Shown: positions 1 to 64,000 of the stretch, in pieces
How positions within the stretch are numbered: position 1 is the first letter of the stretch
Layout: every line of letters starts with the position of its first letter
Source: Hydrogenophaga sp.
GTDB lineage: Bacteria; Pseudomonadota; Gammaproteobacteria; Burkholderiales; Burkholderiaceae_C
Direction: 5' to 3'
Assembly: GCA_018993155.1 (NCBI GenBank)
Contig: JAGKSX010000069.1
Span: 1-64,000 of the forward strand
Length of the DNA stretch: 64,000 nt
Program-made: the position numbers and the translations under genes
The notes under the pieces: generated by a model
Seen by the model: only the letters and a program-made list of their open reading frames with translations
Databases searched by the model: none
Told to the model about the DNA's origin: nothing

Positions 1-1
1 C

Positions 2-634
2 GAGGGCACGGGCCTGGGGCTGGCGGTGGATGCGCTGCTGATGCAACGCCCCAGCGGCTGGAGCGTGCTGCTGCCCCTGCGCCCCTCGGCCGAGGCCACG
101 GGCGCGGACATCCCGGTGGCGGCCGTGCGCGAGGCGCTGGCCGGCAGCGGCGCGCTCTTCATCGACCTCAAGGGCGAGTTCGACACGCTGTACGGCGAGT
201 ACATCGACGAGGCCATCGTGCTCTCGCTCGCGGGCTTTATCGCCATCGTCGTGGCCATGGCCTTCGTGCAGCGCAGCGCGCTGCGGCTGGCCAGCGTGAT
301 GCTGCCGCTGGTGATGGCGGTGCTGGTCGTGACCGCCGGCCTGCACTTCTTCGGCGAGCGCCTGCACCTGCTGCACCTGGTGGGCATGCTGCTCACCGTG
401 GCCGTGGGCTCCAACTACGCGCTGTTCTTCGACCGCCTCGCGCTCGGCGAGGCGCTGGACGACGAGACCCTGCTGTCCATCGGCGTGGCCAGCTTCACCA
501 CCGTCATCGGTTTCGGTGTGCTGGCCTGGTCGACGGTGCCGGTGCTGCACGCCATCGGCGTGACGGTGGGGCCGGGCGCGGTGCTGGCCCTGGTGCTGTC
601 GGCGGCCTTCGCCGTCAGAAGGCCCGCGCCGTGA
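2..634 (+). CDS. MMPL/RND-type exporter, C-terminal part (5' end outside window)
   Basis: The frame is open from the first bases of the window, so the N-terminus is missing; about 210 residues are visible. A short periplasmic-type segment is followed by about five hydrophobic helices (visible residues roughly 70-90, 95-115, 121-145, 157-177 and 184-204). The stretch GSNYALFFDR sits at the position of the conserved GxDY(A/G) motif of the MMPL superfamily. It ends in a GTGA overlap with the next gene. In aryl polyene and xanthomonadin clusters an MMPL protein is the usual exporter of the lipid-linked pigment, and the downstream genes fit that setting. The family call is solid; the cargo is inferred from context. 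Confidence 0.8.
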   Translation, partial: EGTGLGLAVDALLMQRPSGWSVLLPLRPSAEATGADIPVAAVREALAGSGALFIDLKGEFDTLYGEYIDEAIVLSLAGFIAIVVAMAFVQRSALRLASVMLPLVMAVLVVTAGLHFFGERLHLLHLVGMLLTVAVGSNYALFFDRLALGEALDDETLLSIGVASFTTVIGFGVLAWSTVPVLHAIGVTVGPGAVLALVLSAAFAVRRPAP

Positions 635-1269
635 AGGCCTTGCGCACGGTCGGCAGCGCAGGCGCTGCGCCGCAGCTGCTCGTGATGCTGCCCGGCGTGG
701 CCATGCGGCCCGAAGAGCTCTTCGAGGCCGGTTTCTCCGACGCCATCGAACGCCGGGGCCTGGCGCTGGACCTGCTGGCGGTGGACCTCAGCGGGCTCGG
801 GCTCGACGCCGTCGACACCTGGGACGCCTTGCAGCACCAGGTGCTCACCCCGGCGCGCGAGCGCGGCGCGCGCGTGTGGCTGGGCGGCATCTCGCTCGGC
901 GGCATGGTGGCCATGGCGCACCTGGCCGCGCGGCCCGGCGTGGCCGACGGCTTGTGCCTGCTCGCGCCCTACCCGGGCAGCCGCCCCAGCGTGAATGTGA
1001 TCGAGCGTGCCGGGGGCATCGATCGCTGGCAGCCCAGCGCGCAGGACCTGCAGGACCCCGAGCTGCGCGTGTGGCAGTGGCTGCGGCAGCCGCCCGCCGA
1101 GCTGCCGGTGTTTGTCGGCCACGGCACGGAAGACCGGTTTGCCGCGCGCATCGCGCAACTGGCCGAGCGCTTCCCGGCCGCATCGCGCCACACCGTGCCG
1201 GGCGGGCACGACTGGTCGGCCTGGCGGCCGCTGTGGGCGCGCTTCCTCGATGCCGGGCACTTCCACTGA
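631..1269 (+). CDS. alpha/beta hydrolase of the aryl polyene cluster
   Basis: A 212-residue alpha/beta-hydrolase fold protein with no signal peptide. The nucleophile elbow GISLGG puts the serine at about residue 88. The acid is probably Asp168 in GHGTEDRF and the base His193 in GGHDW, so the full triad is present. The GTG start at 631 overlaps the MMPL stop by 4 bp, which implies coupling and fixes the start. A thioesterase or acyl-hydrolase role in releasing or editing the polyene chain would fit, but the sequence alone does not give the substrate. Confidence 0.75.
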   Translation: MKALRTVGSAGAAPQLLVMLPGVAMRPEELFEAGFSDAIERRGLALDLLAVDLSGLGLDAVDTWDALQHQVLTPARERGARVWLGGISLGGMVAMAHLAARPGVADGLCLLAPYPGSRPSVNVIERAGGIDRWQPSAQDLQDPELRVWQWLRQPPAELPVFVGHGTEDRFAARIAQLAERFPAASRHTVPGGHDWSAWRPLWARFLDAGHFH

Positions 1270-1270
1270 C

Positions 1271-2077
1271 ATGGCCACGAAGCGCTGGAGCCCATCCCCT
1301 TTCCTGAGCGCGAGCGCCGCCGTGCACGGCGCGGCCGTGCTCGGCACGCTGGCCATGCCGGCCGCCTGGCCCTGGGCGGTGGGGGCGCTGGTGGCCAACC
1401 ATGCGCTGCTCGCCGGTGCCGGCCTGTGGCCGAGTTCGCGCCTGCTCGGCCCCAACCTGATCCGCCTGCCCGAGGCCTCGGTGCAACGGCGCGAGGTCGC
1501 GCTGACCATCGACGACGGGCCCGACCCCGAGGTGACGCCGCGCGTGCTTGACCTGCTCGATGCGGCGAACGCGAAAGCCAGTTTCTTCTGCATCGGCCGC
1601 ATCGCCGAGCAGCACCCAGCCCTGTGCCGCGAGATCGTGCGGCGCGGCCACCGCGTGGAGAACCACGGGTACGCGCACAGCAATGCGTTCTCGCTGTTCG
1701 GTCCGGGCGCCATGCGTCGCGACATCGTGCGCGCGCAGGCCACATTGACCGAGATCACCGGCCAGGTACCGCGTTTCTTCCGCGCCACGGCCGGCCTGCG
1801 CAACCCCTTCCTCGACCCGGTGCTGCACGGCCTGGGCCTCGCGCTCGCCACCTGGACACGCCGTGCCTACGACACGCGCACCGGCGACCCCGAGCGCGTG
1901 TTCCAGCGCCTCTCGCAACACCTGGGCCCGGGCGACATCGTGCTGATGCACGATGGCCACTGCGCCCGCACCCCCGCTGGTGAACCCGTCATCCTCGTGG
2001 TGCTGCCGCGCCTGCTGCAGACCCTCGCCGAGCGCCAGTTTCCTCCCGTCACCCTGAACCAAGCCCTGCCCCCATGA
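1271..2077 (+). CDS. polysaccharide deacetylase (NodB homology domain)
   Basis: A 268-residue protein. The ATG at 1271 lies one base after the previous stop; the longer upstream open frame only overlaps the hydrolase gene. Two hydrophobic N-terminal segments (about 10-33 and 37-54) suggest membrane anchoring. The NodB domain spans about 72-262: motif 1 TIDDGPD (Asp81 catalytic, Asp82 metal), motif 2 with His132 and His136, and motif 5 LMHDGH with His227. Motif 3 is degenerate (RATAGLR rather than RxPxG). It probably removes an N- or O-acyl group from a sugar, perhaps on the glycolipid carrying the pigment. That substrate is an inference from the cluster. Confidence 0.8.
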   Translation: MATKRWSPSPFLSASAAVHGAAVLGTLAMPAAWPWAVGALVANHALLAGAGLWPSSRLLGPNLIRLPEASVQRREVALTIDDGPDPEVTPRVLDLLDAANAKASFFCIGRIAEQHPALCREIVRRGHRVENHGYAHSNAFSLFGPGAMRRDIVRAQATLTEITGQVPRFFRATAGLRNPFLDPVLHGLGLALATWTRRAYDTRTGDPERVFQRLSQHLGPGDIVLMHDGHCARTPAGEPVILVVLPRLLQTLAERQFPPVTLNQALPP

Positions 2078-2796
2078 GCCGCCAATCCGTCCAGCTGCTG
2101 GTCAACGAAGCCAGCCAGACCTTCCGCCCCAGCGGGCGCTTCGCCTACCACTACGCGCGCGGCAAGCTCGGTTACGACAGCATCTTCCACGAGATGCTGC
2201 GCCGCGGCCTGCTGCCCGAAGGCGGTCACTACCTCGACCTCGGCTGCGGCCAGGGCAGCCTGTTCGCCTGGCTGCTGGCCGCGCGCCGGCTGCACGAGCA
2301 AGGCCACTGGCCGGCGGGCTGGGCGACGCCGCCACAGCCCAGGAAGCTGCGCGGCATCGAACTGATGCAGCGCGACGTGGACCGCGCCGCGCGCGCCTTC
2401 GGCCCGCAGCACCCGGTGGTGCGGGTGGAGCAGGGCGACATGAACGCGGTCGACTTCGGCCGGCCCGATGCCATCCTCATCCTCGACGCGCTGCACTACT
2501 TCAGCCACGAACAGCAACGCGAGGTGCTCGCGCGCATCCGCCAGGCGCTGCCACCCGGGGGCGTGTTCCTCACCCGCATCGGCGATGCGGGCGCGGGCCT
2601 GACTTACCGCATCTGCAATGGCGTGGACCGCCTCGTCACCTACACGCGCGGGCACCGCCTGCCGCGCCTGTACTGCCGCACCCTGCAGGACTGGGTGGCC
2701 GAGCTGCAGCAGCTGGGCTTCGTGGTCGAGACCGAGCCCATGAGCGGGCGCAAGCCCTTCGCCAACGTGATGCTGGTCTGCCGGGTACCGCACTGA
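2074..2796 (+). CDS. class I SAM-dependent methyltransferase
   Basis: A 240-residue soluble protein with the SAM-binding motif I YLDLGCGQG at about 53-61. An acidic strand end follows (GIELMQRDV), and a motif-III-like segment ILILDALHYFS lies near 136-146. The ATG at 2074 overlaps the deacetylase stop in ATGA. Methyltransferases are recurrent in aryl polyene and xanthomonadin loci and can methylate the aryl head or a ring position. Substrate and position cannot be read from the sequence. Confidence 0.8.
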   Translation: MSRQSVQLLVNEASQTFRPSGRFAYHYARGKLGYDSIFHEMLRRGLLPEGGHYLDLGCGQGSLFAWLLAARRLHEQGHWPAGWATPPQPRKLRGIELMQRDVDRAARAFGPQHPVVRVEQGDMNAVDFGRPDAILILDALHYFSHEQQREVLARIRQALPPGGVFLTRIGDAGAGLTYRICNGVDRLVTYTRGHRLPRLYCRTLQDWVAELQQLGFVVETEPMSGRKPFANVMLVCRVPH

Positions 2797-2858
2797 GCGC
2801 CGGCGGTTTTCCTGCCACCATCTGAGACAATGCCCGACCCCGTTTTTGCCCCCTGCCC

Positions 2859-4055
2859 GTGAAGCCCCTGCTGCTGTCCGCCTACACCGCCACCACCTGC
2901 CTGGGGGTGGGAATCGATGCCCACCGAGAGGCCGTGCGCCAAGGCCGCAGCGGGCTGCGGCCCTGCCATTTCGAAACCGTGGAACTGCCGACCTGGGTGG
3001 GTGAGATTCAGGGCGTGGACGCCCAGGCGCTGCCCGCCTCGCTGGCCGCCTACGACTGCCGCAACCACCGCCTGGCCTTGCTCGCGCTGCGCGCCGACGG
3101 CTTCGAAGACCGCGTGCGCGCCGCCGTGCGGCGCCATGGCGCGGGCCGCGTCGGCGTCTTCATGGGCACCAGCACCTCGGGCATCCTGGAGACCGAACTC
3201 GCCTACCGCCGGCGCGATCCCGCCAGCGGCGCGCTGCCCGCCGCCTTCAGCTACGCCACCACGCACAACCCGTATTCGCTCAGCGAGTTCCTGCGCGAAC
3301 ACCTGGGCATCACCGGCATGGCCATGACGATCTCCACCGCGTGTTCGTCCAGCGCCAAGGTGTTCGCCGCCGCCGCGCGCCAGATCGAGCTGGGCACGAT
3401 CGACGCGGCCCTGGTCGGCGGCGTGGACTCGCTGTGCCTGACCACCTTGTACGGCTTCGCCTCGCTCGAACTCACCTCCGCCGAGCCCTGCCGACCCTAC
3501 GATGCGGGGCGCGACGGCATTTCCATCGGCGAAGGCGCCGCCTACGCGCTGCTGGAGCGCGGCGCTGACGCCCCCGACGCCCAGGCCGTGTGGCTGCTGG
3601 GCGCGGGCGAATCCAGCGACGCGCACCACATGTCCGCGCCGCACCCCGAAGGCCTGGGCGCGAAGCTGGCCATGGAGGCCGCGCTGCGCTCGGCGTCCTT
3701 GAACGCGGGCGACATCCACTACATCAACCTGCACGGCACGGCCACGCCGGCCAACGACAGCGCCGAAGGCAAGGCCGTGGCCGCCCTGTTCGGCGACCGC
3801 GTGCCGTGTTCGTCCACCAAGGGCGCCACCGGCCACACCCTGGGCGCGGCCGGTGCGGTGGAAGCCGTGTTGTGCGCGCTCGCCCTGGTCGACGGTGTCG
3901 TGCCCGGCAGCCCTGGCACGCGCGAACTCGACCCCGCCATCCCGCTGCGCTACCAGTTGCACGGCGAGCCGGCCGCGCTGCGCCATGCGCTCACCAACTC
4001 CTTCGGCTTCGGGGGCAGCAACTGCAGCCTGGTGTTCGGGAGGGCGCAGGCATGA
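2859..4055 (+). CDS. beta-ketoacyl-ACP synthase (KAS I/II type)
   Basis: A 398-residue condensing enzyme with all active-site elements. The nucleophile is Cys162 in STACSSS, His292 lies in LHGTATP, Lys321 and His326 in the STKGATGHT segment, and NSFGFGGSN near the C-terminus is the usual KS tail. It starts at GTG 2859 after a 62-bp gap, the only sizeable gap in the operon. It overlaps the next gene by 4 bp. As the active ketosynthase of the pair it should perform the decarboxylative Claisen condensations that lengthen the polyene on its acyl carrier protein. The carrier protein itself is not in the window. Confidence 0.88.
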   Translation: MKPLLLSAYTATTCLGVGIDAHREAVRQGRSGLRPCHFETVELPTWVGEIQGVDAQALPASLAAYDCRNHRLALLALRADGFEDRVRAAVRRHGAGRVGVFMGTSTSGILETELAYRRRDPASGALPAAFSYATTHNPYSLSEFLREHLGITGMAMTISTACSSSAKVFAAAARQIELGTIDAALVGGVDSLCLTTLYGFASLELTSAEPCRPYDAGRDGISIGEGAAYALLERGADAPDAQAVWLLGAGESSDAHHMSAPHPEGLGAKLAMEAALRSASLNAGDIHYINLHGTATPANDSAEGKAVAALFGDRVPCSSTKGATGHTLGAAGAVEAVLCALALVDGVVPGSPGTRELDPAIPLRYQLHGEPAALRHALTNSFGFGGSNCSLVFGRAQA

Positions 4056-4846
4056 ACGCACCCCTGACCGCCTGGATCACCGGGATCGGCCTGATCGCGC
4101 CGGGCCTGCCCGACTGGCCCAGCGCGCGCGCCGTGCTGCGCGGCGAGCAGGCCTGGGCGCCCGCGCCCTCCGTGCTGCCCACGCCCAGCCTGCTGCCGCC
4201 GGCCGAGCGCCGCCGCGCCAGCCGCGTGATCAAGCTCGCGCTGGGCATCGGCCTGGAGGCCGCGGCCGGCGCCGACGTGTCCACCCTGGCCACGGTGTTC
4301 AGCGCCTCGGGCTCGGACGGCCACAACTGCCACGCGTTGTGCGAGCAGCTCGCCACCGACGACCGCCACATCTCGCCCACGCGCTTCCACAACTCGGTGC
4401 ACAACGCGCCCGCCGGCTACTGGGGCATCGCCACGAAGTCGATGGCGCCGTGCCAGGTGCTGTGCGCCCACGACGGCAGCTTCGGCGCCGGTCTGATCGA
4501 CGCGCTCGGCCAGGTGGTGCTGGACCGCCAGGCCACGCTGCTGCTGGCCTACGACAGCGAGTATCCCGAACCCCTGTTCGCCAAGCGGCCCGTGCCAGAC
4601 TGCGCGGGCGTGTCCCTGCGGCTCGAGTGCGAGTCCTCGCCGCAGGCGCTGGCGCGCATCACCGTGCAGACCACCGAAGCGCCCGCGCAGCCCCTGGAGC
4701 AGGCCACGCTGGAACCCTTGCGCGCGGCCATTCCCGCGCTGCGATCGCTGCCGCTGCTGGAGCGCCTGGCGCAAGGCCGCAGCGGCGAGATCTGTATCGA
4801 CTACCTGCCCGGCCTGCGGCTCGCGGTCCGGATCGACCCCGCATGA
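4052..4846 (+). CDS. half-length ketosynthase-like protein (chain-length-factor type)
   Basis: 264 residues, about two thirds of a normal ketosynthase. The N-terminus WITGIGLIAPG matches the start of KAS proteins, but the nucleophile motif TACSS is replaced by LCAHD at about 137-141. The HGT and NSFGFGG segments are absent. Small proteins of this kind (the Ketoacyl-synt_2 family) typically sit beside the active ketosynthase in aryl polyene clusters and are thought to act as its partner. The ATG at 4052 overlaps the KAS stop in ATGA. It is probably catalytically inactive for condensation, although Cys138 lies one residue from the expected position. Confidence 0.78.
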   Translation: MNAPLTAWITGIGLIAPGLPDWPSARAVLRGEQAWAPAPSVLPTPSLLPPAERRRASRVIKLALGIGLEAAAGADVSTLATVFSASGSDGHNCHALCEQLATDDRHISPTRFHNSVHNAPAGYWGIATKSMAPCQVLCAHDGSFGAGLIDALGQVVLDRQATLLLAYDSEYPEPLFAKRPVPDCAGVSLRLECESSPQALARITVQTTEAPAQPLEQATLEPLRAAIPALRSLPLLERLAQGRSGEICIDYLPGLRLAVRIDPA

Positions 4847-5379
4847 GCGCAGCGCCGGGCCATTCCCAGGCAAGCTCGCACCGCAGCCCGCGGGGCGAAG
4901 GTACTCCAGTGAGCCCGGCCACGCTGAGCCACGAGGGCATCGCGGCCCGCATCCCGCACCAGGGCACCATGTGCCTGCTCGACGCCGTCACCGAGTGGTC
5001 GGCCGATCACGTGGTCTGCCGGGCGGTGGGCCACACCGACCCGGCGCACCCGCTGCGCGCGCACGGCCGCCTGGGCGCGGCCAACGGCATCGAGTACGCA
5101 GCCCAGGCCATGGCGGTGCACGGTGCCCTGGTGGCCGGCACCGAGGCCGCGCCGCGCCAGGGTTACCTCACCAGCGTGCGCGGCGCCACCCTGCACGTCG
5201 AGCGGCTGGACGACCTGCCGGGCCCGCTGGACGTGCGCGCCGAGCGCCTCTCGGGCGATGCCTCGAACGTGCTCTACCGCTTCACCGTGGACCACGCCGG
5301 CCGCTGCCTGCTCGAAGGGCGCGCGGCCGTGGTGCTCGACGCCGATTCCCTGAACCCCAACAAGGACCCGCAGCCATGA
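4843..5379 (+). CDS. hotdog-fold 3-hydroxyacyl-ACP dehydratase (ApeP/FabA-FabZ-like)
   Basis: 178 residues if read from the ATG at 4843, which overlaps the previous stop in ATGA. A GTG at 4909 (residue 23) would give a shorter protein lacking a polar leader. Hotdog features are RIPHQGTMCLLD at about 37-48 and GIEYAAQAMAVHG at 82-94, the helix where dehydratases of this group carry their catalytic acid. It would dehydrate the 3-hydroxyacyl intermediate to the trans-2-enoyl form. With no enoyl reductase in the operon, double bonds would be retained and the chain becomes a conjugated polyene. Confidence 0.78.
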   Translation: MSAAPGHSQASSHRSPRGEGTPVSPATLSHEGIAARIPHQGTMCLLDAVTEWSADHVVCRAVGHTDPAHPLRAHGRLGAANGIEYAAQAMAVHGALVAGTEAAPRQGYLTSVRGATLHVERLDDLPGPLDVRAERLSGDASNVLYRFTVDHAGRCLLEGRAAVVLDADSLNPNKDPQP

Positions 5380-6095
5380 AACGAGCCCTCGTGACCGGCG
5401 GCAGCGGCGGCATTGGCGCGGCGATCTGCCAGCGCCTGGCCTCCGACGGCCACCACGTGATCGTGCACGCCAACCGCCAGCTCGACAAGGCCCAGGCCAT
5501 CGTGTCGGCCATCCGCGAGCGCGGCGGCAGTGCCGAGGCCGTGGCCTTCGACGTGACCGAGCGCTTGGCCACCGCCGCCGCGCTGGCCACGTTGACCGAC
5601 GCGGGTGCGATCCAGGTCCTGGTGAACAACGCCGGCATCCACGACGACGCCGTGTTCCCCGGCATGAGCGGCGAGCAGTGGGATCGCGTGGTCGATGTCT
5701 CGCTCAATGGCTTCTACAACGTGACGCAGCCGCTTACCATGCCCATGATCCGGAAACGCTGGGGCCGCATCGTGAGCATCTCGTCCATCGCCGGCCTCAT
5801 GGGCAACCGGGGGCAGGTGAACTACGCGGCGGCCAAGGGTGCATTGCACGCGGCGAGCAAGTCGCTCGCGCTCGAACTCGCCAGCCGGGGCATCACCGTC
5901 AACGCGGTCGCGCCTGGCATCATCGAGACCGACATGATCGAAGGCGCCTTCGACGCCGAGGCCATCAAGCGCCTGGTGCCCATGCAGCGCGCGGGCCGCG
6001 CGGACGAGGTGGCCGAGCTGGTGGCGTTTCTGGTGTCCGACAAGGCGGCCTACGTGAGTGGGCAGGTGATCTCCATCAACGGCGCGATGTGCTGA
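5376..6095 (+). CDS. 3-oxoacyl-ACP reductase (FabG-like SDR)
   Basis: A 239-residue classical short-chain dehydrogenase. The nucleotide site is TGGSGGIG at 7-14, NNAG lies at 84-87, and the catalytic Ser136/137, Tyr150 and Lys154 (YAAAK) are all present. The C-terminal PGIIETDM segment is typical of FabG. The ATG at 5376 overlaps the dehydratase stop by 4 bp. Its job would be NADPH-dependent reduction of the 3-keto group after each condensation, completing the KAS-reductase-dehydratase cycle. It is distinct from the general fatty-acid fabG, which is not in this window. Confidence 0.88.
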   Translation: MKRALVTGGSGGIGAAICQRLASDGHHVIVHANRQLDKAQAIVSAIRERGGSAEAVAFDVTERLATAAALATLTDAGAIQVLVNNAGIHDDAVFPGMSGEQWDRVVDVSLNGFYNVTQPLTMPMIRKRWGRIVSISSIAGLMGNRGQVNYAAAKGALHAASKSLALELASRGITVNAVAPGIIETDMIEGAFDAEAIKRLVPMQRAGRADEVAELVAFLVSDKAAYVSGQVISINGAMC

Positions 6096-6105
6096 AGGCC
6101 TGCCT

Positions 6106-7215
6106 GTGAAACCTGAAAACCTGTCCCCGTTCATCCTGCTGTGCGGCCTCGCCGCAGGCCTGCCCGCACGGGCGCAGACCGAGACGCCCCCCACGCTGGA
6201 GGCCTGCGCCGCCATCGGTGCTGCGGCCGACCGCCTGACCTGTTACGACAAGCTCGCCGGGCGCGCGCCGGCGCCCACCGCCCCGGTGGCGCAGCAACCC
6301 TTCGGGGGCGAAGCGGCCCCGGCGGCCCCGGCCCCTTCACTGCTGTCGCAGTCGGGCGGGCAGCTGCCTCCGGCGGCCGCACCGGCCTCTTCCAGCAGCC
6401 TGCTGGCCAAGTTCTGGGAGCTGGACCCGGCCGACAAGCGCGGTGTGTTCAATTTCGTCGGCTACCACCCGAACTACGTGCTGCCCGTGCACGTCACCTC
6501 CCGCATCAACCGCTCGCCCCAGTCGCCGACGCAGGCGGCCGTGACTGCGCCCGATGACCGCCGGGAAGAGGCGAAATTCCAGCTGTCGCTGCGCACCAAG
6601 TTCCTGCAGGATGTCGGTTTCCCCGGGGGCGACCTGTGGGGTGCCTTCACCCTGCAGACGATGTGGCAGGTCTACAACCACGCCGACTCGCGGCCCTTTC
6701 GCAACACCGATTACCAGCCCGAACTGATCTACGTGGTGCCCACCGCGCCGCAGTTCCGCGCCTTGCCGCTGGGCTGGCAATGGCGCTTCACCCAGCTGGG
6801 CGTGGCGCACCAGTCGAATGGGCAGTCCGACCCCTTGTCGCGCAGCTGGAACCGCGTGTACCTCGGCGCCGGCTTCGAACGCGACAACTGGACCTTCACC
6901 ACGAAATTCAACCAGCGCCTGCGGGAGCGCGAAGAGACCGACAACAACCCGGACCTCATCGACTACCGGGGCAAGGCGGAGTTCAACCTCGGGTGGGCGA
7001 GCGGGGTGCACACCGCGTCGCTGGTGCACCGCAGCACGCTGCGGGGTGGCAACCGGGGGAGCACGTCGCTCGAATGGACCTACCCCGTGGTGCGCGACCA
7101 ACCCAATGGGCTGCGCTGGTACGTGCAGCTGTTCAGTGGTTATGGCGAAACGCTGTCGGACTACAACTTCCGCCAGACCAGCCTGGGCGCGGGCGTGAGC
7201 TTCCTGCAGTTCTGA
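6106..7215 (+). CDS. pldA: outer-membrane phospholipase A (PldA family)
   Basis: 369 residues from a GTG at 6106, 10 bp after the ketoreductase. A signal peptide ends near ARAQ (residue 24). A linker rich in Ala/Pro/Ser follows (about 52-100), then a beta-barrel domain. The OMPLA active site is clear: His235 and Ser237 in AHQSNG, with Asn249 in SRSWNR. The enzyme is a calcium-dependent outer-membrane phospholipase. The N-terminal segment with a Cys pair (LEACAAI, RLTCYDKLAG) is an addition seen in other betaproteobacterial secreted proteins. It may be only a passenger of the pigment operon, or it may remodel the outer leaflet where the pigment lipid sits. Confidence 0.85.
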   Translation: MKPENLSPFILLCGLAAGLPARAQTETPPTLEACAAIGAAADRLTCYDKLAGRAPAPTAPVAQQPFGGEAAPAAPAPSLLSQSGGQLPPAAAPASSSSLLAKFWELDPADKRGVFNFVGYHPNYVLPVHVTSRINRSPQSPTQAAVTAPDDRREEAKFQLSLRTKFLQDVGFPGGDLWGAFTLQTMWQVYNHADSRPFRNTDYQPELIYVVPTAPQFRALPLGWQWRFTQLGVAHQSNGQSDPLSRSWNRVYLGAGFERDNWTFTTKFNQRLREREETDNNPDLIDYRGKAEFNLGWASGVHTASLVHRSTLRGGNRGSTSLEWTYPVVRDQPNGLRWYVQLFSGYGETLSDYNFRQTSLGAGVSFLQF

Positions 7216-7223
7216 GCCTGCCG

Positions 7224-8429
7224 TCAGGAATGGCGCAGCGCGCTGGCGCCCCGCGCGGCGCCGCGCAGCTTGGGTTCCACGATAGGCACCGTCAGCATGG
7301 TGCTGGCCACCGCCATCAGCAGCAGCGCGGTGAAGGTCTCGCTGGTGATCACGTGCTTGTCCAGCAGGATGTTGGCGAAGATGATCATGATCAGCGCCTT
7401 GGTCTGCAGCAGCCAGCCGATCAGGGAGGCCTCGCCCGGCGGCCACTTCAGCACGCGGCCGGCCAGGTGCACACCGATCAGCTTGCCGCTGACCGAGGCC
7501 AGCAGCAGCAGGGCCGCCATGCCGAACACCGCCGCACCGCCCACGTCCCAGTTGGTGCGCAGGCCGGTGGAGAGGAAGAACACCGGCATGATCACCAGCA
7601 GCACGTGGTGGCGCAGCTGGTCCAGCTTGTCCTGGTCGAACCAGTCAGCGTCCATCACCACACCCGCCAGGAAGGCGCCCACCATGTAGTGCAGGCCCGA
7701 CCAGTCGGCGCCGAACGCGCAGACCGCGAGCCAGATCAGCGCGACGGCCCAGCGGTCGGCTTCGGCCAGGCGGCGCATCAGGTGGCGGAAGGCCCAGCTC
7801 AGCACGACGAAGGCGAGGATGAAGGCGCCTTGTTTGCCCACGCGCTGCCAGTCCATCAGGATCAGCGCGAGCACGCCCCAGATCGCGATGTCGTCCACGC
7901 TCGCATAGCGCAGGATGCGCTGGCCCAGCGGCTGGCGCAGCAGCTGCAGCTTCTCCATCAGCAGGATCAGGATGGGCAGCGCGGTGACCGCGCAGGCCAT
8001 GCCCACGCCGAGCACGAACTGCCAGGGCCGGGCAGACGCGCCCATCCAGCCTGGCATGCCCAGCATCACCAGCGCGGCCGCGCTGCCCAGCAGCAGGGGT
8101 GCGCCCAGGGCCAGACCGGCGGTGATGCCGCTCTCGCGCCGGTGTTTCCAGGCCTGGCGCAGGTCGAGTTCGATGCCCGCGATCATCACGAACAGCATCA
8201 CGGCCCACCACGCGATGCCGTTGAGCGACTGGATCACCGCCGGGTTGAAGACGAAGGCGTGGTATTCGGGGAAGGCCTTGCCCAGCACGCCGGGGCCGAG
8301 CAGGATGCCGGTGACGATCTGCACCACCACCAGCGGCGCCCAGTAGTCGGTGCGCCCCAGCCGCCAGATCAGCCACGGCACGGTGAAGATGATCGCCATG
8401 GCGATCAGGAAGATCTCGGTGGTGTTCAT
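7224..8429 (-). CDS. cation:proton antiporter (CPA2, KefB/Na-H exchanger domain)
   Basis: A 401-residue polytopic membrane protein with 11-13 hydrophobic segments. GILLGPGVLG near residue 40 and IAGIELDLR near 85 are characteristic of CPA2 exchangers. No C-terminal nucleotide-binding RCK domain is present. It is the last gene of the minus-strand operon, 13 bp downstream of the glycosyltransferase and only 8 bp from the convergent phospholipase gene. The transported ion is unknown. Its presence in a pigment operon is unexpected, though membrane-embedded polyenes have been linked to ion leakiness and oxidative protection. Confidence 0.82.
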   Translation of the reverse strand: MNTTEIFLIAMAIIFTVPWLIWRLGRTDYWAPLVVVQIVTGILLGPGVLGKAFPEYHAFVFNPAVIQSLNGIAWWAVMLFVMIAGIELDLRQAWKHRRESGITAGLALGAPLLLGSAAALVMLGMPGWMGASARPWQFVLGVGMACAVTALPILILLMEKLQLLRQPLGQRILRYASVDDIAIWGVLALILMDWQRVGKQGAFILAFVVLSWAFRHLMRRLAEADRWAVALIWLAVCAFGADWSGLHYMVGAFLAGVVMDADWFDQDKLDQLRHHVLLVIMPVFFLSTGLRTNWDVGGAAVFGMAALLLLASVSGKLIGVHLAGRVLKWPPGEASLIGWLLQTKALIMIIFANILLDKHVITSETFTALLLMAVASTMLTVPIVEPKLRGAARGASALRHS

Positions 8430-8442
8430 GGCGGTGCGGCCG

Positions 8443-9201
8443 TCAGCCGGTCAGGCGCCGCCAGAGCAGCAGGGGAAGGCGCAACACGAAGCCGGTGAAC
8501 AGGCGTGTGTGCATGCCGCTGAGCAGCAGGTTGTCGCGCAGGTAGTTGAAATGCGAGACGCCACCCTCTTCGGGCGTGAAGTAGCGCACCGGGGCGTCGA
8601 TGTTGATCGGCCGCACGCCGGCCCAGCTCAGGCGCACCACGGCCTCGGGGTCGAAGTCGAAGCGGCGCATGAAGCGCGTGCCGTGCATCACGCGCATCAG
8701 CGGCGCGATCGGGTAGACGCGAAACCCGTAGAGCGAATCGCCGATGCCGACGCCCAGCGTTTCCAGGTTGGCCCAGCCGTTCGAGAGCTTTCGGCCCAGC
8801 ACGCGCACCAGGGGCGCTTCGGGGCCGAACACCGGCTTGCCCAACACCATGGCCTCGGGCTCGGCCTGCGAGGCGGCCATGAAGTCGGGGATCAGGGTTT
8901 CGGGGTGCTGGCCGTCGGAGTCCATGGTCAGGGCGTGCGTGAAGCCCTGCTGTGCCGCGACCGTGATGCCGTGCAGCACGGCCGAGCCCTTGCCCTGGTT
9001 CTCGGACATCACCAGCACGCGCAGGCCCGGGTCCTTGGCGGCCTCTTCGGTCAGCCAGTCGGCCGAGCCGTCGGTGCTGCCATCGACCACCACCCACACG
9101 GGCGTCCATTGGGCCCGCGCGGCGCGCACCGTGGCCAATACCTTGCGGCCCGGGTTGTAGCTGGGAATGAGGACCAGGTGCGTGGTGCTGGAAACGGGCA
9201 T
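8443..9201 (-). CDS. family 2 glycosyltransferase
   Basis: 252 residues with a GT-A fold. LVLIPSYNPG at the N-terminus, VVVDGSTDGS at 37-46 and the metal-binding DSD at 94-96 in LTMDSDGQHP are typical of dolichyl-phosphate-mannose-synthase-like GT2 enzymes. There is no clear transmembrane segment. It lies 3 bp from the acyltransferase gene. Aryl polyene loci of the xanthomonadin type often pair a GT2 with an acyltransferase, so transfer of a sugar to the polyene carrier or lipid is a reasonable inference. Donor and acceptor are not deducible. Confidence 0.82.
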   Translation of the reverse strand: MPVSSTTHLVLIPSYNPGRKVLATVRAARAQWTPVWVVVDGSTDGSADWLTEEAAKDPGLRVLVMSENQGKGSAVLHGITVAAQQGFTHALTMDSDGQHPETLIPDFMAASQAEPEAMVLGKPVFGPEAPLVRVLGRKLSNGWANLETLGVGIGDSLYGFRVYPIAPLMRVMHGTRFMRRFDFDPEAVVRLSWAGVRPINIDAPVRYFTPEEGGVSHFNYLRDNLLLSGMHTRLFTGFVLRLPLLLWRRLTG

Positions 9202-9204
9202 GGA

Positions 9205-10002
9205 TCAGGCGGCGGCGGACGACGCCATCGGTGGGGAAGAAGGGTCGAGCATGGCACGGAAATAGTCTTCCAGCTCCTGCGTGAAGGCGCCCGGGTTGCG
9301 TGGCGCCTCGAAACGCCGGCCCAGGCGGATGCGGCAGGTCAGCGGCAACAGGGGGCGGCGCCAGATCGGCCAGCCCTTGCCCAGGTAGGGGCTGGAAAAC
9401 TCCACGATCAGCGTCTGCACCGGCACCCCGGCGCGGGCGGCGATCAGCGCGGTGGAGCGCGAGAGCGGGTTGATCGGGTTCGCCGGGTAGCCGCGCGTGC
9501 GCGTGCCCTCGGGGAAGATCAGCACCTGCGCGCCCTGTTGCAGCTCGCGGCGGCAGTTCAGCACGGCGGTGAGCAGGTTGTCGTTGCGCACGTAGCGCGC
9601 CAGGCGCGCGCCCGCGCCGAGCAGCGGGTTGTCCATCAGGTCGGCCTTCATGAAGCAGACCGCGTTGGGCAGGCGCGAGGTGATCAGCACGGCGTCGAGC
9701 AGCGAGGGGTGGTTGGCCGCGATGACCATGGGCCCCTGGTCGCGCAGCGCATCGATCTCGGACAGGTCGAAGCGGCAGGCGCACAGCAGGCGCAGGATGC
9801 CGACGTACAGGCGGAAGCCGCGCATGATGGCCTGGCGGCCGAGCCAGCGGCCCAGCGGCCGGGGCAACACCGGGTACAGGGCCAGCGCCGGTGGCGTCCA
9901 GCTCAGGCACACCAGCGCCAGCGCGCTCAGGCCCACCACCATCGCGAGGTGCTCGTACACGCTCCACAGCAGCGAGGTCGGGCGGGTCGCCGCCGTGCTC
10001 AT
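9205..10002 (-). CDS. lysophospholipid acyltransferase-like protein (PlsC domain)
   Basis: 265 residues. Two N-terminal hydrophobic stretches (about 12-35 and 64-78) precede the LPLAT domain. The catalytic NHPSLLD motif has His98 and Asp103, and FPEGTRTRG at 163-171 is the glycerol-phosphate or acceptor site. The ATG at 10002 overlaps the chorismatase stop in ATGA. In xanthomonadin and aryl polyene systems such an enzyme is proposed to transfer the polyene acyl chain from the carrier protein to a lipid or glycolipid. That role fits well here but is inferred. Confidence 0.83.
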   Translation of the reverse strand: MSTAATRPTSLLWSVYEHLAMVVGLSALALVCLSWTPPALALYPVLPRPLGRWLGRQAIMRGFRLYVGILRLLCACRFDLSEIDALRDQGPMVIAANHPSLLDAVLITSRLPNAVCFMKADLMDNPLLGAGARLARYVRNDNLLTAVLNCRRELQQGAQVLIFPEGTRTRGYPANPINPLSRSTALIAARAGVPVQTLIVEFSSPYLGKGWPIWRRPLLPLTCRIRLGRRFEAPRNPGAFTQELEDYFRAMLDPSSPPMASSAAA

Positions 10003-11009
10003 GGCGACCCCAGCGGGTGGATGGCCTGGCTCTCGATTTCCAACAGCAGGTCTGCGCGGCAGATGTCGGCCTGCACGCACACCAGCGAAGCGCCGCGCAG
10101 CAGCGGCTGCAGCGTGCGCTGCACGGTGTCCACGTCGGCGGCGTGGCGCACGTAGGCGCGGTGGCGCAGGCCGGTGAACGAAAACGGCCGGCCCGAGCGC
10201 GCCACGCGGTTGGCCTCCTGCACCAGGCACTCGATGTTGCGCACGGTCTCCTCGCACTGCGCGGCCACATCGCCGGGATGCACCGTGGCGTGCCCCACGA
10301 TGCTGGCCGTGCCCGAGACGAACAGCGCCTCGCGCCCGCGCGGGTAGGCCAGCGCGGCGCGCGAAAAGGTGGGCGCGCGCGGCCCGTACTGCGAGGGGTA
10401 GCGCCAGGCGCTAACCTGGCGCGGGTTCTCCAGCGGCACCACCGGCGAGCGGCCTGCCAGGAAGGCCACCGAGAGCGGGCCACCGGCCACGCCGATGGCG
10501 CAGGCCGCGGGCACCTGGCCGCCGGTCTCGCGCTGCGCGTGCACGAAGGCCTCGTAGCGGCCCAGGTTGAACTGGCGGTAGCGCTCCAGCCCGTGCGACT
10601 CGCCGTTGATGTCGGCCATGTAGTTCCAGACCCGCCACAGGTGCGGCGTGCCCTGCGCGCGCAGCAGGCGGAACAGGCGCTCGTAGAGCAGCCGGCTCGC
10701 CGTCTGCAGCGGCGAGCCGCCCTCGGCCGTGGGGGCGTGTTCGGCCTCATTCAGCTCGATCACGCCATAGAGCAGTTCGGCGTTGCGGCGCCAGTGGATG
10801 CCCTTGTCGCGGCCTTGGCGCAGTGGGCCGTCGACGCGCCACTGCTCGTGCGCCGCTGGCGCGCCCGCAGGCAGCACGGGCGCGCGCAGGGGTTGGTGCG
10901 GCCAGGCCATCGGGCCCAGGTCCTTCTGTTCCCCGATCGACATGCCGCCCAGCACCTCGCCGTCGGCGGGCGCGGCGAGCACGCGGCTGATGGTGTGTTG
11001 CAAACTCAC
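9999..11009 (-). CDS. xanB2: chorismatase / 3-hydroxybenzoate synthase (XanB2-like)
   Basis: 336 residues from a GTG at 11009 that overlaps the flavoprotein stop in GTGA. It shows the two-lobed FkbO/Hyg5/XanB2 architecture. In the C-terminal lobe are LFVSGTASIVGH (229-240), ATVHPGDV, and a Rid-like helix with Cys252. Near the end, DLLLEIES supplies a likely catalytic Glu324. RVWNYMADIN at 126-135 is a family signature. XanB2 proteins hydrolyse chorismate to 3-hydroxybenzoate (and 4-hydroxybenzoate in Xanthomonas) plus pyruvate. This would supply the aromatic starter of the pigment and marks the cluster as xanthomonadin-type rather than an ammonia-lyase-primed aryl polyene. Confidence 0.85.
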   Translation of the reverse strand: MSLQHTISRVLAAPADGEVLGGMSIGEQKDLGPMAWPHQPLRAPVLPAGAPAAHEQWRVDGPLRQGRDKGIHWRRNAELLYGVIELNEAEHAPTAEGGSPLQTASRLLYERLFRLLRAQGTPHLWRVWNYMADINGESHGLERYRQFNLGRYEAFVHAQRETGGQVPAACAIGVAGGPLSVAFLAGRSPVVPLENPRQVSAWRYPSQYGPRAPTFSRAALAYPRGREALFVSGTASIVGHATVHPGDVAAQCEETVRNIECLVQEANRVARSGRPFSFTGLRHRAYVRHAADVDTVQRTLQPLLRGASLVCVQADICRADLLLEIESQAIHPLGSP

Positions 11010-12343
11010 GGCGTGCGGGCCAGGGCGGTTTCGTCCGCAGGCCGGATGTTGACGCGGCGCTTGCGCCAGGCGTTGAACGCGCGGCGGGGCTGGGTGAGGT
11101 TGGCCAGCAGGTACAGGGCCTTGAAAGCCAGCATCGACCGCCCGATCGGCGCGCCGCCATACACGTCGCCGGCCAGCGTGGACAGCAGGGCTTCTTTCAC
11201 GCGGAAGATGTTGCGTGGGCCCATGAAGAAGTCGCGCATGATGGGGTTGGTCACGCGGTAGATGAACCACGAGAACGCCTTGGGTCCGTGGCGGCTGTGG
11301 CGGTCGAAACGCCTGAGCGCCGCGCGCGCCTGCGCGGGCTGGCGCAGGCAGGTGTCGATGGTCTGCGCGCCGAGCTCGCCGCCGTTCATGGCCAGCCACA
11401 CGCCCGAGGAGAACACCGGGTCGATGAAGGTGTAGGCGTCGCCCAGCATCAGGTAGTTGTCGCCGTGGTTGCGTTGCGCGGCGTAGGAGAAGTTGCCAGT
11501 GGCCTCCACCGGTGCCACCCGGTGCGCGTCCTTCAGGCGCTCGGCCAGGCCCGCGCAAGTGGCCACGTTGTCCATCATGAACTGCTCCATGCTGCGGCCG
11601 GCGCGCGCCTTCATGTGGTACGGCCAGGTCACCATGCCCACGCTGGTGACGCCGCCCGTGAGCGGGATGAACCAGAACCAGCCGTGGTCGAACCAGAAGA
11701 TGGTGATGTTGCCCTCGGCCTCGCCGGTGTTGCGGCGCGCGTTCGCGAAGTGGCCGTAGACCGCCGCGCTGTTGTGGTGGGGGTTGCGTTCCTTGATCTT
11801 GAAACGGGATGCAAGAAATGTGTCGCGGCCCGAGGCGTCCACCAGGAATTTCGCGTTCCACACGCTGGTGCGGCCGTCGTCGTGCTCGGCGTGCACGCGC
11901 ACCGTGCGGTCGGGCAGGAACTCCACCGAGCGTGCCTTGCAGCCTTCGTGCACCTCCACGCCTTTTCGTGCGGCGTTGCGGAACAGGATCTCGTCGAACT
12001 CGGCGCGCTTGACCTGGTAGGCGTAAGGCATGGACTTGTCCCAGGCGTCGGCGAACTCGAAGGTCTGGGTGTGCGCGTGGTGCGGCGAGACGAACTCGGC
12101 GCCCGGCTTGTGCTGCCCGATGGCGCGCACCTCGTCGGCCACGCCCAGGCGCTCCAGCAGTGGCAGGTTGGCCGGCAGCAGGGATTCGCCGATGTGAAAG
12201 CGCGGGTGGTGCGCCTTCTCGAGCATCACGACGCGGTGGCCCTTGCCGGCCAGCAGCGGAGAGACGGTGGAGCCGGCAGGCCCGCCACCGATCACAAGCA
12301 CGTCACAGGTCTGGTGGTCGGCGCCTGGATGGTCTGGGTTCAT
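11006..12343 (-). CDS. FAD-dependent halogenase-like oxidoreductase of the pigment cluster
   Basis: 445 residues. The Rossmann motif GGGPAGS is at 19-25, and GESLLP at 52-57 is typical of halogenases and related flavoproteins. Lys79 lies in QHKPGAEF, the region of the lysine that handles hypohalous acid in flavin-dependent halogenases. WFWFIP at 222-227 fits the WxWxIP halogenase motif. It is the first gene of the minus operon and overlaps the chorismatase by 4 bp. Xanthomonadins are brominated aryl polyenes, so ring halogenation is plausible here. Related reductases of the geranylgeranyl-reductase type share part of these motifs, so halogenation is likely rather than certain. Confidence 0.75.
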   Translation of the reverse strand: MNPDHPGADHQTCDVLVIGGGPAGSTVSPLLAGKGHRVVMLEKAHHPRFHIGESLLPANLPLLERLGVADEVRAIGQHKPGAEFVSPHHAHTQTFEFADAWDKSMPYAYQVKRAEFDEILFRNAARKGVEVHEGCKARSVEFLPDRTVRVHAEHDDGRTSVWNAKFLVDASGRDTFLASRFKIKERNPHHNSAAVYGHFANARRNTGEAEGNITIFWFDHGWFWFIPLTGGVTSVGMVTWPYHMKARAGRSMEQFMMDNVATCAGLAERLKDAHRVAPVEATGNFSYAAQRNHGDNYLMLGDAYTFIDPVFSSGVWLAMNGGELGAQTIDTCLRQPAQARAALRRFDRHSRHGPKAFSWFIYRVTNPIMRDFFMGPRNIFRVKEALLSTLAGDVYGGAPIGRSMLAFKALYLLANLTQPRRAFNAWRKRRVNIRPADETALARTP

Positions 12344-12500
12344 GGCCGGGATGCTCGGGCAGTGGACAGTCCAAAATTGTACGGTGTCAAACGAAGGTGG
12401 TAGCGCCGGGAGCGGCTTTGGTTACAAGCGCGGGCCGGCTGAACTTTTCGGATATGAGATTCACCCAGTCCAAGCCCTTCAGTTTTCTTGCAACGACCCC

Positions 12501-12953
12501 ATGAACTCCAGCTCCGTCTCGTCCAATTTTTCCAATTCACCCGGTGGGACGTCCCTGCAGGGGGTCACGGATTTGATGAAAGACACGCAATTCAGAGAAT
12601 TTGCGAAAGAGATGGTGAAGCGCTGCGAGGACGTCGGGAAAGAGCAGGAGGTCTCGGAGGCGCCGGCAGAAGAGCCGGCAGAAGAGCCCCCCGTTGAGAT
12701 TGTCCGAAGCGCCAGCGCCCAGCAGGGCCCCGTGCGCCTGAACCTCCTCGACCGCAGCGAGAAGAAGGATCAGGACGACCTCAACGGCAGCCAGCAGAAA
12801 TTCCTCTCTCGCCAGGGTGCGCCCTTGGTGCGTGTGCATGCCGAGCAGCTGGCACAGTTGCCACCGCAGCTGCCTCGGCCGGGCTTTCTCTCGCGCCTGA
12901 GCACCGGTTGCCTGAACTTCGTCCAGCGCTGCTTCGGTCGCCCGGCCGGTTGA
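12501..12953 (+). CDS. hypothetical protein, Ser-rich N-terminus and Glu-rich linker
   Basis: 150 residues from an ATG at 12501; the frame is open further upstream, so the start is uncertain. I do not recognise the family. The first 20 residues are rich in Ser and Asn, residues about 48-66 form a Glu/Pro/Ala-rich stretch, and the C-terminus is basic. There is no signal peptide or membrane segment. Base composition just upstream (12350-12500) is more A/T-rich than the neighbours, and the gene stands alone, divergent from the pigment operon. The profile resembles small lineage-specific or secreted accessory proteins, but nothing proves a function. Confidence 0.45.
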   Translation: MNSSSVSSNFSNSPGGTSLQGVTDLMKDTQFREFAKEMVKRCEDVGKEQEVSEAPAEEPAEEPPVEIVRSASAQQGPVRLNLLDRSEKKDQDDLNGSQQKFLSRQGAPLVRVHAEQLAQLPPQLPRPGFLSRLSTGCLNFVQRCFGRPAG

Positions 12954-13144
12954 CCCGTCCACCCTTCCCGACGCGGCCCACGGCCGCTTCGAGCGCCCGC
13001 CACAAGCCGCACAGCGTGGCATTTCTCGCACTTCATCGGAACGGATGGGCAGCGGGGGCATGAGCTTGTTACAAAATGCCGCATCGCCCTTGCACGTGTG
13101 CGACGCCCATGGCGCGACAGGGCCATCGATCCGATCGGAGCACC

Positions 13145-14626
13145 ATGCGACTGCACATTTCCCTGGCCGCCGTTCTTGTTGCCGCGCTGTTCAGCGCAGG
13201 GCCTGCCGCCGCCCAATCGCGCGGCGATCGGCTGGCCGCCGCGGAGCAGCAATGCCAGCCCGGGCGCGAAGCGCGCGCTGCGGTCGCCAAGGGCACATCG
13301 GTTCCGGAAGGCGCCATGCCGCGGCAAGTGCCAGGCGCCATCACCATCTCCCCGCGCGAGGCCCACTGCATGATCGAGCAGATGGGGCTCGGGCTGGCCG
13401 TCGTCGCGGCCATGCGGACGCAGGACAAGATCCCGGGCACCCTGGTCGAGATGCCCCAGGTGGCCGGTGATTCGGACGAGATCCGCCAGGCGTACGCCAA
13501 AGCCTTTCAGCGGTTCACCGGGGGCGAGAAGGACACGCCCCTGCTTTTCTACTGCCACCATGACCGCTGCCAGCTGTCGGTGTTCGCCGTGCAGCGGGCC
13601 GTGGATGCCGGCTACCGCAAGCTCTACTGGTTGCGCGCGGGCAACAGCGGGTGGGTGAATGCCGGGTTGCCGCTCGAGCGCGATCTGGCCGCCAAGGCGT
13701 CGGCCGAGAAAGCCCAGGAGGCCATGCGGTATGCCCAGGTGGGCGTGCGCACCTGTGGCTTCGAAGTCACGGATCAGGATTTCGTGGCGATCGCACTGAA
13801 GTCGCCCACGGACCTGCTGCTGACCGCCAACCTGCGTTCGGCTGCCCAGCAGAGCCGGAACCTGCGCACGGAATGCCTCAAGGGCGTGCGCGAGCATGTG
13901 GCGAAACTCGACGCGCAAAGCCCCGCGCTGGCCGAGATCGACACCCTGGTGGCCCGCACGCCGGAGGAGGTTGACCGGGCCTACAAGGCCGCCCGCGCCC
14001 GCGTCGAGGCCTCGCCTTCGGCTCACCTCAAGGCGCCGTTGGACCAGATGTTCCTGCCTGCCTTGAAGATGGCCCTGGACGAGGCGCGTGCGTCGAAATC
14101 GGCGCGTCAGATGTGCGGGACCTTCGACCGCGCCATGCCCTCGAACCAGGCGCAATGGAACGCCGCCAAGACGGCACTCGATGAATACCGCACCTGCCTG
14201 GATCGCCTGAAGAGCCGGGCCGAGAACGCGTTCACGGAAGCGGCCATGGGCCACACCAGCGGCCGCGACTTCAATGCCGACGAGGCCGTCGCCCTGGTGA
14301 CCGGGTCGGCGCGTTACCGCTGCTCCGTGCACGCCGCGTCGGGTTGCCTGCCGGATGCCAGCTGGGACCGCGTGGCCGCGGTCGCCACGCCCGCGAACAT
14401 CGCTGCCTTCGAGAAAGCCCGCAGCGATCGGCGCAACCAGTCCGGCGACATCGACACCCTGCACGCCGAGGCCAACGACTGGGTGGATCGCTTCAATGCC
14501 CACCTCGAGCAGCAGGAGGCGTCGCGTGCCCGCTCCAGCAGTGCCGGTGGCTACAACCCGGTGCCGTCGAACAGCGCACCGCCGGTGCGCCGCTCGTACA
14601 GCACCTCGGCCCCCGGGATGAAGTAA
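13145..14626 (+). CDS. secreted protein with a degenerate rhodanese-like domain
   Basis: 493 residues from the ATG at 13145; an earlier in-frame start would bury the signal peptide. The signal peptide is residues 1-24, ending AAAQ. Residues about 67-180 look like a rhodanese domain: ISPREAHCMIEQMG, a DVRT-like AAMRTQDKIPGTLVEMP, then an active-site loop FYCHHDRCQ with Cys137 and Cys142, and GYRKLYWLRAGNSGW. The remaining 300 residues are helical with scattered Cys and match no family I know. It is probably periplasmic. The two-Cys loop would allow thiol chemistry or metal binding rather than classical sulfur transfer. It converges with the ABC transporter operon. Confidence 0.6.
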   Translation: MRLHISLAAVLVAALFSAGPAAAQSRGDRLAAAEQQCQPGREARAAVAKGTSVPEGAMPRQVPGAITISPREAHCMIEQMGLGLAVVAAMRTQDKIPGTLVEMPQVAGDSDEIRQAYAKAFQRFTGGEKDTPLLFYCHHDRCQLSVFAVQRAVDAGYRKLYWLRAGNSGWVNAGLPLERDLAAKASAEKAQEAMRYAQVGVRTCGFEVTDQDFVAIALKSPTDLLLTANLRSAAQQSRNLRTECLKGVREHVAKLDAQSPALAEIDTLVARTPEEVDRAYKAARARVEASPSAHLKAPLDQMFLPALKMALDEARASKSARQMCGTFDRAMPSNQAQWNAAKTALDEYRTCLDRLKSRAENAFTEAAMGHTSGRDFNADEAVALVTGSARYRCSVHAASGCLPDASWDRVAAVATPANIAAFEKARSDRRNQSGDIDTLHAEANDWVDRFNAHLEQQEASRARSSSAGGYNPVPSNSAPPVRRSYSTSAPGMK

Positions 14627-14636
14627 ACGCCAGGGC

Positions 14637-15464
14637 TCAGAGCTTCTCGGTCTCGCCGCTGCGCGGCTGCCATTTCATGAGCCGCTTCTCGATCCGGCCC
14701 ACGGCCGCGTCGAGCGCCAGCGCGAACAGCGTGAGCACGACGATGCCGGCCATCACGGTGTTGATGTCGAAGCTGCCCTCGGCCTGCAGGATCAGGTAGC
14801 CCACGCCCTGGCTCGACCCCAGGTACTCGCCCACCACCGCGCCCACGAAGGCCAGGCCCACCGAGGTGTGCAGCGAGCTGAACACCCAGCTCGTGGCACT
14901 GGGCAGGTAGACGTGGCGCAGCAGCTGCTTCTGGCTCGCGCCCAGCATGCGCGCATTGGCCAGGATCACCGGGCTGACCTCCTTCACGCCCTGGTAGACG
15001 TTGAAGAACACGATGAAGAACACCAGCGTCACGCCCAGCGCCACCTTGCTGGCGATGCCCAGCCCGAACCACACCGCGAAGATGGGCGCGAGGATGATGC
15101 GCGGCATGGAGTTCATGGCCTTGATGTAAGGCTCCAGGATGGCCGAGGCCATGGGCGAGAGCGCCAGCCACAGGCCGCCGGCCAGGCCGCCGACGGCGCC
15201 GATGGCGAAGGCCAGCACGGTCTCGGTGAGCGTCACGCCCAGGTGCTGGTAGATGTCGGCGTCGCGCACGAACCAGGTCCAGATGCGCTCGGCCACGCGC
15301 AGTGGCTCACCGAAGAAGAAGGCGGCCTGGCGGTCGTTGTCGAACATGAAGGGCGGCACCAGCCCGGGCGTGGTCATCAGGTACCAGAACACGATGAGCG
15401 CCACCAGCAGCGCTCCTTGCCACAGGCGCAGCGTGGACGGCTGCGGTTTGATGTGCTTCCACAT
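14637..15464 (-). CDS. ABC importer permease, NitT/TauT family
   Basis: 275 residues with about six membrane helices. The permease signature around residues 160-200 includes the EAA-type loop (LGASQKQLLRHVYLPSA). It resembles SsuC/TauC-type permeases, which work with NMT1-like receptors. It is last in a three-gene operon, 4 bp after the ATPase. The substrate cannot be told from the sequence; sulfonates, nitrate, cyanate, pyrimidine precursors and phthalate-like acids are all handled by members of this family. Confidence 0.87.
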   Translation of the reverse strand: MWKHIKPQPSTLRLWQGALLVALIVFWYLMTTPGLVPPFMFDNDRQAAFFFGEPLRVAERIWTWFVRDADIYQHLGVTLTETVLAFAIGAVGGLAGGLWLALSPMASAILEPYIKAMNSMPRIILAPIFAVWFGLGIASKVALGVTLVFFIVFFNVYQGVKEVSPVILANARMLGASQKQLLRHVYLPSATSWVFSSLHTSVGLAFVGAVVGEYLGSSQGVGYLILQAEGSFDINTVMAGIVVLTLFALALDAAVGRIEKRLMKWQPRSGETEKL

Positions 15465-15468
15465 GGGT

Positions 15469-16284
15469 TCAGGCCGCCTTGAGTTGTTGCTGGTAGCCCT
15501 TGAGCACCTCCTCGCGCATCACCGCCCAGATGGCGGCGTGCAGCTCGACGAAGCGGGCGCTGGTCTTGATCTCGGCCACATCGCGCGGGCGCGGGATGTC
15601 GATGGCGAACTCGCCGATCGGGTGGCTGGCCGGGCCGGCGCTGAGCACCACCACGCGGTCGCTCATGGCGATCGCCTCATCCAGGTCGTGCGTGATGAAC
15701 AAGACGGCCTTCTTCTTCGCGGCCCAGAGGTCGAGCACCTCGTTCTCCATCAGCTGGCGGGTCTGGATGTCGAGCGCGGAGAAGGGTTCGTCCATCAGGA
15801 TGATGTCGGGGTCGAGCACCAGGGTCTGCGCCAGGCTGGCGCGCTTGCGCATGCCGCCGCTCATCTGGTGCGGGTAGCGGTCGCCAAAACCGCCCAGGCC
15901 CACGCGGCGCAGCCAGTCCTCGGCCTGGGCGCGCGCTTGGGCTTCGGCCACGCCACGGAACGACAGGCCCGCCATCACATTGCCCAAGGCGGTGCGCCAA
16001 GGCATGAGGCTCTCGGTCTGGAACATGTAGCCGGCGCGCGTGTTGATGCCCTGCAGCGGCTGGCCGAAGACCTGCACGGTGCCGGTGCTGGGCGCGAGCA
16101 GGCCGGCCGCGACGTTGAGCAGCGTGCTCTTGCCGCAGCCGGTGGGGCCCACCACGCTCACGAACTCGCCCGCGCCCACGGTCAGGGTGACGTTCTGCAC
16201 CGCCGTGTAGCGCTGGCCGGGGTCGTCCTTGCTGATGAAGGTGCAGGACACGCCCTGCAGGTCGATCGCGGCTGGACTCGTCAC
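15469..16284 (-). CDS. ABC importer ATP-binding protein, NitT/TauT family
   Basis: 271 residues from a GTG at 16284. The Walker A motif GPTGCGKST is at about 46-54, the Q-loop in YMFQTES, the signature MSGGM with KRASLAQ after it, Walker B IILMDEP, and the switch His in FITHDLDEA. This order and the FSALD D-loop match SsuB/TauB. It lies 1 bp downstream of the receptor gene and 4 bp upstream of the permease gene. Confidence 0.9.
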   Translation of the reverse strand: MTSPAAIDLQGVSCTFISKDDPGQRYTAVQNVTLTVGAGEFVSVVGPTGCGKSTLLNVAAGLLAPSTGTVQVFGQPLQGINTRAGYMFQTESLMPWRTALGNVMAGLSFRGVAEAQARAQAEDWLRRVGLGGFGDRYPHQMSGGMRKRASLAQTLVLDPDIILMDEPFSALDIQTRQLMENEVLDLWAAKKKAVLFITHDLDEAIAMSDRVVVLSAGPASHPIGEFAIDIPRPRDVAEIKTSARFVELHAAIWAVMREEVLKGYQQQLKAA

Positions 16285-16285
16285 A

Positions 16286-17311
16286 TCAACCCTTCGGGTA
16301 TTTCGCGTTGGCCTTCTGCACGAAGCTGTTGGTGTAGACGGCGTTCAGGTCCAGCTTGGCCTTGGCCAGTTCGGCGTCCACGCTGGCCAGCGCGCGAAAG
16401 GCGGTGTCCGCGCCCTTGGCCGGGAAGCTGCCATCGGGCGAGAGCGCGCCCTTGGCGGCCATGAACGCGTCGATGTAGACCGCGCGGTCGCCCAGCAGGT
16501 AACTCTCGGGCACGGCCTTGATGATGTCGCCCGGACCGGCGGCCTGGATCCACTTGTCGGCGCGCACGATGGCATTGGTGAGCGCCTGTGCGGTGTTGGG
16601 GTTCCTGTCCAGGAAGGGCTGGGGCGCGTAGAGGCAGGCCGCAGGCATGGGGCCCCCGAACACCTTGGCCGACTCGGCCACGATGCGCGTGTCGGAGATG
16701 ATCTTGAGGTCGCCCGAGCGCTGCAGCAGGGTGATGACCGGGTCGAGGTTGCTGATGGCGTCGATCTGGCCCGCGCGCATCGCGGCCACCGCACCGTTGC
16801 CCGCGCCCACGCCGACGATGCTCACGTCGCTGGGCTTGAGGCCGGCCTTGGCGAGCACGAAGTTGACCATCACGTTGGTCGAGCTGCCCGGCGCGGTCAC
16901 GCCGATCTTCTTGCCCTTGAGGTCGGTGATGGCCTTGTAGCCGCCCATGGTCTTGGGGTTGACGCCGAGCACGATCTGCGGTGCCAGGCCCTGCAGCGCG
17001 AAGGCGCGCATGGGCTGGCCCTTGAACTGCATGTTGACCGTGTGCTCGAAGGCGCCGGAGACCACGTCGGCGCTGCCACCCACCACCGCGGCCAGCGCGC
17101 GCGAGCCGCCCGCAAAGTCGACGATGGTCACGTCCAGTCCCTCGGCCTTGAAGTAGCCCAGCTGTTCGGCGATGGTCAGCGGCAGGTAGTACAGCAGGTT
17201 CTTGCCGCCCACGGCGATCGTGACCTTGGGTTTCTCCACGCCCTGCGCGAATCCGAACGGGGGCAGGACCGCGGCGGCCAGGCCACCGGCCATCAGGTGT
17301 CGTCTTTGCAT
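16286..17311 (-). CDS. ABC importer substrate-binding protein (NMT1/THI5-like)
   Basis: 341 residues. The N-terminus MQRRHLMAGGLAAA is a twin-Arg-like or Sec signal peptide ending near GFAQG (residue 24). The mature part has the two-lobed NMT1/SsuA pattern: a lobe-1 motif GYFKAEGLDVTIVDFAGGSRAL and PGSSTNVMVNFVLAKAGL in the hinge region. As first gene of the operon it should define ligand specificity, which I cannot assign. No regulator gene is adjacent. Confidence 0.87.
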   Translation of the reverse strand: MQRRHLMAGGLAAAVLPPFGFAQGVEKPKVTIAVGGKNLLYYLPLTIAEQLGYFKAEGLDVTIVDFAGGSRALAAVVGGSADVVSGAFEHTVNMQFKGQPMRAFALQGLAPQIVLGVNPKTMGGYKAITDLKGKKIGVTAPGSSTNVMVNFVLAKAGLKPSDVSIVGVGAGNGAVAAMRAGQIDAISNLDPVITLLQRSGDLKIISDTRIVAESAKVFGGPMPAACLYAPQPFLDRNPNTAQALTNAIVRADKWIQAAGPGDIIKAVPESYLLGDRAVYIDAFMAAKGALSPDGSFPAKGADTAFRALASVDAELAKAKLDLNAVYTNSFVQKANAKYPKG

Positions 17312-17417
17312 CGGTGTCTCCTTGATGTGGGGCGCCGCCAGGGCCGGGTGGTATGCCCCTGGGGGTATGTTGGAGACGCCATGGTAGCCCCGGGTCCGGC
17401 CCAGCGCATCCGGGAAA

Positions 17418-18182
17418 TCACGGCAGGGGCAGGCCGTCCACGAACACCTTGAGCTCGTTGGGCTCGAAGGCGGTCCATTGTTCGTTGCTGGTCAGTGGCG
17501 TGGTCACGACCACGGCGGCGCGGTCGCCGGGGTGGTTGAGTTCGGCGAAGTTCACCGTCCAGTCCTGGTCCATCAGCGTGGCCTGGGCGAACGGGTGCTG
17601 GCGCACCAGCCAGTGCAGCTTGGTGCTGCAGTGGGCCCACAGGGCCTCGCCGTTGGAGAGCAGGAAATTGAAGGTGCCGAACTGGCGCACCTGCGGCACC
17701 AGCTCGCGCAGCGTGAGGGTGAGTTCGCGCACATCGGGCAGGCCGGCGTGCGACTTGGCGAGTTCCTGCATCAGCCAGCAGAAGGCGCGCTCGCTGTCGG
17801 TGGTGCCCACCGGGCGGAAGTGGCTGTGCAGCGTGGGCGCGTAGTCCTTGAGGTCGCCGTTGTGCGCGAACACCCACTGGCGGCCCCAGAGTTCGCGCAC
17901 GAAGGGATGGGCGTTTTCCAGCGCCACGGCGCCGATGGTGGCCTTGCGCACGTGGGCGATGATGTTGCGGCTCTTGAGCGGGTACTGCTGCAGGAAGGCC
18001 GCCATCGGCGAGTCGGACGCGCTCTGGTGGTCCACGAACAGCCGCAGGCCCTTGCCTTCGAAGAAGGCGATGCCCCAGCCATCGGCGTGGTGGTCGGTCT
18101 TGCCGCCGCGCTGGCAGAAACCGGTGAAGCTGAAGGCCGCGTCGGTCGGCGTGGCGCAATTGAGTCCGAGCAGTTGGCACAT
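17418..18182 (-). CDS. class II glutamine amidotransferase
   Basis: 254 residues starting MCQLLGLN. After Met removal Cys2 is the N-terminal nucleophile of the Ntn-type amidotransferase. RGGKTDHHADGWG and FAHNGDL are the glutamine-binding segments seen in YafJ/GATase_4 proteins, and HVRKATIG is also conserved. The fold is complete but no synthase domain is fused, as in YafJ, whose physiological partner is not firmly known. It lies 5 bp downstream of the DHA2 exporter gene on the same strand, probably co-transcribed. The ATG at 18182 is required by the Cys2 rule. Confidence 0.87.
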   Translation of the reverse strand: MCQLLGLNCATPTDAAFSFTGFCQRGGKTDHHADGWGIAFFEGKGLRLFVDHQSASDSPMAAFLQQYPLKSRNIIAHVRKATIGAVALENAHPFVRELWGRQWVFAHNGDLKDYAPTLHSHFRPVGTTDSERAFCWLMQELAKSHAGLPDVRELTLTLRELVPQVRQFGTFNFLLSNGEALWAHCSTKLHWLVRQHPFAQATLMDQDWTVNFAELNHPGDRAAVVVTTPLTSNEQWTAFEPNELKVFVDGLPLP

Positions 18183-18187
18183 GCTGT

Positions 18188-19693
18188 TTATTGTGACGCC
18201 TGGGCCGAGGGCGCCGCCTTGAGTCTCAGCGCGGCGGTCAGTGCGAGCGCACAGATGGCCGCGAGCATCAGAAAGGTTTCCTCGAACGCCGCCACGCGCG
18301 CCGGGGTGGCCACGCCGCCGGTGGTGAGCTGCGCGCCGTGCGCGGCCAGGCGCCATTCGAGCACGATGCCGCACAGGCTCACGCCGGCCGCGCCGCCGAG
18401 CATGCGCAGGAAGTTGATGACGCTCGCGCCCTGTGCGATGTCCACGCGCTCGAGCCCGCGCATGGCGCCGATGTTGAGCGAGGGCAGGATGAAGCCCAGG
18501 CCGATGCGGCCGACGATGGCCCAGGTCACCAGCAGCGGGATGATCTGCGCCGGGCGGCTGGGGTCGATGGTGGCCATGAGACCGAACGACGCGGAGAGCA
18601 GCACCAGGCCGATGCTCACCAGCCGGTGCGTGGGCTGCTCGTCGGCCAGGCGCCCCACCATTGCGATGGCCACCGCCAGCACCAGCCCGGCCGGCAGCAG
18701 GATGGTGCCGACGTGGGAGGCCGAGAGGCCCAGGCCGCTCTGCATGTAGACCGGCAGCAGGTAGGTGGAGCCGAACAGGGCGATGCCGTAGATGAAGGCC
18801 ACGATGCTGCCCATCGCGAAGCGCCGGTCCTTGAACAGCGTGAGGTTCATGAGCGGGTCCGTGCCTTGGTCGGGCTGGCGCCGGCGCGCGCGCAGCGTTC
18901 GCCGCTCCAGCACCACGAAGGCCAGCAGCGCCAGGAACGCGCCACCCAGCAGCAGGGTGGCCGTGGTGGCGGTGCCGCCGTGCAGCTCGACCAGGCCGTT
19001 GAGCAGGCACAGCGTGCCCACGGCGGCCAGCAGCAGGCCGCGCCAGTCCAGTCCGCCGCCCTGCGGGTTGGCGGCGGCGCCACCCGGCGAGGTGGTGGGC
19101 ACGAAGCGGTGTGCGAGCCAGAGCGAGGCCAGGCAGAACGGCACCACCATGAAGAAGATCGAGCGCCAGCCGAAACCGTCCACCAGCAGGCCGCCGATGC
19201 TGGGCCCGAGCGCGGGTGCGAGCACCACGCCCATGCCGAAGATGCCGCTGGCCCGGCCCTGCTCGTGGGGCTGGAAGGCGCGCAGGATGATGATGGCCGG
19301 GATCGGCTGCACCACGCCCGCGGCCAGGCCCTCGGCCACGCGCGCGGCCAGCACCACCGGGTAGTCGTTGGCGAAGCCGCCGGCGATGCCGCCCGCCATC
19401 AGCAGGCACATGCAGCCCACGTAGGTGCGCCGGTAGCCGTAGCGCGCCAGCAGCCAGGGGGTGGTGAGCATGGAGACCGTCATGGCCGCCATGAAGCCGG
19501 AAGTGACCCACTGCGCGCGCTCCTGGCCGAGCGTGAAGTGGTGGCTCATGTCGGGAATCGCCACGTTGATGATGGTGGACGACATGATGGCCGCCATGGT
19601 GCCGACCATCACCGAAAGCAGCAGCAGCCAGCGGTAACGCTCGCCGTACCGTTCGCGCAAAGCGGGCAGGGAATGGTCGGGCGGTGGGCTCAT
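18188..19693 (-). CDS. DHA2-family major facilitator exporter (EmrB/QacA type)
   Basis: 501 residues with about 14 predicted membrane helices, the topology of DHA2 drug:H+ antiporters. Helix 1 contains the characteristic SSTIINVAIPDM segment (motif D1), and LLARYGYRRTYVG is the motif A loop. A motif-C-like segment with GMGVVLAPALGPSIGG lies in helix 5. There is no adjacent EmrA-type periplasmic adaptor or TetR regulator, so substrate and control are unknown. It is followed by the amidotransferase gene. Confidence 0.87.
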   Translation of the reverse strand: MSPPPDHSLPALRERYGERYRWLLLLSVMVGTMAAIMSSTIINVAIPDMSHHFTLGQERAQWVTSGFMAAMTVSMLTTPWLLARYGYRRTYVGCMCLLMAGGIAGGFANDYPVVLAARVAEGLAAGVVQPIPAIIILRAFQPHEQGRASGIFGMGVVLAPALGPSIGGLLVDGFGWRSIFFMVVPFCLASLWLAHRFVPTTSPGGAAANPQGGGLDWRGLLLAAVGTLCLLNGLVELHGGTATTATLLLGGAFLALLAFVVLERRTLRARRRQPDQGTDPLMNLTLFKDRRFAMGSIVAFIYGIALFGSTYLLPVYMQSGLGLSASHVGTILLPAGLVLAVAIAMVGRLADEQPTHRLVSIGLVLLSASFGLMATIDPSRPAQIIPLLVTWAIVGRIGLGFILPSLNIGAMRGLERVDIAQGASVINFLRMLGGAAGVSLCGIVLEWRLAAHGAQLTTGGVATPARVAAFEETFLMLAAICALALTAALRLKAAPSAQASQ

Positions 19694-19833
19694 GGGGTGG
19701 GTGCCGTGGTGACGGTCAAGCTTAGCGCCTTTGCGGGCCGGACCGCGAACGGGCGCGCGTCATCGGGCACTGTAGGGGGGTCGGGTATATTGCCCCAGGT
19801 CTCTTTGTCTCTCTCCGCGCCCCTTCTCCCTCC

Positions 19834-20943
19834 ATGCCACCTGTCCCGAACGCTTCACTGATCATTCGCGGCCTGCTGCTGCTGATCGTGGCGGCCGGTG
19901 TCTACTTCTTCCGTGGCTTCCTGGTGCCGGTGCTGGCCGCGCTCATCATCGGTTTCGCCAGCTGGCCGCTGTACCGCCGGGGCGTGCGCGCCTGCGGCGG
20001 GCGCACCGCGCTGGCGGCCAGCCTGGCCCTGGTGGTGGTGGTCGTGGTGCTGGTGGTGCCGCTGAGCCTGGCCTTGCACTACGCGCTGAAGGAGGCGGGT
20101 GGGCTGGTGGCCTGGCTGCTGGACGTGAACCGCTACGGCGCCCCGCCGCCGCAGTGGATCGAAGCCCTGCCCTGGGTGGGCGAGACGCTGGCCTCCTACT
20201 GGCGCGAGCACCTGGGCGAGCCGCACGCGCTGGGCGACTGGATCCAGCTGCTCAGCGGCCAGCACATCGGCAACATCTATCGCATGGTGCTCAGCGCCAC
20301 GGGCGATGCCGTCAACCTCGCGCTGACGGTGCTGTTCATGCTGATCACGCTGTTCTTCGTCTACAAGGACGGCGCGCGCATCGCCGGCCAGCTCGACACC
20401 ATCGGCGAGCGCATCCTGCCGCTGCAGTGGCAGCGTTTCTCGCGTGTGGTGCCGGCCACCGTGAGCGCCACCGTGACCGGCCTGGGCCTGATCGCCATCG
20501 GCGAAGGCGTGGTGCTGGGCGTGGCGTACTGGGTGGCGGGGGTCCCCTCGCCGGTGCTGCTGGGCGTGGCCACCGGTTTCATGGCGCTGATCCCCGGCGG
20601 CGCGCCGCTGTCGTTCAGCCTGGTCTCGCTCTACCTCGTGGGCTCGGGCCACCTGTGGGCCGGCGTGGGCCTGTTCGCCTGGGGCTCGATCGAACTCTTC
20701 ATCGTGGACAAGACCCTGCGCCCGCGCCTGGTGGGCGGGCCGGTGAAGCTGCCCTTCCTGCCGACCTTCTTCGGTCTGGTGGGTGGCGTGAAGACCATGG
20801 GCATTGTCGGCCTGTTCGTGGGCCCGGTGCTGATGGCGCTGCTGGTGGCGATCTGGCGCGAGTGGCTGCACAGCCTCAGCGCGGCGCCCACGCCACCGCC
20901 GGTGCCGCCGTCCGAGCCGGACCACCCGCCGCGCGAGCCCTAG
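19834..20943 (+). CDS. AI-2E family membrane transporter (YdiK/PerM-like)
   Basis: 369 residues with an N-terminal pair of helices, a soluble segment (about 85-150), and a C-terminal helix bundle ending in a Pro-rich tail. The pattern PGGAPLSFSLVSLYLVG and VGLFVGPVLMALLVA is typical of the AI-2E transporter family. The actual cargo of YdiK-type members is not established. Its TAG stop at 20941-20943 lies inside the 6-bp target duplication of the adjoining insertion sequence. The gene is intact. A TATATT at about 19783-19788 upstream could be a -10 element. Confidence 0.83.
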   Translation: MPPVPNASLIIRGLLLLIVAAGVYFFRGFLVPVLAALIIGFASWPLYRRGVRACGGRTALAASLALVVVVVVLVVPLSLALHYALKEAGGLVAWLLDVNRYGAPPPQWIEALPWVGETLASYWREHLGEPHALGDWIQLLSGQHIGNIYRMVLSATGDAVNLALTVLFMLITLFFVYKDGARIAGQLDTIGERILPLQWQRFSRVVPATVSATVTGLGLIAIGEGVVLGVAYWVAGVPSPVLLGVATGFMALIPGGAPLSFSLVSLYLVGSGHLWAGVGLFAWGSIELFIVDKTLRPRLVGGPVKLPFLPTFFGLVGGVKTMGIVGLFVGPVLMALLVAIWREWLHSLSAAPTPPPVPPSEPDHPPREP

Positions 20944-20944
20944 C
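20939..20944. repeat. target-site duplication, left copy
   Basis: CCTAGC directly abuts the left end of the insertion sequence and is repeated exactly at 21970-21975. It contains the TAG stop of the AI-2E family gene. A perfect 6-bp duplication points to a recent transposition event. Confidence 0.9.
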
Positions 20945-20969
20945 TGTGAAGTCTCAATAGGTTGTTCAT
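20945..20969 (+). repeat. IS left terminal inverted repeat
   Basis: 25 bp beginning TGTGAAGTCTC and ending GGTTGTTCAT. It matches the reverse complement of the right end at 21 of 25 positions; mismatches are at positions 4, 5, 13 and 14. Its inner 7 bases also form the outer half of the 14-bp arm that can pair with the transposase start region. Confidence 0.88.
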
Positions 20970-21036
20970 CTGTCTCGGATTTGAGAAGCTGTGGTTACCA
21001 GGCCAAGCAACTCAAGTCAGGAGAGACAGATGAACA
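20963..21036 (+). promoter_or_regulatory. inverted repeat able to hide the transposase start site (fold-back)
   Basis: The 14-base arms TGTTCATCTGTCTC (20963-20976) and GAGACAGATGAACA (21023-21036) are perfectly complementary. The right arm contains the transposase ATG (21030-21032) and the end of its ribosome-binding site (AGGAG at 21019-21023). A second 5-bp pairing, TTGAG 20981-20985 with CTCAA 21011-21015, extends the stem. RNA entering from the upstream gene would fold and block translation; RNA started inside the element after 20976 would not. This matches the logic known for fold-back inhibition in other insertion sequences. The role here is inferred. Confidence 0.65.
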
Positions 21037-21974
21037 GTCATAAGCATGCTCGATTGACGCCCGCAGGTCGAGCCCTGTTGATAGGCCGGGTGCTGGATCA
21101 GGGGTGGAGCATGGCGGCGGCGGCTCAGGCCGTGGGCGTGAGTTGCCGAACCGGTTTCAAGTGGCTGGCCCGCTTCAGGGCCGAGGGCCCAGGCGGTCTG
21201 TGTGATCGCAGCTCCCGGCCTCGACGCAGCCCAGCGGCCTGCCCCGCCGAGCAGGTGTGCCAGTTCGAGCTGCATCGCCGACAGCGCCAGCCGCTGTGGC
21301 GCATCGCCCGCGAGTGCGGTCGTAGCCTGGCCACCGTGGCCCGGCACATGGCCCGCCTGGGCTTGAGCCGCTTGAGCGCCTTGCAACCACCCGTGCCCGT
21401 GTACCGCTATGAGCGGGCCAGTCCTGGCGAGTTGTTGCACATCGACACCAAGCGCCTGGGACGCATCCAGGGTGTTGGCCACCGCATCACAGGTCAACGC
21501 CAGCACCGCAACCGTGGCATTGGCTGGGATGCCGTTCACCTGGCCATCGACGATCACTCTCGGGTCTCCTTTGCCCGGGTACTCAGCGACGAGACGGCCC
21601 TGAACTGCGTGCAGTTCCTGCGCCAGGCCGTGGACTACTACGCCAGCCTGGGCGTGCGCATCGAGCGCGTCATGACCGACAACGGCGCGGGCTACAAGAA
21701 CACCTTCGGGGCGGCCTGCCAGGAACTGGGCATCCGGCACATCCGCACACGGCCCTACACGCCCAAGACCAACGGCAAGGCCGAGCGCTTCGTACAGACC
21801 AGCCTGCGCGAGTGGGCCTATGCCCGGCCCTACGAGAGTTCAGCCCAGCGCCAGGCTGCTTTGCAGCCATTCATTGACGCCTACAACTGGTGTCGCCCAC
21901 ACTCCGCTCTGAACCATCAGCCGCCCATGAGCCGCATCCCGGCCATGAACAACCTCCTGAGACTCAACACCTAG
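21030..21974 (+). CDS. IS481 family transposase
   Basis: 314 residues from the ATG at 21030, preceded by an AGGAG ribosome-binding site; a GTG at 20991 would lack one. An N-terminal helix-turn-helix (about 10-60, with AAAQAVGVSCRTGFKWLARF spaced over residues 28-47) is followed by an RNase-H-like DDE core. Candidate catalytic residues are Asp in LLHIDTKRLG, Asp in VMTDNGAGY and Glu in NGKAERFVQ. The frame runs through the right inverted repeat, and its TAG stop (21972-21974) lies in the duplicated target DNA, not in the element. The length of the protein in other copies would therefore depend on the insertion site. Confidence 0.92.
   Translation: MNSHKHARLTPAGRALLIGRVLDQGWSMAAAAQAVGVSCRTGFKWLARFRAEGPGGLCDRSSRPRRSPAACPAEQVCQFELHRRQRQPLWRIARECGRSLATVARHMARLGLSRLSALQPPVPVYRYERASPGELLHIDTKRLGRIQGVGHRITGQRQHRNRGIGWDAVHLAIDDHSRVSFARVLSDETALNCVQFLRQAVDYYASLGVRIERVMTDNGAGYKNTFGAACQELGIRHIRTRPYTPKTNGKAERFVQTSLREWAYARPYESSAQRQAALQPFIDAYNWCRPHSALNHQPPMSRIPAMNNLLRLNT
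21945..21969 (-). repeat. IS right terminal inverted repeat
   Basis: 25 bp; read on the minus strand it begins TGTTGAGTCTC and ends GGTTGTTCAT. It lies wholly within the 3' end of the transposase coding sequence, so the last eight or so residues of the protein are dictated by the repeat. Confidence 0.88.
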
Positions 21975-21975
21975 C
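21970..21975. repeat. target-site duplication, right copy
   Basis: Second copy of CCTAGC, abutting the right end of the insertion sequence. It provides TAG to the transposase on the plus strand (21972-21974) and the stop of the cysteine-rich gene on the minus strand (21971-21973). Confidence 0.9.
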
Positions 21976-22204
21976 CGGCCGCTTCGCGCGCCGCGCGCAG
22001 GGCCTGGGCCGCGCAGGCCGCGCAGATGCAGGCCTGGCCGCGCGCGGCCTCGGAGATGCGCTTGAACAGATCGGGGCTGAAGGTCGCATCCACGCACCAG
22101 CAGGGTGGCTGGGGTTCACCGGTCTCGCGCTGGATTTCCATGGCGCAGCGGTTGTCGGCGCCGCAGAGCGGGCAGCGGCCGGGGTCGATCGGGGCGGCGG
22201 GCAT
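21971..22204 (-). CDS. cysteine-rich CWC-type small protein
   Basis: 77 residues with eight cysteines: Cys11, Cys14, Cys20, Cys35, Cys37 (in PPCWCVDA), Cys59, Cys61 and Cys64. The arrangement CPLCG...C...CWC...CxCxxC is that of the Cysteine-rich CWC family, small proteobacterial proteins presumed to bind zinc; their role is unknown. Its stop codon lies in the right copy of the IS target duplication. Before the insertion it would have overlapped the stop of the AI-2E family gene. The coding sequence is undamaged. Confidence 0.8.
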   Translation of the reverse strand: MPAAPIDPGRCPLCGADNRCAMEIQRETGEPQPPCWCVDATFSPDLFKRISEAARGQACICAACAAQALRAAREAAG

Positions 22205-22264
22205 GGCGCAGTGTATGACGCCTCAGCGACAAGCGCAGCGCCCCGCCTCACTACCATGGGTCGC

Positions 22265-23080
22265 ATGAACGACGACGCACCCACACCCCCTTCCGAAGGC
22301 CGCATCCGCACCGAGGTGCAAGGCCCTGTGCTGCTGATCGCGATCGACCGCGCGGCCAAGCGCAACGGCTTCACGCCGGCCATGCTGCAGGCGCTGGCCG
22401 AGGCCTACACCCGGCTCGACGACGACCCCGCGCTGCGCGTGGGCGTGCTGCACGCCGAGGGCGGCCACTTCACCGCCGGGCTGGACCTGCCCAGCTTCGC
22501 GCCGCTGATGCAGCGCGGCGAACGCGCCATCGCCGAGGGCCTGGTGGACCCGCTCAACCTGGGCCGCCCCGGCCTGCGTCGGCGCAGCAAGCCGATGGTG
22601 GTGGCTGTCAAGGGCATCACCTACACGCTGGGCATCGAGCTCATGCTGGCGGCCGACATCGTGGTCGCGGCCGACGACTGCCGCTTCTCGCAGCTGGAGG
22701 TGCAGCGAGGCATCATGGCCACGGGCGGCGCCACGCTGCGCATGGTCGAGCGCGCGGGCCTGGGCAACGCGCTGCTGCACCTGTTGACGGCGGACGTGTT
22801 CGACAGCGCCGAGGCGCTGCGCCTGCATTTCGTGCAGCGCGTGGTGCCCGCCGGCAGCGAGCTCGACGAGGCCCTGCGCATCGCGCAGGCGATCGCCCAG
22901 CAGGCGCCGCTGGCGGTGGTGGCCACGCGGCTCAACGCGCTCAAGGCGGTGGAAGAAGGCCCGATGGCCGCGGCCGACGAATTCGAGGCCACGCAGCAGC
23001 GCCTGGCGAACAGCGAGGACGCGCGCGAAGGCGTGTTGTCCTTCCAGGCCAAGCGCGCCGCGCGCTTCACCGGGCGCTGA
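22265..23080 (+). CDS. enoyl-CoA hydratase/isomerase family protein (crotonase)
   Basis: 271 residues from the ATG at 22265; another ATG lies three codons upstream. The crotonase fold is shown by HFTAGLDLPSFA at about 75-86, which supplies one oxyanion-hole backbone position, and by KGITYTLGIELMLAADIVVA, which supplies the second. The usual two catalytic Glu residues of true hydratases are not obvious: the residues near 120-145 read LEVQRGIMATGG. It may therefore be an isomerase, thioesterase-like or other crotonase rather than a beta-oxidation hydratase. Its end overlaps the convergent acyltransferase gene by 14 bp. Confidence 0.82.
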   Translation: MNDDAPTPPSEGRIRTEVQGPVLLIAIDRAAKRNGFTPAMLQALAEAYTRLDDDPALRVGVLHAEGGHFTAGLDLPSFAPLMQRGERAIAEGLVDPLNLGRPGLRRRSKPMVVAVKGITYTLGIELMLAADIVVAADDCRFSQLEVQRGIMATGGATLRMVERAGLGNALLHLLTADVFDSAEALRLHFVQRVVPAGSELDEALRIAQAIAQQAPLAVVATRLNALKAVEEGPMAAADEFEATQQRLANSEDAREGVLSFQAKRAARFTGR

Positions 23081-24173
23081 GCGGCACCGTCCCGGCCAGG
23101 GCCGGCTCGCGCCGGCGCCCGATGCGGCCCAGCGGTTGTTCGACCGCGTGGTGGAACAGCGCCCCCGCCACGTTGCACGCGAGCCAAGCCAGCAGCACAC
23201 CGAGCGTCTGCACCTCGGCGTCGGCGTTGCCGTAGCGCGTGAACAGCGCGTTGACCACCAGCGCGATGGGGAAGTTGAGCAGGAACACCGCGTAGGAAAT
23301 GCGGCTCAGGTAAGCCACCACGCGGTTGCGCGGCCAGGTGAACAGCCAGCCCTGGCGCTGCGAACAGGCCAGCGCCAGACACACCGCGAGCGCCAGCGCG
23401 ATGCGCTCGCGGAAGTCGATCGCCAGCGCCAGCAGCGTCATCGTCACCAGGGCGCCGAGCAGCCAGCGGCCGCTGCGCCAGGCCTCGTCGCTGCGGGCGG
23501 CCCACCAGGTCAGCGCGCCCAGGCCGTAGGCGCCGAAGAAGTACAGCGCCCAGCTGTCCCAGTCGCTCTCGCGGTTGAAGTGCAGCAGCGAGGCCGCCAC
23601 CACGATCACCACCAGCGCCTGCGCCCAGGCGCCGGCCGCGTGCTGGCGGCGCGCCAGCCAGAGCAGGCCCAGCAGCAGCGCGTAGAGCTGGAAGTCGATC
23701 GCCACGTACCAGACGCCGGCCGAGAGCGAGTCCACGTCCAGCAGCGTGTGCAGCAGCAGCGCGTGCGAGACGAACTGCCACAGCCCGGGCGGCGCGGAAA
23801 GCGAGTCGTGCGCCATCCACAGGCGGGCCAGCTCGGTGCACAGCATGGCGATCAGCAGCGAGGCAATGTAGGGCAGGGCGGTGCGCACGTAGCGCTGGCC
23901 GACCTGGCCCAGCGGCGAGGCGGTGCGCAGAACGCCGTCGGGCGCGAGGCTGCGCGCCGCGAGGAACCCCGCGACCACCAGGAAGACCTGCACCGCCATG
24001 CGCGCGTCCTGGCTGAACCAGGTCACGAGCTCGGGCGCGAGCCGGTGTGTCCAGTCCGACATGGGGCCGTAGAAGGCGAGGTGGTGCAGCACGATCAGCT
24101 GCGAGCCCACGGCCTTGAGCAGGTCGATGAACATCAGGCGCTCACCCGCGCCGGCGCTCTCGACGGCCCTCAC
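23067..24173 (-). CDS. acyltransferase family 3 membrane protein (OafA/WecH-like)
   Basis: 368 residues with about ten membrane helices. The N-terminal FIDLLKAVGSQLIVLHHLAFYG carries the helix and conserved His pair of the acyltransferase-3 family. QVFLVVAGFLAARSL is the second typical segment. These proteins transfer acetyl or other acyl groups to surface sugars or lipids. The GTG at 24173 overlaps the preceding gene's stop in GTGA, which supports this start; an ATG 13 codons in (24134) is an alternative. Substrate unknown. Confidence 0.83.
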   Translation of the reverse strand: MRAVESAGAGERLMFIDLLKAVGSQLIVLHHLAFYGPMSDWTHRLAPELVTWFSQDARMAVQVFLVVAGFLAARSLAPDGVLRTASPLGQVGQRYVRTALPYIASLLIAMLCTELARLWMAHDSLSAPPGLWQFVSHALLLHTLLDVDSLSAGVWYVAIDFQLYALLLGLLWLARRQHAAGAWAQALVVIVVAASLLHFNRESDWDSWALYFFGAYGLGALTWWAARSDEAWRSGRWLLGALVTMTLLALAIDFRERIALALAVCLALACSQRQGWLFTWPRNRVVAYLSRISYAVFLLNFPIALVVNALFTRYGNADAEVQTLGVLLAWLACNVAGALFHHAVEQPLGRIGRRREPALAGTVPLSAR

Positions 24174-25756
24174 AGCGCCGCCACGCCGCCATCGCTGCGC
24201 GGGTCGGCCGCGCCCTCGATCACCCCGTCGGGGTGGCGCACCAGCGCGCCTGCGTGGCCCATGGTGTCGCTGAAGGCCTCGGGCAGTTCCTCGATCACGT
24301 GGCCGGCGTCGCGCAGGGCCTGCACCAGGGCGGGGTCGAAGCGGCTCTCCAGCTTGAGGGTGGTGCTCTTGTCGCCCCAGGTGCGGCCCAGCAGCCAGCG
24401 CGGCGCGCTCACGGCCTGCTGCAGTGGCTGGCCAAAGCGCGCGTAGCGCGTGAACACCGCGGCCTGCGTCTGCGGCTGGCCTTCGCCGCCCATGGTGCCG
24501 TAGGGCATCACGCGGCCGTCGTCGAACAGCGCCAGCGAAGGGTTGAGCGTGTGGAAGGGCTGGCGGCCCGGCTCGAGGTGGTTCAGCGCCTGCGGGTCGA
24601 GCGAGAAGCTGGTGCCGCGGTTCTGCCAGCAGATGCCGGTGTCCTGCAGCACGGTGCCCGAGCCGAATTCCCAGTACACGCTCTGGATGAAGCTGACCGA
24701 GCGGCCCTGGGCGTCGATCGCGCCCATCCAGATGGTGTCGCCCGGCGCGGCCGGGTCGGGCCAGGGCAGGGCCTGGCGCGGGTCGATCTGCGCGGCCAGG
24801 GTGTCCAGCGAGGCGGCCTCCAGCAGGCTTTGCGGGTCGGCCGGCACGCGCCCCGGGTCGGTCACCACGCGGTCGCGCACGCGGAAGGCGCGCTTGGTGG
24901 CCTCCACCAGACCGTGCAGGTGCTCGAAGCCCTCGCCTTCGCTCACGCCCAGGCGGTCGAACAGGCCGAGGATCATCAACGCCGACAGGCCCTGCGTGGG
25001 CGGCGGCAGGTTGTAGACCGTGCTGTCCTTCAGGCGCACCGCAAGCGGCTGGACGCGCTTCGCGCGGTAGGCCGCGAGGTCACTGGCGCGCAGCGGGCTG
25101 CCCAGGCGTTCCAGCTCGGCCCCGATGCGCCGGCCCAGCTCGCCGCGGTAGAAGTCGTCCAGGCCGCGTTCGGCCAGCGTGGCCAGGGTCTGGCCCAGCG
25201 CGGGTTGCCGCAGCAACTGGCCGGGCTCGGGCGGCTGGCCGTCCACGAGGTAGGTGGCAGCGAAACCCGGCGCGTCTTTCAGGCCGTCGAGCTTCTGACG
25301 CGTCAGGGCGGCCTGGCTGGTGGTCACCACCACGCCGTCGCGCGCGTGGCGGATCGCGTCGGCCAGCAGGCGCGGCAGCGGCAGGGCCTGGCCCCAGGGC
25401 GCGGCCACGTTCAGCGCCTCGGCCCAGCCGCCGAGGGTGCCGGCCACGGTCAGCGCGGCGGTGGGGCCGCGCGCGGGAATCTCCTGCAGGCCGGCGTAGA
25501 AGTCGCGCGTGGCCAGCGCGGCGGCCGGACCGCTGGCGTCGATCGCCACCACCGGCCGGCCCGGTTCGTGGATCAGCCAGAAACCGTCGCCGCCGATGGC
25601 GTTCATGTGGGGGTAGACCACGGCGATGGCGGCGGCGGCGGCCACCATGGCCTCGACCGCGTTGCCACCGTCGCGCAGCACATCGCGCCCGGCCTGTGCC
25701 GCCAGGTGATGGGGTGCGACCACCATGCCGCCCAGGGCCTTGAGGGTGTGGATCAT
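24170..25756 (-). CDS. gamma-glutamyltransferase-like Ntn hydrolase
   Basis: 528 residues. The N-terminal half has AAQAGRDVLRDGGNAVEAMVA and the GGDGFWLI segment of the family. Self-cleavage is expected before Thr341 in PGDTIWMGAID, which becomes the N-terminal nucleophile of the small subunit. YGTMGGEGQPQTQ later in the chain is the usual glycine-rich loop. There is no signal peptide from the ATG at 25756, whereas classical bacterial GGT is periplasmic, so a cytosolic GGT or acylase-like enzyme is likely. It is coupled by GTGA to the membrane acyltransferase downstream. Confidence 0.82.
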   Translation of the reverse strand: MIHTLKALGGMVVAPHHLAAQAGRDVLRDGGNAVEAMVAAAAAIAVVYPHMNAIGGDGFWLIHEPGRPVVAIDASGPAAALATRDFYAGLQEIPARGPTAALTVAGTLGGWAEALNVAAPWGQALPLPRLLADAIRHARDGVVVTTSQAALTRQKLDGLKDAPGFAATYLVDGQPPEPGQLLRQPALGQTLATLAERGLDDFYRGELGRRIGAELERLGSPLRASDLAAYRAKRVQPLAVRLKDSTVYNLPPPTQGLSALMILGLFDRLGVSEGEGFEHLHGLVEATKRAFRVRDRVVTDPGRVPADPQSLLEAASLDTLAAQIDPRQALPWPDPAAPGDTIWMGAIDAQGRSVSFIQSVYWEFGSGTVLQDTGICWQNRGTSFSLDPQALNHLEPGRQPFHTLNPSLALFDDGRVMPYGTMGGEGQPQTQAAVFTRYARFGQPLQQAVSAPRWLLGRTWGDKSTTLKLESRFDPALVQALRDAGHVIEELPEAFSDTMGHAGALVRHPDGVIEGAADPRSDGGVAAL

Positions 25757-25879
25757 CGAAATGGGTCTCCTGCGCGTGGGGAAATGAACATGGGGCAAAC
25801 CCGCTATTGTCGCGGCGCCGCGAAGGGGCAAATCGGGTGCGATGACGCACCAGCGACGCCCAGGCATAGACTGGGCCGC

Positions 25880-26629
25880 ATGAGCACGTCGTCCTGGCCC
25901 GTGTGGCCCGCCCTCATCGCCGCCCTGCTGCTGGCCTTGCTCGCCACCTCGGGCTGCGCGGTCTGGCGCATCGGCCAGGCGCGCGACCTGGCCCAGCGCA
26001 GCGAGCCGCTGCAGCACGCCCCGGCGGATGCCGCGCTGCGCCTGCTCATCGTCGGCGACAGCACCGGCGTGGGCACCGGTGCGAGCGACCCGAGGCACAG
26101 CCTGGCCGGCCTGCTGGCGCGGGCCTACCCGAGGCTGCACATCGACAACCGCGCCAGCGACGGCGCGACTTTCGCCCGGGTGATCGGCCAGCTCGAAGCC
26201 ACCACCGGACGCTACGACCTGGTGCTGGTGCAGGCGGGTGGCAACGACGTGATCCGGCTGCGCTCGCTCGATGACGTGCGCGCCGACATCGACCGCGTGG
26301 CGGCGCTCGCCCGTGCGCGCGGTGGGCGCGTGTTGCTCATGCCGGCGGGCAATGTGGGCAACGCGCCCTTTTTCTTCGCACCGGTGTCGTGGTTCATGAC
26401 CTCGCGCGCCCGCTCGATGCACGGCTTCGTGCGCGAGGCCGCGGCGCGGCACGACGCGGTGTATGTGAACCTGTTCAAGGAGAAGGCGGACGACCCGTTC
26501 GCCCAGCAGCCCGGCCTGAACGCGGCCGATGGCCTGCACCCCAGCGACGCGGGTTACCGCGTGTGGTTCGACGAACTCATGGCGCAAGGCCGGCTCGAGC
26601 CTGTGCTGGCGCCCGCGGCCGCGCGCTAG
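25880..26629 (+). CDS. SGNH/GDSL hydrolase, membrane- or lipid-anchored
   Basis: 249 residues. Residues 9-25 form a hydrophobic segment ending TSGC, so it is either a signal anchor or a poorly conserved lipoprotein signal with Cys26. The SGNH blocks are block I VGDSTGVG with Ser61, block III AGGNDVIR with Asn, and block V DGLHPSDAGY with the Asp-His pair. It would be an extracytoplasmic esterase or lipase acting on an unknown ester. It is divergent from the gamma-glutamyltransferase gene and convergent with a small hypothetical gene. Confidence 0.83.
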   Translation: MSTSSWPVWPALIAALLLALLATSGCAVWRIGQARDLAQRSEPLQHAPADAALRLLIVGDSTGVGTGASDPRHSLAGLLARAYPRLHIDNRASDGATFARVIGQLEATTGRYDLVLVQAGGNDVIRLRSLDDVRADIDRVAALARARGGRVLLMPAGNVGNAPFFFAPVSWFMTSRARSMHGFVREAAARHDAVYVNLFKEKADDPFAQQPGLNAADGLHPSDAGYRVWFDELMAQGRLEPVLAPAAAR

Positions 26630-26640
26630 CTGCTGGGCCT

Positions 26641-26943
26641 TCAATCGGCTGGCGCGAACTGCGCCAGCAGGGCCTCGCCCCAGGCCCAGGGGCCGGTGAG
26701 CGTCAGCGTCACCGTGGTCCATTCGCCGTCCACCTGCACTTGCTCGTCGGCGTCCCACGCGCCGCCCTCGTCGAGCGGGCCGCGCGGGCCCGGCGCGTGG
26801 GCTTCGGCCCAGTCCAGCACCGCGCGCACCTCGGCCATCGCGGCAGGCAGCTGCGCAGCGCGCACGCTGGCCATGGCGTCCCAGGTGCCGGTGTCTTCGC
26901 CGTCGTCGCTGGCGTCAAAAAGCAGGTAGTTCATCAGGGGCAT
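26641..26943 (-). CDS. conserved-looking small hypothetical protein
   Basis: 100 residues from ATG 26943; a second ATG at 26934 gives MNYLLFDASDD and may be the real start. Acidic, with several Trp, no membrane segment and no motif I can name. The codon bias matches its neighbours, which supports it being a real gene. Its stop lies 11 bp from the convergent SGNH hydrolase gene. Function unknown. Confidence 0.55.
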   Translation of the reverse strand: MPLMNYLLFDASDDGEDTGTWDAMASVRAAQLPAAMAEVRAVLDWAEAHAPGPRGPLDEGGAWDADEQVQVDGEWTTVTLTLTGPWAWGEALLAQFAPAD

Positions 26944-26996
26944 GGCGGCGAGCTTAGCCGGTCCGCCGAACGCTGTTCAGGGTAAACCCGCATTTG

Positions 26997-27026
26997 GTTG
27001 ATATTGCAACTGGTTGGCAATACAAC
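26997..27026. promoter_or_regulatory. candidate operator: two tandem GTTG-N6-CAAC palindromes
   Basis: Two 14-bp dyads of the form GTTG-N6-CAAC lie head to tail, at 26997-27010 and 27013-27026, separated by TG. They overlap the -35 element and spacer of the promoter of the liv/Rieske operon. Spacing of 16 bp centre to centre would place two dimers on adjacent helical turns. The MarR regulator encoded in the operon is the natural candidate to bind them. The repeats are seen; the binder is inferred. Confidence 0.65.
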
Positions 27027-27032
27027 CATAAT
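27004..27032 (+). promoter_or_regulatory. candidate sigma-70 promoter of the liv/Rieske operon
   Basis: TTGCAA (27004-27009) and CATAAT (27027-27032) are separated by 17 bp, a good match to -35 and -10 elements. The predicted start would be near 27039, giving a leader of about 50 bases before the livK-like ATG at 27091, which has AGGAGA upstream. Confidence 0.55.
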
Positions 27033-27090
27033 TCGAGCCGTCAACACCGATGCCATTTCCCCCGAGTGGCGCAACAACCAGGAGACAGAC

Positions 27091-28269
27091 ATGTCCATCT
27101 CACGACGCGTTCTCTGCGGCACGGCCCTGGCGGCCGCCGTCCTGTCCACCGCGCCTGTCCACGCGCAGGACCCGGCGATCAAGGTGGGCGTCATCGGCCC
27201 GTTCTCCGGCCCGTTCGCGCACTACGGCACCTTGTTCAAGGCCGGTGTGGAGGCCTATGTGGCCAGCCAGGGCGGCAAGCTCGCGGGCAAGTCGGTGGAG
27301 TTCATCTACCGCGACACCGGCGGTCCGAACCCCGCGCAGACGCGGGTGCTGGCGCAGGAGCTGATCGTCAAGGACAAGGTGGACTACCTGGGCGGTTTTG
27401 TCTTCACGCCCAACGCGCTCGCGGTCGCGCCGCTGATCCAGCAGTCGCAGACGCCCACGGTCATCTTCAACGCGGCCACCTCGTCGATCACCGAGAAGTC
27501 GGAGTATTTCATCCGCAGCAGCTACACGCTGTGGCAGGTGACGGTGCCGCTGGCCCAGTGGGCCGCCAAGCAGGGCATCAAGAAGGTGGTGACGGCCGTG
27601 ACCGACTACGGCCCGGGCCTGGACGGTGAAGCGGCGTTCAAGAGCGAATTCGTGAAGCAGGGCGGAACGGTGGTCGAGACCATTCGCATGCCCATTGCCA
27701 CCACGGACTTCGGCCCGTTCGCGCAGCGCATCCGCGCCAGCGGCGCGCAGGCGGTCTACACCTTCCTGCCAGGCGGCCCGCCGAACCTGGGTTTCGTGAA
27801 GGCCTACAACGAGAACGGCCTGGCCAAGGCCGGCATCCAGTTCCTGGGCACCTCGGAAACGGACGAGTTCGACCTGCAGAAGTTCGGTGACTCGGCGCTC
27901 GGCCTCACGACCGCGTTCCACTATTCCGGCGCGCACGACTCGCCGGCGAACAAGGCCTTCGTCGCCGCGCTGAAGAAGCAGAACCCGGCGGCGGTGGCCA
28001 ACTACGCCTCGGTCGGCGCGTGGGACGGCATGCACGTCATCCACAAGATGATCGAGGCCACCGGCGGCCAGAAGAACGGCGCCAAGGCCCTGGCTGCGGC
28101 GCGCGAGCTGCAATGGGAAAGCCCGCGCGGCCCGGTGCGCATCGACGCCAAGACGCGCCACATCACCCAGAACGTCTACCTGCGCAAGGTGGAGAAAGAG
28201 GGCGGCGTGCTGGTCAACAAGGAAGTGCAGAGCTTCGGACCGCAGACCGATCACGGCCTGAACCCCTGA
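27091..28269 (+). CDS. branched-chain-amino-acid-type ABC substrate-binding protein (LivK-like)
   Basis: 392 residues. The signal peptide is 1-26, ending HAQD. The mature part begins with KVGVIGPFSGPFAHYG, the standard start of periplasmic type I binding proteins of the HAAT family. GSVxAW-type features and a two-lobe pattern continue to the end. The start at 27091 has a good AGGAG site; upstream in-frame codons lie inside the operator. Linked to a Rieske oxygenase, it more likely binds an aromatic acid than an amino acid, as in several aromatic-degrading betaproteobacteria. Confidence 0.88.
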   Translation: MSISRRVLCGTALAAAVLSTAPVHAQDPAIKVGVIGPFSGPFAHYGTLFKAGVEAYVASQGGKLAGKSVEFIYRDTGGPNPAQTRVLAQELIVKDKVDYLGGFVFTPNALAVAPLIQQSQTPTVIFNAATSSITEKSEYFIRSSYTLWQVTVPLAQWAAKQGIKKVVTAVTDYGPGLDGEAAFKSEFVKQGGTVVETIRMPIATTDFGPFAQRIRASGAQAVYTFLPGGPPNLGFVKAYNENGLAKAGIQFLGTSETDEFDLQKFGDSALGLTTAFHYSGAHDSPANKAFVAALKKQNPAAVANYASVGAWDGMHVIHKMIEATGGQKNGAKALAAARELQWESPRGPVRIDAKTRHITQNVYLRKVEKEGGVLVNKEVQSFGPQTDHGLNP

Positions 28270-28294
28270 TGCGGCGGCTGATGGACGAAGCGAC

Positions 28295-29152
28295 GTGATC
28301 ACGTTCTCCAACATCCTGATCGACGGCCTGGCCTACGGCATGGTGCTGTTCGTCATCGCCGTGGGCCTGTCGGTCACGCTGGGGCTCATGCGCTTCGTGA
28401 ACCTCAGCCATGGCGCCTTCGCCATGGTGGGCGGCTACTGCGTGGCCCTGCTGACGCGCGAGCTCCAGTGGAGCTTCTGGATCGCCGTGCCGCTGGCGGT
28501 GCTGGCCACCGGCCTGCTGGGCGCGCTGCTGGAAGCGCTGGTCCTGCGGCACCTGTACCAGCGCAAGGAGCTGGACCAGGTGCTCTTCACGATCGGCCTG
28601 ACCTTCGTGCTGATCGCCTCGACCAATGCCCTGGTCGGCCCGCAGGTGCAGATGGTCCAGCTGCCGCCCTCGCTGTCGGGCTCGGTGGACCTGGGTTTCC
28701 GCACCCTGCCGGCCCAGCGCCTGCTCGTGATCGGCGTGGGCCTGGCCGTGGCCGTGCTGGCCGCGCTCACGGTGACGCGCACGCGCTTCGGCATCTGGCT
28801 GCGCGCGGCGGTGGCCCACGCGGGCACGGCCTCGACGCTGGGCATTCCGATCCGCCGCGTGCAGTGCCTGACCTTCGCCGCCGGCGCGGCGATGGCCGGC
28901 CTGGGCGGTGTGCTGGGCGCGGAGGTGATGCCGCTGGAGCCTTACTACGCGCTGAAGTACCTGGTGCTGGTGCTGGTCGTCGTGGCCGTGGGCGGCATGG
29001 GCAGCATCGCGGGCTCGCTGTGCGCGGCCATCGTGCTCGGCCTGATCGAGACCGCGAGCAAGTACCTGGCCTCGGACTGGGGCAGCCTTTTCTTCTTCGC
29101 CGCCATGGCCCTCTTCCTGGCCTGGCGTCCCAACGGACTGTTGAAACGATGA
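28295..29152 (+). CDS. ABC permease, LivH type
   Basis: 285 residues with about eight membrane helices. ILIDGLAYGMVLFVIAVGLS at the N-terminus and the GxxRxAA-type loop (GTASTLGIPIRRVQCL) are typical of LivH permeases. GTG start 25 bp after the receptor gene; it ends in an ATGA overlap with the LivM-type gene. It forms one half of the transmembrane channel. Confidence 0.9.
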   Translation: MITFSNILIDGLAYGMVLFVIAVGLSVTLGLMRFVNLSHGAFAMVGGYCVALLTRELQWSFWIAVPLAVLATGLLGALLEALVLRHLYQRKELDQVLFTIGLTFVLIASTNALVGPQVQMVQLPPSLSGSVDLGFRTLPAQRLLVIGVGLAVAVLAALTVTRTRFGIWLRAAVAHAGTASTLGIPIRRVQCLTFAAGAAMAGLGGVLGAEVMPLEPYYALKYLVLVLVVVAVGGMGSIAGSLCAAIVLGLIETASKYLASDWGSLFFFAAMALFLAWRPNGLLKR

Positions 29153-30162
29153 ACGCCCTGTCCTTGTTCAAGACGCGGGCGCTCGCGGGCCCGCAAGACG
29201 GTGGCGGCGATGCCGCCTCGCCGCGCTGCGCGCCGGCCTGGCGCGCGCCGCTGGTGATGCTGGCGCTGGGCCTGGCGGCCTGCCTGATGCTGCCCGACCA
29301 GCTGGGGCTGCTGACGCGCATCTTCATCATGGGCCTCTTCGTGCTGTCGCTGGACCTGGTGGTGGGCATCGCCGGCCTGGCCACCCTGGGACACGCCGCG
29401 ATGTTCGGCGTGGGTGCCTACGCGGCGGGCGTGTTTGCCTTGCGCGTGATGCCCGACCCGCTGGTGGGCCTGGCCATTGGCGTGCTGGCGGGCGCCGTGC
29501 TCGCGGCGGCGACCGGGGCCTTTCTGCTGCGCTACCAGGGCTTCACCTTCCTCATGCTCACCGTGGCGGTGGCGCAGATGGTGCTGTCGCTGGCGCACAA
29601 GGCGCGCGACTGGACGGGCGGCGACGACGGCCTCTCGGGCTACGTGATGGGCCCGCTGCTGGGGCAGTTCCAATTCGACCTCGAAGGCCGGCTGGCCGCG
29701 TTCTACGCGCTGGCGGTGCTGGTGGTTTGCTTCTATGCCGCGCGCCGCCTGGTGGACTCGCCGTTCGGCATGGCCGTGCGCGGCATCCACGAAAACCGCG
29801 CCCGCATGGCCGCCCTGGGCACGCCGGTCTACCGCCGCCTCTGGGGCATGTACGCCGCCGCGGGCGCGCTGGCCGGCGCGGCCGGGGCGCTCTCCGCGCA
29901 GACCACCGCCGTGGTGGGCCTGGACAGCCTGTCGTTCTCCCTCTCCGCCGAGGCCCTGGTCATGCTGATCCTGGGCGGCGCCGGGCGCCTGAGCGGTGCC
30001 CTGGTGGGCGCGGCGGTGTTCCTGGTGCTGCACCACACCGCGGCCTCCATCAACCCCTACCACTGGCTGTTCGTGGTGGGTGGCCTGCTGATGCTGGTGG
30101 TGCTGGTCTCGCCCGCGAAGGCCGTGGCCTGGCTGCGCAACCGCTGGGGAGGCCGCGCATGA
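29149..30162 (+). CDS. ABC permease, LivM type
   Basis: 337 residues, starting with a polar leader of about 35 residues followed by about nine helices. LGHAAMFGVGAYAAG and the loop FGMAVRGIHENRARMAALG are the conserved LivM features. The ATG at 29149 overlaps the LivH stop, and the gene ends in ATGA with the LivG-type gene. It pairs with the LivH-type permease. Confidence 0.9.
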   Translation: MNALSLFKTRALAGPQDGGGDAASPRCAPAWRAPLVMLALGLAACLMLPDQLGLLTRIFIMGLFVLSLDLVVGIAGLATLGHAAMFGVGAYAAGVFALRVMPDPLVGLAIGVLAGAVLAAATGAFLLRYQGFTFLMLTVAVAQMVLSLAHKARDWTGGDDGLSGYVMGPLLGQFQFDLEGRLAAFYALAVLVVCFYAARRLVDSPFGMAVRGIHENRARMAALGTPVYRRLWGMYAAAGALAGAAGALSAQTTAVVGLDSLSFSLSAEALVMLILGGAGRLSGALVGAAVFLVLHHTAASINPYHWLFVVGGLLMLVVLVSPAKAVAWLRNRWGGRA

Positions 30163-30920
30163 GCCACCTGCTCGAACTGCGCCACCTGGACAAGCGCTTC
30201 GGCGGCATCCACGTGACGCGCGACGTCTCCTTCCAGCTCGCGCCGGGCGACCGCCTGGCCCTGATCGGCCCCAACGGCGCGGGCAAGACCACGCTGGTGA
30301 ACCAGATCAGCGGGGTGTTCCCCGCCGACAGCGGCGAGATCTGGCTGCGCGGCGAGAACGTCTCTCGCCTGAGCCAGGCCCAGCGCGTGCGCGCCGGCCT
30401 GGCCCGCACCTTCCAGATCACCACGCTGGCGCCGCACTTCCCGGTGCAGCGCCAGATCGAACTCGCCCTGTTCGAGCGCGAAGGGCTCGGCGGGTGCTTC
30501 TGGCGCGGCATCGACAGCTTCCCCGCGCTCCAGGCCGAGGCCCGGGCGCTGCTGGCCCGCTTCGGCCTGCAAGGGCAGGCCGCCACGCCGACGCAGGACC
30601 TGGCCTATGGCGAACAACGCCTGATCGAGATGGCGCTGGCCATGGCGCTGCGGCCCCAGGTGCTGTTGCTGGACGAGCCCATGGCCGGCGTGCCCAAGGG
30701 CGACGGCGAGCGCCTGCTCGCCGCGCTCGATGCCCTGCCGCGGGACCTCGCGGTGCTGATCATCGAACACGACATGGACCTGGTGTTCCGCTTCGCCAGC
30801 CGCATCCTGGTGCTCGCCGAGGGTGCGGTGCTGGCCGACGGCACGCCGGACGAGATCCGCCGCGACCCCCTGGTCCGCGCGGCCTACCTGGGCCATGGAG
30901 AGGCGACACGGCATGCTTGA
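30159..30920 (+). CDS. ABC ATPase, LivG type
   Basis: 253 residues. Walker [10 protein letters not shown] at 37-45, the family-specific ARTFQIT Q-loop segment, and Walker B LLLDEPMAG are present. The signature is LAYGEQR rather than LSGGQ, as is usual in LivG proteins. The final codons overlap the LivF-type gene by 8 bp. It energises import together with the LivF-type ATPase. Confidence 0.9.
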   Translation: MSHLLELRHLDKRFGGIHVTRDVSFQLAPGDRLALIGPNGAGKTTLVNQISGVFPADSGEIWLRGENVSRLSQAQRVRAGLARTFQITTLAPHFPVQRQIELALFEREGLGGCFWRGIDSFPALQAEARALLARFGLQGQAATPTQDLAYGEQRLIEMALAMALRPQVLLLDEPMAGVPKGDGERLLAALDALPRDLAVLIIEHDMDLVFRFASRILVLAEGAVLADGTPDEIRRDPLVRAAYLGHGEATRHA

Positions 30921-31614
30921 AGTCAAAGACGCCACGGCCGGTTACGGCCCCACGACGGTGCTCAACGGCCTGTCGTTCGAGGTCGGCGCCGGCGAGCGCC
31001 TGGCCATGATCGGGCGCAACGGCGTGGGCAAGACCACGGCGCTGCGCGCCGTCATGGGCCTGGTGCCGCTGCGCGCCGGCACCATCACCTTCCAGGGCGA
31101 GGACGTCACGCGGCTGTCCGCGCACCAGCGCGCGCAGCGCGGCCTGGGCTACGTGCCCCAGACCCGCGACGTGTTTCCCTCGCTGAGCGTCGAGGAGAAC
31201 CTGCTCGCCGGCCTCAAGCACCGCCCGCGCGCCGCGCTCAACGAGGCCTACGAACTGTTCCCGCGCCTGGCCGAGCGCCGCCGCAACGGGGGTGCCCAGC
31301 TCTCGGGGGGCGAGCAGCAGATGCTTTCGGTGGCGCGCGCCCTGCTGGGCCAGCCCCGGCTGATCCTGCTGGACGAGCCCCTCGAAGGCCTGGCGCCGCT
31401 GATCCGCCTGGACCTGTTGCGCGCCTTCGGCGAGATGAGCCGGCAGACCGGCATCGCGGTCGTCATCGTGGAACAGCAGGTCGACGAGGCCCTGGCCTAC
31501 GCGGGCCGGGCGGTGGTGCTGGACCACGGTGTGGTGGTGCACGGCGCGCCCGCCGACGAGCTGGCGCGCGACACCGCGGCGCTGGAGCGCTGGGTCGGGA
31601 TGGCGGTGCACTGA
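30913..31614 (+). CDS. ABC ATPase, LivF type
   Basis: 233 residues from the ATG at 30913. Walker A is GRNGVGKTT at 34-42, the signature LSGGEQQM, and Walker B LILLDEPLEG followed by LAP, the LivF hallmark. The upstream in-frame extension lies within the LivG-type gene and is not needed. It completes a five-part HAAT importer. Confidence 0.9.
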   Translation: MLEVKDATAGYGPTTVLNGLSFEVGAGERLAMIGRNGVGKTTALRAVMGLVPLRAGTITFQGEDVTRLSAHQRAQRGLGYVPQTRDVFPSLSVEENLLAGLKHRPRAALNEAYELFPRLAERRRNGGAQLSGGEQQMLSVARALLGQPRLILLDEPLEGLAPLIRLDLLRAFGEMSRQTGIAVVIVEQQVDEALAYAGRAVVLDHGVVVHGAPADELARDTAALERWVGMAVH

Positions 31615-31636
31615 CATGCGTGTCCAGAATAGAGGC

Positions 31637-32197
31637 ATGAAAACCTCCAAATCCCTCCCCGCCGTCAGCGATCCGCTCAAGCAGATCGACCTCGACCACT
31701 ACGTCCCGGCCTACCTGACCTGGACCGCCAACAAGCTCTCGCGCGGTGCGTCCCAGCACTACCTGAAGATCTTCGGGGTGGGCATCGAGACCTGGCGCTG
31801 CCTGGTGCTGCTGGCCATCGAAGGTTCGATCTCCGCGCAGCAGGTCTCGCGCGTCATCGGCATGGACAAGGCCTCGGTCAGCCGCTGCTTCAAGTCCATG
31901 CAGGAAAGTGGCTTCATCCGCATCGAGCTGGACCCGCGCGACGGCCGGGCCCGCATCGCGGTGCTGACCACCAAGGGCCGCGCCATGCACGATCAGATCC
32001 GCGAAGTGGCGCTCGAACGCGAGCGCGCTTTCCTCGAGGTGTTGTCCGCCGACGAAGCCGAGACCCTGTTGGTGCTGCTGCGCCGCCTGCACGAAAACCT
32101 GCCGGCCGTGGAAACCGCGACCCAGCGCTTCGTGGAGCAGAAGTACGCCAAAACCCGCAAACCGCCGCGAAAGCCGGCGCCCCCCGAAAGCGACTGA
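31637..32197 (+). CDS. MarR-family transcriptional regulator
   Basis: 186 residues. The winged helix covers about 60-125: ISAQQVSRVIGMDKASVSRCFKSM is the recognition region and ELDPRDGRARIAVLTTKGR the wing. The C-terminus is a basic, Pro-rich tail. It sits inside the operon between the importer and the oxygenase genes, 22 bp after the LivF-type gene, so it would be auto-regulated. MarR proteins commonly respond to aromatic acids or their CoA esters, which fits an inducible aromatic operon. Likely target: the tandem palindromes at 26997-27026. Confidence 0.85.
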   Translation: MKTSKSLPAVSDPLKQIDLDHYVPAYLTWTANKLSRGASQHYLKIFGVGIETWRCLVLLAIEGSISAQQVSRVIGMDKASVSRCFKSMQESGFIRIELDPRDGRARIAVLTTKGRAMHDQIREVALERERAFLEVLSADEAETLLVLLRRLHENLPAVETATQRFVEQKYAKTRKPPRKPAPPESD

Positions 32198-32200
32198 GAC

Positions 32201-33157
32201 ATGGTGGAACTGGACGTCAGGGTGCGCGCGCGCCAACCGGAGGCCGACGGCATCTGCAGCTTCGACCTGGAGCCCATCGGGGCGAACGAGCTGCCGGCCT
32301 TCCGCCCCGGGGCCCACATCGACGTCCAGGTCGCGCCCGGCCTGATCCGCCAGTACTCGCTCTGCGGCCACCCGCAGGAGCGGCGCAGCTGGCGCATCGG
32401 CGTGCTGCGCGAGCCGCAGTCGCGCGGCGGCTCGGCCGGCATGCACGACCGGGTGCAGGTGGGCGCAGTGCTCAAGGTGAGCGCGCCGCGCAACCTGTTC
32501 GAGCTGGTCGAGGCCCCGCACAGCGTGCTGGTGGCTGGCGGCATCGGCGTCACGCCCATCCTGTCGATGGCGCAGCACCTGCAGGACGCCGGCGGCTCTT
32601 TCGAGATGCACTATTGCGCGCGCTCGCCCGAGCGCATGGCGTTTCGCGGGCAGATCGAGGCCGGGCCGCTCGCTGGCCACACGCGGCTCTACTTCAGCGA
32701 CGCGCCGTCGCCCCAGGCTTTCGATGCACCGGCCCTGCTGCGGGCCGCGCCCGAGGGCGCGCACCTCTACGTGTGCGGCCCCGCCGGTTTCATGGATTTC
32801 GTGCTCTCGGCCGCGCGCGCGGCCGGTTGGGCCGAGGCGCGCCTGCACCGCGAGCATTTCGCAGGCACCGTGGCCGACAGCACCGGCGACCAGGCCTTCC
32901 AGATCCGCCTGCAGCGCAGTGGCGCCACGCTCGACGTACCGGTGGGCGTGAGCGCGCTCCAGGTGCTGCTGGAGCACGGCGTGGACGTGAACTACGCGTG
33001 CGAGGCCGGTGTCTGCGGCAGCTGCCTCACCCGCGTGCTCGAGGGCACGCCCGACCACCGCGACAGCTGCCTGATGGACGCGGAGCGCGCCACCAACGAC
33101 CAGTTCACGCCCTGCTGTTCCCGCTCGAAATCCCCCACGCTGGTCCTCGATCTGTGA
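32201..33157 (+). CDS. phthalate-dioxygenase-reductase-type electron transfer protein
   Basis: 318 residues in the class IA order: flavin (FMN) domain, NAD domain, C-terminal plant-type [2Fe-2S]. RQYSLCG at 50-56 is the flavin motif, GGIGVTPIL near 108-116 and YVCGPAGFM bind NAD(H), and the iron-sulfur ligands are probably Cys267, Cys272, Cys275 and Cys305. It resembles VanB and OphA1-type reductases that feed Rieske monooxygenases or demethylases. It lies 3 bp after the MarR gene and 35 bp before its oxygenase partner. Confidence 0.9.
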   Translation: MVELDVRVRARQPEADGICSFDLEPIGANELPAFRPGAHIDVQVAPGLIRQYSLCGHPQERRSWRIGVLREPQSRGGSAGMHDRVQVGAVLKVSAPRNLFELVEAPHSVLVAGGIGVTPILSMAQHLQDAGGSFEMHYCARSPERMAFRGQIEAGPLAGHTRLYFSDAPSPQAFDAPALLRAAPEGAHLYVCGPAGFMDFVLSAARAAGWAEARLHREHFAGTVADSTGDQAFQIRLQRSGATLDVPVGVSALQVLLEHGVDVNYACEAGVCGSCLTRVLEGTPDHRDSCLMDAERATNDQFTPCCSRSKSPTLVLDL

Positions 33158-33192
33158 GACCGACCGCCTGACCGTCACCCAAGGAGACCCCC

Positions 33193-34287
33193 ATGAACGC
33201 CGATTGCATCGCCATCCAACCGATCCCGCCCACCGCCGCCGGCCGCGGTCGCTTTCCGCTGAACCAGTGGTACATGGCCGGCTTCTCCAGCGACCTGACC
33301 GACAAGCCCGTGGGCCGCACCTTCCTGAACCAGAAGGTCGTGCTGTTCCGCACCGGCGAAGGCCAGGTCGCCGCGCTGGAGGACCGCTGCTGCCACCGCT
33401 CGCTGCCGCTGTCGTGCGGCACGGTCGAGGCCTCGGGCGTGCGCTGCGGCTACCACGGCATGCTCTACGCGCCCACGGGCGTGTGCATCGAGATCCCGGG
33501 GCAGGAGCGCATTCCGGGCAAGGCCCGGGTCAAGGCCTACCACGTCGCCGAGAAGAACCACATTCTCTGGATCTGGATGCCCAAGGAAGAGGGCGGCGCG
33601 CCCACCGTCGAGGCGCCCGACTACCCCTGGCACGATGACCCGCGCTACAAGTTCGGCTCCGGCCAGTACCACTACAACGCGCCCTGGCAACTGATCCACG
33701 ACAACCTGCTGGACCTGAGCCACCTCGGCTACGTGCACCTCAAGACCATCGGCGGCAACGCCCGCCTGCACATGAGCGCCAAGATGAACGTCACGCAGGA
33801 CGGCGACAAGGTCAAGGTGGTGCGCCTCATGCCCGGCTCCACGCCGCCGCCGACCTACAAGGCCGCCTGGCCCTTTGGCGAGACCTGCGACCGTTGGCAG
33901 GAGATCGAGTTCGAGCTCTCGCACCTCAGGATCTGGACCGGCGCCGTCGAGCCCGGCACCGACGCCATCGACGACCCCGAGCGCGGGGGCTTTCACATGC
34001 GCGGCCTGCACGGCATCACGCCCGAGACCGAAGAGACCTGTCACTACTTCTGGAGCATGTCCAGCACCAGGCACCCCGACATGCCGGAGAACATCGAGGC
34101 CGTCATCGAGCAGACCGCGTTCACCTTCGACGAAGACCGCGTGGTGATCGAAGAGCAGTACCGCAACATGCAGCGCTTCGGCGGCAAGCCCAGCTGGATC
34201 GACATCCACGTCGACGTGGGAGGCAACCGCGCGCGCCGCATCGTCGAGCGCCTGACCGCGGCATCGGCCGACCCGCAGCCGGCCTGA
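33193..34287 (+). CDS. Rieske non-heme iron oxygenase (VanA/phthalate-type)
   Basis: 364 residues with an AAGGAG site just upstream. The Rieske cluster is bound by Cys66-x-His68 and Cys85-x2-His88. The mononuclear iron site is in DNLLDLSHLGYVH, with Asp174 as the electron-relay residue and His177 and His182 as ligands. It is a single-subunit oxygenase of the VanA, phthalate or carnitine-like group, acting with the reductase encoded before it. The product may be an O-demethylated or hydroxylated aromatic acid. Substrate not deducible; the importer upstream suggests an exogenous carboxylate. Confidence 0.9.
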   Translation: MNADCIAIQPIPPTAAGRGRFPLNQWYMAGFSSDLTDKPVGRTFLNQKVVLFRTGEGQVAALEDRCCHRSLPLSCGTVEASGVRCGYHGMLYAPTGVCIEIPGQERIPGKARVKAYHVAEKNHILWIWMPKEEGGAPTVEAPDYPWHDDPRYKFGSGQYHYNAPWQLIHDNLLDLSHLGYVHLKTIGGNARLHMSAKMNVTQDGDKVKVVRLMPGSTPPPTYKAAWPFGETCDRWQEIEFELSHLRIWTGAVEPGTDAIDDPERGGFHMRGLHGITPETEETCHYFWSMSSTRHPDMPENIEAVIEQTAFTFDEDRVVIEEQYRNMQRFGGKPSWIDIHVDVGGNRARRIVERLTAASADPQPA

Positions 34288-34299
34288 GATCCGCAAGAA

Positions 34300-34322
34300 A
34301 AAGCCCGCCGGGGGCGGGCTTT
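34300..34322. terminator. bidirectional intrinsic terminator
   Basis: GCCCGCC (34303-34309) and GGCGGGC (34313-34319) form a stem with a 3-base loop, flanked by AAA and TTT. It lies between the convergent oxygenase and malate synthase genes and can serve both. Confidence 0.8.
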
Positions 34323-34328
34323 CGGGGG

Positions 34329-36542
34329 TCAGGCCGAGGCCTTGACCTTCAGGCGCCAGGCGTGCAGCAGCGGCTCGGTGTAGCCGCTGGGCTGCTCCTT
34401 GCCCTTGAACACCAGGTCCAGCGCGGCGAGGTAGGCCTTGCTGGTCTTGAAGTTGCCGGCCATCTTCTTGTACAGCGGATCGCCGGCATTCTGGCCATCC
34501 ACCACGGCGGCCATGCGCTCGAAGGTGTCGCGCACCTGCTTCTCGCTCACGATGCCGTGGTGCAGCCAGTTGGCGATGTGCTGGCTGGAGATGCGCAGCG
34601 TCGCGCGGTCTTCCATCAGGCCCACGTTGTGGATGTCGGGCACCTTGGAGCAGCCCACGCCCTGGTCCACCCAGCGCACCACGTAGCCCAGGATGCCCTG
34701 CACGTTGTTGTCCAGCTCCTGCTGCTTCTCGGTCGCGCTCCAGTTCGGGTTGCTGCTCACGGGCACCGTCAGCAGGCCGGTGAGCAGGTTGTCGCGCTCG
34801 GCGTTGGCGTCGATCTTCTCCAGTTCCTTCTGCACATCCGACACCAGCACCTGGTGGTAGTGCAGCGCGTGCAGCGTGGCGCCGGTGGGGCTGGGCACCC
34901 AGGCGGTGTTGGCGCCGGCCTTGGGGTGGGCGATCTTCTGGCGCAGCATCTCGGCCATCAGGTCGGGCATGGCCCACATGCCCTTGCCGATCTGCGCCTT
35001 GCCGCGCAGGCCGCACGAGAGGCCCACGATCACGTTGTTCTTCTCGTAGCTCTGGATCCAGGCGCTGGCCTTCATATCGCCCTTGCGCACCATGGGGCCG
35101 GCCAGCATGGCGGTGTGCATCTCGTCGCCGGTGCGGTCCAGGAAGCCGGTGTTGATGAAGGCCACGCGGCTCGCGGCCGCGCCGATGCAGGCCTTGAGGT
35201 TGATGGAGGTGCGGCGCTCCTCGTCCATGATGCCCAGCTTGACCGTGCTGTCCTTGAGGCCCAGCACCTTTTCGACTCGGCCGAACAGCTCGGCGGCGAA
35301 CTCGACTTCGCGCGGGCCGTGCATCTTGGGCTTGACAATATAGACCGAGCCCTTGCGCGAGTTGCGAATGGCGTCCTTCTTGGTGCGCTTGAGGTCGTGC
35401 ATAGCGATGGTGGTGGTCACCATCGCGTCCAGGATGCCCTCGGGGATTTCCTTGTCGTCCGCGCCCCAGAGGATGGCGGGGTTGGTCATCAGGTGGCCCA
35501 CGTTGCGCACGAACATGAGCGAGCGGCCGTGCAGGCGCACGCCGTTCTTCTTGCCGTTGGGCGCGGTGTACTCGCGGTCGCCGTTGAGGCCGCGCGTGAA
35601 GGTCTTGCCGGCCTTGGTGACGGACTCGGTGAGCGTGCCCTGCAGGATGCCCAGCCAGTTGCGGTAAGCCAGCACCTTGTCCTCGGCGTCCACCGCGGCC
35701 ACGGAGTCTTCCAGGTCCAGGATGGTCGAGAGCGCGGCTTCCACCACCAGGTCGCTCACGCCGGCGGCGTCGCCCTTGCCAATGGGCGTGCTGCGGTCGA
35801 TCTGGATTTCCAGGTGCAGGCCGTTGTGCACGAGCAGCACGGCGCTGGGGTGCTTGGCCTCACCCTGGTAACCCACGAACTGCGACTTGTCGGCCAGTTT
35901 GCTGGAGCCGCCGTCGGCCAGCGATACCACCAGCTCGCCGTCCTTGTTGACGCGGTAGCCGACCGAGCCCACGTGCGAACCCTTCTTCAGCGGTGCGGTG
36001 CGGTCCAGCACATGGCGCGCGTACTCGATGACCTTGGCGCCGCGCTTGGGGTTGTAGCCGCCCTTGGGGCCCACCTTGCCGCAGCCCTTGTCTTCCGAAA
36101 TCACGTCCGTGCCGTACAGCGCGTCGTACAGCGAGCCCCAGCGGGCGTTGGCCGCGTTGAGCGCGTAGCGCGCGTTCAGGATCGGCACCACCAGCTGCGG
36201 GCCGGCCTGCACGGCCAGCTCGTCGTCCACATTCCTGGTCGTGGCCTTCACGTTTTTGGGCTGGGGCACCAGGTAGCCGATGGTTTCCAGGAACTTGCGG
36301 TAGCCCGCCATGTCGCGGATCGGGCCGGGGTTGGCCGCGTGCCAAGTGTCCAGTTCGGTCTGCAGGCGGTCGCGCTCGCCCAGGAGGGCCGCGTTCTTGG
36401 GTGCTAGGTCCGCCACGATGCCGTCGAAACCCTGCCAAAAGTTTGCTTCGCTCACGCCGGTGCCGGGCAGCACCTGCTGGTTGATGAAGTTGAACAGTTC
36501 GGTGGCGACCTTCAGGCCGTGGATCTGGGTGCGTGCTGTCAT
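34329..36542 (-). CDS. glcB: malate synthase G
   Basis: 737 residues from the ATG at 36542, the usual length of the G isoform. Diagnostic segments include [19 protein letters not shown], with the catalytic Arg, the [10 protein letters not shown] stretch, the acidic metal-binding EDSVAAVD region, and [19 protein letters not shown]. It condenses glyoxylate with acetyl-CoA to malate, serving growth on acetate, glycolate or C2-yielding compounds. It is transcribed alone, away from an A/T-rich 366-bp intergenic region shared with the porin gene. Confidence 0.95.
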
Positions 36543-36908
36543 GGAAAGCTCCGTCTGGGCGAAAAGTGCGGGTGCCCGCATTGCGCGGGCGTGAGCGAAC
36601 TGTATTCCATACCCACGCCAGCATTAATTCGATTTTTCGTCACGGATCAGTGACTTGACTGTGGGTAATGGCCCCCGAACGGGCACATCGTGCCGCTTTG
36701 TCCTGATCAAATGAATTCTTTTGGTTGAAAAATTTCTGCGTTTCGATCCGAATTTGAGTCTACTCATTCCTTGTTTGTAATTCTTTGGGTCTAAGTCACT
36801 AGATTCCGGGTTCTTCCGAAATTCGGCGCGCAACACCGTGTGCGTGTCCGTTAAGAGGCCACCGGGGCTCGCTGGTGGCATGTGTTGAACCCATCTCAAA
36901 TCTCAAAA
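36543..36908. promoter_or_regulatory. divergent A/T-rich regulatory region between glcB and porin
   Basis: The 366 bp hold no convincing gene. They are clearly richer in A/T than the rest of the window, especially 36600-36830. A dyad GTCAC-N6-GTGAC lies at 36639-36654, about 100 bp upstream of glcB. This is a candidate operator, but I cannot name the regulator. The region must carry the promoters of both genes; I could not settle on specific -35 and -10 pairs. Confidence 0.5.
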
Positions 36909-37973
36909 ATGACACTCTCGAAAAAGACGGCGGTCGCCCTGGCCGCTTTCGGTGCCCTGACCGGGGTCGCCCACGCCCAATCCAACGTCACGCTGTATGG
37001 CCTGGTGGACCTGTATGTGGGCAAGAGCACCAGCAAAATCACGCTTGGTGGCGCGAGCTTCCAAATCAGCAATGGATCAAGCTTGACGAGCGGCGGGCTG
37101 AACGGCAGCCGTTGGGGGCTGCGGGGAGCGGAAGACCTGGGGGGTGGCCTGAAGGCCACCTTCCAACTGGAGTCCGGCTTCAGCGCCGACACCGGCACCA
37201 GCGCCGTCGCCGGCGGTGGCTTCAACCGCACCAGCAAGGTGGGGTTGAGCGGTGGCTTCGGTTCCTTTGAAATGGGCCGCCAATACACGCAGATGTTCCT
37301 GCTGATGGACCGGTTCGATGCCCAGGGCACCTCCAGCTTCTCCGCCACCAACGCCATCTTCGGGCCACCTATCCTGGTGGCTGCCGGCTCGCTGTCGCCG
37401 GCCATTCGCCGGGACAACATGCTGCAATACACCACGCCGACCATGGGCGGGTTCACCGGCGCCGTGCAATACGCCTTTGGCGAGAACGGGGGTCCAGGCG
37501 TCTCAGCTGGTCGAGCCATGGGCGTCTCAGCACTGTATGCAGATGGTCCAATCGCTGTGCAAGGCGTGTACGAATCCCTCAAGGGTGCGGGCTCTGGCGC
37601 CGCCACCGCCAAGACGACTGGCCTTGGGGCAAGCTACGATTTCACTGCTGTCAAGGTGCTGGCCCAGTACGTTGCCCAGAAGGATGGTCGAGTCAACGGC
37701 ATCAAGGAAAACGGCTACGTGTTGAGCATCGCGGTGCCGGTCAGTTCTGCCGGCACTATCAATGCTGGCATTGGCTCGGAAGCGCTCAAGGCCGCCGCCA
37801 CTGGCACCCGCCTGATCAAGACATCGTCTGCCAGCGTCGAATACCGTCACGACTTGAGCAAGCGCACCACGGTCTATGCTGGTTTCAACAATGTGAAATT
37901 CGAGGCCGAGACCACTCCTGTGCTTACCTCCAGGGATCGACTCTACGGCGTGGGCCTGCGCCACAAATTCTGA
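36909..37973 (+). CDS. Burkholderiales-type general porin
   Basis: 354 residues. The signal peptide runs MTLSKKTAVALAAFGAL to HAQ (about residue 24). SNVTLYGLVDLYVG follows, the typical start of the 16-strand GBP-type trimeric porin. The GSRWGLRGAEDLGGGL motif is conserved, and the C-terminus YGVGLRHKF ends in the aromatic Phe required for outer-membrane assembly. Base composition is slightly less G/C-biased than in the neighbours, common in highly expressed porin genes. The ATG at 36909 gives a proper signal peptide; an earlier in-frame start would extend it by nine residues. Confidence 0.92.
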   Translation: MTLSKKTAVALAAFGALTGVAHAQSNVTLYGLVDLYVGKSTSKITLGGASFQISNGSSLTSGGLNGSRWGLRGAEDLGGGLKATFQLESGFSADTGTSAVAGGGFNRTSKVGLSGGFGSFEMGRQYTQMFLLMDRFDAQGTSSFSATNAIFGPPILVAAGSLSPAIRRDNMLQYTTPTMGGFTGAVQYAFGENGGPGVSAGRAMGVSALYADGPIAVQGVYESLKGAGSGAATAKTTGLGASYDFTAVKVLAQYVAQKDGRVNGIKENGYVLSIAVPVSSAGTINAGIGSEALKAAATGTRLIKTSSASVEYRHDLSKRTTVYAGFNNVKFEAETTPVLTSRDRLYGVGLRHKF

Positions 37974-37990
37974 GTTTCCGCAAGGGTCAA

Positions 37991-38014
37991 CACCTGGCCG
38001 CAGGGGGCCAGGTG
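37991..38014 (+). other. stem-loop downstream of porin gene
   Basis: CACCTGGCC (37991-37999) pairs with GGCCAGGTG (38006-38014) around a 6-base loop. There is no T tract. It may stabilise the 3' end of the porin mRNA, just ahead of the true terminator. Confidence 0.6.
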
Positions 38015-38022
38015 CTGGAATT

Positions 38023-38054
38023 GCCCACCGCCATCCGGCGGTGGGCTTTTTTTT
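38023..38054 (+). terminator. strong intrinsic terminator of the porin gene
   Basis: A perfect 10-bp stem, GCCCACCGCC (38023-38032) with GGCGGTGGGC (38037-38046), has an ATCC loop followed by eight T residues. This is the clearest factor-independent terminator in the window. Confidence 0.92.
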
Positions 38055-38099
38055 GCTCTCTTTCCGTCGAGCGGTCCGCGTCGATCCGGCACCCGGTGA

Positions 38100-38846
38100 T
38101 CAACCGACCCGCCCACTCAGTTGCCGTGCCGCTGCCAGCACCTTGCCCACGTGCCGCTCATCGAACCGGTGCGCCGGCATCGTGAGCGTGAGGGAGGCGG
38201 CGATCGAGCCGTCCGCGTGGAACACCGGTGCCGAGATGCCGGCCACCTCGGCCAGGCGGTCGCCCACGGCGGTCATGAAGCCATCGGCGCGGATGCGCGC
38301 CAGCGCGCGTTTGTCGGCCGGCGTGGGCTTGCGGCTGTCGTCGCCCGCGCCGAACGCCGAGAGCACGCGCCCGCCCGTGCCCTGGTGCAGCGGCAGCACG
38401 TCGCCCGCGCGGATGTGGTCGCGCACCGGGTGGGGCGAGTCCACGCGGTAGAGGCACAGCCGCGTCTGGTTCGGCGCCTGGCCCTGGCGCACGTGGTAGG
38501 CCGCGCTCTCGCCGGTGGCCGACACCAGCTGGCGCAGCACCGGCATGACGACGCGGTCCAGCGAAAACGAGGCCGCGTAGATGCCGTGCAGCCGCGCCAC
38601 TTCGCCGCCCAGGGCGTAGCGACCATCGTCCAGCCGCTGCAGCAGGTGCGCGTGTTCGAGCGAGGCGAGCAGGCGCAGCGCGGTGCTCTTGTGCAGCTGG
38701 GTGCGCTCGGCCAGCTCGGCCAGCGACAACGAGGCGTCGCCCGCGTGGAACGCGCCCAGCAGCGAGAGCGCGCGGTCCACCGCGGCGGTGCCGCCGGTGG
38801 CGGCGTTGGCGTCGGCCAAGGAAGGGGTCTGCGCTTTGCGGGGCAT
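38100..38846 (-). CDS. IclR-family transcriptional regulator
   Basis: 248 residues. The winged helix lies at about 25-85: LSLAELAERTQLHKSTALRLLASLE is the helix-turn-helix. The IclR ligand domain follows (about 95-245), with LPLHQGTGGRVLSAFG and GISAPVFHADGSIAASL. It is divergent from the lyase and CoA-transferase genes across 109 bp holding a 20-bp palindrome. It very likely controls that pair in response to the pathway substrate. Confidence 0.9.
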   Translation of the reverse strand: MPRKAQTPSLADANAATGGTAAVDRALSLLGAFHAGDASLSLAELAERTQLHKSTALRLLASLEHAHLLQRLDDGRYALGGEVARLHGIYAASFSLDRVVMPVLRQLVSATGESAAYHVRQGQAPNQTRLCLYRVDSPHPVRDHIRAGDVLPLHQGTGGRVLSAFGAGDDSRKPTPADKRALARIRADGFMTAVGDRLAEVAGISAPVFHADGSIAASLTLTMPAHRFDERHVGKVLAAARQLSGRVG

Positions 38847-38894
38847 GAAAGAAGGAGGAAGGGGACTTGGTTGACAGGATGGAAGTGATCTGCG

Positions 38895-38914
38895 ATTCTT
38901 TCAATAGAAAGAAT
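38895..38914. promoter_or_regulatory. candidate IclR operator, perfect 8-bp palindrome
   Basis: ATTCTTTC (38895-38902) and GAAAGAAT (38907-38914) are perfect inverted arms around AATA. The site lies between the divergent regulator and lyase genes in an A/T-rich patch, about 41 bp upstream of the lyase start codon. A TTGACA at 38871-38876 could be part of a lyase promoter with the palindrome over its -10 region. Confidence 0.65.
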
Positions 38915-38955
38915 ATCGTTCTATCTTATAAAACGCAAGCAACCTCGCATCTTCC

Positions 38956-39879
38956 ATGCAAAACGCCCCTGGAGTTCTCATCAGCGAAGTCGGCCCGCGC
39001 GACGGCCTGCAGTCCGTGAAGGCCACCATGCCCACGGCCGACAAGCTGCGCTGGATCGATGCGCTCGTGGCCGCCGGCCTGCGCGAGATCGAGGTCGGCT
39101 CCTTCGTGCCCGCCAAGCTGCTGCCGCAGATGGCCGACGTGGTCCACGTGGTGCACCACGCCCTGCGGCACGAAGGCATCACCGTGATGGCCCTGGTGCC
39201 CAACCGGCGTGGGGCTGAGGCCGCGCTGGCCTCGGGCGTGCACAAGATCACCCTGCCGGTGTCGGCGAGCGAGGCGCATTCGCTGGCCAACGTGCGCAAG
39301 ACGCGCGAGCAGATGGTGGACGAGCTGCGCGAGGTGCACGCGCTGCGCCGCGACACCGCGCCCGGCGTGGCGATGGAGGTGGGCCTGTCCACCGCCTTCG
39401 GTTGCACGCTGCAGGGCGCGGTGGACGAAGACGAGGTGATCCGCCTGGCCGTGGCCTGCGCGAACGTGGGCGTGGACGAGGTGGGTCTGTCCGACACCAC
39501 CGGCATGGCCAACCCCGCGCAGGTGCGCCGCCTGTTCACGCGCCTGCGCGCCGAGCTGGGCGAGCGCGCGGGCGCGGCCCACATGCACAACACGCGCGGC
39601 CTCGGGCTGGCCAACTGCCTGGCCGCGTTCGACGTGGGCGTGCGCACCTTCGACGCCTCGCTCGGTGGCCTCGGCGGTTGCCCCTACGCGCCAGGGGCCT
39701 CTGGCAACGTGGTCACCGAAGATCTGGTCTTCATGTTCGAGGCCATGGGCGTGCGCACCGGCATCGATCTTTCGACCCTCATCGCCGCGCGCGAGCCCCT
39801 GCGCGCCGGCCTGCCCGGCGAGCCGGTGTACGGCATGACGCCCGAAGCCGGCCTGCCCAAGGGCTGGCGCGCCGCCTGA
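38956..39879 (+). CDS. hydroxymethylglutaryl-CoA lyase-like enzyme (HMGL family)
   Basis: 307 residues, a TIM-barrel of the DRE family: EVGPRDGLQ with Arg15-Asp16, a metal site at AHMHNTRG (His209, His211), and the HMG-CoA lyase signature GGCPYAPGASGN with Cys242. It cleaves a 3-hydroxy-3-methylacyl-CoA into acetyl-CoA and a keto acid or ketone body. The adjacent CoA-transferase suggests a free acid is activated first, as in degradation of citramalate-, hydroxymethylglutarate- or itaconate-type acids, rather than leucine breakdown, where liu genes would be expected. Substrate inferred only. Confidence 0.88.
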   Translation: MQNAPGVLISEVGPRDGLQSVKATMPTADKLRWIDALVAAGLREIEVGSFVPAKLLPQMADVVHVVHHALRHEGITVMALVPNRRGAEAALASGVHKITLPVSASEAHSLANVRKTREQMVDELREVHALRRDTAPGVAMEVGLSTAFGCTLQGAVDEDEVIRLAVACANVGVDEVGLSDTTGMANPAQVRRLFTRLRAELGERAGAAHMHNTRGLGLANCLAAFDVGVRTFDASLGGLGGCPYAPGASGNVVTEDLVFMFEAMGVRTGIDLSTLIAAREPLRAGLPGEPVYGMTPEAGLPKGWRAA

Positions 39880-39897
39880 AACTTCTCCACCCCTGCC

Positions 39898-41109
39898 ATG
39901 CCAGATACCCAAGACACCCCCCGTCCCTTGCCCTTCGAAGGCATCCGCGTCGTCGAATTCACCCACATGGTCATGGGCCCCACCTGCGGCATGGTGCTGG
40001 CCGACCTGGGTGCGGAGGTCATCAAGGTCGAGCCGCCCGCCGGCGACAACACGCGTCGACTGCTCGGTTCGGGCGCGGGCTTTTACCCGCTGTTCAACCG
40101 CAACAAGAAAAGCCTGGTGCTGGACCTGCAGTCGCCCGAGGGCCAGGAGGCCGTGCTCAAGCTGATCGCCACCGCCGACGTGGTCAGCGAGAACTTCAAG
40201 CCCGGCACCATGAAAAAACTGGGGCTGGACCACGAGAGCCTGAAGAAGCTCAACCCGCGCCTCATCTATGTGAGCCACAAGGGCTTTCTGCCCGGCCCCT
40301 ACGACCACCGCACCGCGCTCGACGAGGTGGTGCAGATGATGGGTGGCCTGGCCTACATGACCGGCCGCCCCGGCGACCCGCTGCGCGCAGGCTCCTCGGT
40401 GAACGACATCATGGGTGGCCTGTTCGGCGCCATCGGCGTGATGGCCGCGCTGAGCGCGCGCGAGAAAACCGGCGAAGGCTGCGAGGTGCAGAGCTCGCTG
40501 TTCGAGAACAACGTCTTCCTCGTCGCTCAGCACATGATGCAGTTCGCCGTCACGGGCAAGGCCGCCGCGCCCATGCCCGACCGCATCTCCTCCTGGGGCA
40601 TCTACGACGTGTTCCAGGTGAAGGGCGGCGAGCAGATCTTCCTCGCCGTGGTGAGCGACACGCAGTGGGCCATCTTCTGCAACGCCTTCGGCTACCAGGA
40701 CCTGCAGGCCGATCCGCGACTGGTGGGGAACAACAACCGCGTGCGCAACCGCGATTGGCTCATTCCCCTGCTGCGCGAGCGCCTGGCCCTGCAGAGCGCG
40801 GCCGATCTCGCCGCGCTGTTCGAGCGCCACGGCCTGCCGTTCGCGCCCATCACCAAACCCCACGAACTGTTGGACGACCCCCACCTCTGCGCCACCGGCG
40901 GGCTGGCGCCCATCACCCTGCCCGATGGCGAGCGCGCCGGCCAGACCGCGCAGACCGTGTTGCTCCCGCTCGCGCTCGACGGCGAACGCCTGGGCGTGCG
41001 CCGCAGCCCCCCGAAACTCGGTGAACACAGCGCCGAGCTGCTGGCCGAACTGGGCTACGGCACCGAGGCCGCGGCCCAATTGAGCCGCACGGTCGTCAAA
41101 GCCGCCTGA
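39898..41109 (+). CDS. CaiB/BaiF family (family III) CoA-transferase
   Basis: 403 residues. The N-terminal IRVVEFTHMVMGPTCGMVLADLGAEVIKVEPP segment (split over residues 15-46) and GDNTRR are the family hallmark. A conserved Asp in the SSVNDIMGG segment near residue 169 is the likely catalytic acyl-anhydride former. It transfers CoA to a carboxylic acid, probably from succinyl-CoA or acetyl-CoA. It sits 18 bp downstream of the HMGL-like gene, so the two form an operon: activation by this enzyme, then cleavage by the lyase. Confidence 0.88.
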   Translation: MPDTQDTPRPLPFEGIRVVEFTHMVMGPTCGMVLADLGAEVIKVEPPAGDNTRRLLGSGAGFYPLFNRNKKSLVLDLQSPEGQEAVLKLIATADVVSENFKPGTMKKLGLDHESLKKLNPRLIYVSHKGFLPGPYDHRTALDEVVQMMGGLAYMTGRPGDPLRAGSSVNDIMGGLFGAIGVMAALSAREKTGEGCEVQSSLFENNVFLVAQHMMQFAVTGKAAAPMPDRISSWGIYDVFQVKGGEQIFLAVVSDTQWAIFCNAFGYQDLQADPRLVGNNNRVRNRDWLIPLLRERLALQSAADLAALFERHGLPFAPITKPHELLDDPHLCATGGLAPITLPDGERAGQTAQTVLLPLALDGERLGVRRSPPKLGEHSAELLAELGYGTEAAAQLSRTVVKAA

Positions 41110-41172
41110 AAAGTCATCAATCAGCCCAAAGTTGTCATTGATTCGCTCCTGCAGGTGGGGTAATCTGCCCGG

Positions 41173-42099
41173 GTGGACAAACTCAAACAACTCGAAACCT
41201 TCGTCGCGGTCGCCACGCGCGGCAGCCTCACCGCCGCCGCCAAAGCCGAGGGCGTGGCCCCGGCCATCATCGGGCGCCGGCTCGACGCCCTGGAAGCCCG
41301 GCTCGGCGTGAAGCTCATGGTGCGCACCACGCGGCGCATCACCCTCACCCACGAAGGCAGCGCCTTCCTGGAAGACTGCCAGCGCCTGCTGGTGGACATG
41401 GCCAACGCCGAAGCCAGCGTGAGCGCAGGCGGCGTCAAGGCCAGCGGCCACCTGCGCATCACCGCGCCGGCCGGTTTCGGCCGCCGCCATGTGGCGCCGC
41501 TGGTGCCGCGCTTTCGCGAACTGCACCCCGAGGTCACCATCTCTTTGAACTTGAGCGACCGCGTGGTCGATGTGGCGGGCGAGGCCTACGACTGCGCCGT
41601 GCGTGTGGGGGATCTGCCCGACTCCTCCCTGGTCAGCGTGCGCCTGGCCGACAACCGCCGCCTGTGCGTGGCCACGCCGCGCTACCTGCAGCAGCACGGC
41701 CGCCCGCAAGTGCCGGCCGATCTGGTGCGCTTCGACTGCCTCACGCTCTCCAGCGACGCCTCGCAGACCCGGGGCTGGGCCTTCACCGTGCCGGCGCCCG
41801 GCGGCCTGGGCGAGGTGGAGATCGTGCACCTGCGCCCCAACGGCCCGCTGGACTGCACCGACGGCCAGGTGCTGCGCGAGTGGTGCCTGGCCGGTTACGG
41901 CATCGCCTGGCGCAGCACCTGGGAAGTGGAGGCCGACATCGCCGCCGGTCGGCTGGAGAGCGTGCTCGACGACTTCGCCGCGCCGCCCAATGGCATCTTC
42001 GTGCTGTTTCCGCAGCGCAAGCACCTCGCGCTGCGCGTGCGCCTGTGGATCGACTTCCTCAAGCACGAGTACGCGCGCCCCGATTTCTGGAAAACCTGA
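41173..42099 (+). CDS. LysR-family transcriptional regulator
   Basis: 308 residues from a GTG at 41173. The helix-turn-helix is at about 4-60, and the substrate domain starts near 90 with GHLRITAPAGFGRRHVAP, typical of the DsdC/CrgA-like subgroup common in Burkholderiales. It follows the CoA-transferase gene by 63 bp and precedes an FMN reductase gene by 14 bp in the same direction. The likely target is not clear; no divergent neighbour exists. Confidence 0.9.
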   Translation: MDKLKQLETFVAVATRGSLTAAAKAEGVAPAIIGRRLDALEARLGVKLMVRTTRRITLTHEGSAFLEDCQRLLVDMANAEASVSAGGVKASGHLRITAPAGFGRRHVAPLVPRFRELHPEVTISLNLSDRVVDVAGEAYDCAVRVGDLPDSSLVSVRLADNRRLCVATPRYLQQHGRPQVPADLVRFDCLTLSSDASQTRGWAFTVPAPGGLGEVEIVHLRPNGPLDCTDGQVLREWCLAGYGIAWRSTWEVEADIAAGRLESVLDDFAAPPNGIFVLFPQRKHLALRVRLWIDFLKHEYARPDFWKT

Positions 42100-42113
42100 G
42101 CCTTCAAACCACC

Positions 42114-42683
42114 ATGAGCACCCCCCAACTCCTCGGCATTTCCGGCAGCCTGCGCCAGCAATCCTTCAACACCTCGCTGCTGCGCGCGGCGGTTCCGCTG
42201 GCGGGCGACGCGGCCCGGCTCGACGCCGCCACGCTGCACGGCATCCCGCTCTACGACGGCGACCTGGAACAGCGCGAAGGCACGCCGGCGGCCGTGCGCG
42301 AACTCAAGGAAAGGATCCTCGCCAGCGACGGGCTGCTGCTTGTCACGCCCGAATACAACAACGGCATTCCCGGTGTGTTCAAGAACGCGGTGGACTGGCT
42401 CTCGCGGCCCACGCCCGGCCTGCCCGACGTGTTCCGCGACCGGCCCGTGGCCGTCATCGGCGCCTCGCCCGGGGGCTTCGGCACCATCCTGTCGCAAGCC
42501 CACTGGCTGCCGGTGTTGCGCACCCTGGGCACCCACCCTTGGCAGGGCGGGCGGCTCATGGTTTCGCGCGCCTCGTCCGTGTTCGGCCCCGACGGCGCGC
42601 TGCTGGACGACAAGGTGCGCCAGCAGCTCGGCGAATTCGTGCAAGGCTTCGCGGCCTTCGTCGCGGCCGCGAAAAAGCCCTGA
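42114..42683 (+). CDS. NADPH-dependent FMN reductase (ChrR/azoreductase-like)
   Basis: 189 residues with a flavodoxin-like fold. GISGSLRQQSFNTSLL at the N-terminus binds the FMN phosphate, and TPEYNNGIPGVFKNAVDWLSR is the conserved quinone and FMN-site signature. These dimeric enzymes reduce quinones, azo dyes or chromate. Encoded 14 bp downstream of the LysR gene, so probably co-transcribed with it. Confidence 0.9.
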   Translation: MSTPQLLGISGSLRQQSFNTSLLRAAVPLAGDAARLDAATLHGIPLYDGDLEQREGTPAAVRELKERILASDGLLLVTPEYNNGIPGVFKNAVDWLSRPTPGLPDVFRDRPVAVIGASPGGFGTILSQAHWLPVLRTLGTHPWQGGRLMVSRASSVFGPDGALLDDKVRQQLGEFVQGFAAFVAAAKKP

Positions 42684-42699
42684 ACACGGCGGGGGTGGC

Positions 42700-43155
42700 T
42701 CAGCCCGGGATGTCCGGCTCCACCAGATGGGCCAGCTGGGCCAGCGATTCCTGCCAGCCCAGGTAACACATCTCCAGTGGAATCACGTCGGGGATGCCGT
42801 CCTGCACCACGTTGAGTTCGGTGCCGCAGGACACGGCCTTGAGTTGCACGTCCACCGTGATCAGGCCGGGCAGGTTCGGGTCGTCGAACTGGTCGGTGTA
42901 GCGCAGGCGCTCGCCGGGCACGAGCTCCAGGTACTCGCCGCCGAACGAATGACCATGACCGGTCGAGAAGTTGTGGAACGACATCTTGAACGTGCCGCCC
43001 ACCTTGGCCTCCAAATGCTGCACCTTGCAGAGAAAGCCGTAGGGCGGCAGCCAGCGGGCGAGGGCGTCGGCGTCGAGGAAGGCGCGGTAGACCTTGTCAG
43101 GTGGGGCCTTGAGGACGCGGTGGAGGCGGACGGCGCGGGAAGAGGAAGTGCTCAT
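42700..43155 (-). CDS. SRPBCC (AHSA1/START-like) domain protein
   Basis: 151 residues. APPDKVYRAFLDADALARWLPP near the N-terminus and GWQESLAQLAHLVE near the C-terminus bracket a helix-grip fold of the activator-of-Hsp90-ATPase-like family. Such proteins bind hydrophobic ligands; no enzymatic residues are recognisable. It is convergent with the FMN reductase gene, with a 16-bp gap. Confidence 0.85.
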   Translation of the reverse strand: MSTSSSRAVRLHRVLKAPPDKVYRAFLDADALARWLPPYGFLCKVQHLEAKVGGTFKMSFHNFSTGHGHSFGGEYLELVPGERLRYTDQFDDPNLPGLITVDVQLKAVSCGTELNVVQDGIPDVIPLEMCYLGWQESLAQLAHLVEPDIPG

Positions 43156-43271
43156 GGCGAGGGCCTTTCAGGTGGTGGATCATGTGGCAAGCGCGGGTCG
43201 GAGACAAGGGACTCCCAGCTGCTGACTCCACGACGATCCGGCGTGCGCCGTTTCGACATTGACCCACCTCG

Positions 43272-43799
43272 TCAGTCGTCATTCCAGGTGCTGTTGGCTC
43301 TCCTTCGGCGGGGCGGCTGCTCGATGGCCGTCTCCATCAAGTCCAGAAGACGGGGTTTGTCCAGGCGATCTGCAATCGTCAATGGCGTCTCACCATGGCA
43401 GTTCATGTCGCCCCACGGCAAATGCTCAGCGCAGTGCTCGAAAAAGTTCGTGATGCACGCTTGCCATGCCGGATCGGTTGAACCTGGCTCGAAGATGTGG
43501 TCGTCCAGTACCCTGGCGATGACGTGCAGCACGTTGCAGCCATAGGGATCTGTGCGGCGGAGCGTTGCTCTGCTGCGCATATCCTCGGTGAGTGCTTCGA
43601 ACGCCTCAGCGTTTCTCTCTCTCACGGCGGCCATGAGGAGCGTTCCACCGAGGATCCTGGTGTTCGCATGGACATCTCTGCCATCGATCAAACCCCTCAG
43701 CCCTTGAATATCGCCGCTGACGATGAAACTGTAGGCCTCTTGGGATGGGCTCGGGTCGAGCCTCATGCTGGGAAATTTCGGGTAAATCGTGTTGATCAT
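43272..43799 (-). CDS. ankyrin-repeat-like protein (paralog A)
   Basis: 175 residues with two or three degenerate ankyrin units: GGTLLMAAVRERNAEAFEAL (51-70), DPYGCNVLHVIARVL (about 84-98) and CHGETPLTIADRLDKPRLLDLM (about 138-159). There is no signal peptide. G+C is visibly lower than in flanking genes. It aligns along its length with the protein encoded at 45998-46609. Function unknown; ankyrin proteins in plant- or protist-associated bacteria are sometimes secreted effectors, but I found no secretion genes here. Confidence 0.65.
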   Translation of the reverse strand: MINTIYPKFPSMRLDPSPSQEAYSFIVSGDIQGLRGLIDGRDVHANTRILGGTLLMAAVRERNAEAFEALTEDMRSRATLRRTDPYGCNVLHVIARVLDDHIFEPGSTDPAWQACITNFFEHCAEHLPWGDMNCHGETPLTIADRLDKPRLLDLMETAIEQPPRRRRANSTWNDD

Positions 43800-43953
43800 G
43801 TGGGGATTCGATCTCTTGGGACAGGTGTGTTCGACTTGAACACACCTGGTTGTGGAAAGAGAGTCCCTCGGAGTTCAGGCGCCGCCCGGTGTATCGACGC
43901 ACACGAGCACATCGCGCGCGACCGCGAAGTGCTCAGCAAAGAGGCGGCCTGGC

Positions 43954-44610
43954 TCAGGCCGCCTTGGGCCGGCGCACCGCGCGCACCTTCCCGCTGGGGC
44001 CGCCACCGCAATAGAACAGACCCGCCCCGTCGGATTCGAGCCCGCTCACGCCGATGCCGGCCGGCATGTCGAGGCGTTCGAGCACCTTGCCACTTTGCGG
44101 GTCGATGCGTCGGATGTCGCTCTCATCACCTTCCCAGGTGCCATGCCAGAGCTCGCCATCGACCCAGGTGACGCCCGTGACGAAGCGGTTGGATTCGATG
44201 GTGCGGCGGATCGCGCCGGTGGCCGGGTCGATCTGATGGATCTTGCGGTCGCGGTACTGGCCCACCCACAGGCTGCCTTCGGCCCAGGTGAGCCCGGAGT
44301 CGGCGCCGCCACCGGGCGCGGGGATGGAGGCGAGCACCGCACCGGTGGCGGGGTCGATCTTGTCGATGCGCGCCTCGGCGATCTGGTACAGGTGCTTGCC
44401 GTCGAAGGCGGTGCCGGCGTCGCCCGCGCGTTTCAGCGTGCGGGTGATGTCGCCGCTGGCGGGGTCGAAGGCGACGATGCCTTCGTCGGTGGCGGCCCAC
44501 ACGCGCTGGCCGTCGTGGGTGACGCCGTGCACGCGCTCGGAGCCGAGGAAGGGACCGTACTCGCGCACGACTTCGGCGGTGCGCGCGGTGGGGGTGGTCT
44601 GACGGGTCAT
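43954..44610 (-). CDS. beta-propeller protein of the Vgb / glutaminyl-cyclase-2-like type
   Basis: 218 residues composed of about five repeats of the kind IxxxDPATGxV (DPASGDITRTL, DPATGAVLASI, DPATGAIRRTI, DPQSGKVLERL), each one propeller blade. There is no signal peptide. Similar propellers include the streptogramin lyase Vgb and the Glu_cyclase_2 family, but blade repeats alone do not tell the reaction. It lies 48 bp downstream of a TPR plus winged-helix regulator gene on the same strand, so both may form a unit. Confidence 0.65.
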   Translation of the reverse strand: MTRQTTPTARTAEVVREYGPFLGSERVHGVTHDGQRVWAATDEGIVAFDPASGDITRTLKRAGDAGTAFDGKHLYQIAEARIDKIDPATGAVLASIPAPGGGADSGLTWAEGSLWVGQYRDRKIHQIDPATGAIRRTIESNRFVTGVTWVDGELWHGTWEGDESDIRRIDPQSGKVLERLDMPAGIGVSGLESDGAGLFYCGGGPSGKVRAVRRPKAA

Positions 44611-44658
44611 GGTGAATCTCCTATGGGCAGCACCGGGTGTCGGCGCTTGAGGGTCACT

Positions 44659-45879
44659 CTATTCAATCGGCAGCGAAGCAGGGAGTAACAAGATCGTCGC
44701 GAATCCGGCCAGCGGCGGTGCCAGCCAGCGCCGCGCGCGCGCCTGGCCGATGGCGCGCACGCGGCCCTCGGCCTCCAGCTCGGCGAGCGCGCGCTGCACG
44801 GTGCGCTGGCTCGCGCCCTGCGCGAGCGCAAGGGCCGAGGTGGACCAGGCCGCGCCGTCGGCCAGCAGCGCCAGCAGTGAGGCCTGTTCGCCGTCGATGG
44901 GCGGCGCGAGCAGCACAAGGGAGCGCCCGCCCGAGGGCCGCAGCGCGAAGCCGCGCGCGGTGGCCTCGATGCCCGCGAGGGGTTTGACGAGCGCGCGCAG
45001 GCGCCCGATCTCGACACGCAGGCGCGCGCGGTGCGTCTCGTCAGGGCGGCGGGAGCGAAACGTCTCGGCGATCAGGGCCTCGCGCTCCACGTCGCCCGGC
45101 CAGGCCTGGGCCAGCGCGCGCGCCAGCGCGAACAGCACGGGCCGGCGCGCGAGCGATTGCCACGCAGCGCCCGTGCCCAGGCCGCGGCGGCAGGCGTCCA
45201 CCACCAGCGCGTCGGAGGCCAGCAGTTCGGCCACGTCGGCCAGCCGCAGCGCCTGCTCGCTGCCGTTGCTCAGGCGGCGCGCGGCCGGGTGGTCCAGCGC
45301 GGACTGGGTTTGTGCGACCTCGGCCTGCAGGGCGGGCACACCGGCCCGTGTGGCCGCATCGCGCGCGCGGGCCAGGGCCGCGCGCCCGGCCTCCACGCGC
45401 AGCGAGCGCAGCGCGAGCTCGGCCGCGACCAGTTCGGCCACCGCCGCGAGCGCGGGCGGCTGGCGGGTGGTGTCGATGGCCGCGAGCACGGCCTCGGCTT
45501 CGGTGAGTCGGCCGAGCCGCAGCAGGCGGCGCGCCGCGATCAAGCGGGCCTGGTGCGCGTTGGCGTGGTCGGCGTGGGCTTCAAGGATGGCCGCGGCGGC
45601 GGTCAGCGGGCGCGTGGAGCCGCCGAGGTCGCGCATGGCCAGCGCCACCTCGGCCTCTGCCACCACGCAGCGGGCGCGCGCCAGGGTTTCGTGCGCGCCG
45701 AAGCCTCGGCCGGCGCGCCGCAGCAGGTCGCGCGCGCGTGAGTGTTCCCCGAGCTGGGCCATGGCGATGCCGCGCAAGGCCAGGGCGGGCGGGTCGTCAC
45801 GCAGGGCCACGCGCTTGAGCGCGCCCAGCGCGTCGCCCGCAGCCAGGGCGCGCGCGGCGGCGGTGATGAGGGAGTCCAT
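44659..45879 (-). CDS. TPR-like regulator with C-terminal winged helix
   Basis: 406 residues. The first 220 are almost entirely Ala/Leu/Arg-rich helical repeats resembling degenerate TPRs. Residues about 270-330 (RARLRVEIGRLRALVKPLAG) resemble a compact response-regulator-type DNA-binding region. The C-terminal part SALALAQGASQRTVQRALAELEAEGRVRAIG looks like a winged helix. I infer a transcription regulator with a protein-interaction or ligand-sensing N-terminus. It precedes the propeller gene and may control it. Confidence 0.6.
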   Translation of the reverse strand: MDSLITAAARALAAGDALGALKRVALRDDPPALALRGIAMAQLGEHSRARDLLRRAGRGFGAHETLARARCVVAEAEVALAMRDLGGSTRPLTAAAAILEAHADHANAHQARLIAARRLLRLGRLTEAEAVLAAIDTTRQPPALAAVAELVAAELALRSLRVEAGRAALARARDAATRAGVPALQAEVAQTQSALDHPAARRLSNGSEQALRLADVAELLASDALVVDACRRGLGTGAAWQSLARRPVLFALARALAQAWPGDVEREALIAETFRSRRPDETHRARLRVEIGRLRALVKPLAGIEATARGFALRPSGGRSLVLLAPPIDGEQASLLALLADGAAWSTSALALAQGASQRTVQRALAELEAEGRVRAIGQARARRWLAPPLAGFATILLLPASLPIE

Positions 45880-45997
45880 GCCGACAGGCTACACCGCGGC
45901 GCGCCCACGGTGCGAACCTGTCGGTCCACCTTCACGTTGGCAGCCTTGACGTCTGACGCGCTGGCCGCTTCAACGCGAGCGGCTGTCCGGCTGCCTC

Positions 45998-46609
45998 TCA
46001 GACAGGAAGGCCGTGGCCTTCACCGCCCGGATCGCCGGGTCCGTCAGAGCCGTTGTGGAACGAGCCATTGGGCTCGACGTCATTGCTGGCCGAGGTGTCC
46101 TCGCCCGGGTTTTCGTAGGTCGCCAGGAAGCCTTGAAGGTTGTCTTTGTGCACCGTTTCGGCCAGCTCGACCGCCGTGAGGCCCCGGATGTTGTGGCGTT
46201 CCCAGTCGAAGAACAAGCGGAATTCGTGGAAGAAGTCTTCCAGCAGGTTCGCGAGCACCGGTTGGTCCGAGGGGACGTCAAACCAGGCATCTGGCAGGTG
46301 CATCGCCATGTCGTGGAGCACCGTGTTGCCCTGGTCATCGTGGTGCCTCAGTTCGGGCTCGATCGACCGGATCGCCATGTCGGTGAGCAGCAGGTACAGG
46401 GCGCTGGCGTTGCGATGCCTAACGGCCTCCATCAGCAAGGTGACGCCCTGTGCGTTCCGGGTGTTCAGGTTGACCCGCTGTTGGGCAATCTGCCACATGA
46501 GTTGGGGCAAGTTGTGGCTGGCGATGGCCTGGCGTGCCAGATCGCCTGGATCGACGGCTGCCTGTGAATGAAGGCCGGTACCAAAGATGGAGTGCACGGA
46601 GGGGCTCAC
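45998..46609 (-). CDS. ankyrin-repeat-like protein (paralog B)
   Basis: 203 residues from a GTG at 46609. Degenerate ankyrin units: NAQGVTLLMEAVRHRNASAL (53-72), DDQGNTVLHDMAMHL, and NIRGLTAVELAETVHKDNLQGFL. The C-terminal 30 residues are rich in Gly, Asp, Asn and Ser. It shares NTR..G.TLLM.AVR.RNA.A and the later D..G..VLH pattern with the protein at 43272-43799, so the two are paralogs. It lies 54 bp downstream of the davA-like gene but is probably not functionally linked to it. Confidence 0.65.
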   Translation of the reverse strand: MSPSVHSIFGTGLHSQAAVDPGDLARQAIASHNLPQLMWQIAQQRVNLNTRNAQGVTLLMEAVRHRNASALYLLLTDMAIRSIEPELRHHDDQGNTVLHDMAMHLPDAWFDVPSDQPVLANLLEDFFHEFRLFFDWERHNIRGLTAVELAETVHKDNLQGFLATYENPGEDTSASNDVEPNGSFHNGSDGPGDPGGEGHGLPV

Positions 46610-46663
46610 TTTCGCTTCAAAAAGGGATGAAGCAGAGGCAGTGGGCGTGGTTCAGCGCTCGGT

Positions 46664-47464
46664 TCAGCTCCAGGAGGAAGGGAGGTCGCCGCGCCGGTCG
46701 CGCAGTTGCGAATGCCGCCGCGCTTCGACCAGCGCGCCGCGCGAGAGGGTGGCGAAGCGCAGGGTTTCCTCGCGCCCACCCTGGTCCATCACGGCGCCGT
46801 CCGGCGCACAGACCGTGCTCAGGCCGCCGTAGGTGGTGTGGCCTTCCTGGCCGCAGGCGTTGGCGTAGGCCACGAACACGCGGTTCTCCAGCGCGCGCGC
46901 GGGCAGCAGCACGCGCTGCACCTCGTCGAAGTCGATCATGTTCGCGGTCGGCACGAGCAGGGCATCGGTGCCTTGCAGCGCGAGGCCGCGCGCGGGTTCG
47001 GGGAACTCGATGTCGTAGCAGATCAGCAGGCCGAGCTGCCAGCCGTGCCAGGCGAACACGGCGGGCGCCTTCGGGCCGGGGCTGAACTGCGCGCGGTCGA
47101 TGTCGCCGAACAGGTGGGTCTTGCGGTAGTTCGCAAGGCGCTGGCCGTCGGCATCGATGAACTGCACTGCGTTCCAGGGCTTGCCGTCGGCGTTTGCTTC
47201 GGGATAGCCGTAGACGATGGCGATGCCATGGCGCAACGCGATGGTGGCCACGGCCTGCGCGAGCGCGCCGTCGGCCGGTTCGGCCAGGGCCGCCACGCCG
47301 GCCGCGCCGATCTGGTAGCCGGTGAGCGACATCTCGGGGCACAGCAGCAGCCCGGCCCCCTGGTCGCGCGCCTGCGCGGCGGTGGCGTCGAGCAGCACCA
47401 GGGCCTGGGACGGTGTGCCCGCGTAGGGGCATTGCCATAGGGCAAGGGTGAGGGACTCGTCCAT
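46664..47464 (-). CDS. davA: 5-aminovaleramidase-like nitrilase-superfamily amidase (DavA-like)
   Basis: 266 residues, almost exactly the length of Pseudomonas DavA. The nitrilase triad is present: Glu44 in LCPEMSLTGY, Lys115 in YRKTHLFGD, Cys149 in LLICYDIEFPE. It lies 2 bp downstream of the davB-like gene. In the aminovalerate route of lysine breakdown, DavA hydrolyses 5-aminovaleramide to 5-aminovalerate and ammonia. If the monooxygenase instead acts on tryptophan, this enzyme would hydrolyse indole-acetamide. The lysE and lysG-like neighbours favour lysine. Confidence 0.78.
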   Translation of the reverse strand: MDESLTLALWQCPYAGTPSQALVLLDATAAQARDQGAGLLLCPEMSLTGYQIGAAGVAALAEPADGALAQAVATIALRHGIAIVYGYPEANADGKPWNAVQFIDADGQRLANYRKTHLFGDIDRAQFSPGPKAPAVFAWHGWQLGLLICYDIEFPEPARGLALQGTDALLVPTANMIDFDEVQRVLLPARALENRVFVAYANACGQEGHTTYGGLSTVCAPDGAVMDQGGREETLRFATLSRGALVEARRHSQLRDRRGDLPSSWS

Positions 47465-47466
47465 GC

Positions 47467-49143
47467 TCAGTCCGGCAGGGCCATGGGCCCGAGTTCGGCG
47501 AACACGTCGCCGGGTCCGGGGTTGGCCGCGTGCGTGTGGCCGCCCAGGTGCCTGACGATGCCCCACACCGCGTTCAGCGAGGTCTGCACCGCGCCCTCGA
47601 CCCAGGCGGGCGTGAAGGACACGTCGTCGCCCGCGAGGAAGATGCCGCGCTCGGTGGCCGCGAAGCCGTCCTGCATGAAGTGGCTGTACATGCGGTGGTT
47701 GTAACGGTAGTGGCCGGGCAGCGCGCCCTTGAAGGCGCCGAGGAAGTGCGGGTCGGCCTCCCAGGAGACGCTGATCGGGTCGCCGATGATGTGGCTGGCG
47801 ATGTCCACGTCGGGGTAGATCTTCTGCAGGGCCTGCAGCGCGAGCTGCACGCGCTTCTGGGTGCCGTGCGGCAGCATCTTGAGCGCGTCGCCCATCCAGG
47901 CGTAGCTCAGGCAGATCACGCCGGGCTGGTCGGGCCCGTGGTCGAACAGGTAGGTGCCGCGCGTGAGCCGGTCGGTGAGCGTCATGCCCATCTGCGGCCA
48001 ACCGTTGGCACGGAGGTCGTTCCAGAACGGGCGGTCCACCATCACGAAGGTCTTGGACGACTGCATGTAGCGCGTGCGGTCCAGCGCCATCCAGTGCTTC
48101 TGCGAGAACAGCGCCTCTTCCACCGCGATCTGCGTGGTCAGCAGCCAGCTCTGGCAGGTGGTGACCACGGCCGGGTAGCTGCGGGTGTTGCCCCAGGTGT
48201 CGGTGACGGCGAGTTCGTTGCTCGCCGCGCGCGCGATCGCCGTGACGCCCGGGCGCGGCGCGCCGTGGTGCAGGCTGGCCAGGGTGGTGCCGGCGGGCCA
48301 GTGGCGCAGTTCGTTTTCGGCGGGCGCGTGGTGCCACAGACCCAGCGGTACCTGCTGCGCGCCACCCACGATGAGGTGCTGGTTCTCGTCGCAGCCGGTG
48401 AGCACCACGCGCAGAATCTCGAGCATGGAGTTGGGGAAGTCGGAGTCCCAGCCGCCGGTGCCGAAGCCGACCTGGCCGAACACCTCGCGGTGCTGGAACG
48501 GCAGGCGAGAGAAGGCTTTGGAGGTGGCGACGAAGTCGTAGAAGGTGCGGTCGTCCCACAGGGGCACGAGGTGGTCCCACAAGGCCTTGAGCTTGGCCGC
48601 GTCGCGCTCGCGCAGCGCCTGCTGCAGGCCGGTGAAGCCGGCGCCGTCCTCCAGCGCCTGGGCCCAGGCCTCGGCCACCTCGCCGAACAGCGGCGGCAGA
48701 TCGGCCAGGGTGCGGCCCCAGTGGGTCTGGCCTTCGAGGTCGATCACGGTGCAGCCGGCGGCGGGCGTGAGCGGGTTGGGGAAGGGCTGGGTCTTGAGGC
48801 CGAGCCGGTCCACGTAGTGGAAGAAGGCGGTGCTCGATGCGGGAAAGCGCATGCCCCCGAGTTCGGCGATGGCGCCCTGGCCACCTTCGAAGGCCTGCGA
48901 GCGCAGCCGCCCGCCCATGCGCGAGGCCTCGTAGACCACGGGTTTGAGGCCCAGCTTCATCAGCTCGTAGGCCGCCACCATGCCGGCCATGCCGGCGCCG
49001 ACGATGGCCACTTCCTGCCCCAGGCGCTCGGTGGGCAGTTCGCCCAGGCCGGCGGGGTGGGCGATCCAGTCGTCGAAGGCGAACGGGAAGTCGGGTCCGA
49101 ACAGGGTCACGGGCGCATCGGCGCCGCGTTGCAGGGTGGCCAT
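47467..49143 (-). CDS. davB: lysine 2-monooxygenase-like flavoprotein (DavB-like)
   Basis: 558 residues, matching DavB and tryptophan 2-monooxygenase lengths. The FAD site AIVGAGMAGMVAAYELMKLG is at about 46-65, followed by VYEASRMGGRLRS and ELGGMRFPASSTAF. Near the C-terminus GIFLAGDDVSFTPAWVEGAVQTSLNAV is the second FAD motif. These enzymes decarboxylate and oxygenate the amino acid to an amide. Lysine is the inferred substrate because the DavA-like amidase follows and a LysE exporter with an ArgP/LysG-type regulator lies beside it. IaaM-type tryptophan oxidation is the alternative. Confidence 0.78.
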   Translation of the reverse strand: MATLQRGADAPVTLFGPDFPFAFDDWIAHPAGLGELPTERLGQEVAIVGAGMAGMVAAYELMKLGLKPVVYEASRMGGRLRSQAFEGGQGAIAELGGMRFPASSTAFFHYVDRLGLKTQPFPNPLTPAAGCTVIDLEGQTHWGRTLADLPPLFGEVAEAWAQALEDGAGFTGLQQALRERDAAKLKALWDHLVPLWDDRTFYDFVATSKAFSRLPFQHREVFGQVGFGTGGWDSDFPNSMLEILRVVLTGCDENQHLIVGGAQQVPLGLWHHAPAENELRHWPAGTTLASLHHGAPRPGVTAIARAASNELAVTDTWGNTRSYPAVVTTCQSWLLTTQIAVEEALFSQKHWMALDRTRYMQSSKTFVMVDRPFWNDLRANGWPQMGMTLTDRLTRGTYLFDHGPDQPGVICLSYAWMGDALKMLPHGTQKRVQLALQALQKIYPDVDIASHIIGDPISVSWEADPHFLGAFKGALPGHYRYNHRMYSHFMQDGFAATERGIFLAGDDVSFTPAWVEGAVQTSLNAVWGIVRHLGGHTHAANPGPGDVFAELGPMALPD

Positions 49144-49154
49144 GGCGAGTCCTT

Positions 49155-49784
49155 TCAGAACAGGCTGGTGAGAAGCCAGCCTGCCGTGCCCCACATCATC
49201 AACGCAACCAGGCCATCCAGCACGCGCCACACGTGCAGCGAGTTGAGCCGGCGGCCCAGCCAGAAGGCGGCCGCGCCCAGCGCGATGAACCAGACCAGCG
49301 AGCCGGTGGCCGCGCCCAGGCCGAAGACGGCGCTGCCCTGGCCGTAGGCGAGCGAGGCGGTGCCGATCAGCACGGCGGTGTCGAGCCAGGCGTGCGGGTT
49401 CAGGAAGGAGAAGGCCAGGGCGGAGAGGACGGCCTGGCGCGGCGACACCGGTTCGGCGGTGAGGCCGCCGTCGGCGCCGAAGGGCGTGGCGCGCGGGCGC
49501 AGGAAACGCTGGAAGGCCTGCCAGCCATAGACACCGAGGAACAGCACGCCCGCGCCGATCAGCGCGCCGAGCAGCTTGTCCGACAGGCCGCCGAGCTGGG
49601 CCAGGCCCAGCACGCCCAGGCCGATGAGCACCACGTCGGCCAGTGCGCAGGTGAGCACGGTGAGCCACAGGTGCTGGCGTTGCAGGCCCATGCGCAGCAC
49701 GTGGGCGTTCTGCGGGCCGATCGCCATGATCAGCGACATGCTCAGCACCATGCCGGCGGTGAAGGTGGGAAAGGCGAGGGTCAT
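49155..49784 (-). CDS. lysE: LysE-family amino acid exporter
   Basis: 209 residues with about six membrane helices. MAIGPQNAHVLRMGLQR near the N-terminus is the LysE/ArgO hallmark, and FSFLNPHAWLDTAVLIG is the conserved central motif with NPHAWLD. It would export lysine and/or arginine. The ATG at 49784 is chosen; an upstream in-frame GTG-type extension has no family support. It is divergent from the argP/lysG-like gene and followed 11 bp later by davB, so export and catabolism are in one transcription unit. Confidence 0.88.
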   Translation of the reverse strand: MTLAFPTFTAGMVLSMSLIMAIGPQNAHVLRMGLQRQHLWLTVLTCALADVVLIGLGVLGLAQLGGLSDKLLGALIGAGVLFLGVYGWQAFQRFLRPRATPFGADGGLTAEPVSPRQAVLSALAFSFLNPHAWLDTAVLIGTASLAYGQGSAVFGLGAATGSLVWFIALGAAAFWLGRRLNSLHVWRVLDGLVALMMWGTAGWLLTSLF

Positions 49785-49892
49785 GCGGACTCCGGAAACA
49801 AAACAGGTGAATGGCCGGCAGTGTGCGCGCAAACCCGCATCATTTAAATGGAGTTAAATTAAACTAGGTTCGATTGAAAATAACTTGAGTGA
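49785..49892. promoter_or_regulatory. divergent lysE / argP-like promoter region
   Basis: 108 bp with a very A/T-rich core at 49840-49885 in an otherwise G/C-rich window. It contains the palindrome ATTTAAAT (49842-49849) and the dyad AGTT-N6-AACT (49852-49865). LysR-type ArgP/LysG regulators bind A/T-rich dyads in exactly this arrangement between their own gene and lysE or argO. Binding here is inferred. Confidence 0.6.
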
Positions 49893-50801
49893 ATGATGCT
49901 GGACGCCCGCCAACTCGACGCCCTGGCCGCCGTGGTCGAGCACGGCGGCTTCGGCCCGGCCGCGCAGGCCCTCTCGCTCACGCTGGCGGCGGTGTCGCTG
50001 CGCATCAAGTCGCTGGAGGACACGCTGGGCCAGCGCCTGCTGGTGCGTGGCAAGCAGGTGCGCGCCACCCCGGCCGGGCAGGCGCTGCTGGCCCATGTGA
50101 AGCAGGTGCGGCTGATGGAGGCCGACCTGCTCGACGGCCTGCAGGGTGGGGCGCCGGCCCCGGGCGGCGTGCGCTGGCAGAGCCTGTCGGTGGCGATCAA
50201 CGCCGACTCGGTGGCCGGCTGGTTCCTGCCTGGCGTGGCCGCGCTGCTCAAGCGCCACCACCTGCTGCTGGACATCATGATCGACGACCAGGACCACACG
50301 CACAGCGCGCTCAAGAGCGGCGACGTGATGGGCTGCGTGACCGCGTTGTCCACGGCCATGCGCGGCTGCGTGGCCGAGCCGCTGGGCGTGATGCGCTACC
50401 ACTGTGTGGCCTCGCCGGCGGTGGCGCAGCGCTGCCGCACGCCCAAGGGCGCGGTCTCGGTGCACAAGCTGCTGGCGCAGCCGGCCATCATCTTCAACCG
50501 CAAGGACGCGCTGCAGGACGCCTTTCTGGAACAGCACTTCGGTTTGCGCCAGCCGCGCTACCCGCGCCATTTCGCGCCGGCGGTGGAGGCTTTCGAGACC
50601 GCGATCGAGCTCGGCCTGGGCTGGGGCATGGTGCCCGAGCAGCACCTGCAGAACCGCCCGGCGTTGCAGGAAATCCTGCCCGGCGCCACGGTGGACGTGT
50701 CGCTGTACTGGCAGCACTGGGCGCACGAATCGCTGTCGGCGCGGCGACTGACCGAAGCGGTGAAGGCGGCGGCGCGCGCGCACCTGGCGGCGCCGGGCTG
50801 A
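49893..50801 (+). CDS. argP: LysR-family regulator, ArgP/LysG (IciA) type
   Basis: 302 residues. The N-terminus MLDARQLDALAAVVEHGGFGPAAQALSLTLAAVSLRIKSLED (split over residues 1-42) is the ArgP/IciA type of helix-turn-helix. The ligand domain contains NADSVAGWFLPGV and DDQDHTHSALKSGDVMGCVT, characteristic of lysine/arginine-sensing ArgP and LysG. In other bacteria these activate argO or lysE when basic amino acids accumulate. The divergent position next to lysE-davB-davA supports the same role and possibly control of lysine catabolism. Confidence 0.88.
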   Translation: MMLDARQLDALAAVVEHGGFGPAAQALSLTLAAVSLRIKSLEDTLGQRLLVRGKQVRATPAGQALLAHVKQVRLMEADLLDGLQGGAPAPGGVRWQSLSVAINADSVAGWFLPGVAALLKRHHLLLDIMIDDQDHTHSALKSGDVMGCVTALSTAMRGCVAEPLGVMRYHCVASPAVAQRCRTPKGAVSVHKLLAQPAIIFNRKDALQDAFLEQHFGLRQPRYPRHFAPAVEAFETAIELGLGWGMVPEQHLQNRPALQEILPGATVDVSLYWQHWAHESLSARRLTEAVKAAARAHLAAPG

Positions 50802-50822
50802 GCGCCCGGGCGGTGGTGGCGC

Positions 50823-53129
50823 TCAGGCGGGGGTGAGGGTCGGCGGTTCGAAGGCGCGCACGGGCGCGGCCTCGCCGTGCCAGAGCGCCACGTCCACCAG
50901 CGCGGTCATGGCGCTGCTGCCTTGGGCCAGGCGCGAGGTGCCGAGGTCGAGCGTGAGCACGTTCGGGTTGCCGTGGCGCTCCGGCTCGCCACCGTCGCTG
51001 TCGAACCAGGCGCCGGTGGAGATCACCACCACGCCCGGCATCACGGCCTCGTCCAGCGTGGCGCCGCCCAGGCAGGTGCCGCGCGCGTTGAACACGCGCA
51101 CCAGGTCGCCGTCGGCGATGCCGCGTGCGCGTGCGTCGTCCGGGTTCAGTCGAACGCGCTGGCGCTCGCGCAGCTTCTGCTCGCGCGAGACGACCCCGGC
51201 ATCGAGCTGCGAGTGCAGCTTGTCGGCCGGTTGCGAACTGATCAGGTGCAGCGGCCACTGGCGCGCGCTGTCCGCGCCCAGCCATTCGGCGGGGGCGAGC
51301 CAGCTCGGGTGGGGCGGGCAGTCCGCGTAGCCGAAGCCCGCGATGGCGGCCGAGTGCAGCTCGATGCGGCCCGACGGCGTGCCCAGTGGCGCGGCCTGCG
51401 GGTCCTGGCGGAAGGCCTCGAACAGCACCATCTCGCGCTCGGGCTCGGGCAGCTCGGCCACACCTTCTTCCCAGAAGCGGTCGAAGTCGGGCAGGGTGAA
51501 GCCGGCGGCGCGCCAGTTGTCGGCGGTGCTGTCGTAGAGGGCGCGCACCCAGGCGGCCTCGTCGCGGTCCTCGGTGAACGCGGCCTCGTGCCCGGCGCGC
51601 GCCGCCAGGTCGCGGTAGATGTCGAAGTCGTTGCGGCTCTGGCCCACCGGCGCGATCGCCTGCTTCATTGCCAGCAGGTAACGGTCGCGCGACGAACCCC
51701 CGACGTCGTTGCGTTCCAGCGTGGTGGTGGCGGGCAGCACGATGTCGGCGCGGCGCGCGGTCGGCGTCCACCAGCTGTCGTGCACGACGATGGTCTCGGG
51801 CTTCTGCCAGGCGCGCACCAGGCGGTTCAGGTCCTGGTGGTGGTGGAACGGGTTGCCGCCGGCCCAGTAGACGAGTCGGATGTCGGGGTAGGTCCCTGTG
51901 CGGCCGTTGAAGGCATAGGTTTCACCGGGGTGCAGCAGCATGTCGGCCATGCGCGCCACCGGGATGCTGCGGCCAATCGGGTTGGGGCCGGTCGACAGCC
52001 GGGGGGCGGCGACATCAGGCCGTGGCGTGGCCGCGCCATTGATGGACCCATGGCCGAAGGCGAACCCCCCGCCCGGCAGGCCGATCTGGCCCAGCACGGC
52101 CGCCAGCGCGATGCTGGCCCAGTAGGGCTGTTCACCGTGGTGGGCGCGCTGCAGTGACCAGGTGCAGTTGATCATGGTGCGCTGGCGCGCGGCGCTGCGC
52201 GCCAGCTCGGCGATGGTGGGGGCGTCCACGCCGCAGATGGTGGCGGCCCAGGCCGCGTCCTTGGGCTGCCCGTCGTCCGTGCCGCGCAGGTAGCGGGCCC
52301 AGGCGTCGAAGCCGCTGCAATGGGTGTGAAGGAAGGCGGTGTCGTGCAGGTCCTCGGCCAGCAGGGTGTGGGCCATGCCCAGCATCAGCGCGGTGTCGGT
52401 GTTGGGCCGGATCGGGATCCAGCGCGCGCTCAGGCCCTCGGGCACGTCGGCGCGCGTCGGGCTGATCACCACGAACTCGATGCCTGCCCGGGCGGCGCGG
52501 GCGATCCAGGCCGCGCTGCTGTGCTCGCCCGCACCGCCGGAGGTGACCTGGGTGTTGCGCAGCGGCAGGCCGCCGAAGGCAATGAACAGGCGGGTGTGGG
52601 CCAGCACGCTGCGCCAGTCGGTCACGCGGCCGGTCACGGGGGCGTAGGTGCCGATCACGTGCGGCAGCAGGAACTGGGCCGCGCCCCAGCTGTAGTTGCC
52701 GGCCTGTCCGACGCAGCCGCCGCCGCTGTGCAGAAAGCGCTGGGTGAGCGTGCGCGCGTGGTGCAGGCCGCCGGCCGACGACCAGCCGTAGGAGCCACCG
52801 AAGACCGCGCCGTGGCCGTGTTGCCCGCGCACCCGGGCCAGTTCGCCGGCCACCAGGTCCAGCGCGGTGTCCCAGTCGACCTCGACGAAGCGGTCGTGGC
52901 CGCGCGCGGCGCGGTCGCTGCCCTCACGCTGGCGCAGCCAACCCTCGCGCACCGCCGGGCGCGCGATGCGCAGCGGCGAATGCACCATGCCCGGCATGGA
53001 GCGCAGGATGGGCGAAGGCACCGGGTCGCGCGCGAAGGGCAGGCAGTCGACCACGCGGCCGTCTTCGACCACGGCGGTGAAGGCGCCCCAATGGGACAGG
53101 GAGGGAAAGTGCTGGCGCGGATGTGGCAT
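50823..53129 (-). CDS. bisC: molybdopterin oxidoreductase, biotin-sulfoxide-reductase-like
   Basis: 768 residues without a twin-Arg signal or iron-sulfur Cys cluster, which points to the cytoplasmic BisC group of the DMSO-reductase family. GGSYGWSSAGG near residue 110 places the molybdenum-ligating Ser. VYWAGGNPFHHHQDLNRL, HDSWWTPTARRADIVLPATT and TGAWFDSDG are pterin-cofactor contacts. Expected role: reduction of biotin sulfoxide, methionine sulfoxide or a related S- or N-oxide. It lies 34 bp downstream of the Lrp-type regulator gene on the same strand and may share its transcript. Confidence 0.85.
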   Translation of the reverse strand: MPHPRQHFPSLSHWGAFTAVVEDGRVVDCLPFARDPVPSPILRSMPGMVHSPLRIARPAVREGWLRQREGSDRAARGHDRFVEVDWDTALDLVAGELARVRGQHGHGAVFGGSYGWSSAGGLHHARTLTQRFLHSGGGCVGQAGNYSWGAAQFLLPHVIGTYAPVTGRVTDWRSVLAHTRLFIAFGGLPLRNTQVTSGGAGEHSSAAWIARAARAGIEFVVISPTRADVPEGLSARWIPIRPNTDTALMLGMAHTLLAEDLHDTAFLHTHCSGFDAWARYLRGTDDGQPKDAAWAATICGVDAPTIAELARSAARQRTMINCTWSLQRAHHGEQPYWASIALAAVLGQIGLPGGGFAFGHGSINGAATPRPDVAAPRLSTGPNPIGRSIPVARMADMLLHPGETYAFNGRTGTYPDIRLVYWAGGNPFHHHQDLNRLVRAWQKPETIVVHDSWWTPTARRADIVLPATTTLERNDVGGSSRDRYLLAMKQAIAPVGQSRNDFDIYRDLAARAGHEAAFTEDRDEAAWVRALYDSTADNWRAAGFTLPDFDRFWEEGVAELPEPEREMVLFEAFRQDPQAAPLGTPSGRIELHSAAIAGFGYADCPPHPSWLAPAEWLGADSARQWPLHLISSQPADKLHSQLDAGVVSREQKLRERQRVRLNPDDARARGIADGDLVRVFNARGTCLGGATLDEAVMPGVVVISTGAWFDSDGGEPERHGNPNVLTLDLGTSRLAQGSSAMTALVDVALWHGEAAPVRAFEPPTLTPA

Positions 53130-53163
53130 GGTTGGAAATGGAGGCCGCGTCTGGCACGGGGGG

Positions 53164-53625
53164 TCAGGCGGCGTAGTTGAGCGGCAGCGCGGTGGTGTAC
53201 TTGATCTCTTCCATCGCGAAGCTGGAGCTGACGTCGAACAGCTCCACGATCTGGATCAGCTTCTTGTAGACGACGTCGAAGCCGGCGATGTCGGGCACCA
53301 CCACCTTGAGCAGGTAGTCGGTGTCGCCGCTCATGCGGTAGAACTCGACCACCTCGGGCAGGTCGCGCACGCCCAGGGCGAAGCGGCGCAGCCATTGCAG
53401 GTCGTGGTGGCTGGTCTTGATGGACACGAACACCGTCACGCCCAGGCCGAGTTTGGCGCTGTCGAGCAGGCACACCTGCTGGCGGATGTAGCCCTGTTCG
53501 TGCAGGCGCTGCACGCGCTTCCAGCAGGCGGTGGTCGACAGGCTCACGCGCTCGGCGATCTCGCTGACGGGCAGCCGCGCATCGGTCTGCAGCAGGGCGA
53601 GGATGGCTCGGTCTTTCTTGTCCAT
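53164..53625 (-). CDS. Lrp/AsnC-family regulator (DecR-like)
   Basis: 153 residues from the ATG at 53625. N-terminal helix-turn-helix (LSTTACWKRVQRLHEQGYI, about 28-46), followed by the RAM ligand domain with FYRMSGDTDYLLKVVVPD. It is divergent from a cystathionine beta-lyase gene. The Lrp-type DecR controls a cysteine-degrading enzyme in enterobacteria, so control of the sulfur-amino-acid lyase next door is plausible. The intergenic region (53626-53751) has opposed T- and A-tracts near 53658 and 53697. Confidence 0.88.
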   Translation of the reverse strand: MDKKDRAILALLQTDARLPVSEIAERVSLSTTACWKRVQRLHEQGYIRQQVCLLDSAKLGLGVTVFVSIKTSHHDLQWLRRFALGVRDLPEVVEFYRMSGDTDYLLKVVVPDIAGFDVVYKKLIQIVELFDVSSSFAMEEIKYTTALPLNYAA

Positions 53626-53751
53626 GGGTGCTTCCGAGTGTCGGGTCGGCAATGGTAAATTTTTTTCACTTGCACGGTGGATTGAGTGCCCATTTGGAAA
53701 AAAACGTCTCCGCCCCCGCTCCTAGACTGGCCGCTCAAGGAGTTCCCTCAC

Positions 53752-54939
53752 ATGCAAGAAAGCACCCGCCTGGCCTCCCTCGGCCGAGACCCCCAGCGCT
53801 TTGGCGGCCTGGTCAACACGCCCATCTTCCGCGGCTCGACGATCCTGTCGTCCAGCATGGCCGAATGGGAGCAGCGCAAGGCCGATCGTGCCGCCGACGT
53901 GCCGGGCGCTACCACCTACGGCCGTTTCGGCACCCCCACCACGCACGCGCTGGAAGACGCCATCGCCCAGCTCGAAGGCGGCCACCGCGCCCAGCTGTTC
54001 CCCTCGGGGCTGGCCGCCATCACCACCGTGCTCACCGGCCTGCTGCGCCAGGGTGACCATGTGCTGGTGACCGACAGCGCCTACGGCCCCACGCGCGGCT
54101 TCCTCTCGCGCGTGCTGGCGCGCTTCGGTGTCGAGATGACGCTGTACGACCCCCGCATCGGGGCCGGCATCGCCGCGCTGATGCGACCCAACACCCGCGT
54201 CGTCTACGTGGAATCGCCGGGCTCGGAGACCTTCGAGATCCAGGACATCCCGGCCATTGCCGAGGTCGCGCACCGCCAGGGCGCCCACGTGGTGATGGAC
54301 AACACCTGGGGCACGCCGCTGTTCTACAAGCCCTTCGAGCACGGCGTGGACGTGTCCATCCAGGCCGCCACCAAGTACATCGTCGGCCATTCGGACGCCA
54401 TGCTGGGCATCGCCACCTGCACCGCGCAGACCTGGCCGCTGATCAAGCAGGCGGCCCAGGACCTGGGCCAGACTACCAGCCCTGACGATGCCTACCTGGC
54501 GCTGCGCGGCCTGCGCACGCTGGGCGTGCGCCTGCGCCAGCACCACAGCGCCGGCCTGGAGGTGGCGCGCTGGCTGGAAGGCCACGACGCCGTCGAGGCC
54601 GTGCTGCACCCGGCCCTGCCCAGCCACCCGGGCCACGCCCTGTGGCAACGCGACTTCCTGGGCGCCTGCGGCCTGTTCTCCGTGGTGCTCAAGACCACCT
54701 CGGTGCAGGACATGCACGGCTTCGTCGACGCGCTGCAGCTGTTCGGCCTGGGCGTGTCCTGGGGCGGCTTCGAAAGCCTGGTCATTCCCTTCACGCCGGG
54801 CGGCGACCACACCGCGGCGCGCTGGCCCTGGCGCGGCCAGGCCCTGCGCCTGCACGTGGGGCTGGAAGACCCGCAGGACCTGATCGCCGACCTCGATCAG
54901 GCCCTGCTGGCCATGTCGCGGCGCCTGCGCGCGGCCTGA
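53752..54939 (+). CDS. metC: cystathionine beta-lyase (PLP)
   Basis: 395 residues from the ATG at 53752. Cys/Met-metabolism PLP fold: LFPSGLAAITTVL at about 82-94, YVESPGSETFEIQD at 152-165, cofactor Asp183 in MDNTWGTPL, and the Schiff-base lysine Lys208 in AATKYIVGHSD. The VESPGS sequence and the WGGFESL segment match MetC rather than cystathionine gamma-synthase. It makes homocysteine, pyruvate and ammonia from cystathionine and may also desulfhydrate cysteine. Divergent from the Lrp-type regulator. Confidence 0.9.
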   Translation: MQESTRLASLGRDPQRFGGLVNTPIFRGSTILSSSMAEWEQRKADRAADVPGATTYGRFGTPTTHALEDAIAQLEGGHRAQLFPSGLAAITTVLTGLLRQGDHVLVTDSAYGPTRGFLSRVLARFGVEMTLYDPRIGAGIAALMRPNTRVVYVESPGSETFEIQDIPAIAEVAHRQGAHVVMDNTWGTPLFYKPFEHGVDVSIQAATKYIVGHSDAMLGIATCTAQTWPLIKQAAQDLGQTTSPDDAYLALRGLRTLGVRLRQHHSAGLEVARWLEGHDAVEAVLHPALPSHPGHALWQRDFLGACGLFSVVLKTTSVQDMHGFVDALQLFGLGVSWGGFESLVIPFTPGGDHTAARWPWRGQALRLHVGLEDPQDLIADLDQALLAMSRRLRAA

Positions 54940-55064
54940 CATAAGCTTCTTTCCAATCTGTCTAAACGATCGGCTCCAAATGACCTTGCGGCGACTACCA
55001 TCGCTCCCCTTGGAACATACTGGACGGTCGTTTTTCCGTTCCACCCCATCCCAGGTATCTCTCC

Positions 55065-56000
55065 ATGAGCAAGATGAAAATTGAGGGCTCCTTCGTCGCC
55101 CTGATCACGCCGTTCAACCAGGACGGCAGCCCCGACTTCGGCGCCTTTCGCAGCCTGCTGAAGTTCCAGGAAGACAACGGCACCAGCGCGGTGCTCATCA
55201 TGGGATCGACCGGCGAAGTCTCCATGCTCTCGCAGAAGGAGCGCGAAACCATCATCGCCGAGACCGCGCGTTTCAAGACCGGGAAGATGAAGTTCTTCTA
55301 CGGTTGCACTGGCAACAACACCCAGACCACCATCGATTACCTGAAGTTCGCCCGTGCCAACGGCGCCGACGGTGCGATCCTGGCCGCACCGGCCTACATC
55401 TGCGGCCCCGAGGCCGATCTGGAGGACTACTTCCTGGAAGTGGCCGATGCCACCGACCTGCCGCTGGGCCTCTACAACAACCCGCCGCGCGTGAAGACCG
55501 ACCTGCACTGGGACAACCTGCTGCGCATCTTCAAGCACCCCAACTACGTTGTGCACAAGGAATCGACCACCCGCGTGGGCCAGGTCGCGCAGGTGCTCAA
55601 GGCGCGCCCGGACGTGTCGGTGATGTGCTGCGACTCGCCCAACCTGGGCCTGGTCGTGCCGACCATGAGCCTGGGCGGCCATGGCACCGCCAACATGACC
55701 GGCAACATCGCCCCTGCCGAGATGGTGACGATCTCCAAGCCCTGGACCACGCCGGACGTGTCGGTCAGCTTCCGCGACGCCTACCTGGGCCTGCTGCCCA
55801 TGCTTCATTACTCCTACTCCGCCATCAACCCGGTGGCCATCAAGTCCCTGATGAAGGCCGTTGGCCTGCCCTCCGGCATCCTGCGCAAGCCGCTCAAGAA
55901 CCTGGAAGGCGAAGCGCTGCTCAAGGGCCTGCGCATCGTCAAGGAGCTGGAGCTGGACAAGAAGTACGGCTGGAGCTCGCCCGAGCTGAAGGCGGCCTGA
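55065..56000 (+). CDS. dihydrodipicolinate synthase / N-acetylneuraminate lyase family protein
   Basis: 311 residues, a Schiff-base TIM barrel. GSTGEVSML at 47-55 is the carboxylate-binding loop, YNNPPR at 137-142 gives catalytic Tyr137, and the lysine is Lys165 in VVHKESTTR. It is the first gene of an operon with an SDR, a tricarboxylate-type receptor and a DadA-like oxidase, so a catabolic aldolase or deaminase is more likely than lysine biosynthesis. Hydroxyproline-type pathways pair a DapA-family deaminase with a DadA-like dehydrogenase. That is a hypothesis only. Confidence 0.83.
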   Translation: MSKMKIEGSFVALITPFNQDGSPDFGAFRSLLKFQEDNGTSAVLIMGSTGEVSMLSQKERETIIAETARFKTGKMKFFYGCTGNNTQTTIDYLKFARANGADGAILAAPAYICGPEADLEDYFLEVADATDLPLGLYNNPPRVKTDLHWDNLLRIFKHPNYVVHKESTTRVGQVAQVLKARPDVSVMCCDSPNLGLVVPTMSLGGHGTANMTGNIAPAEMVTISKPWTTPDVSVSFRDAYLGLLPMLHYSYSAINPVAIKSLMKAVGLPSGILRKPLKNLEGEALLKGLRIVKELELDKKYGWSSPELKAA

Positions 56001-56001
56001 C

Positions 56002-56781
56002 ATGGACCTGGGCATCGCAGGGCGCAAGGCGCTGGTGTTTGGCGGCAGCAAGGGCATGGGCCGCGCCTGCGCGCGCGAGCTGTCGGCCGAGGGCGTCGAG
56101 GTGGTGATCGCCGCGCGCACGCCAGCCACGCTGGAACAGGCGGCGGCCGAGATCCAGGCCGAAACGGGCACCCCGGTGCGCTGGGTGTCGGCCGACATCA
56201 CCACCGATGCTGGGCGCGACGCGGCCTTGGCGGCCTGCCCGGCGCCCGACATCCTGATCAACAACGCCGACGGCATGCCGCCCGGCGATTTCCGCGAATG
56301 GACGCCGGCCGACTGGCACCGCGCGGTGGACTCGATGATGGTCGGCCCGATCGAAATGATGCGCCGCACCGTGGACGGCATGATCGAACGGCGCTTCGGC
56401 CGCATCGTCAACATCGTCTCGCGCAGCGTCAAGACGCCGCAACTGGAGCTGGGCCTGTCCAACGGCGCGCGCTCGGGCCTGGTGGGTTTCGTGGCCGGTC
56501 TGGCGCGCCAGACCGTGCGCCACAACGTGACCATCAACAACCTGCTGCCCGGCGTGTTCGCCACCGACGCGCAGCGCCACCACATCCTGGGCATGCTCGA
56601 CACCACGGGCAAGACCTTCGACCAGCTCTGGCACGAGCGCGGCACCCAGAACCCGGCCGGCCGCTATGGCGAGGCCCATGAGCTCGGGGCGCTGTGCGGC
56701 TTCATCTGCTCGGCGCGCGCGGGCTACATCACCGGCCAGAACCTCTTGATCGACGGAGGCGCCTACCCAGGCACCTTCTGA
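56002..56781 (+). CDS. SDR-family protein lacking the Tyr-Lys catalytic pair
   Basis: 259 residues with a normal Rossmann fold: GGSKGMG at 14-20, NNAD at 88-91 in place of NNAG, Ser140 in NIVSRS. At the place of YxxxK, 13 residues after Ser140, the sequence reads SNGAR: Ser153 replaces Tyr and Arg157 replaces Lys. The C-terminus GQNLLIDGGAYPGTF is classical. Either the chemistry is altered or the protein has a binding role. It starts 1 bp after the DapA-like gene and is tightly co-transcribed. Confidence 0.82.
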   Translation: MDLGIAGRKALVFGGSKGMGRACARELSAEGVEVVIAARTPATLEQAAAEIQAETGTPVRWVSADITTDAGRDAALAACPAPDILINNADGMPPGDFREWTPADWHRAVDSMMVGPIEMMRRTVDGMIERRFGRIVNIVSRSVKTPQLELGLSNGARSGLVGFVAGLARQTVRHNVTINNLLPGVFATDAQRHHILGMLDTTGKTFDQLWHERGTQNPAGRYGEAHELGALCGFICSARAGYITGQNLLIDGGAYPGTF

Positions 56782-56867
56782 CGTCCGATTTGCAAGCCGG
56801 CACTCGACCGGCGTCACCGGAGACAGCGTCCCCACCACCGTCCCACCGCCAACCATCCGAGGTCTCC

Positions 56868-57881
56868 ATGAAATCGATCCATCGCCGCGCTTTCACCCGT
56901 TATGGCGTCGCCCTGGCCAGCCTGGCCGCTGCTGGTGCGCTTCACGCGCCCCTGGCCCTGGCCCAGGCGCCGTATCCCACCGCCAAGCCCATCGTCATCG
57001 TCGTGCCGCACGCGGCTGGTGGCGCGGTGGACGGTGTGGCCCGCACCCTGGCCGAGCGCCTGGCCGAGGATCTGAAGCAAAGCGTGGTGGTGGAGAACCG
57101 CCCGGGGGCGTCGGGCCTGATCGGCGCCGCCTCGGTGGCGCGTGCCGATGCCGACGGCTACACGCTGTACTTCAACGCCTCCATCCACGCCGCGGCGCCC
57201 CTGCTCTACAAGAGCCAGGTCAAGTTCGACGCGATCAAGGACTTCACGCCGATCGGCATGGTGGCCGAAGGCGCACTGATCTTCAGCGTCAACCCGCAGG
57301 TGCCGGCGAACACGGTGATCGACCTGGTCAACGTGGTCAAGGCCAACCCCAACAAGTACAGCTTCGTCACCAGCGGTTACGGCTCCGCGGGCCACCTGGG
57401 CATCGCACAGTTCGTGTCCGACGTCGGCCTGGGCGACAAGGGCATTCCGATCGCGCTGTACAAGGGCGCCGCACCCGCGCTGCAGGACCTGATCGGCGGC
57501 CAGGTGCACGCCATGATGGACCCGTTCCTCTCTTCGCTGCCGCACGTGCAGAGCGGCCGCCTGCGCGCCATCGCCCAGACCGGCCGCGTGCGCAGCCCGC
57601 TGCTGCCCGATGTGCCCACCATGCGCGAAGCCGGCCTGCGCGACTTCGAGTTCTATTCCTGGTATGGCCTGTGGGCGCCGGCCAAGCTGCCCGCACCCGT
57701 GTTGAAGGCGCTGGAGTCCGCTACCGAGCGCTCCACGAAGTCGGCCGCGTTCAAGACCAAGCTCAACGGCCTGGGCTTTGACGCCACCTTCCGCAACTCG
57801 GCCGACTTCAACAAGTACATCATCAGCGAGACGGCCAAGTACCAGGCCATCATCGAGAAGGCCGGCATCAAGATCGAGTGA
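56868..57881 (+). CDS. tripartite-tricarboxylate-type periplasmic receptor (Bug family)
   Basis: 337 residues. The signal peptide (1-32) ends ALAQ. PIVIVVPHAAGGAVDGVARTLAERL is the Bug ligand-site strand and loop, ENRPGASGLIGA follows, and SGYGSAGHLG is the second ligand loop. Bug receptors capture diverse carboxylates. The membrane components TctA/TctB are not encoded here, as is common in Burkholderiales, where orphan receptors are numerous. It lies between the SDR and DadA-like genes, so its ligand is probably the substrate of this operon. Confidence 0.9.
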   Translation: MKSIHRRAFTRYGVALASLAAAGALHAPLALAQAPYPTAKPIVIVVPHAAGGAVDGVARTLAERLAEDLKQSVVVENRPGASGLIGAASVARADADGYTLYFNASIHAAAPLLYKSQVKFDAIKDFTPIGMVAEGALIFSVNPQVPANTVIDLVNVVKANPNKYSFVTSGYGSAGHLGIAQFVSDVGLGDKGIPIALYKGAAPALQDLIGGQVHAMMDPFLSSLPHVQSGRLRAIAQTGRVRSPLLPDVPTMREAGLRDFEFYSWYGLWAPAKLPAPVLKALESATERSTKSAAFKTKLNGLGFDATFRNSADFNKYIISETAKYQAIIEKAGIKIE

Positions 57882-57945
57882 CCACCCGGTCTTGCGCGGC
57901 CCCGGGCCGCGGGGCCGGAGGGCGCGCGAGCGAGCCGATCCGACG

Positions 57946-59214
57946 ATGAAAGTCCTGGTGCTGGGCGCGGGCGTGGTCGGCATGGCCACGGCCTACTACC
58001 TCTGGCGCGATGGCCACGAAGTGACCGTGGTCGAGCGCAACGCCGGCCCCGCCGGCGAGACCAGCTTCGGCAATGCCGGCGGCCTGTGTCCCAGTTTCGC
58101 CGGCCCCTGGGCGGCGCCCGGCATGGTGTCCAAGGTGCTGCGCATGCTGCTGCAGGCGGACGCCCCCATCCGCTTCCGGCCGCAGGCCAGCCTGCACCAG
58201 TGGCGCTGGATCGCCCGCTGGGTGGCCGAATGCAACCCGGAGAGCTTTCGCCGCAACAAGCTGCGCATGCAGCGCGTGGCGCACTACAGCCTGGCCTGCC
58301 TGCGCAGCCTGGCCGACGAAGCCGGCCTGCACGACTTCGACTTCCACGCCGACGGCACGCTGTGGCTGTTCCGCACACCGCAGGAGGCCGAGCTCGGCCG
58401 CCTGGCCGCGCGGGCGCTGGACAGCTTCGGCGTGCCCTGGCGCTGGCTGGAGCCGAACGAGGTCGATGCCTGCGAGCCCGCGCTGGCGCAGCGCAGCGCC
58501 CGCATCGCCGGTGCGCTGCAGCTGCCCGCCGACGCCTCGGGCGACAGCCACCGGTTCGCCCAGTCGCTGGCGCAGCTGCTGCGCGACCAGGGGGTGGCGC
58601 TGCGCTTCAACACCACGGTCGAGGCGCTGGAGACCGAAGGGGACCGCGTCACCGGCGTGCGCAGCTCGGCCGGGCGGCTGACGGCCGACGCCTGCGTAGT
58701 GGCCCTGGGCAACCAGGCGCCCTTCCTGCTGCGCCCGCTGGGGCTGAACCTGCCGGTCTACCCGCTCAAGGGTTATTCGATCACCGTGCCGCTGCGGGAG
58801 GACGCGCCCGACATCCGTCCCGCGCTGATGGACGAGCACAACAAGGTCATGATCTCGCGCCTGGGCGGGCGCATCCGCGCGGCGGGCATGGCCGAGCTGG
58901 GCGGCTATGGCCTGAGCGCCGACCCGGCCCAGCGCGACATGCTGCTGCGCGTGGTGCGCGAGTTCATCCCGCGCGGCATGGACGAACAGCGGGTGGATTT
59001 CTGGGCCGGCCTGCGCCCCATGACGCCCGATGGCCCACCCATCCTGGGGCCCACGCGCTGGCTCGGCCTGTTCCTCAACAGCGGGCACGGCTCCAACGGC
59101 TGGACCCAGGCCTGCGGCACCAGCCGCATCGTGGCCAGCCTGGTGGCCGGGCGCCCGCCCGAGATCGACCTCGAAGGCCTCACTGGCGAGCGCTTCGGCA
59201 TCAGCGCGCGCTGA
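57946..59214 (+). CDS. D-amino-acid dehydrogenase-like FAD oxidoreductase (DadA family)
   Basis: 422 residues of the DAO fold. GAGVVGMATAYYL at 7-19 binds the ADP part of FAD, followed by ETSFGNAGGLCPSF, typical of DadA. The C-terminal LRPMTPDGPPILGP and NSGHGSNGWTQACGTSR are conserved flavin contacts. It oxidises an amino or imino acid and passes electrons to the respiratory chain. As last gene of the four-gene operon it may perform the first oxidation step of the imported compound. Which amino acid is unknown. Confidence 0.86.
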   Translation: MKVLVLGAGVVGMATAYYLWRDGHEVTVVERNAGPAGETSFGNAGGLCPSFAGPWAAPGMVSKVLRMLLQADAPIRFRPQASLHQWRWIARWVAECNPESFRRNKLRMQRVAHYSLACLRSLADEAGLHDFDFHADGTLWLFRTPQEAELGRLAARALDSFGVPWRWLEPNEVDACEPALAQRSARIAGALQLPADASGDSHRFAQSLAQLLRDQGVALRFNTTVEALETEGDRVTGVRSSAGRLTADACVVALGNQAPFLLRPLGLNLPVYPLKGYSITVPLREDAPDIRPALMDEHNKVMISRLGGRIRAAGMAELGGYGLSADPAQRDMLLRVVREFIPRGMDEQRVDFWAGLRPMTPDGPPILGPTRWLGLFLNSGHGSNGWTQACGTSRIVASLVAGRPPEIDLEGLTGERFGISAR

Positions 59215-59290
59215 GCCGGTGTAGCCCCGCAGGGTGCCACCAGGGCGCCGATCCCGCCGTGAAAGGCGGCCCCCGTAAAATTCCGCCCCT

Positions 59291-60964
59291 ATGCTCAAGA
59301 TCAAACAGGAACTGTTGGACGGCCTCGCCGCCGCGCTGGAAAGCCTCTCGCCCGGTGCCGGCGCCAAGGCGGCGTTCGAATCGCCCAAGGTGGCGGCCCA
59401 TGGCGACTTCGCCAGCACCGCGGCCATGCAGTTGGCCAAACCGCTCAAGCTCAACCCGCGCCAGCTCGGCGAGAGCCTGCGCGCCCTGCTGCTGGCGCAG
59501 CCGGTGTACCAGCGCTGGGTGTCGGAGATCGACCTGGCCGGCCCGGGTTTCCTCAACATCCGCCTCAAGCCCGAGGCCAAGCAGCAGATCGTGCGCGAGG
59601 TGCTGCAGGGCGGTGACGCGTTCGGCATGCAGCCGTCCAACGGCCAGCGCCTGATGGTCGAGTTCGTCTCGGCCAACCCCACCGGCCCGCTGCACGTGGG
59701 CCACGGCCGCCAGGCCGCGCTGGGCGACGCGATCTGCAACCTCTACGGCACCCAGGGCTGGAGCGTGCACCGCGAGTTCTATTACAACGACGCGGGCGTG
59801 CAGATCGGCACCCTGGCCACCTCCACGCAGCTGCGCGCCCAGGGCGTCAAGCCGGGTGATGCGGACTGGCCCGAGGCCGCCTACAACGGTGACTACATCC
59901 AGGACATCGCCAACGACTTCCTCGCGAAGCAGACCGTGAAGGCCGACGACCGCGAGTTCACCGCCAGCGGCGACGTGAACGACCTCGACGGCATCCGCCA
60001 GTTCGCCGTGGCCTACCTGCGCCACGAGCAGGACCTGGACCTGCAGGCCTTCGCGGTGAAGTTCGACCACTACTACCTGGAGTCCAGCCTGTACACCAGC
60101 GGGCGCGTGGCGGCCACGGTGCAGAAGCTGATCGACGCCGGCAAGACCTACGAGCAGGACGGCGCGCTCTGGCTCAAGTCGACCGAGTACGGCGACGACA
60201 AGGACCGCGTGATGCGCAAGTCCGACGGCTCGTTCACCTACTTCGTGCCCGACGTGGCGTACCACATCGCCAAATGGGAGCGCGGCTTCAGCAAGGTCAT
60301 CAACATCCAGGGCACGGACCACCACGGCACCATCGCGCGCGTGCGCGCCGGCCTGCAGGCCGCGGGCGTGGGCATTCCCCAGGGCTACCCCGACTACGTG
60401 CTGCACACCATGGTGCGGGTGGTGCGCGGCGGCGAAGAGGTCAAGATCAGCAAGCGCGCGGGCAGCTACGTCACGCTGCGCGACCTGATCGAATGGACCA
60501 GCAAGGACGCGGTGCGCTTCTTCCTGCTCAGCCGCAAGCCCGACACCGAGTACACCTTCGATGTCGATCTGGCGGTGCAGAAGAACAACGACAACCCGGT
60601 GTACTACGTGCAGTACGCGCACGCGCGCATCTGCTCGGTGCTGGCCTCGTGGGGCGGCGATGCCAGCACGCTGGCCGACGCCGACCTGTCCGCGCTCGAC
60701 AGCGCGCCGGCCCAGGCCCTGATGCTGCTGCTGGCCAAGTACCCGGCGATGCTGAGCGACGCCGCGCGCGACTTCGCGCCGCACGACGTCACCTTCTACC
60801 TGCGCGAGCTTGCGGCCAGTTACCACAGTTACTACGACGCCGAGCGCATCCTGGTCGATGATGAGGCGGTGAAAACGGCCCGCTTGGCGTTGGTGAAGGC
60901 CACCGCGCAGGTGTTGCACAATGGGCTGGCCGTGCTGGGCGTCAGTGCCCCGCAGAAGATGTGA
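59291..60964 (+). CDS. argS: arginyl-tRNA synthetase
   Basis: 557 residues. The class I signature HVGH is at 135-138 in [17 protein letters not shown]. The KMSKS-like segment KISKRAG is followed by the ArgS-specific TLRDLIEW. The N-terminal Add-1 tRNA-binding domain (1-100) and the C-terminal DALR anticodon-binding domain are both present. TAAAAT at 59276-59281 just upstream may be a -10 element. The gene ends in a TGATG overlap with the SPOR-domain gene. Confidence 0.96.
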
Positions 60965-61680
60965 TGGTGAAACAAGCGATGAAAAAGAAATCCTCCACCA
61001 GCCGAAGCAGCTTTGGCGGCACCCTGATGGGTTTCGTCATCGGCCTGCTCGTGGGCCTGGGCGCCGCACTGGCCGTGGCGGTGTACGTGACGCGCGTGCC
61101 GATCCCGTTCGTGGACCGCAACGTCTCGCGCAATCCCGATCAGGACGCGCTCGAGGCCGAGCGCAACAAGGGTTGGAACCCGAACCGCAGCCTGGGTGGC
61201 GCCCCCGTGCCGGCCACCCCGGCGCCCGCCGTGCCGGCCGCGCAGGCGCCGGGCGCCATCGTGGTGCCTCCGGCCGATGGCCAGCCCCTGCCGGCGCCGG
61301 CCGCGCCCGCCACCGGCGCGGCCACCCGCCCGGCCGCCGACCCGCTGGGCGACCTGGTGCAGTCGCGCCTGGGCCAGCCCGGGGCTGCCGCGCCAGCGCC
61401 CACCACGCCGGCCACCACGGCCGCCGCCCCCCCCGGGGCCGACCCCTTCACCTACTTCGTGCAGGCCGGCGCCTTCCGCACGCCGGAAGACGCCGAGGCC
61501 CAGCGCGCCAAGCTCGCCATGCTGGGCATCGATGCCGCGATCAGCGAGCGCGAGCAGAACGGCCGCACGGTGTTCCGCGTGCGCGTGGGCCCCTTCAACC
61601 AGAAGGCCCTGGCCGACCTGACGCTGGAGCAACTGCAGGTCAATCACATCGAATCGGCCCTGGTGCGCGTGCAGCGCTGA
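60964..61680 (+). CDS. SPOR-domain cell-division protein (FtsN-like)
   Basis: 238 residues from the ATG at 60964, which overlaps the argS stop (TGATG). A short basic cytoplasmic tail is followed by a single membrane helix (about 18-41), a long linker rich in Ala and Pro (about 75-160), and a C-terminal SPOR domain (FTYFVQAGAFRTPEDAEAQR to the end) that binds septal peptidoglycan. The layout is that of FtsN, although the linker is poorly conserved. The position after argS is the usual one in Comamonadaceae. Confidence 0.85.
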   Translation: MVKQAMKKKSSTSRSSFGGTLMGFVIGLLVGLGAALAVAVYVTRVPIPFVDRNVSRNPDQDALEAERNKGWNPNRSLGGAPVPATPAPAVPAAQAPGAIVVPPADGQPLPAPAAPATGAATRPAADPLGDLVQSRLGQPGAAAPAPTTPATTAAAPPGADPFTYFVQAGAFRTPEDAEAQRAKLAMLGIDAAISEREQNGRTVFRVRVGPFNQKALADLTLEQLQVNHIESALVRVQR

Positions 61681-61753
61681 GGCGATCCTCCGGCGGGAAC
61701 TTTTGCCGCTTCGGCCAGCCCCAACCGGGCCTGTTCCCCTGGAGTTTCATTTC

Positions 61754-62407
61754 ATGCAACGTCGCGATTTCTCCCGTTCCCTGCTGGCCGCCGGCACCAC
61801 CGCCCTGGGCGCCGCCAGCGGCCTGACCCTCACGCCCGCCCTGGCGCAGCGCGTGGGGCCCAAGGAGGGCGTGGACTTCATGCGCCTGGCCAAGCCGGCC
61901 CCGGTGCAGAGCCCGGCGAGCCAGGTCGAGGTGCTGGAGTTTTTTGCCTACAGCTGCATCCACTGTTTCAACTTCGAGCCGATCTTCGACGACTGGATCC
62001 AGAAGAAGCCGGCGCATGTGACCGTCAGGCGCATGCCGGTCGCCTTCAGCCCGCAGTTCGTGCCCATGCAGCGCCTGTACTTCACGCTGGAGGCCATGAA
62101 CCTGGTCGACAAGCTGCACGCCAAGGTCTTCCAGGCCATCCATGTGGAGCGCCTGCCGCTGACCACGCCGCCGGCCATCATCGACTGGGTGGGCAAGCAG
62201 GGCGTGGACCGCGCGAAGTTCACCGAGATCTTCGACATCGCCGCGACCGGCCAGAAGGCCCAGCAGGCCGTGAACCTGCAGGATGCCTACGGGGTGGAGG
62301 GCACGCCTGCGCTGGGCATCGGCGGCCGCTACTACCTGCCTGGGCAGGGCCCGCGCACCCTGGTGGTGGCCAATGCCCTGATCGCCGAGCTGCGCGCCAA
62401 GGCCTGA
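61754..62407 (+). CDS. dsbA: DsbA-type thiol:disulfide oxidoreductase
   Basis: 217 residues with a signal peptide ending ALAQ (residue 32). The thioredoxin fold has the active site CIHC (Cys68 to Cys71) in EFFAYSCIHCFNFEP and the cis-proline loop VEGTPAL. DsbA is normally CPHC; the CIHC dipeptide is a variant seen in some betaproteobacterial DsbA proteins. It introduces disulfides into periplasmic proteins and would be reoxidised by DsbB, which is not in the window. Confidence 0.88.
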   Translation: MQRRDFSRSLLAAGTTALGAASGLTLTPALAQRVGPKEGVDFMRLAKPAPVQSPASQVEVLEFFAYSCIHCFNFEPIFDDWIQKKPAHVTVRRMPVAFSPQFVPMQRLYFTLEAMNLVDKLHAKVFQAIHVERLPLTTPPAIIDWVGKQGVDRAKFTEIFDIAATGQKAQQAVNLQDAYGVEGTPALGIGGRYYLPGQGPRTLVVANALIAELRAKA

Positions 62408-62426
62408 AACCGCCGCTTGCCCTGCT

Positions 62427-62455
62427 CACAAGGCCCGCCCCGTGCGGGCCTTGTG
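62427..62455 (+). terminator. stem-loop terminator after dsbA
   Basis: CACAAGGCCCGC (62427-62438) and GCGGGCCTTGTG (62444-62455) form a perfect 12-bp stem with a 5-base loop. The following T-run is short (GTTTG), so it may terminate partially. It separates dsbA from lptA. Confidence 0.78.
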
Positions 62456-62529
62456 GTTTGTGCGGCACTGCCCCGGGGATTGAAGTTGTCGCCGCTACAA
62501 TGAATGCAAGTTTCGTGCCCTCAAATCCC

Positions 62530-63165
62530 ATGCCCTTCCTTTCCACTTCCCGCCGCGCCGTTCCCTGGGCCCTCTGCCTGTCCGCCGCGCTGTGGTGCGC
62601 GAGCCCTGCCCAGGCCGAAAAAGCCGACCGCAACCTGCCCTTGAACGCCGAAGCCGATGCGCTGCGCCACGACGACGCGCGCCAGACCAGCGTGTTCACC
62701 GGCAACGTGGTCATCACCAAGGGCACCATCATCATCCGTGGCGACCAGGTCGAGGTGCGGCAGGACGCCCAGGGCAACCAGTTCGGCATCGTGCACGGCA
62801 AACCCGGCTTCTTCCGCCAGAAGCGCGACCTGGTCGACGAGTTCATCGAAGGCACGGGCCAGCGCATCGACTACGACGGCAAGGCCGACACCGTGCGCTT
62901 CACCGGCAACGCGGTGCTCAAGCGCTTCAAGGGCACGCAACTGAACGACGAGACCACGGGCAACGTGATCGTCTACAACAACACCACCGACGTGTTCACC
63001 GTGGACGGTGGCGTGGCCAACCGCACGCCGCAGAACCCCACCGGCCGCGTGCGCGCCATGCTCACGCCCGTGCCGAAGGAGGGCGGCGTCCCTGCCACCC
63101 CACCGCCGCCCGCCCCGCCGGCCACACTCAAACCCAGTCCCCAGCTTGAAGAGGGCCGCCAGTGA
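62530..63165 (+). CDS. lptA: lipopolysaccharide transport periplasmic protein LptA
   Basis: 211 residues from the ATG at 62530; an ATG at 62500 would add ten residues before the signal peptide. The signal peptide ends ASPAQA (about residue 31). The body is the OstA jellyroll with [35 protein letters not shown] and the [14 protein letters not shown] repeat. The C-terminal 30 residues are Pro-rich. It forms the periplasmic bridge that carries LPS from LptB2FGC to LptDE. It is coupled to lptB by a GTGA overlap. Confidence 0.93.
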
Positions 63166-63959
63166 CGGATGCCTCTCCCAGCCCGGCGGCCTCCCCCAGG
63201 GGCCGCCCCGCCCCGGTGGTCAGCCGCCTCGAGGCGCGCGGCCTGCAGAAGTCCTACGGCAGCCGCAAGGTGGTCAAGGACGTGTCGCTCGCGGTCTTCA
63301 AGGGCGAGGTGGTCGGCCTGCTCGGGCCCAACGGCGCGGGCAAGACCACGTCCTTCTACATGCTGGTCGGCCTGCTGCGCTCCGACGCGGGCCAGATCCT
63401 GCTGGACAACCAGCCGATCGAAAGCCTGCCCATCCACCGCCGCGCGCGCCTGGGACTGGGCTACCTGCCGCAGGAGGCCTCGATCTTCCGCAAGCTCAGC
63501 GTGGCCGACAACGTGCGCGCCGTGCTGGAGCTGCAGGAGGACGAGCAGGGCAAGTCGCTGGACCGTGCCACCATCGAAGCCCGGCTCGACGCCCTGCTGC
63601 AGGACCTGCACGTGGAGCACCTGCGCGATTCGCCCGCGCCGGCACTCTCCGGCGGTGAACGCCGCCGCGTGGAAATCGCCCGCGCCCTGGCCACCGAGCC
63701 GCGCTTCATCCTGCTCGACGAGCCCTTCGCCGGCATCGACCCGATCGCCGTGATCGAGATCCAGCGCATCATCGGTTTTCTCAAATCGCGTGGCATCGGT
63801 GTGCTGATCACCGACCACAACGTGCGCGAAACGCTGGGCATCTGCGACCGCGCCTACATCATCAACGACGGCCACGTGCTCACCAGCGGCACCCCCGCAG
63901 AGATCGTGGAAAACGCCGACGTTCGCCGGGTGTATCTCGGCGAACACTTCAGGATGTGA
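63162..63959 (+). CDS. lptB: LPS export ABC ATPase LptB
   Basis: 265 residues from a GTG at 63162 that overlaps the lptA stop; the first 20 residues are a non-conserved polar leader. Walker [14 protein letters not shown] is at about 55-67, [12 protein letters not shown] is the LptB Q-loop signature, [15 protein letters not shown] the ABC signature, and [15 protein letters not shown] Walker B and D-loop. TDHNVRETL carries the switch His. It powers extraction of LPS from the inner membrane. In relatives rpoN usually follows; here the window ends 41 bp later. Confidence 0.95.
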
Positions 63960-64000
63960 GGGTCGGCATGTCGCTCGCATCAGAACGCCCGCGAGGGCCT

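Follow-up and report, generated by a model that had tools for sequence, protein, structure and literature searches.

What do the two convergent gene sets at the left edge of this Hydrogenophaga DNA make, and is the pathway complete? The window, by which we mean the whole stretch of 64,000 nucleotides analysed, opens at a contig end, its base 1 being base 1 of contig C143. One gene set occupies 2-7215 on the plus strand and the other 12343-7224 on the minus strand. The original prediction read them as a xanthomonadin-type aryl polyene cluster in two convergent, tightly coupled operons, with the left part lying outside the window. Judging from gene content and sequence comparison, we are highly confident that bases 2-12343 represent the right-hand portion of a gene cluster for a yellow, xanthomonadin/arcuflavin-type aryl polyene pigment of the membrane, belonging to a Hydrogenophaga-like betaproteobacterium and split over contigs C95 and C143.

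Genes of the right half

The plus-strand set begins with the C-terminal 210 residues of an MMPL-type exporter (2..634), recognised by homology to a relative's exporter and cut by the contig end. It continues with an alpha/beta hydrolase (631..1269; Abhydrolase_6 in Pfam), a polysaccharide deacetylase of NodB fold annotated like arcN (1271..2077; Pfam and NCBIfam) and a SAM methyltransferase annotated like arcM (2074..2796; Pfam), a candidate aryl O-methyltransferase. The elongating ketosynthase (2859..4055) scored above the NCBIfam cut-off for subfamily PRK09185 and contains TACSS and both His motifs. It is followed by a half-ketosynthase, or chain-length-factor-like protein (CLF; 4052..4846), matching Ketoacyl-synt_2, in which a search for the TAC motif found none. 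The set ends with a 3-hydroxyacyl-ACP dehydratase, as arcI (4843..5379), assigned by homology and place, a 3-ketoacyl-ACP reductase of FabG type (5376..6095; NF004200 above cut-off) and a phospholipase A1, PldA (6106..7215; PF02253, 294 bits). On the minus strand lie a flavin-dependent halogenase-like protein (11006..12343; Pfam and NCBIfam), a chorismatase of the FkbO/Hyg5/XanB2 family (9999..11009), a PlsC-type acyltransferase (9205..10002; domain and motif match), a family 2 glycosyltransferase (8443..9201; domain match) and a Na+/H+ antiporter (7224..8429; Na_H_Exchanger in Pfam, the CPA2 model falling below its cut-off).

Each of these genes has an uninterrupted reading frame, save the exporter, which is truncated at the window start, and the open reading frames and domain searches uphold the genes and positions first proposed. 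Pfam and NCBIfam agreed with the first reading apart from three gaps: neither matched the exporter fragment or the first dehydratase (at E 0.001 for the latter), and the half-ketosynthase was matched in Pfam and not in NCBIfam. The eight 4-bp overlaps of the first reading are slightly too many: among the 12 same-strand junctions of the window, 7 share 4 bp, namely exporter/hydrolase, deacetylase/methyltransferase, ketosynthase/CLF, CLF/dehydratase, dehydratase/ketoreductase, halogenase/chorismatase and chorismatase/PlsC.

Assignment of the chorismatase to its family is supported by PF21168 (133.6 bits against a cut-off of 27) and by matches to three PDB sequences (E 2e-47 to 1e-44); against TIGR04444 it scored 236.8, below the NCBIfam cut-off of 325. 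A Cys at the Hyg5 position of chorismatases steers the product, and PDB entry 5ag3 is presumably Hyg5. In our alignment the protein carries Cys at this position, as does the Hyg5-like chain, in contrast to the Ala of FkbO, and this Cys is kept in all 25 aligned copies. The product of a chorismatase is not predictable from alignment alone, according to PMC3949708.

Conserved Lys, WxWxIP and F-x-D-P-x-F-S-S-G are signatures of flavin-dependent halogenases. The halogenase-like protein keeps WxWxIP and the Lys aligned with that of halogenases; across 39 aligned copies, this position shows K in 34 and a gap in 5, and each non-variable position of the two motifs is conserved in 37 or 38. In the PDB the protein matched halogenases best, and the first seven entries include one flavoprotein/dehydrogenase (3nix). 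These features argue against a reading that we regard as less likely than not, in which the protein is not a working halogenase, either oxidising or hydroxylating the ring or polyene or standing idle, so that the pigment is not halogenated. In its favour, the protein reached no NCBIfam cut-off among the 25 of 53 families listed (best CmlS, 207 bits against 900), and PMC3949708 proposes Azoarcus arcuflavin as a nonbrominated aryl-heptaene despite arcA, an annotated halogenase. The present cluster bears on this point: halogenase-like genes keep their motifs across betaproteobacterial clusters, yet for one such cluster the characterised product, arcuflavin, was proposed to be nonbrominated.

The left half on a second contig

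As predicted, the left part lies outside the window. It is found at one end of contig C95 in the same assembly and comprises two ACPs, a further ketosynthase, an AMP ligase, a second dehydratase, an acyltransferase, LolA and the N-terminal part of the exporter. The left half is therefore not missing from the genome, and the absence of ACP and adenylation genes upstream, which would have spoken against the original prediction, does not apply. Both ACPs carry a DS motif. The second dehydratase scored above the Pfam cut-off for FabA and just below that for ApeI-like proteins. In the extra ketosynthase, which with an ACP forms a pair at the left end of the cluster, AACASS is visible by eye, and the Cys search pattern gave no match.

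The two contigs are connected by the split exporter gene. Its N-terminal 479 residues, with a Pfam MMPL match, are encoded at G000:C95:1-1437 (minus strand); compared with the protein of the relative at locus L005, the C95 part corresponds to residues 1-479 and the C143 part to residues 570-778 (81%). Since about 90 exporter residues fall in the assembly gap, the adjacency of C95 and C143 is deduced rather than sequenced. The same gene order occurs in relatives with the cluster on a single contig, such as L005 and L006. Because the cluster was split by the assembly, a search restricted to the window or to one contig would score it as incomplete.

Taken over both contigs, the core genes of the aryl polyene type are present, which bears out the xanthomonadin-type reading in two convergent operons: the ketosynthase and half-ketosynthase pair; the ketoreductase with dehydratases, the first by homology only; ACP and acyl-AMP ligase, through C95 and the linkage deduced from the split exporter; and the LolA-like carrier, MMPL exporter, acyltransferases and family 2 glycosyltransferase. 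A product linking the polyene to a dialkylresorcinol, as in flexirubin/arcuflavin-like hybrids, instead of a plain xanthomonadin-like ester, appears improbable. Azoarcus, Dechloromonas, Variovorax and Sideroxydans do combine such clusters with dar genes, as PMC3949708 reports. A weak argument against the hybrid comes from reading the first 16 kb of C95: besides the pigment genes, this stretch contains amidohydrolase-type genes and genes for a PAP2-like protein, a chemotaxis receptor and a cupin-like protein, and we took nothing in it for dar genes. A specialised type II fatty-acid or envelope-lipid pathway is highly unlikely since, although ketosynthase, ketoreductase and dehydratase families do not discriminate by themselves, half-ketosynthase, chorismatase, AMP ligase, LolA, MMPL exporter and NodB protein jointly match characterised pigment clusters.

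To place the pigment cluster among its relatives, we compared the best 80 of 512 related loci, picked by the ketosynthase, and the best 20 of 39 same-genus loci; the ketosynthase is present in 39 of 67 same-genus genomes. Its own occurrence in 80/80 related loci is uninformative, being true by construction, and the figures given for outer genes are minimum values because many loci stop at contig ends or at 10 kb. The core is common to all 20 same-genus loci. The deacetylase was found in 80/80 and the first dehydratase in 79/80 related loci, the methyltransferase in 30/80 related and 15/20 same-genus loci, and the hydrolase in 23/80 and 20/20, respectively. Among the same-genus loci, some of which end before these genes, XanB2 occurs in 6/20 and the halogenase-like gene in 13/20. 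L159 and L161, whose contigs match those of L005 and L006 in length, look like duplicates of them; they were excluded when halogenases and chorismatases were aligned but kept in the 20-locus counts and in the joint scan described below. PldA, which sits between the two operons in a gap of variable content, was found in 0/80 related and 3/20 same-genus loci; it is an accessory gene, and we rejected it as a conserved pigment gene.

A dispersed repeat at the CLF/dehydratase joint

The CLF/dehydratase joint (4843..4908, plus strand) is one copy of a dispersed stop-to-start repeat of 65-66 bp, scattered through related genomes and recognised by sequence matches. The copy opens with an ATGA containing the CLF stop codon, which accounts for the 4-bp overlap at this joint, and is directly followed by GTGA. 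The first 22 codons of the dehydratase reading frame 4843..5379 come from the repeat, and the dehydratase proper likely starts 66 bases later, at GTG 4909, behind GAAGG.

A full copy at this joint was found in none of the 17 same-genus relatives displayed (the 20 loci minus L163, L167 and L175, in which the joint search motif was unmatched), and some of those relatives carry the repeat elsewhere in the same operon. In the repeat scan, matches in L169, L172 and L174 were judged degenerate and those in L066 and L078 due to chance; the one-per-genome group excluded L211 and L212, as genomes G214 and G215 were already sampled. The repeat thus shows two features of mobile repeats, dispersed copies and presence or absence at orthologous sites. 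Marked secondary structure was not found in the three copies folded as RNA, which gave z of 0.23, 0.64 and 2.01 against shuffles; being no better folded than these, they led us to reject RNA structure as the reason for conservation of the repeat, and we do not class it as a MITE. ATGA at either end is compatible with duplication of 4 bp, although many copies end in GTGA instead.

We tentatively propose, at slightly less than even confidence, that the repeat is a small mobile cassette that inserts at stop/start overlaps, duplicates ATGA and rebuilds translational coupling with an added leader peptide, and that it has become dispersed among operons both in Hydrogenophaga-like bacteria and in further genera of the family. 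The TGA within its ATGA would serve as the stop of the preceding gene, the body would be a 22-codon leader reading frame or an in-frame N-terminal extension, and the 3' end would supply a Shine-Dalgarno-like stretch directly before the ATGA or GTGA start of the next gene. Part of the operon's tight coupling would then be produced by the cassette. If this holds, it would give bacteria a means of acquiring leader peptides and resetting coupling while the operon stays intact. Among the best literature matches, in the excerpts available, we found no fitting description of an intercistronic or Comamonadaceae repeat. The RU-1/2/3 small mobile repeats of enterobacteria, as described in part of PMC2759123, are likewise short and dispersed, with open reading frames able to join genes; RU units span 103-168 bp, whereas the present repeat has 65-66 bp and is placed between stop and start codon.

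Proposed pathway and related pigment clusters

By analogy with characterised relatives, the chorismatase would convert chorismate to 3-hydroxybenzoate, which the AMP ligase would load onto an ACP. The extra ketosynthase of C95 may start the chain, a role weakly founded because deletion of apeR in E. coli left the main APE lipid present (PMC8253772). The ketosynthase/half-ketosynthase pair would extend the chain, with the ketoreductase and two dehydratases leaving each unit as a double bond. The methyltransferase could cap the ring hydroxyl, and the flavoprotein may or may not halogenate the ring or chain. Acyltransferases and the glycosyltransferase would link the polyene to a carrier, either lipid or sugar, and LolA and the MMPL exporter would carry the pigment to the outer membrane, where it might act as a shield against light and oxidants.

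The closest comparison is with the arc genes of Azoarcus sp. BH72, for which we rely on Table 1 and excerpts of PMC3949708. There, mutants in arcK and in arcT lack colour, and 3-HBA is produced by ArcB and adenylated by ArcT. The table lists a halogenase (arcA), a XanB2-type chorismatase (arcB), an acyltransferase (arcD), a glycosyl transferase (arcE), a Na+/H+ antiporter (arcG), a reductase, a dehydratase, a protein with a ketosynthase N-terminal domain, a ketosynthase, a methyltransferase (arcM), a polysaccharide deacetylase (arcN) and an exporter (arcP). By annotation all of these recur here, as do LolA, AMP ligase and ACP. Two of the genes here have no counterpart by name in the table, PldA and the alpha/beta hydrolase, the latter occupying the place of the hypothetical arcO, to which we liken it by position alone. 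The claim that this gene mix is unusual, with a layout departing from the textbook, must therefore be rejected. The systems do differ: the arc genes form two unlinked loci plus separate dar genes, whereas here there is apparently one cluster, with the further ketosynthase and ACP pair at its left end and PldA in the middle; Azoarcus arcC (MltA-interacting protein), arcF and the regulators arcW/X are not among the genes identified here.

Similar clusters are described elsewhere. The Xanthomonas xanthomonadin cluster, in the passages seen of PMC3949708 and PMC3691225, is alike by description in ketosynthase/CLF, ketoreductase, dehydratase, acyltransferase, xanB2 and a halogenase gene. The yellow pigment cluster of Lysobacter enzymogenes, in the same excerpts of PMC3691225, shares a type II PKS with an unusual CLF, a XanB2 homologue (ORF5), an outer membrane lipoprotein carrier protein, ketoreductase and dehydratases, and unlike the present cluster is without a halogenase gene. 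In Hydrogenophaga sp. SL48, of the same or a near genus, antiSMASH Region 1 is an arylpolyene, a likeness by type only, and the authors liken some regions to known clusters, Xanthomonadin I among them (PMC12993520). The pigment cluster is one more betaproteobacterial case of a known type.

Gene content of the two halves of the cluster

The window covers 1–64000 of the 79,825-base contig C143, one of 176 in the 4.9 Mb assembly G000. Its bases 2–12343 contain 14 genes, of which the first is truncated where the contig ends. The plus strand carries nine of them, up to 7215, and the minus strand the other five, from 12343 down to 7224. By gene content, the original prediction of a xanthomonadin-type aryl polyene (APE) cluster named the correct family, and its gene names agree with Pfam and NCBIfam searches. 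Neither the exporter fragment nor the first dehydratase matched any family in these searches, and the scores of the halogenase-like protein and of the chorismatase fell short of the curated NCBIfam cut-offs. Instead of the eight 4-bp overlaps that it had counted, we found them at 7 of the 12 same-strand joints; on C95, another contig of the assembly, they occur at 4 of 8.

Using the related locus L005 as a guide, we found the exporter split in two pieces in G000, with residues 1–479 on C95 (1–1437, minus strand) and residues 570–778 at the start of C143, from which we infer that the two contigs are adjacent. From its end inward, C95 encodes LolA, an LpxL-like acyltransferase, a FabA-like dehydratase, an AMP ligase, a membrane protein without family match, an ACP, a FabF-like ketosynthase and a second ACP. 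L005, whose cluster is contained in a single contig, shows the same order, as does L006 up to where that locus stops. Therefore, if the contigs are adjacent, both an ACP and an adenylation gene lie within 15 kb upstream, and the predicted leftward extension of the cluster holds.

On C95, a neighbour of the cluster's first ACP gene is an oppositely oriented gene (L096:7257–7934) for a membrane protein that reads as PAP2-phosphatase-like and has no NCBIfam match. Elsewhere in the genome, contig C139 (approximately 64–127 kb) probably carries a large modular polyketide synthase cluster, as suggested by eight ketosynthase matches within open frames of 1478–4231 codons.

Distribution among relatives and the PldA gene

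The nearest matches to the ketosynthase (KS; 2859–4055) belonged to Comamonadaceae/Hydrogenophaga. For the 80 best-matching of 512 related loci in named genomes, the number of loci with each gene, given as a lower bound, was 80 for the deacetylase and also for the half-KS (4052–4846), 79 for the dehydratase, 76 for the exporter C-part, 73 for LolA, 70 for the AMP ligase, 68 for the ketoreductase (KR; 5376–6095), 59 for GT2, 36 for the PlsC-type acyltransferase, 30 for the methyltransferase, 28 for the halogenase-like gene, 25 for the chorismatase, 23 for the hydrolase, 15 for the antiporter, 14 for the extra KS, 5 for the ACP of the extra KS and 0 for PldA (6106–7215). Eleven of the 15 antiporter matches were distant (26–32% identity), 10 of them on the other strand. 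The KS was present in 39 of 67 same-genus genomes (E up to 1e-120); in the 20 best of these 39 loci, some of which stop short of the outer genes, the core was found in 20, the extra KS and its ACP in 19, the methyltransferase in 15, the antiporter and the halogenase-like gene in 13 each, the chorismatase in 6 and PldA in 3.

PldA, which has matches in 106 of the 200 family genomes (G000 among them), sits in a variable gap between the convergent operons (6096–7223), as it does in relatives L162, L164 and L165; in L005, the gap is occupied by a gene that, by reading, resembles a cytosine DNA methyltransferase. PldA lies about 4 kb beyond the KR in L162, and in L165 a stretch of KR sequence (42 residues) is duplicated after it, which suggests that PldA arrived via recombination at the KR gene.

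A stop-to-start repeat at gene joints

The joint between the half-KS, or chain length factor (CLF), and dehydratase genes carries a 65–66 bp repeat (4843–4908), and the interval 4840–4925 has 11 further matches elsewhere in the genome, one of them partial. Its 18-base start pattern occurs exactly 12 times in G000 versus 0 for the reversed pattern (16 versus 1 with one mismatch allowed), and is found in 50 of 66 same-genus genomes and 51 of 200 family genomes, G000 included. Copies lie in loci L189–L200, L205–L262 and L263–L281. We examined 87 exact copies: 12 from G000, 8 and 11 from genomes G214 and G215, and, as single copies, those of 28 more loci in the genus and 28 in the family.

The repeat is laid out as ATGA, an SD-like sequence and ATGA or GTGA, with a 22-codon leader ORF or an in-frame fusion. 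By a simple ad hoc pattern, 60 of the 87 copies have a body like that of the window copy, and in 49 of these a coding ORF of at least 80 codons terminates exactly at the TGA of the first ATGA, versus a background of 44 of 417 ATGA sites in the G000, G214 and G215 loci, repeat copies included; with looser criteria the figures were 55 of 70 copies versus 192 of 915 ATGA sites. In 38 of the 60, the distance to the next coding start is 65 or 66 bases, and none was found for 7; a leader ORF of exactly 22 codons is present in 28, and others, including the window copy, read in frame into the next gene. The remaining 27 copies comprise 14 with a hairpin-like body, in 8 of which the TGA closes a coding ORF, and 13 with other sequences, in 7 of which it does so; some of these 13 are likely chance matches inside genes. 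In some copies, for example at the centres of L207, L225, L238, L244, L254, L255, L261 and L262, the 5' part of the repeat leads into a hairpin-like sequence rich in G+C; such copies may represent a related end-of-gene element. Folding of three copies of the repeat gave no special structure, and no description of it was found among the best-listed titles of the open-access literature.

In the 17 same-genus relatives compared, the CLF/dehydratase joint has no full copy; by eye, that of L158 contains a shortened one. Elsewhere in the same operon, judged by locus comparison, the repeat separates the membrane protein and AMP ligase genes in L006/L161 and the KS and half-KS genes in L162 and L166; L157 carries it at 2611, and L170 has it twice in tandem, 66 bases apart. 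Within the 80 loci used for the gene counts above, the only convincing copy is that of L006. From these varied joints across relatives, the repeat may be a candidate mobile element; alternatively, it may have spread by recombination along with genes.

Proposed pathway and known pigment clusters

The pathway is borrowed from characterised relatives. According to excerpts of PMC3949708, Azoarcus BH72 loses its pigment in arcK and arcT mutants, its 3-hydroxybenzoate (3-HBA) is made by ArcB and adenylated by ArcT, and the pigment contains a methionine-derived methyl group. With the APE-Xd enzymes of another organism in vitro, initiation required ApeR, and elongation ApeO/ApeC with a chain length factor; ApeQ, ApeI and ApeP are the KR and dehydratases of the APE system (PMC8253772, in part). 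By analogy, the extra KS on C95 could have an ApeR-like role, although an E. coli apeR deletion still produced the main APE lipid, against a strict need (PMC8253772, in part).

In the alignment, the chorismatase shares a Cys with the Hyg5-like chain at a position that is Ala in FkbO, and this Cys, kept in 25 of 25 aligned copies, favours 3-HBA as the product; an excerpt of PMC3949708 warns that the product is not predictable from alignment alone. The best PDB matches of the flavoprotein are halogenases, and it retains WxWxIP as well as a Lys at the position of the halogenase Lys (Lys in 34 of 39 copies, 5 gaps). Arcuflavin is nevertheless proposed to be nonbrominated though arcA is within its cluster (PMC3949708, in part), and halogenation of the pigment by this protein is judged somewhat likelier than not.

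The mix of chorismatase, halogenase-like flavoprotein, deacetylase, methyltransferase, PldA and antiporter had been considered unusual, but Table 1 of PMC3949708 has all of these except PldA in the Azoarcus arc genes. The cluster of two Xanthomonas species includes a halogenase gene and xanB2, whereas that of Lysobacter is given without a halogenase (excerpts of PMC3691225), and antiSMASH detected an arylpolyene region in Hydrogenophaga sp. SL48 (PMC12993520, in part). These comparisons indicate that the pigment cluster in the window is an ordinary one, of an already known type.
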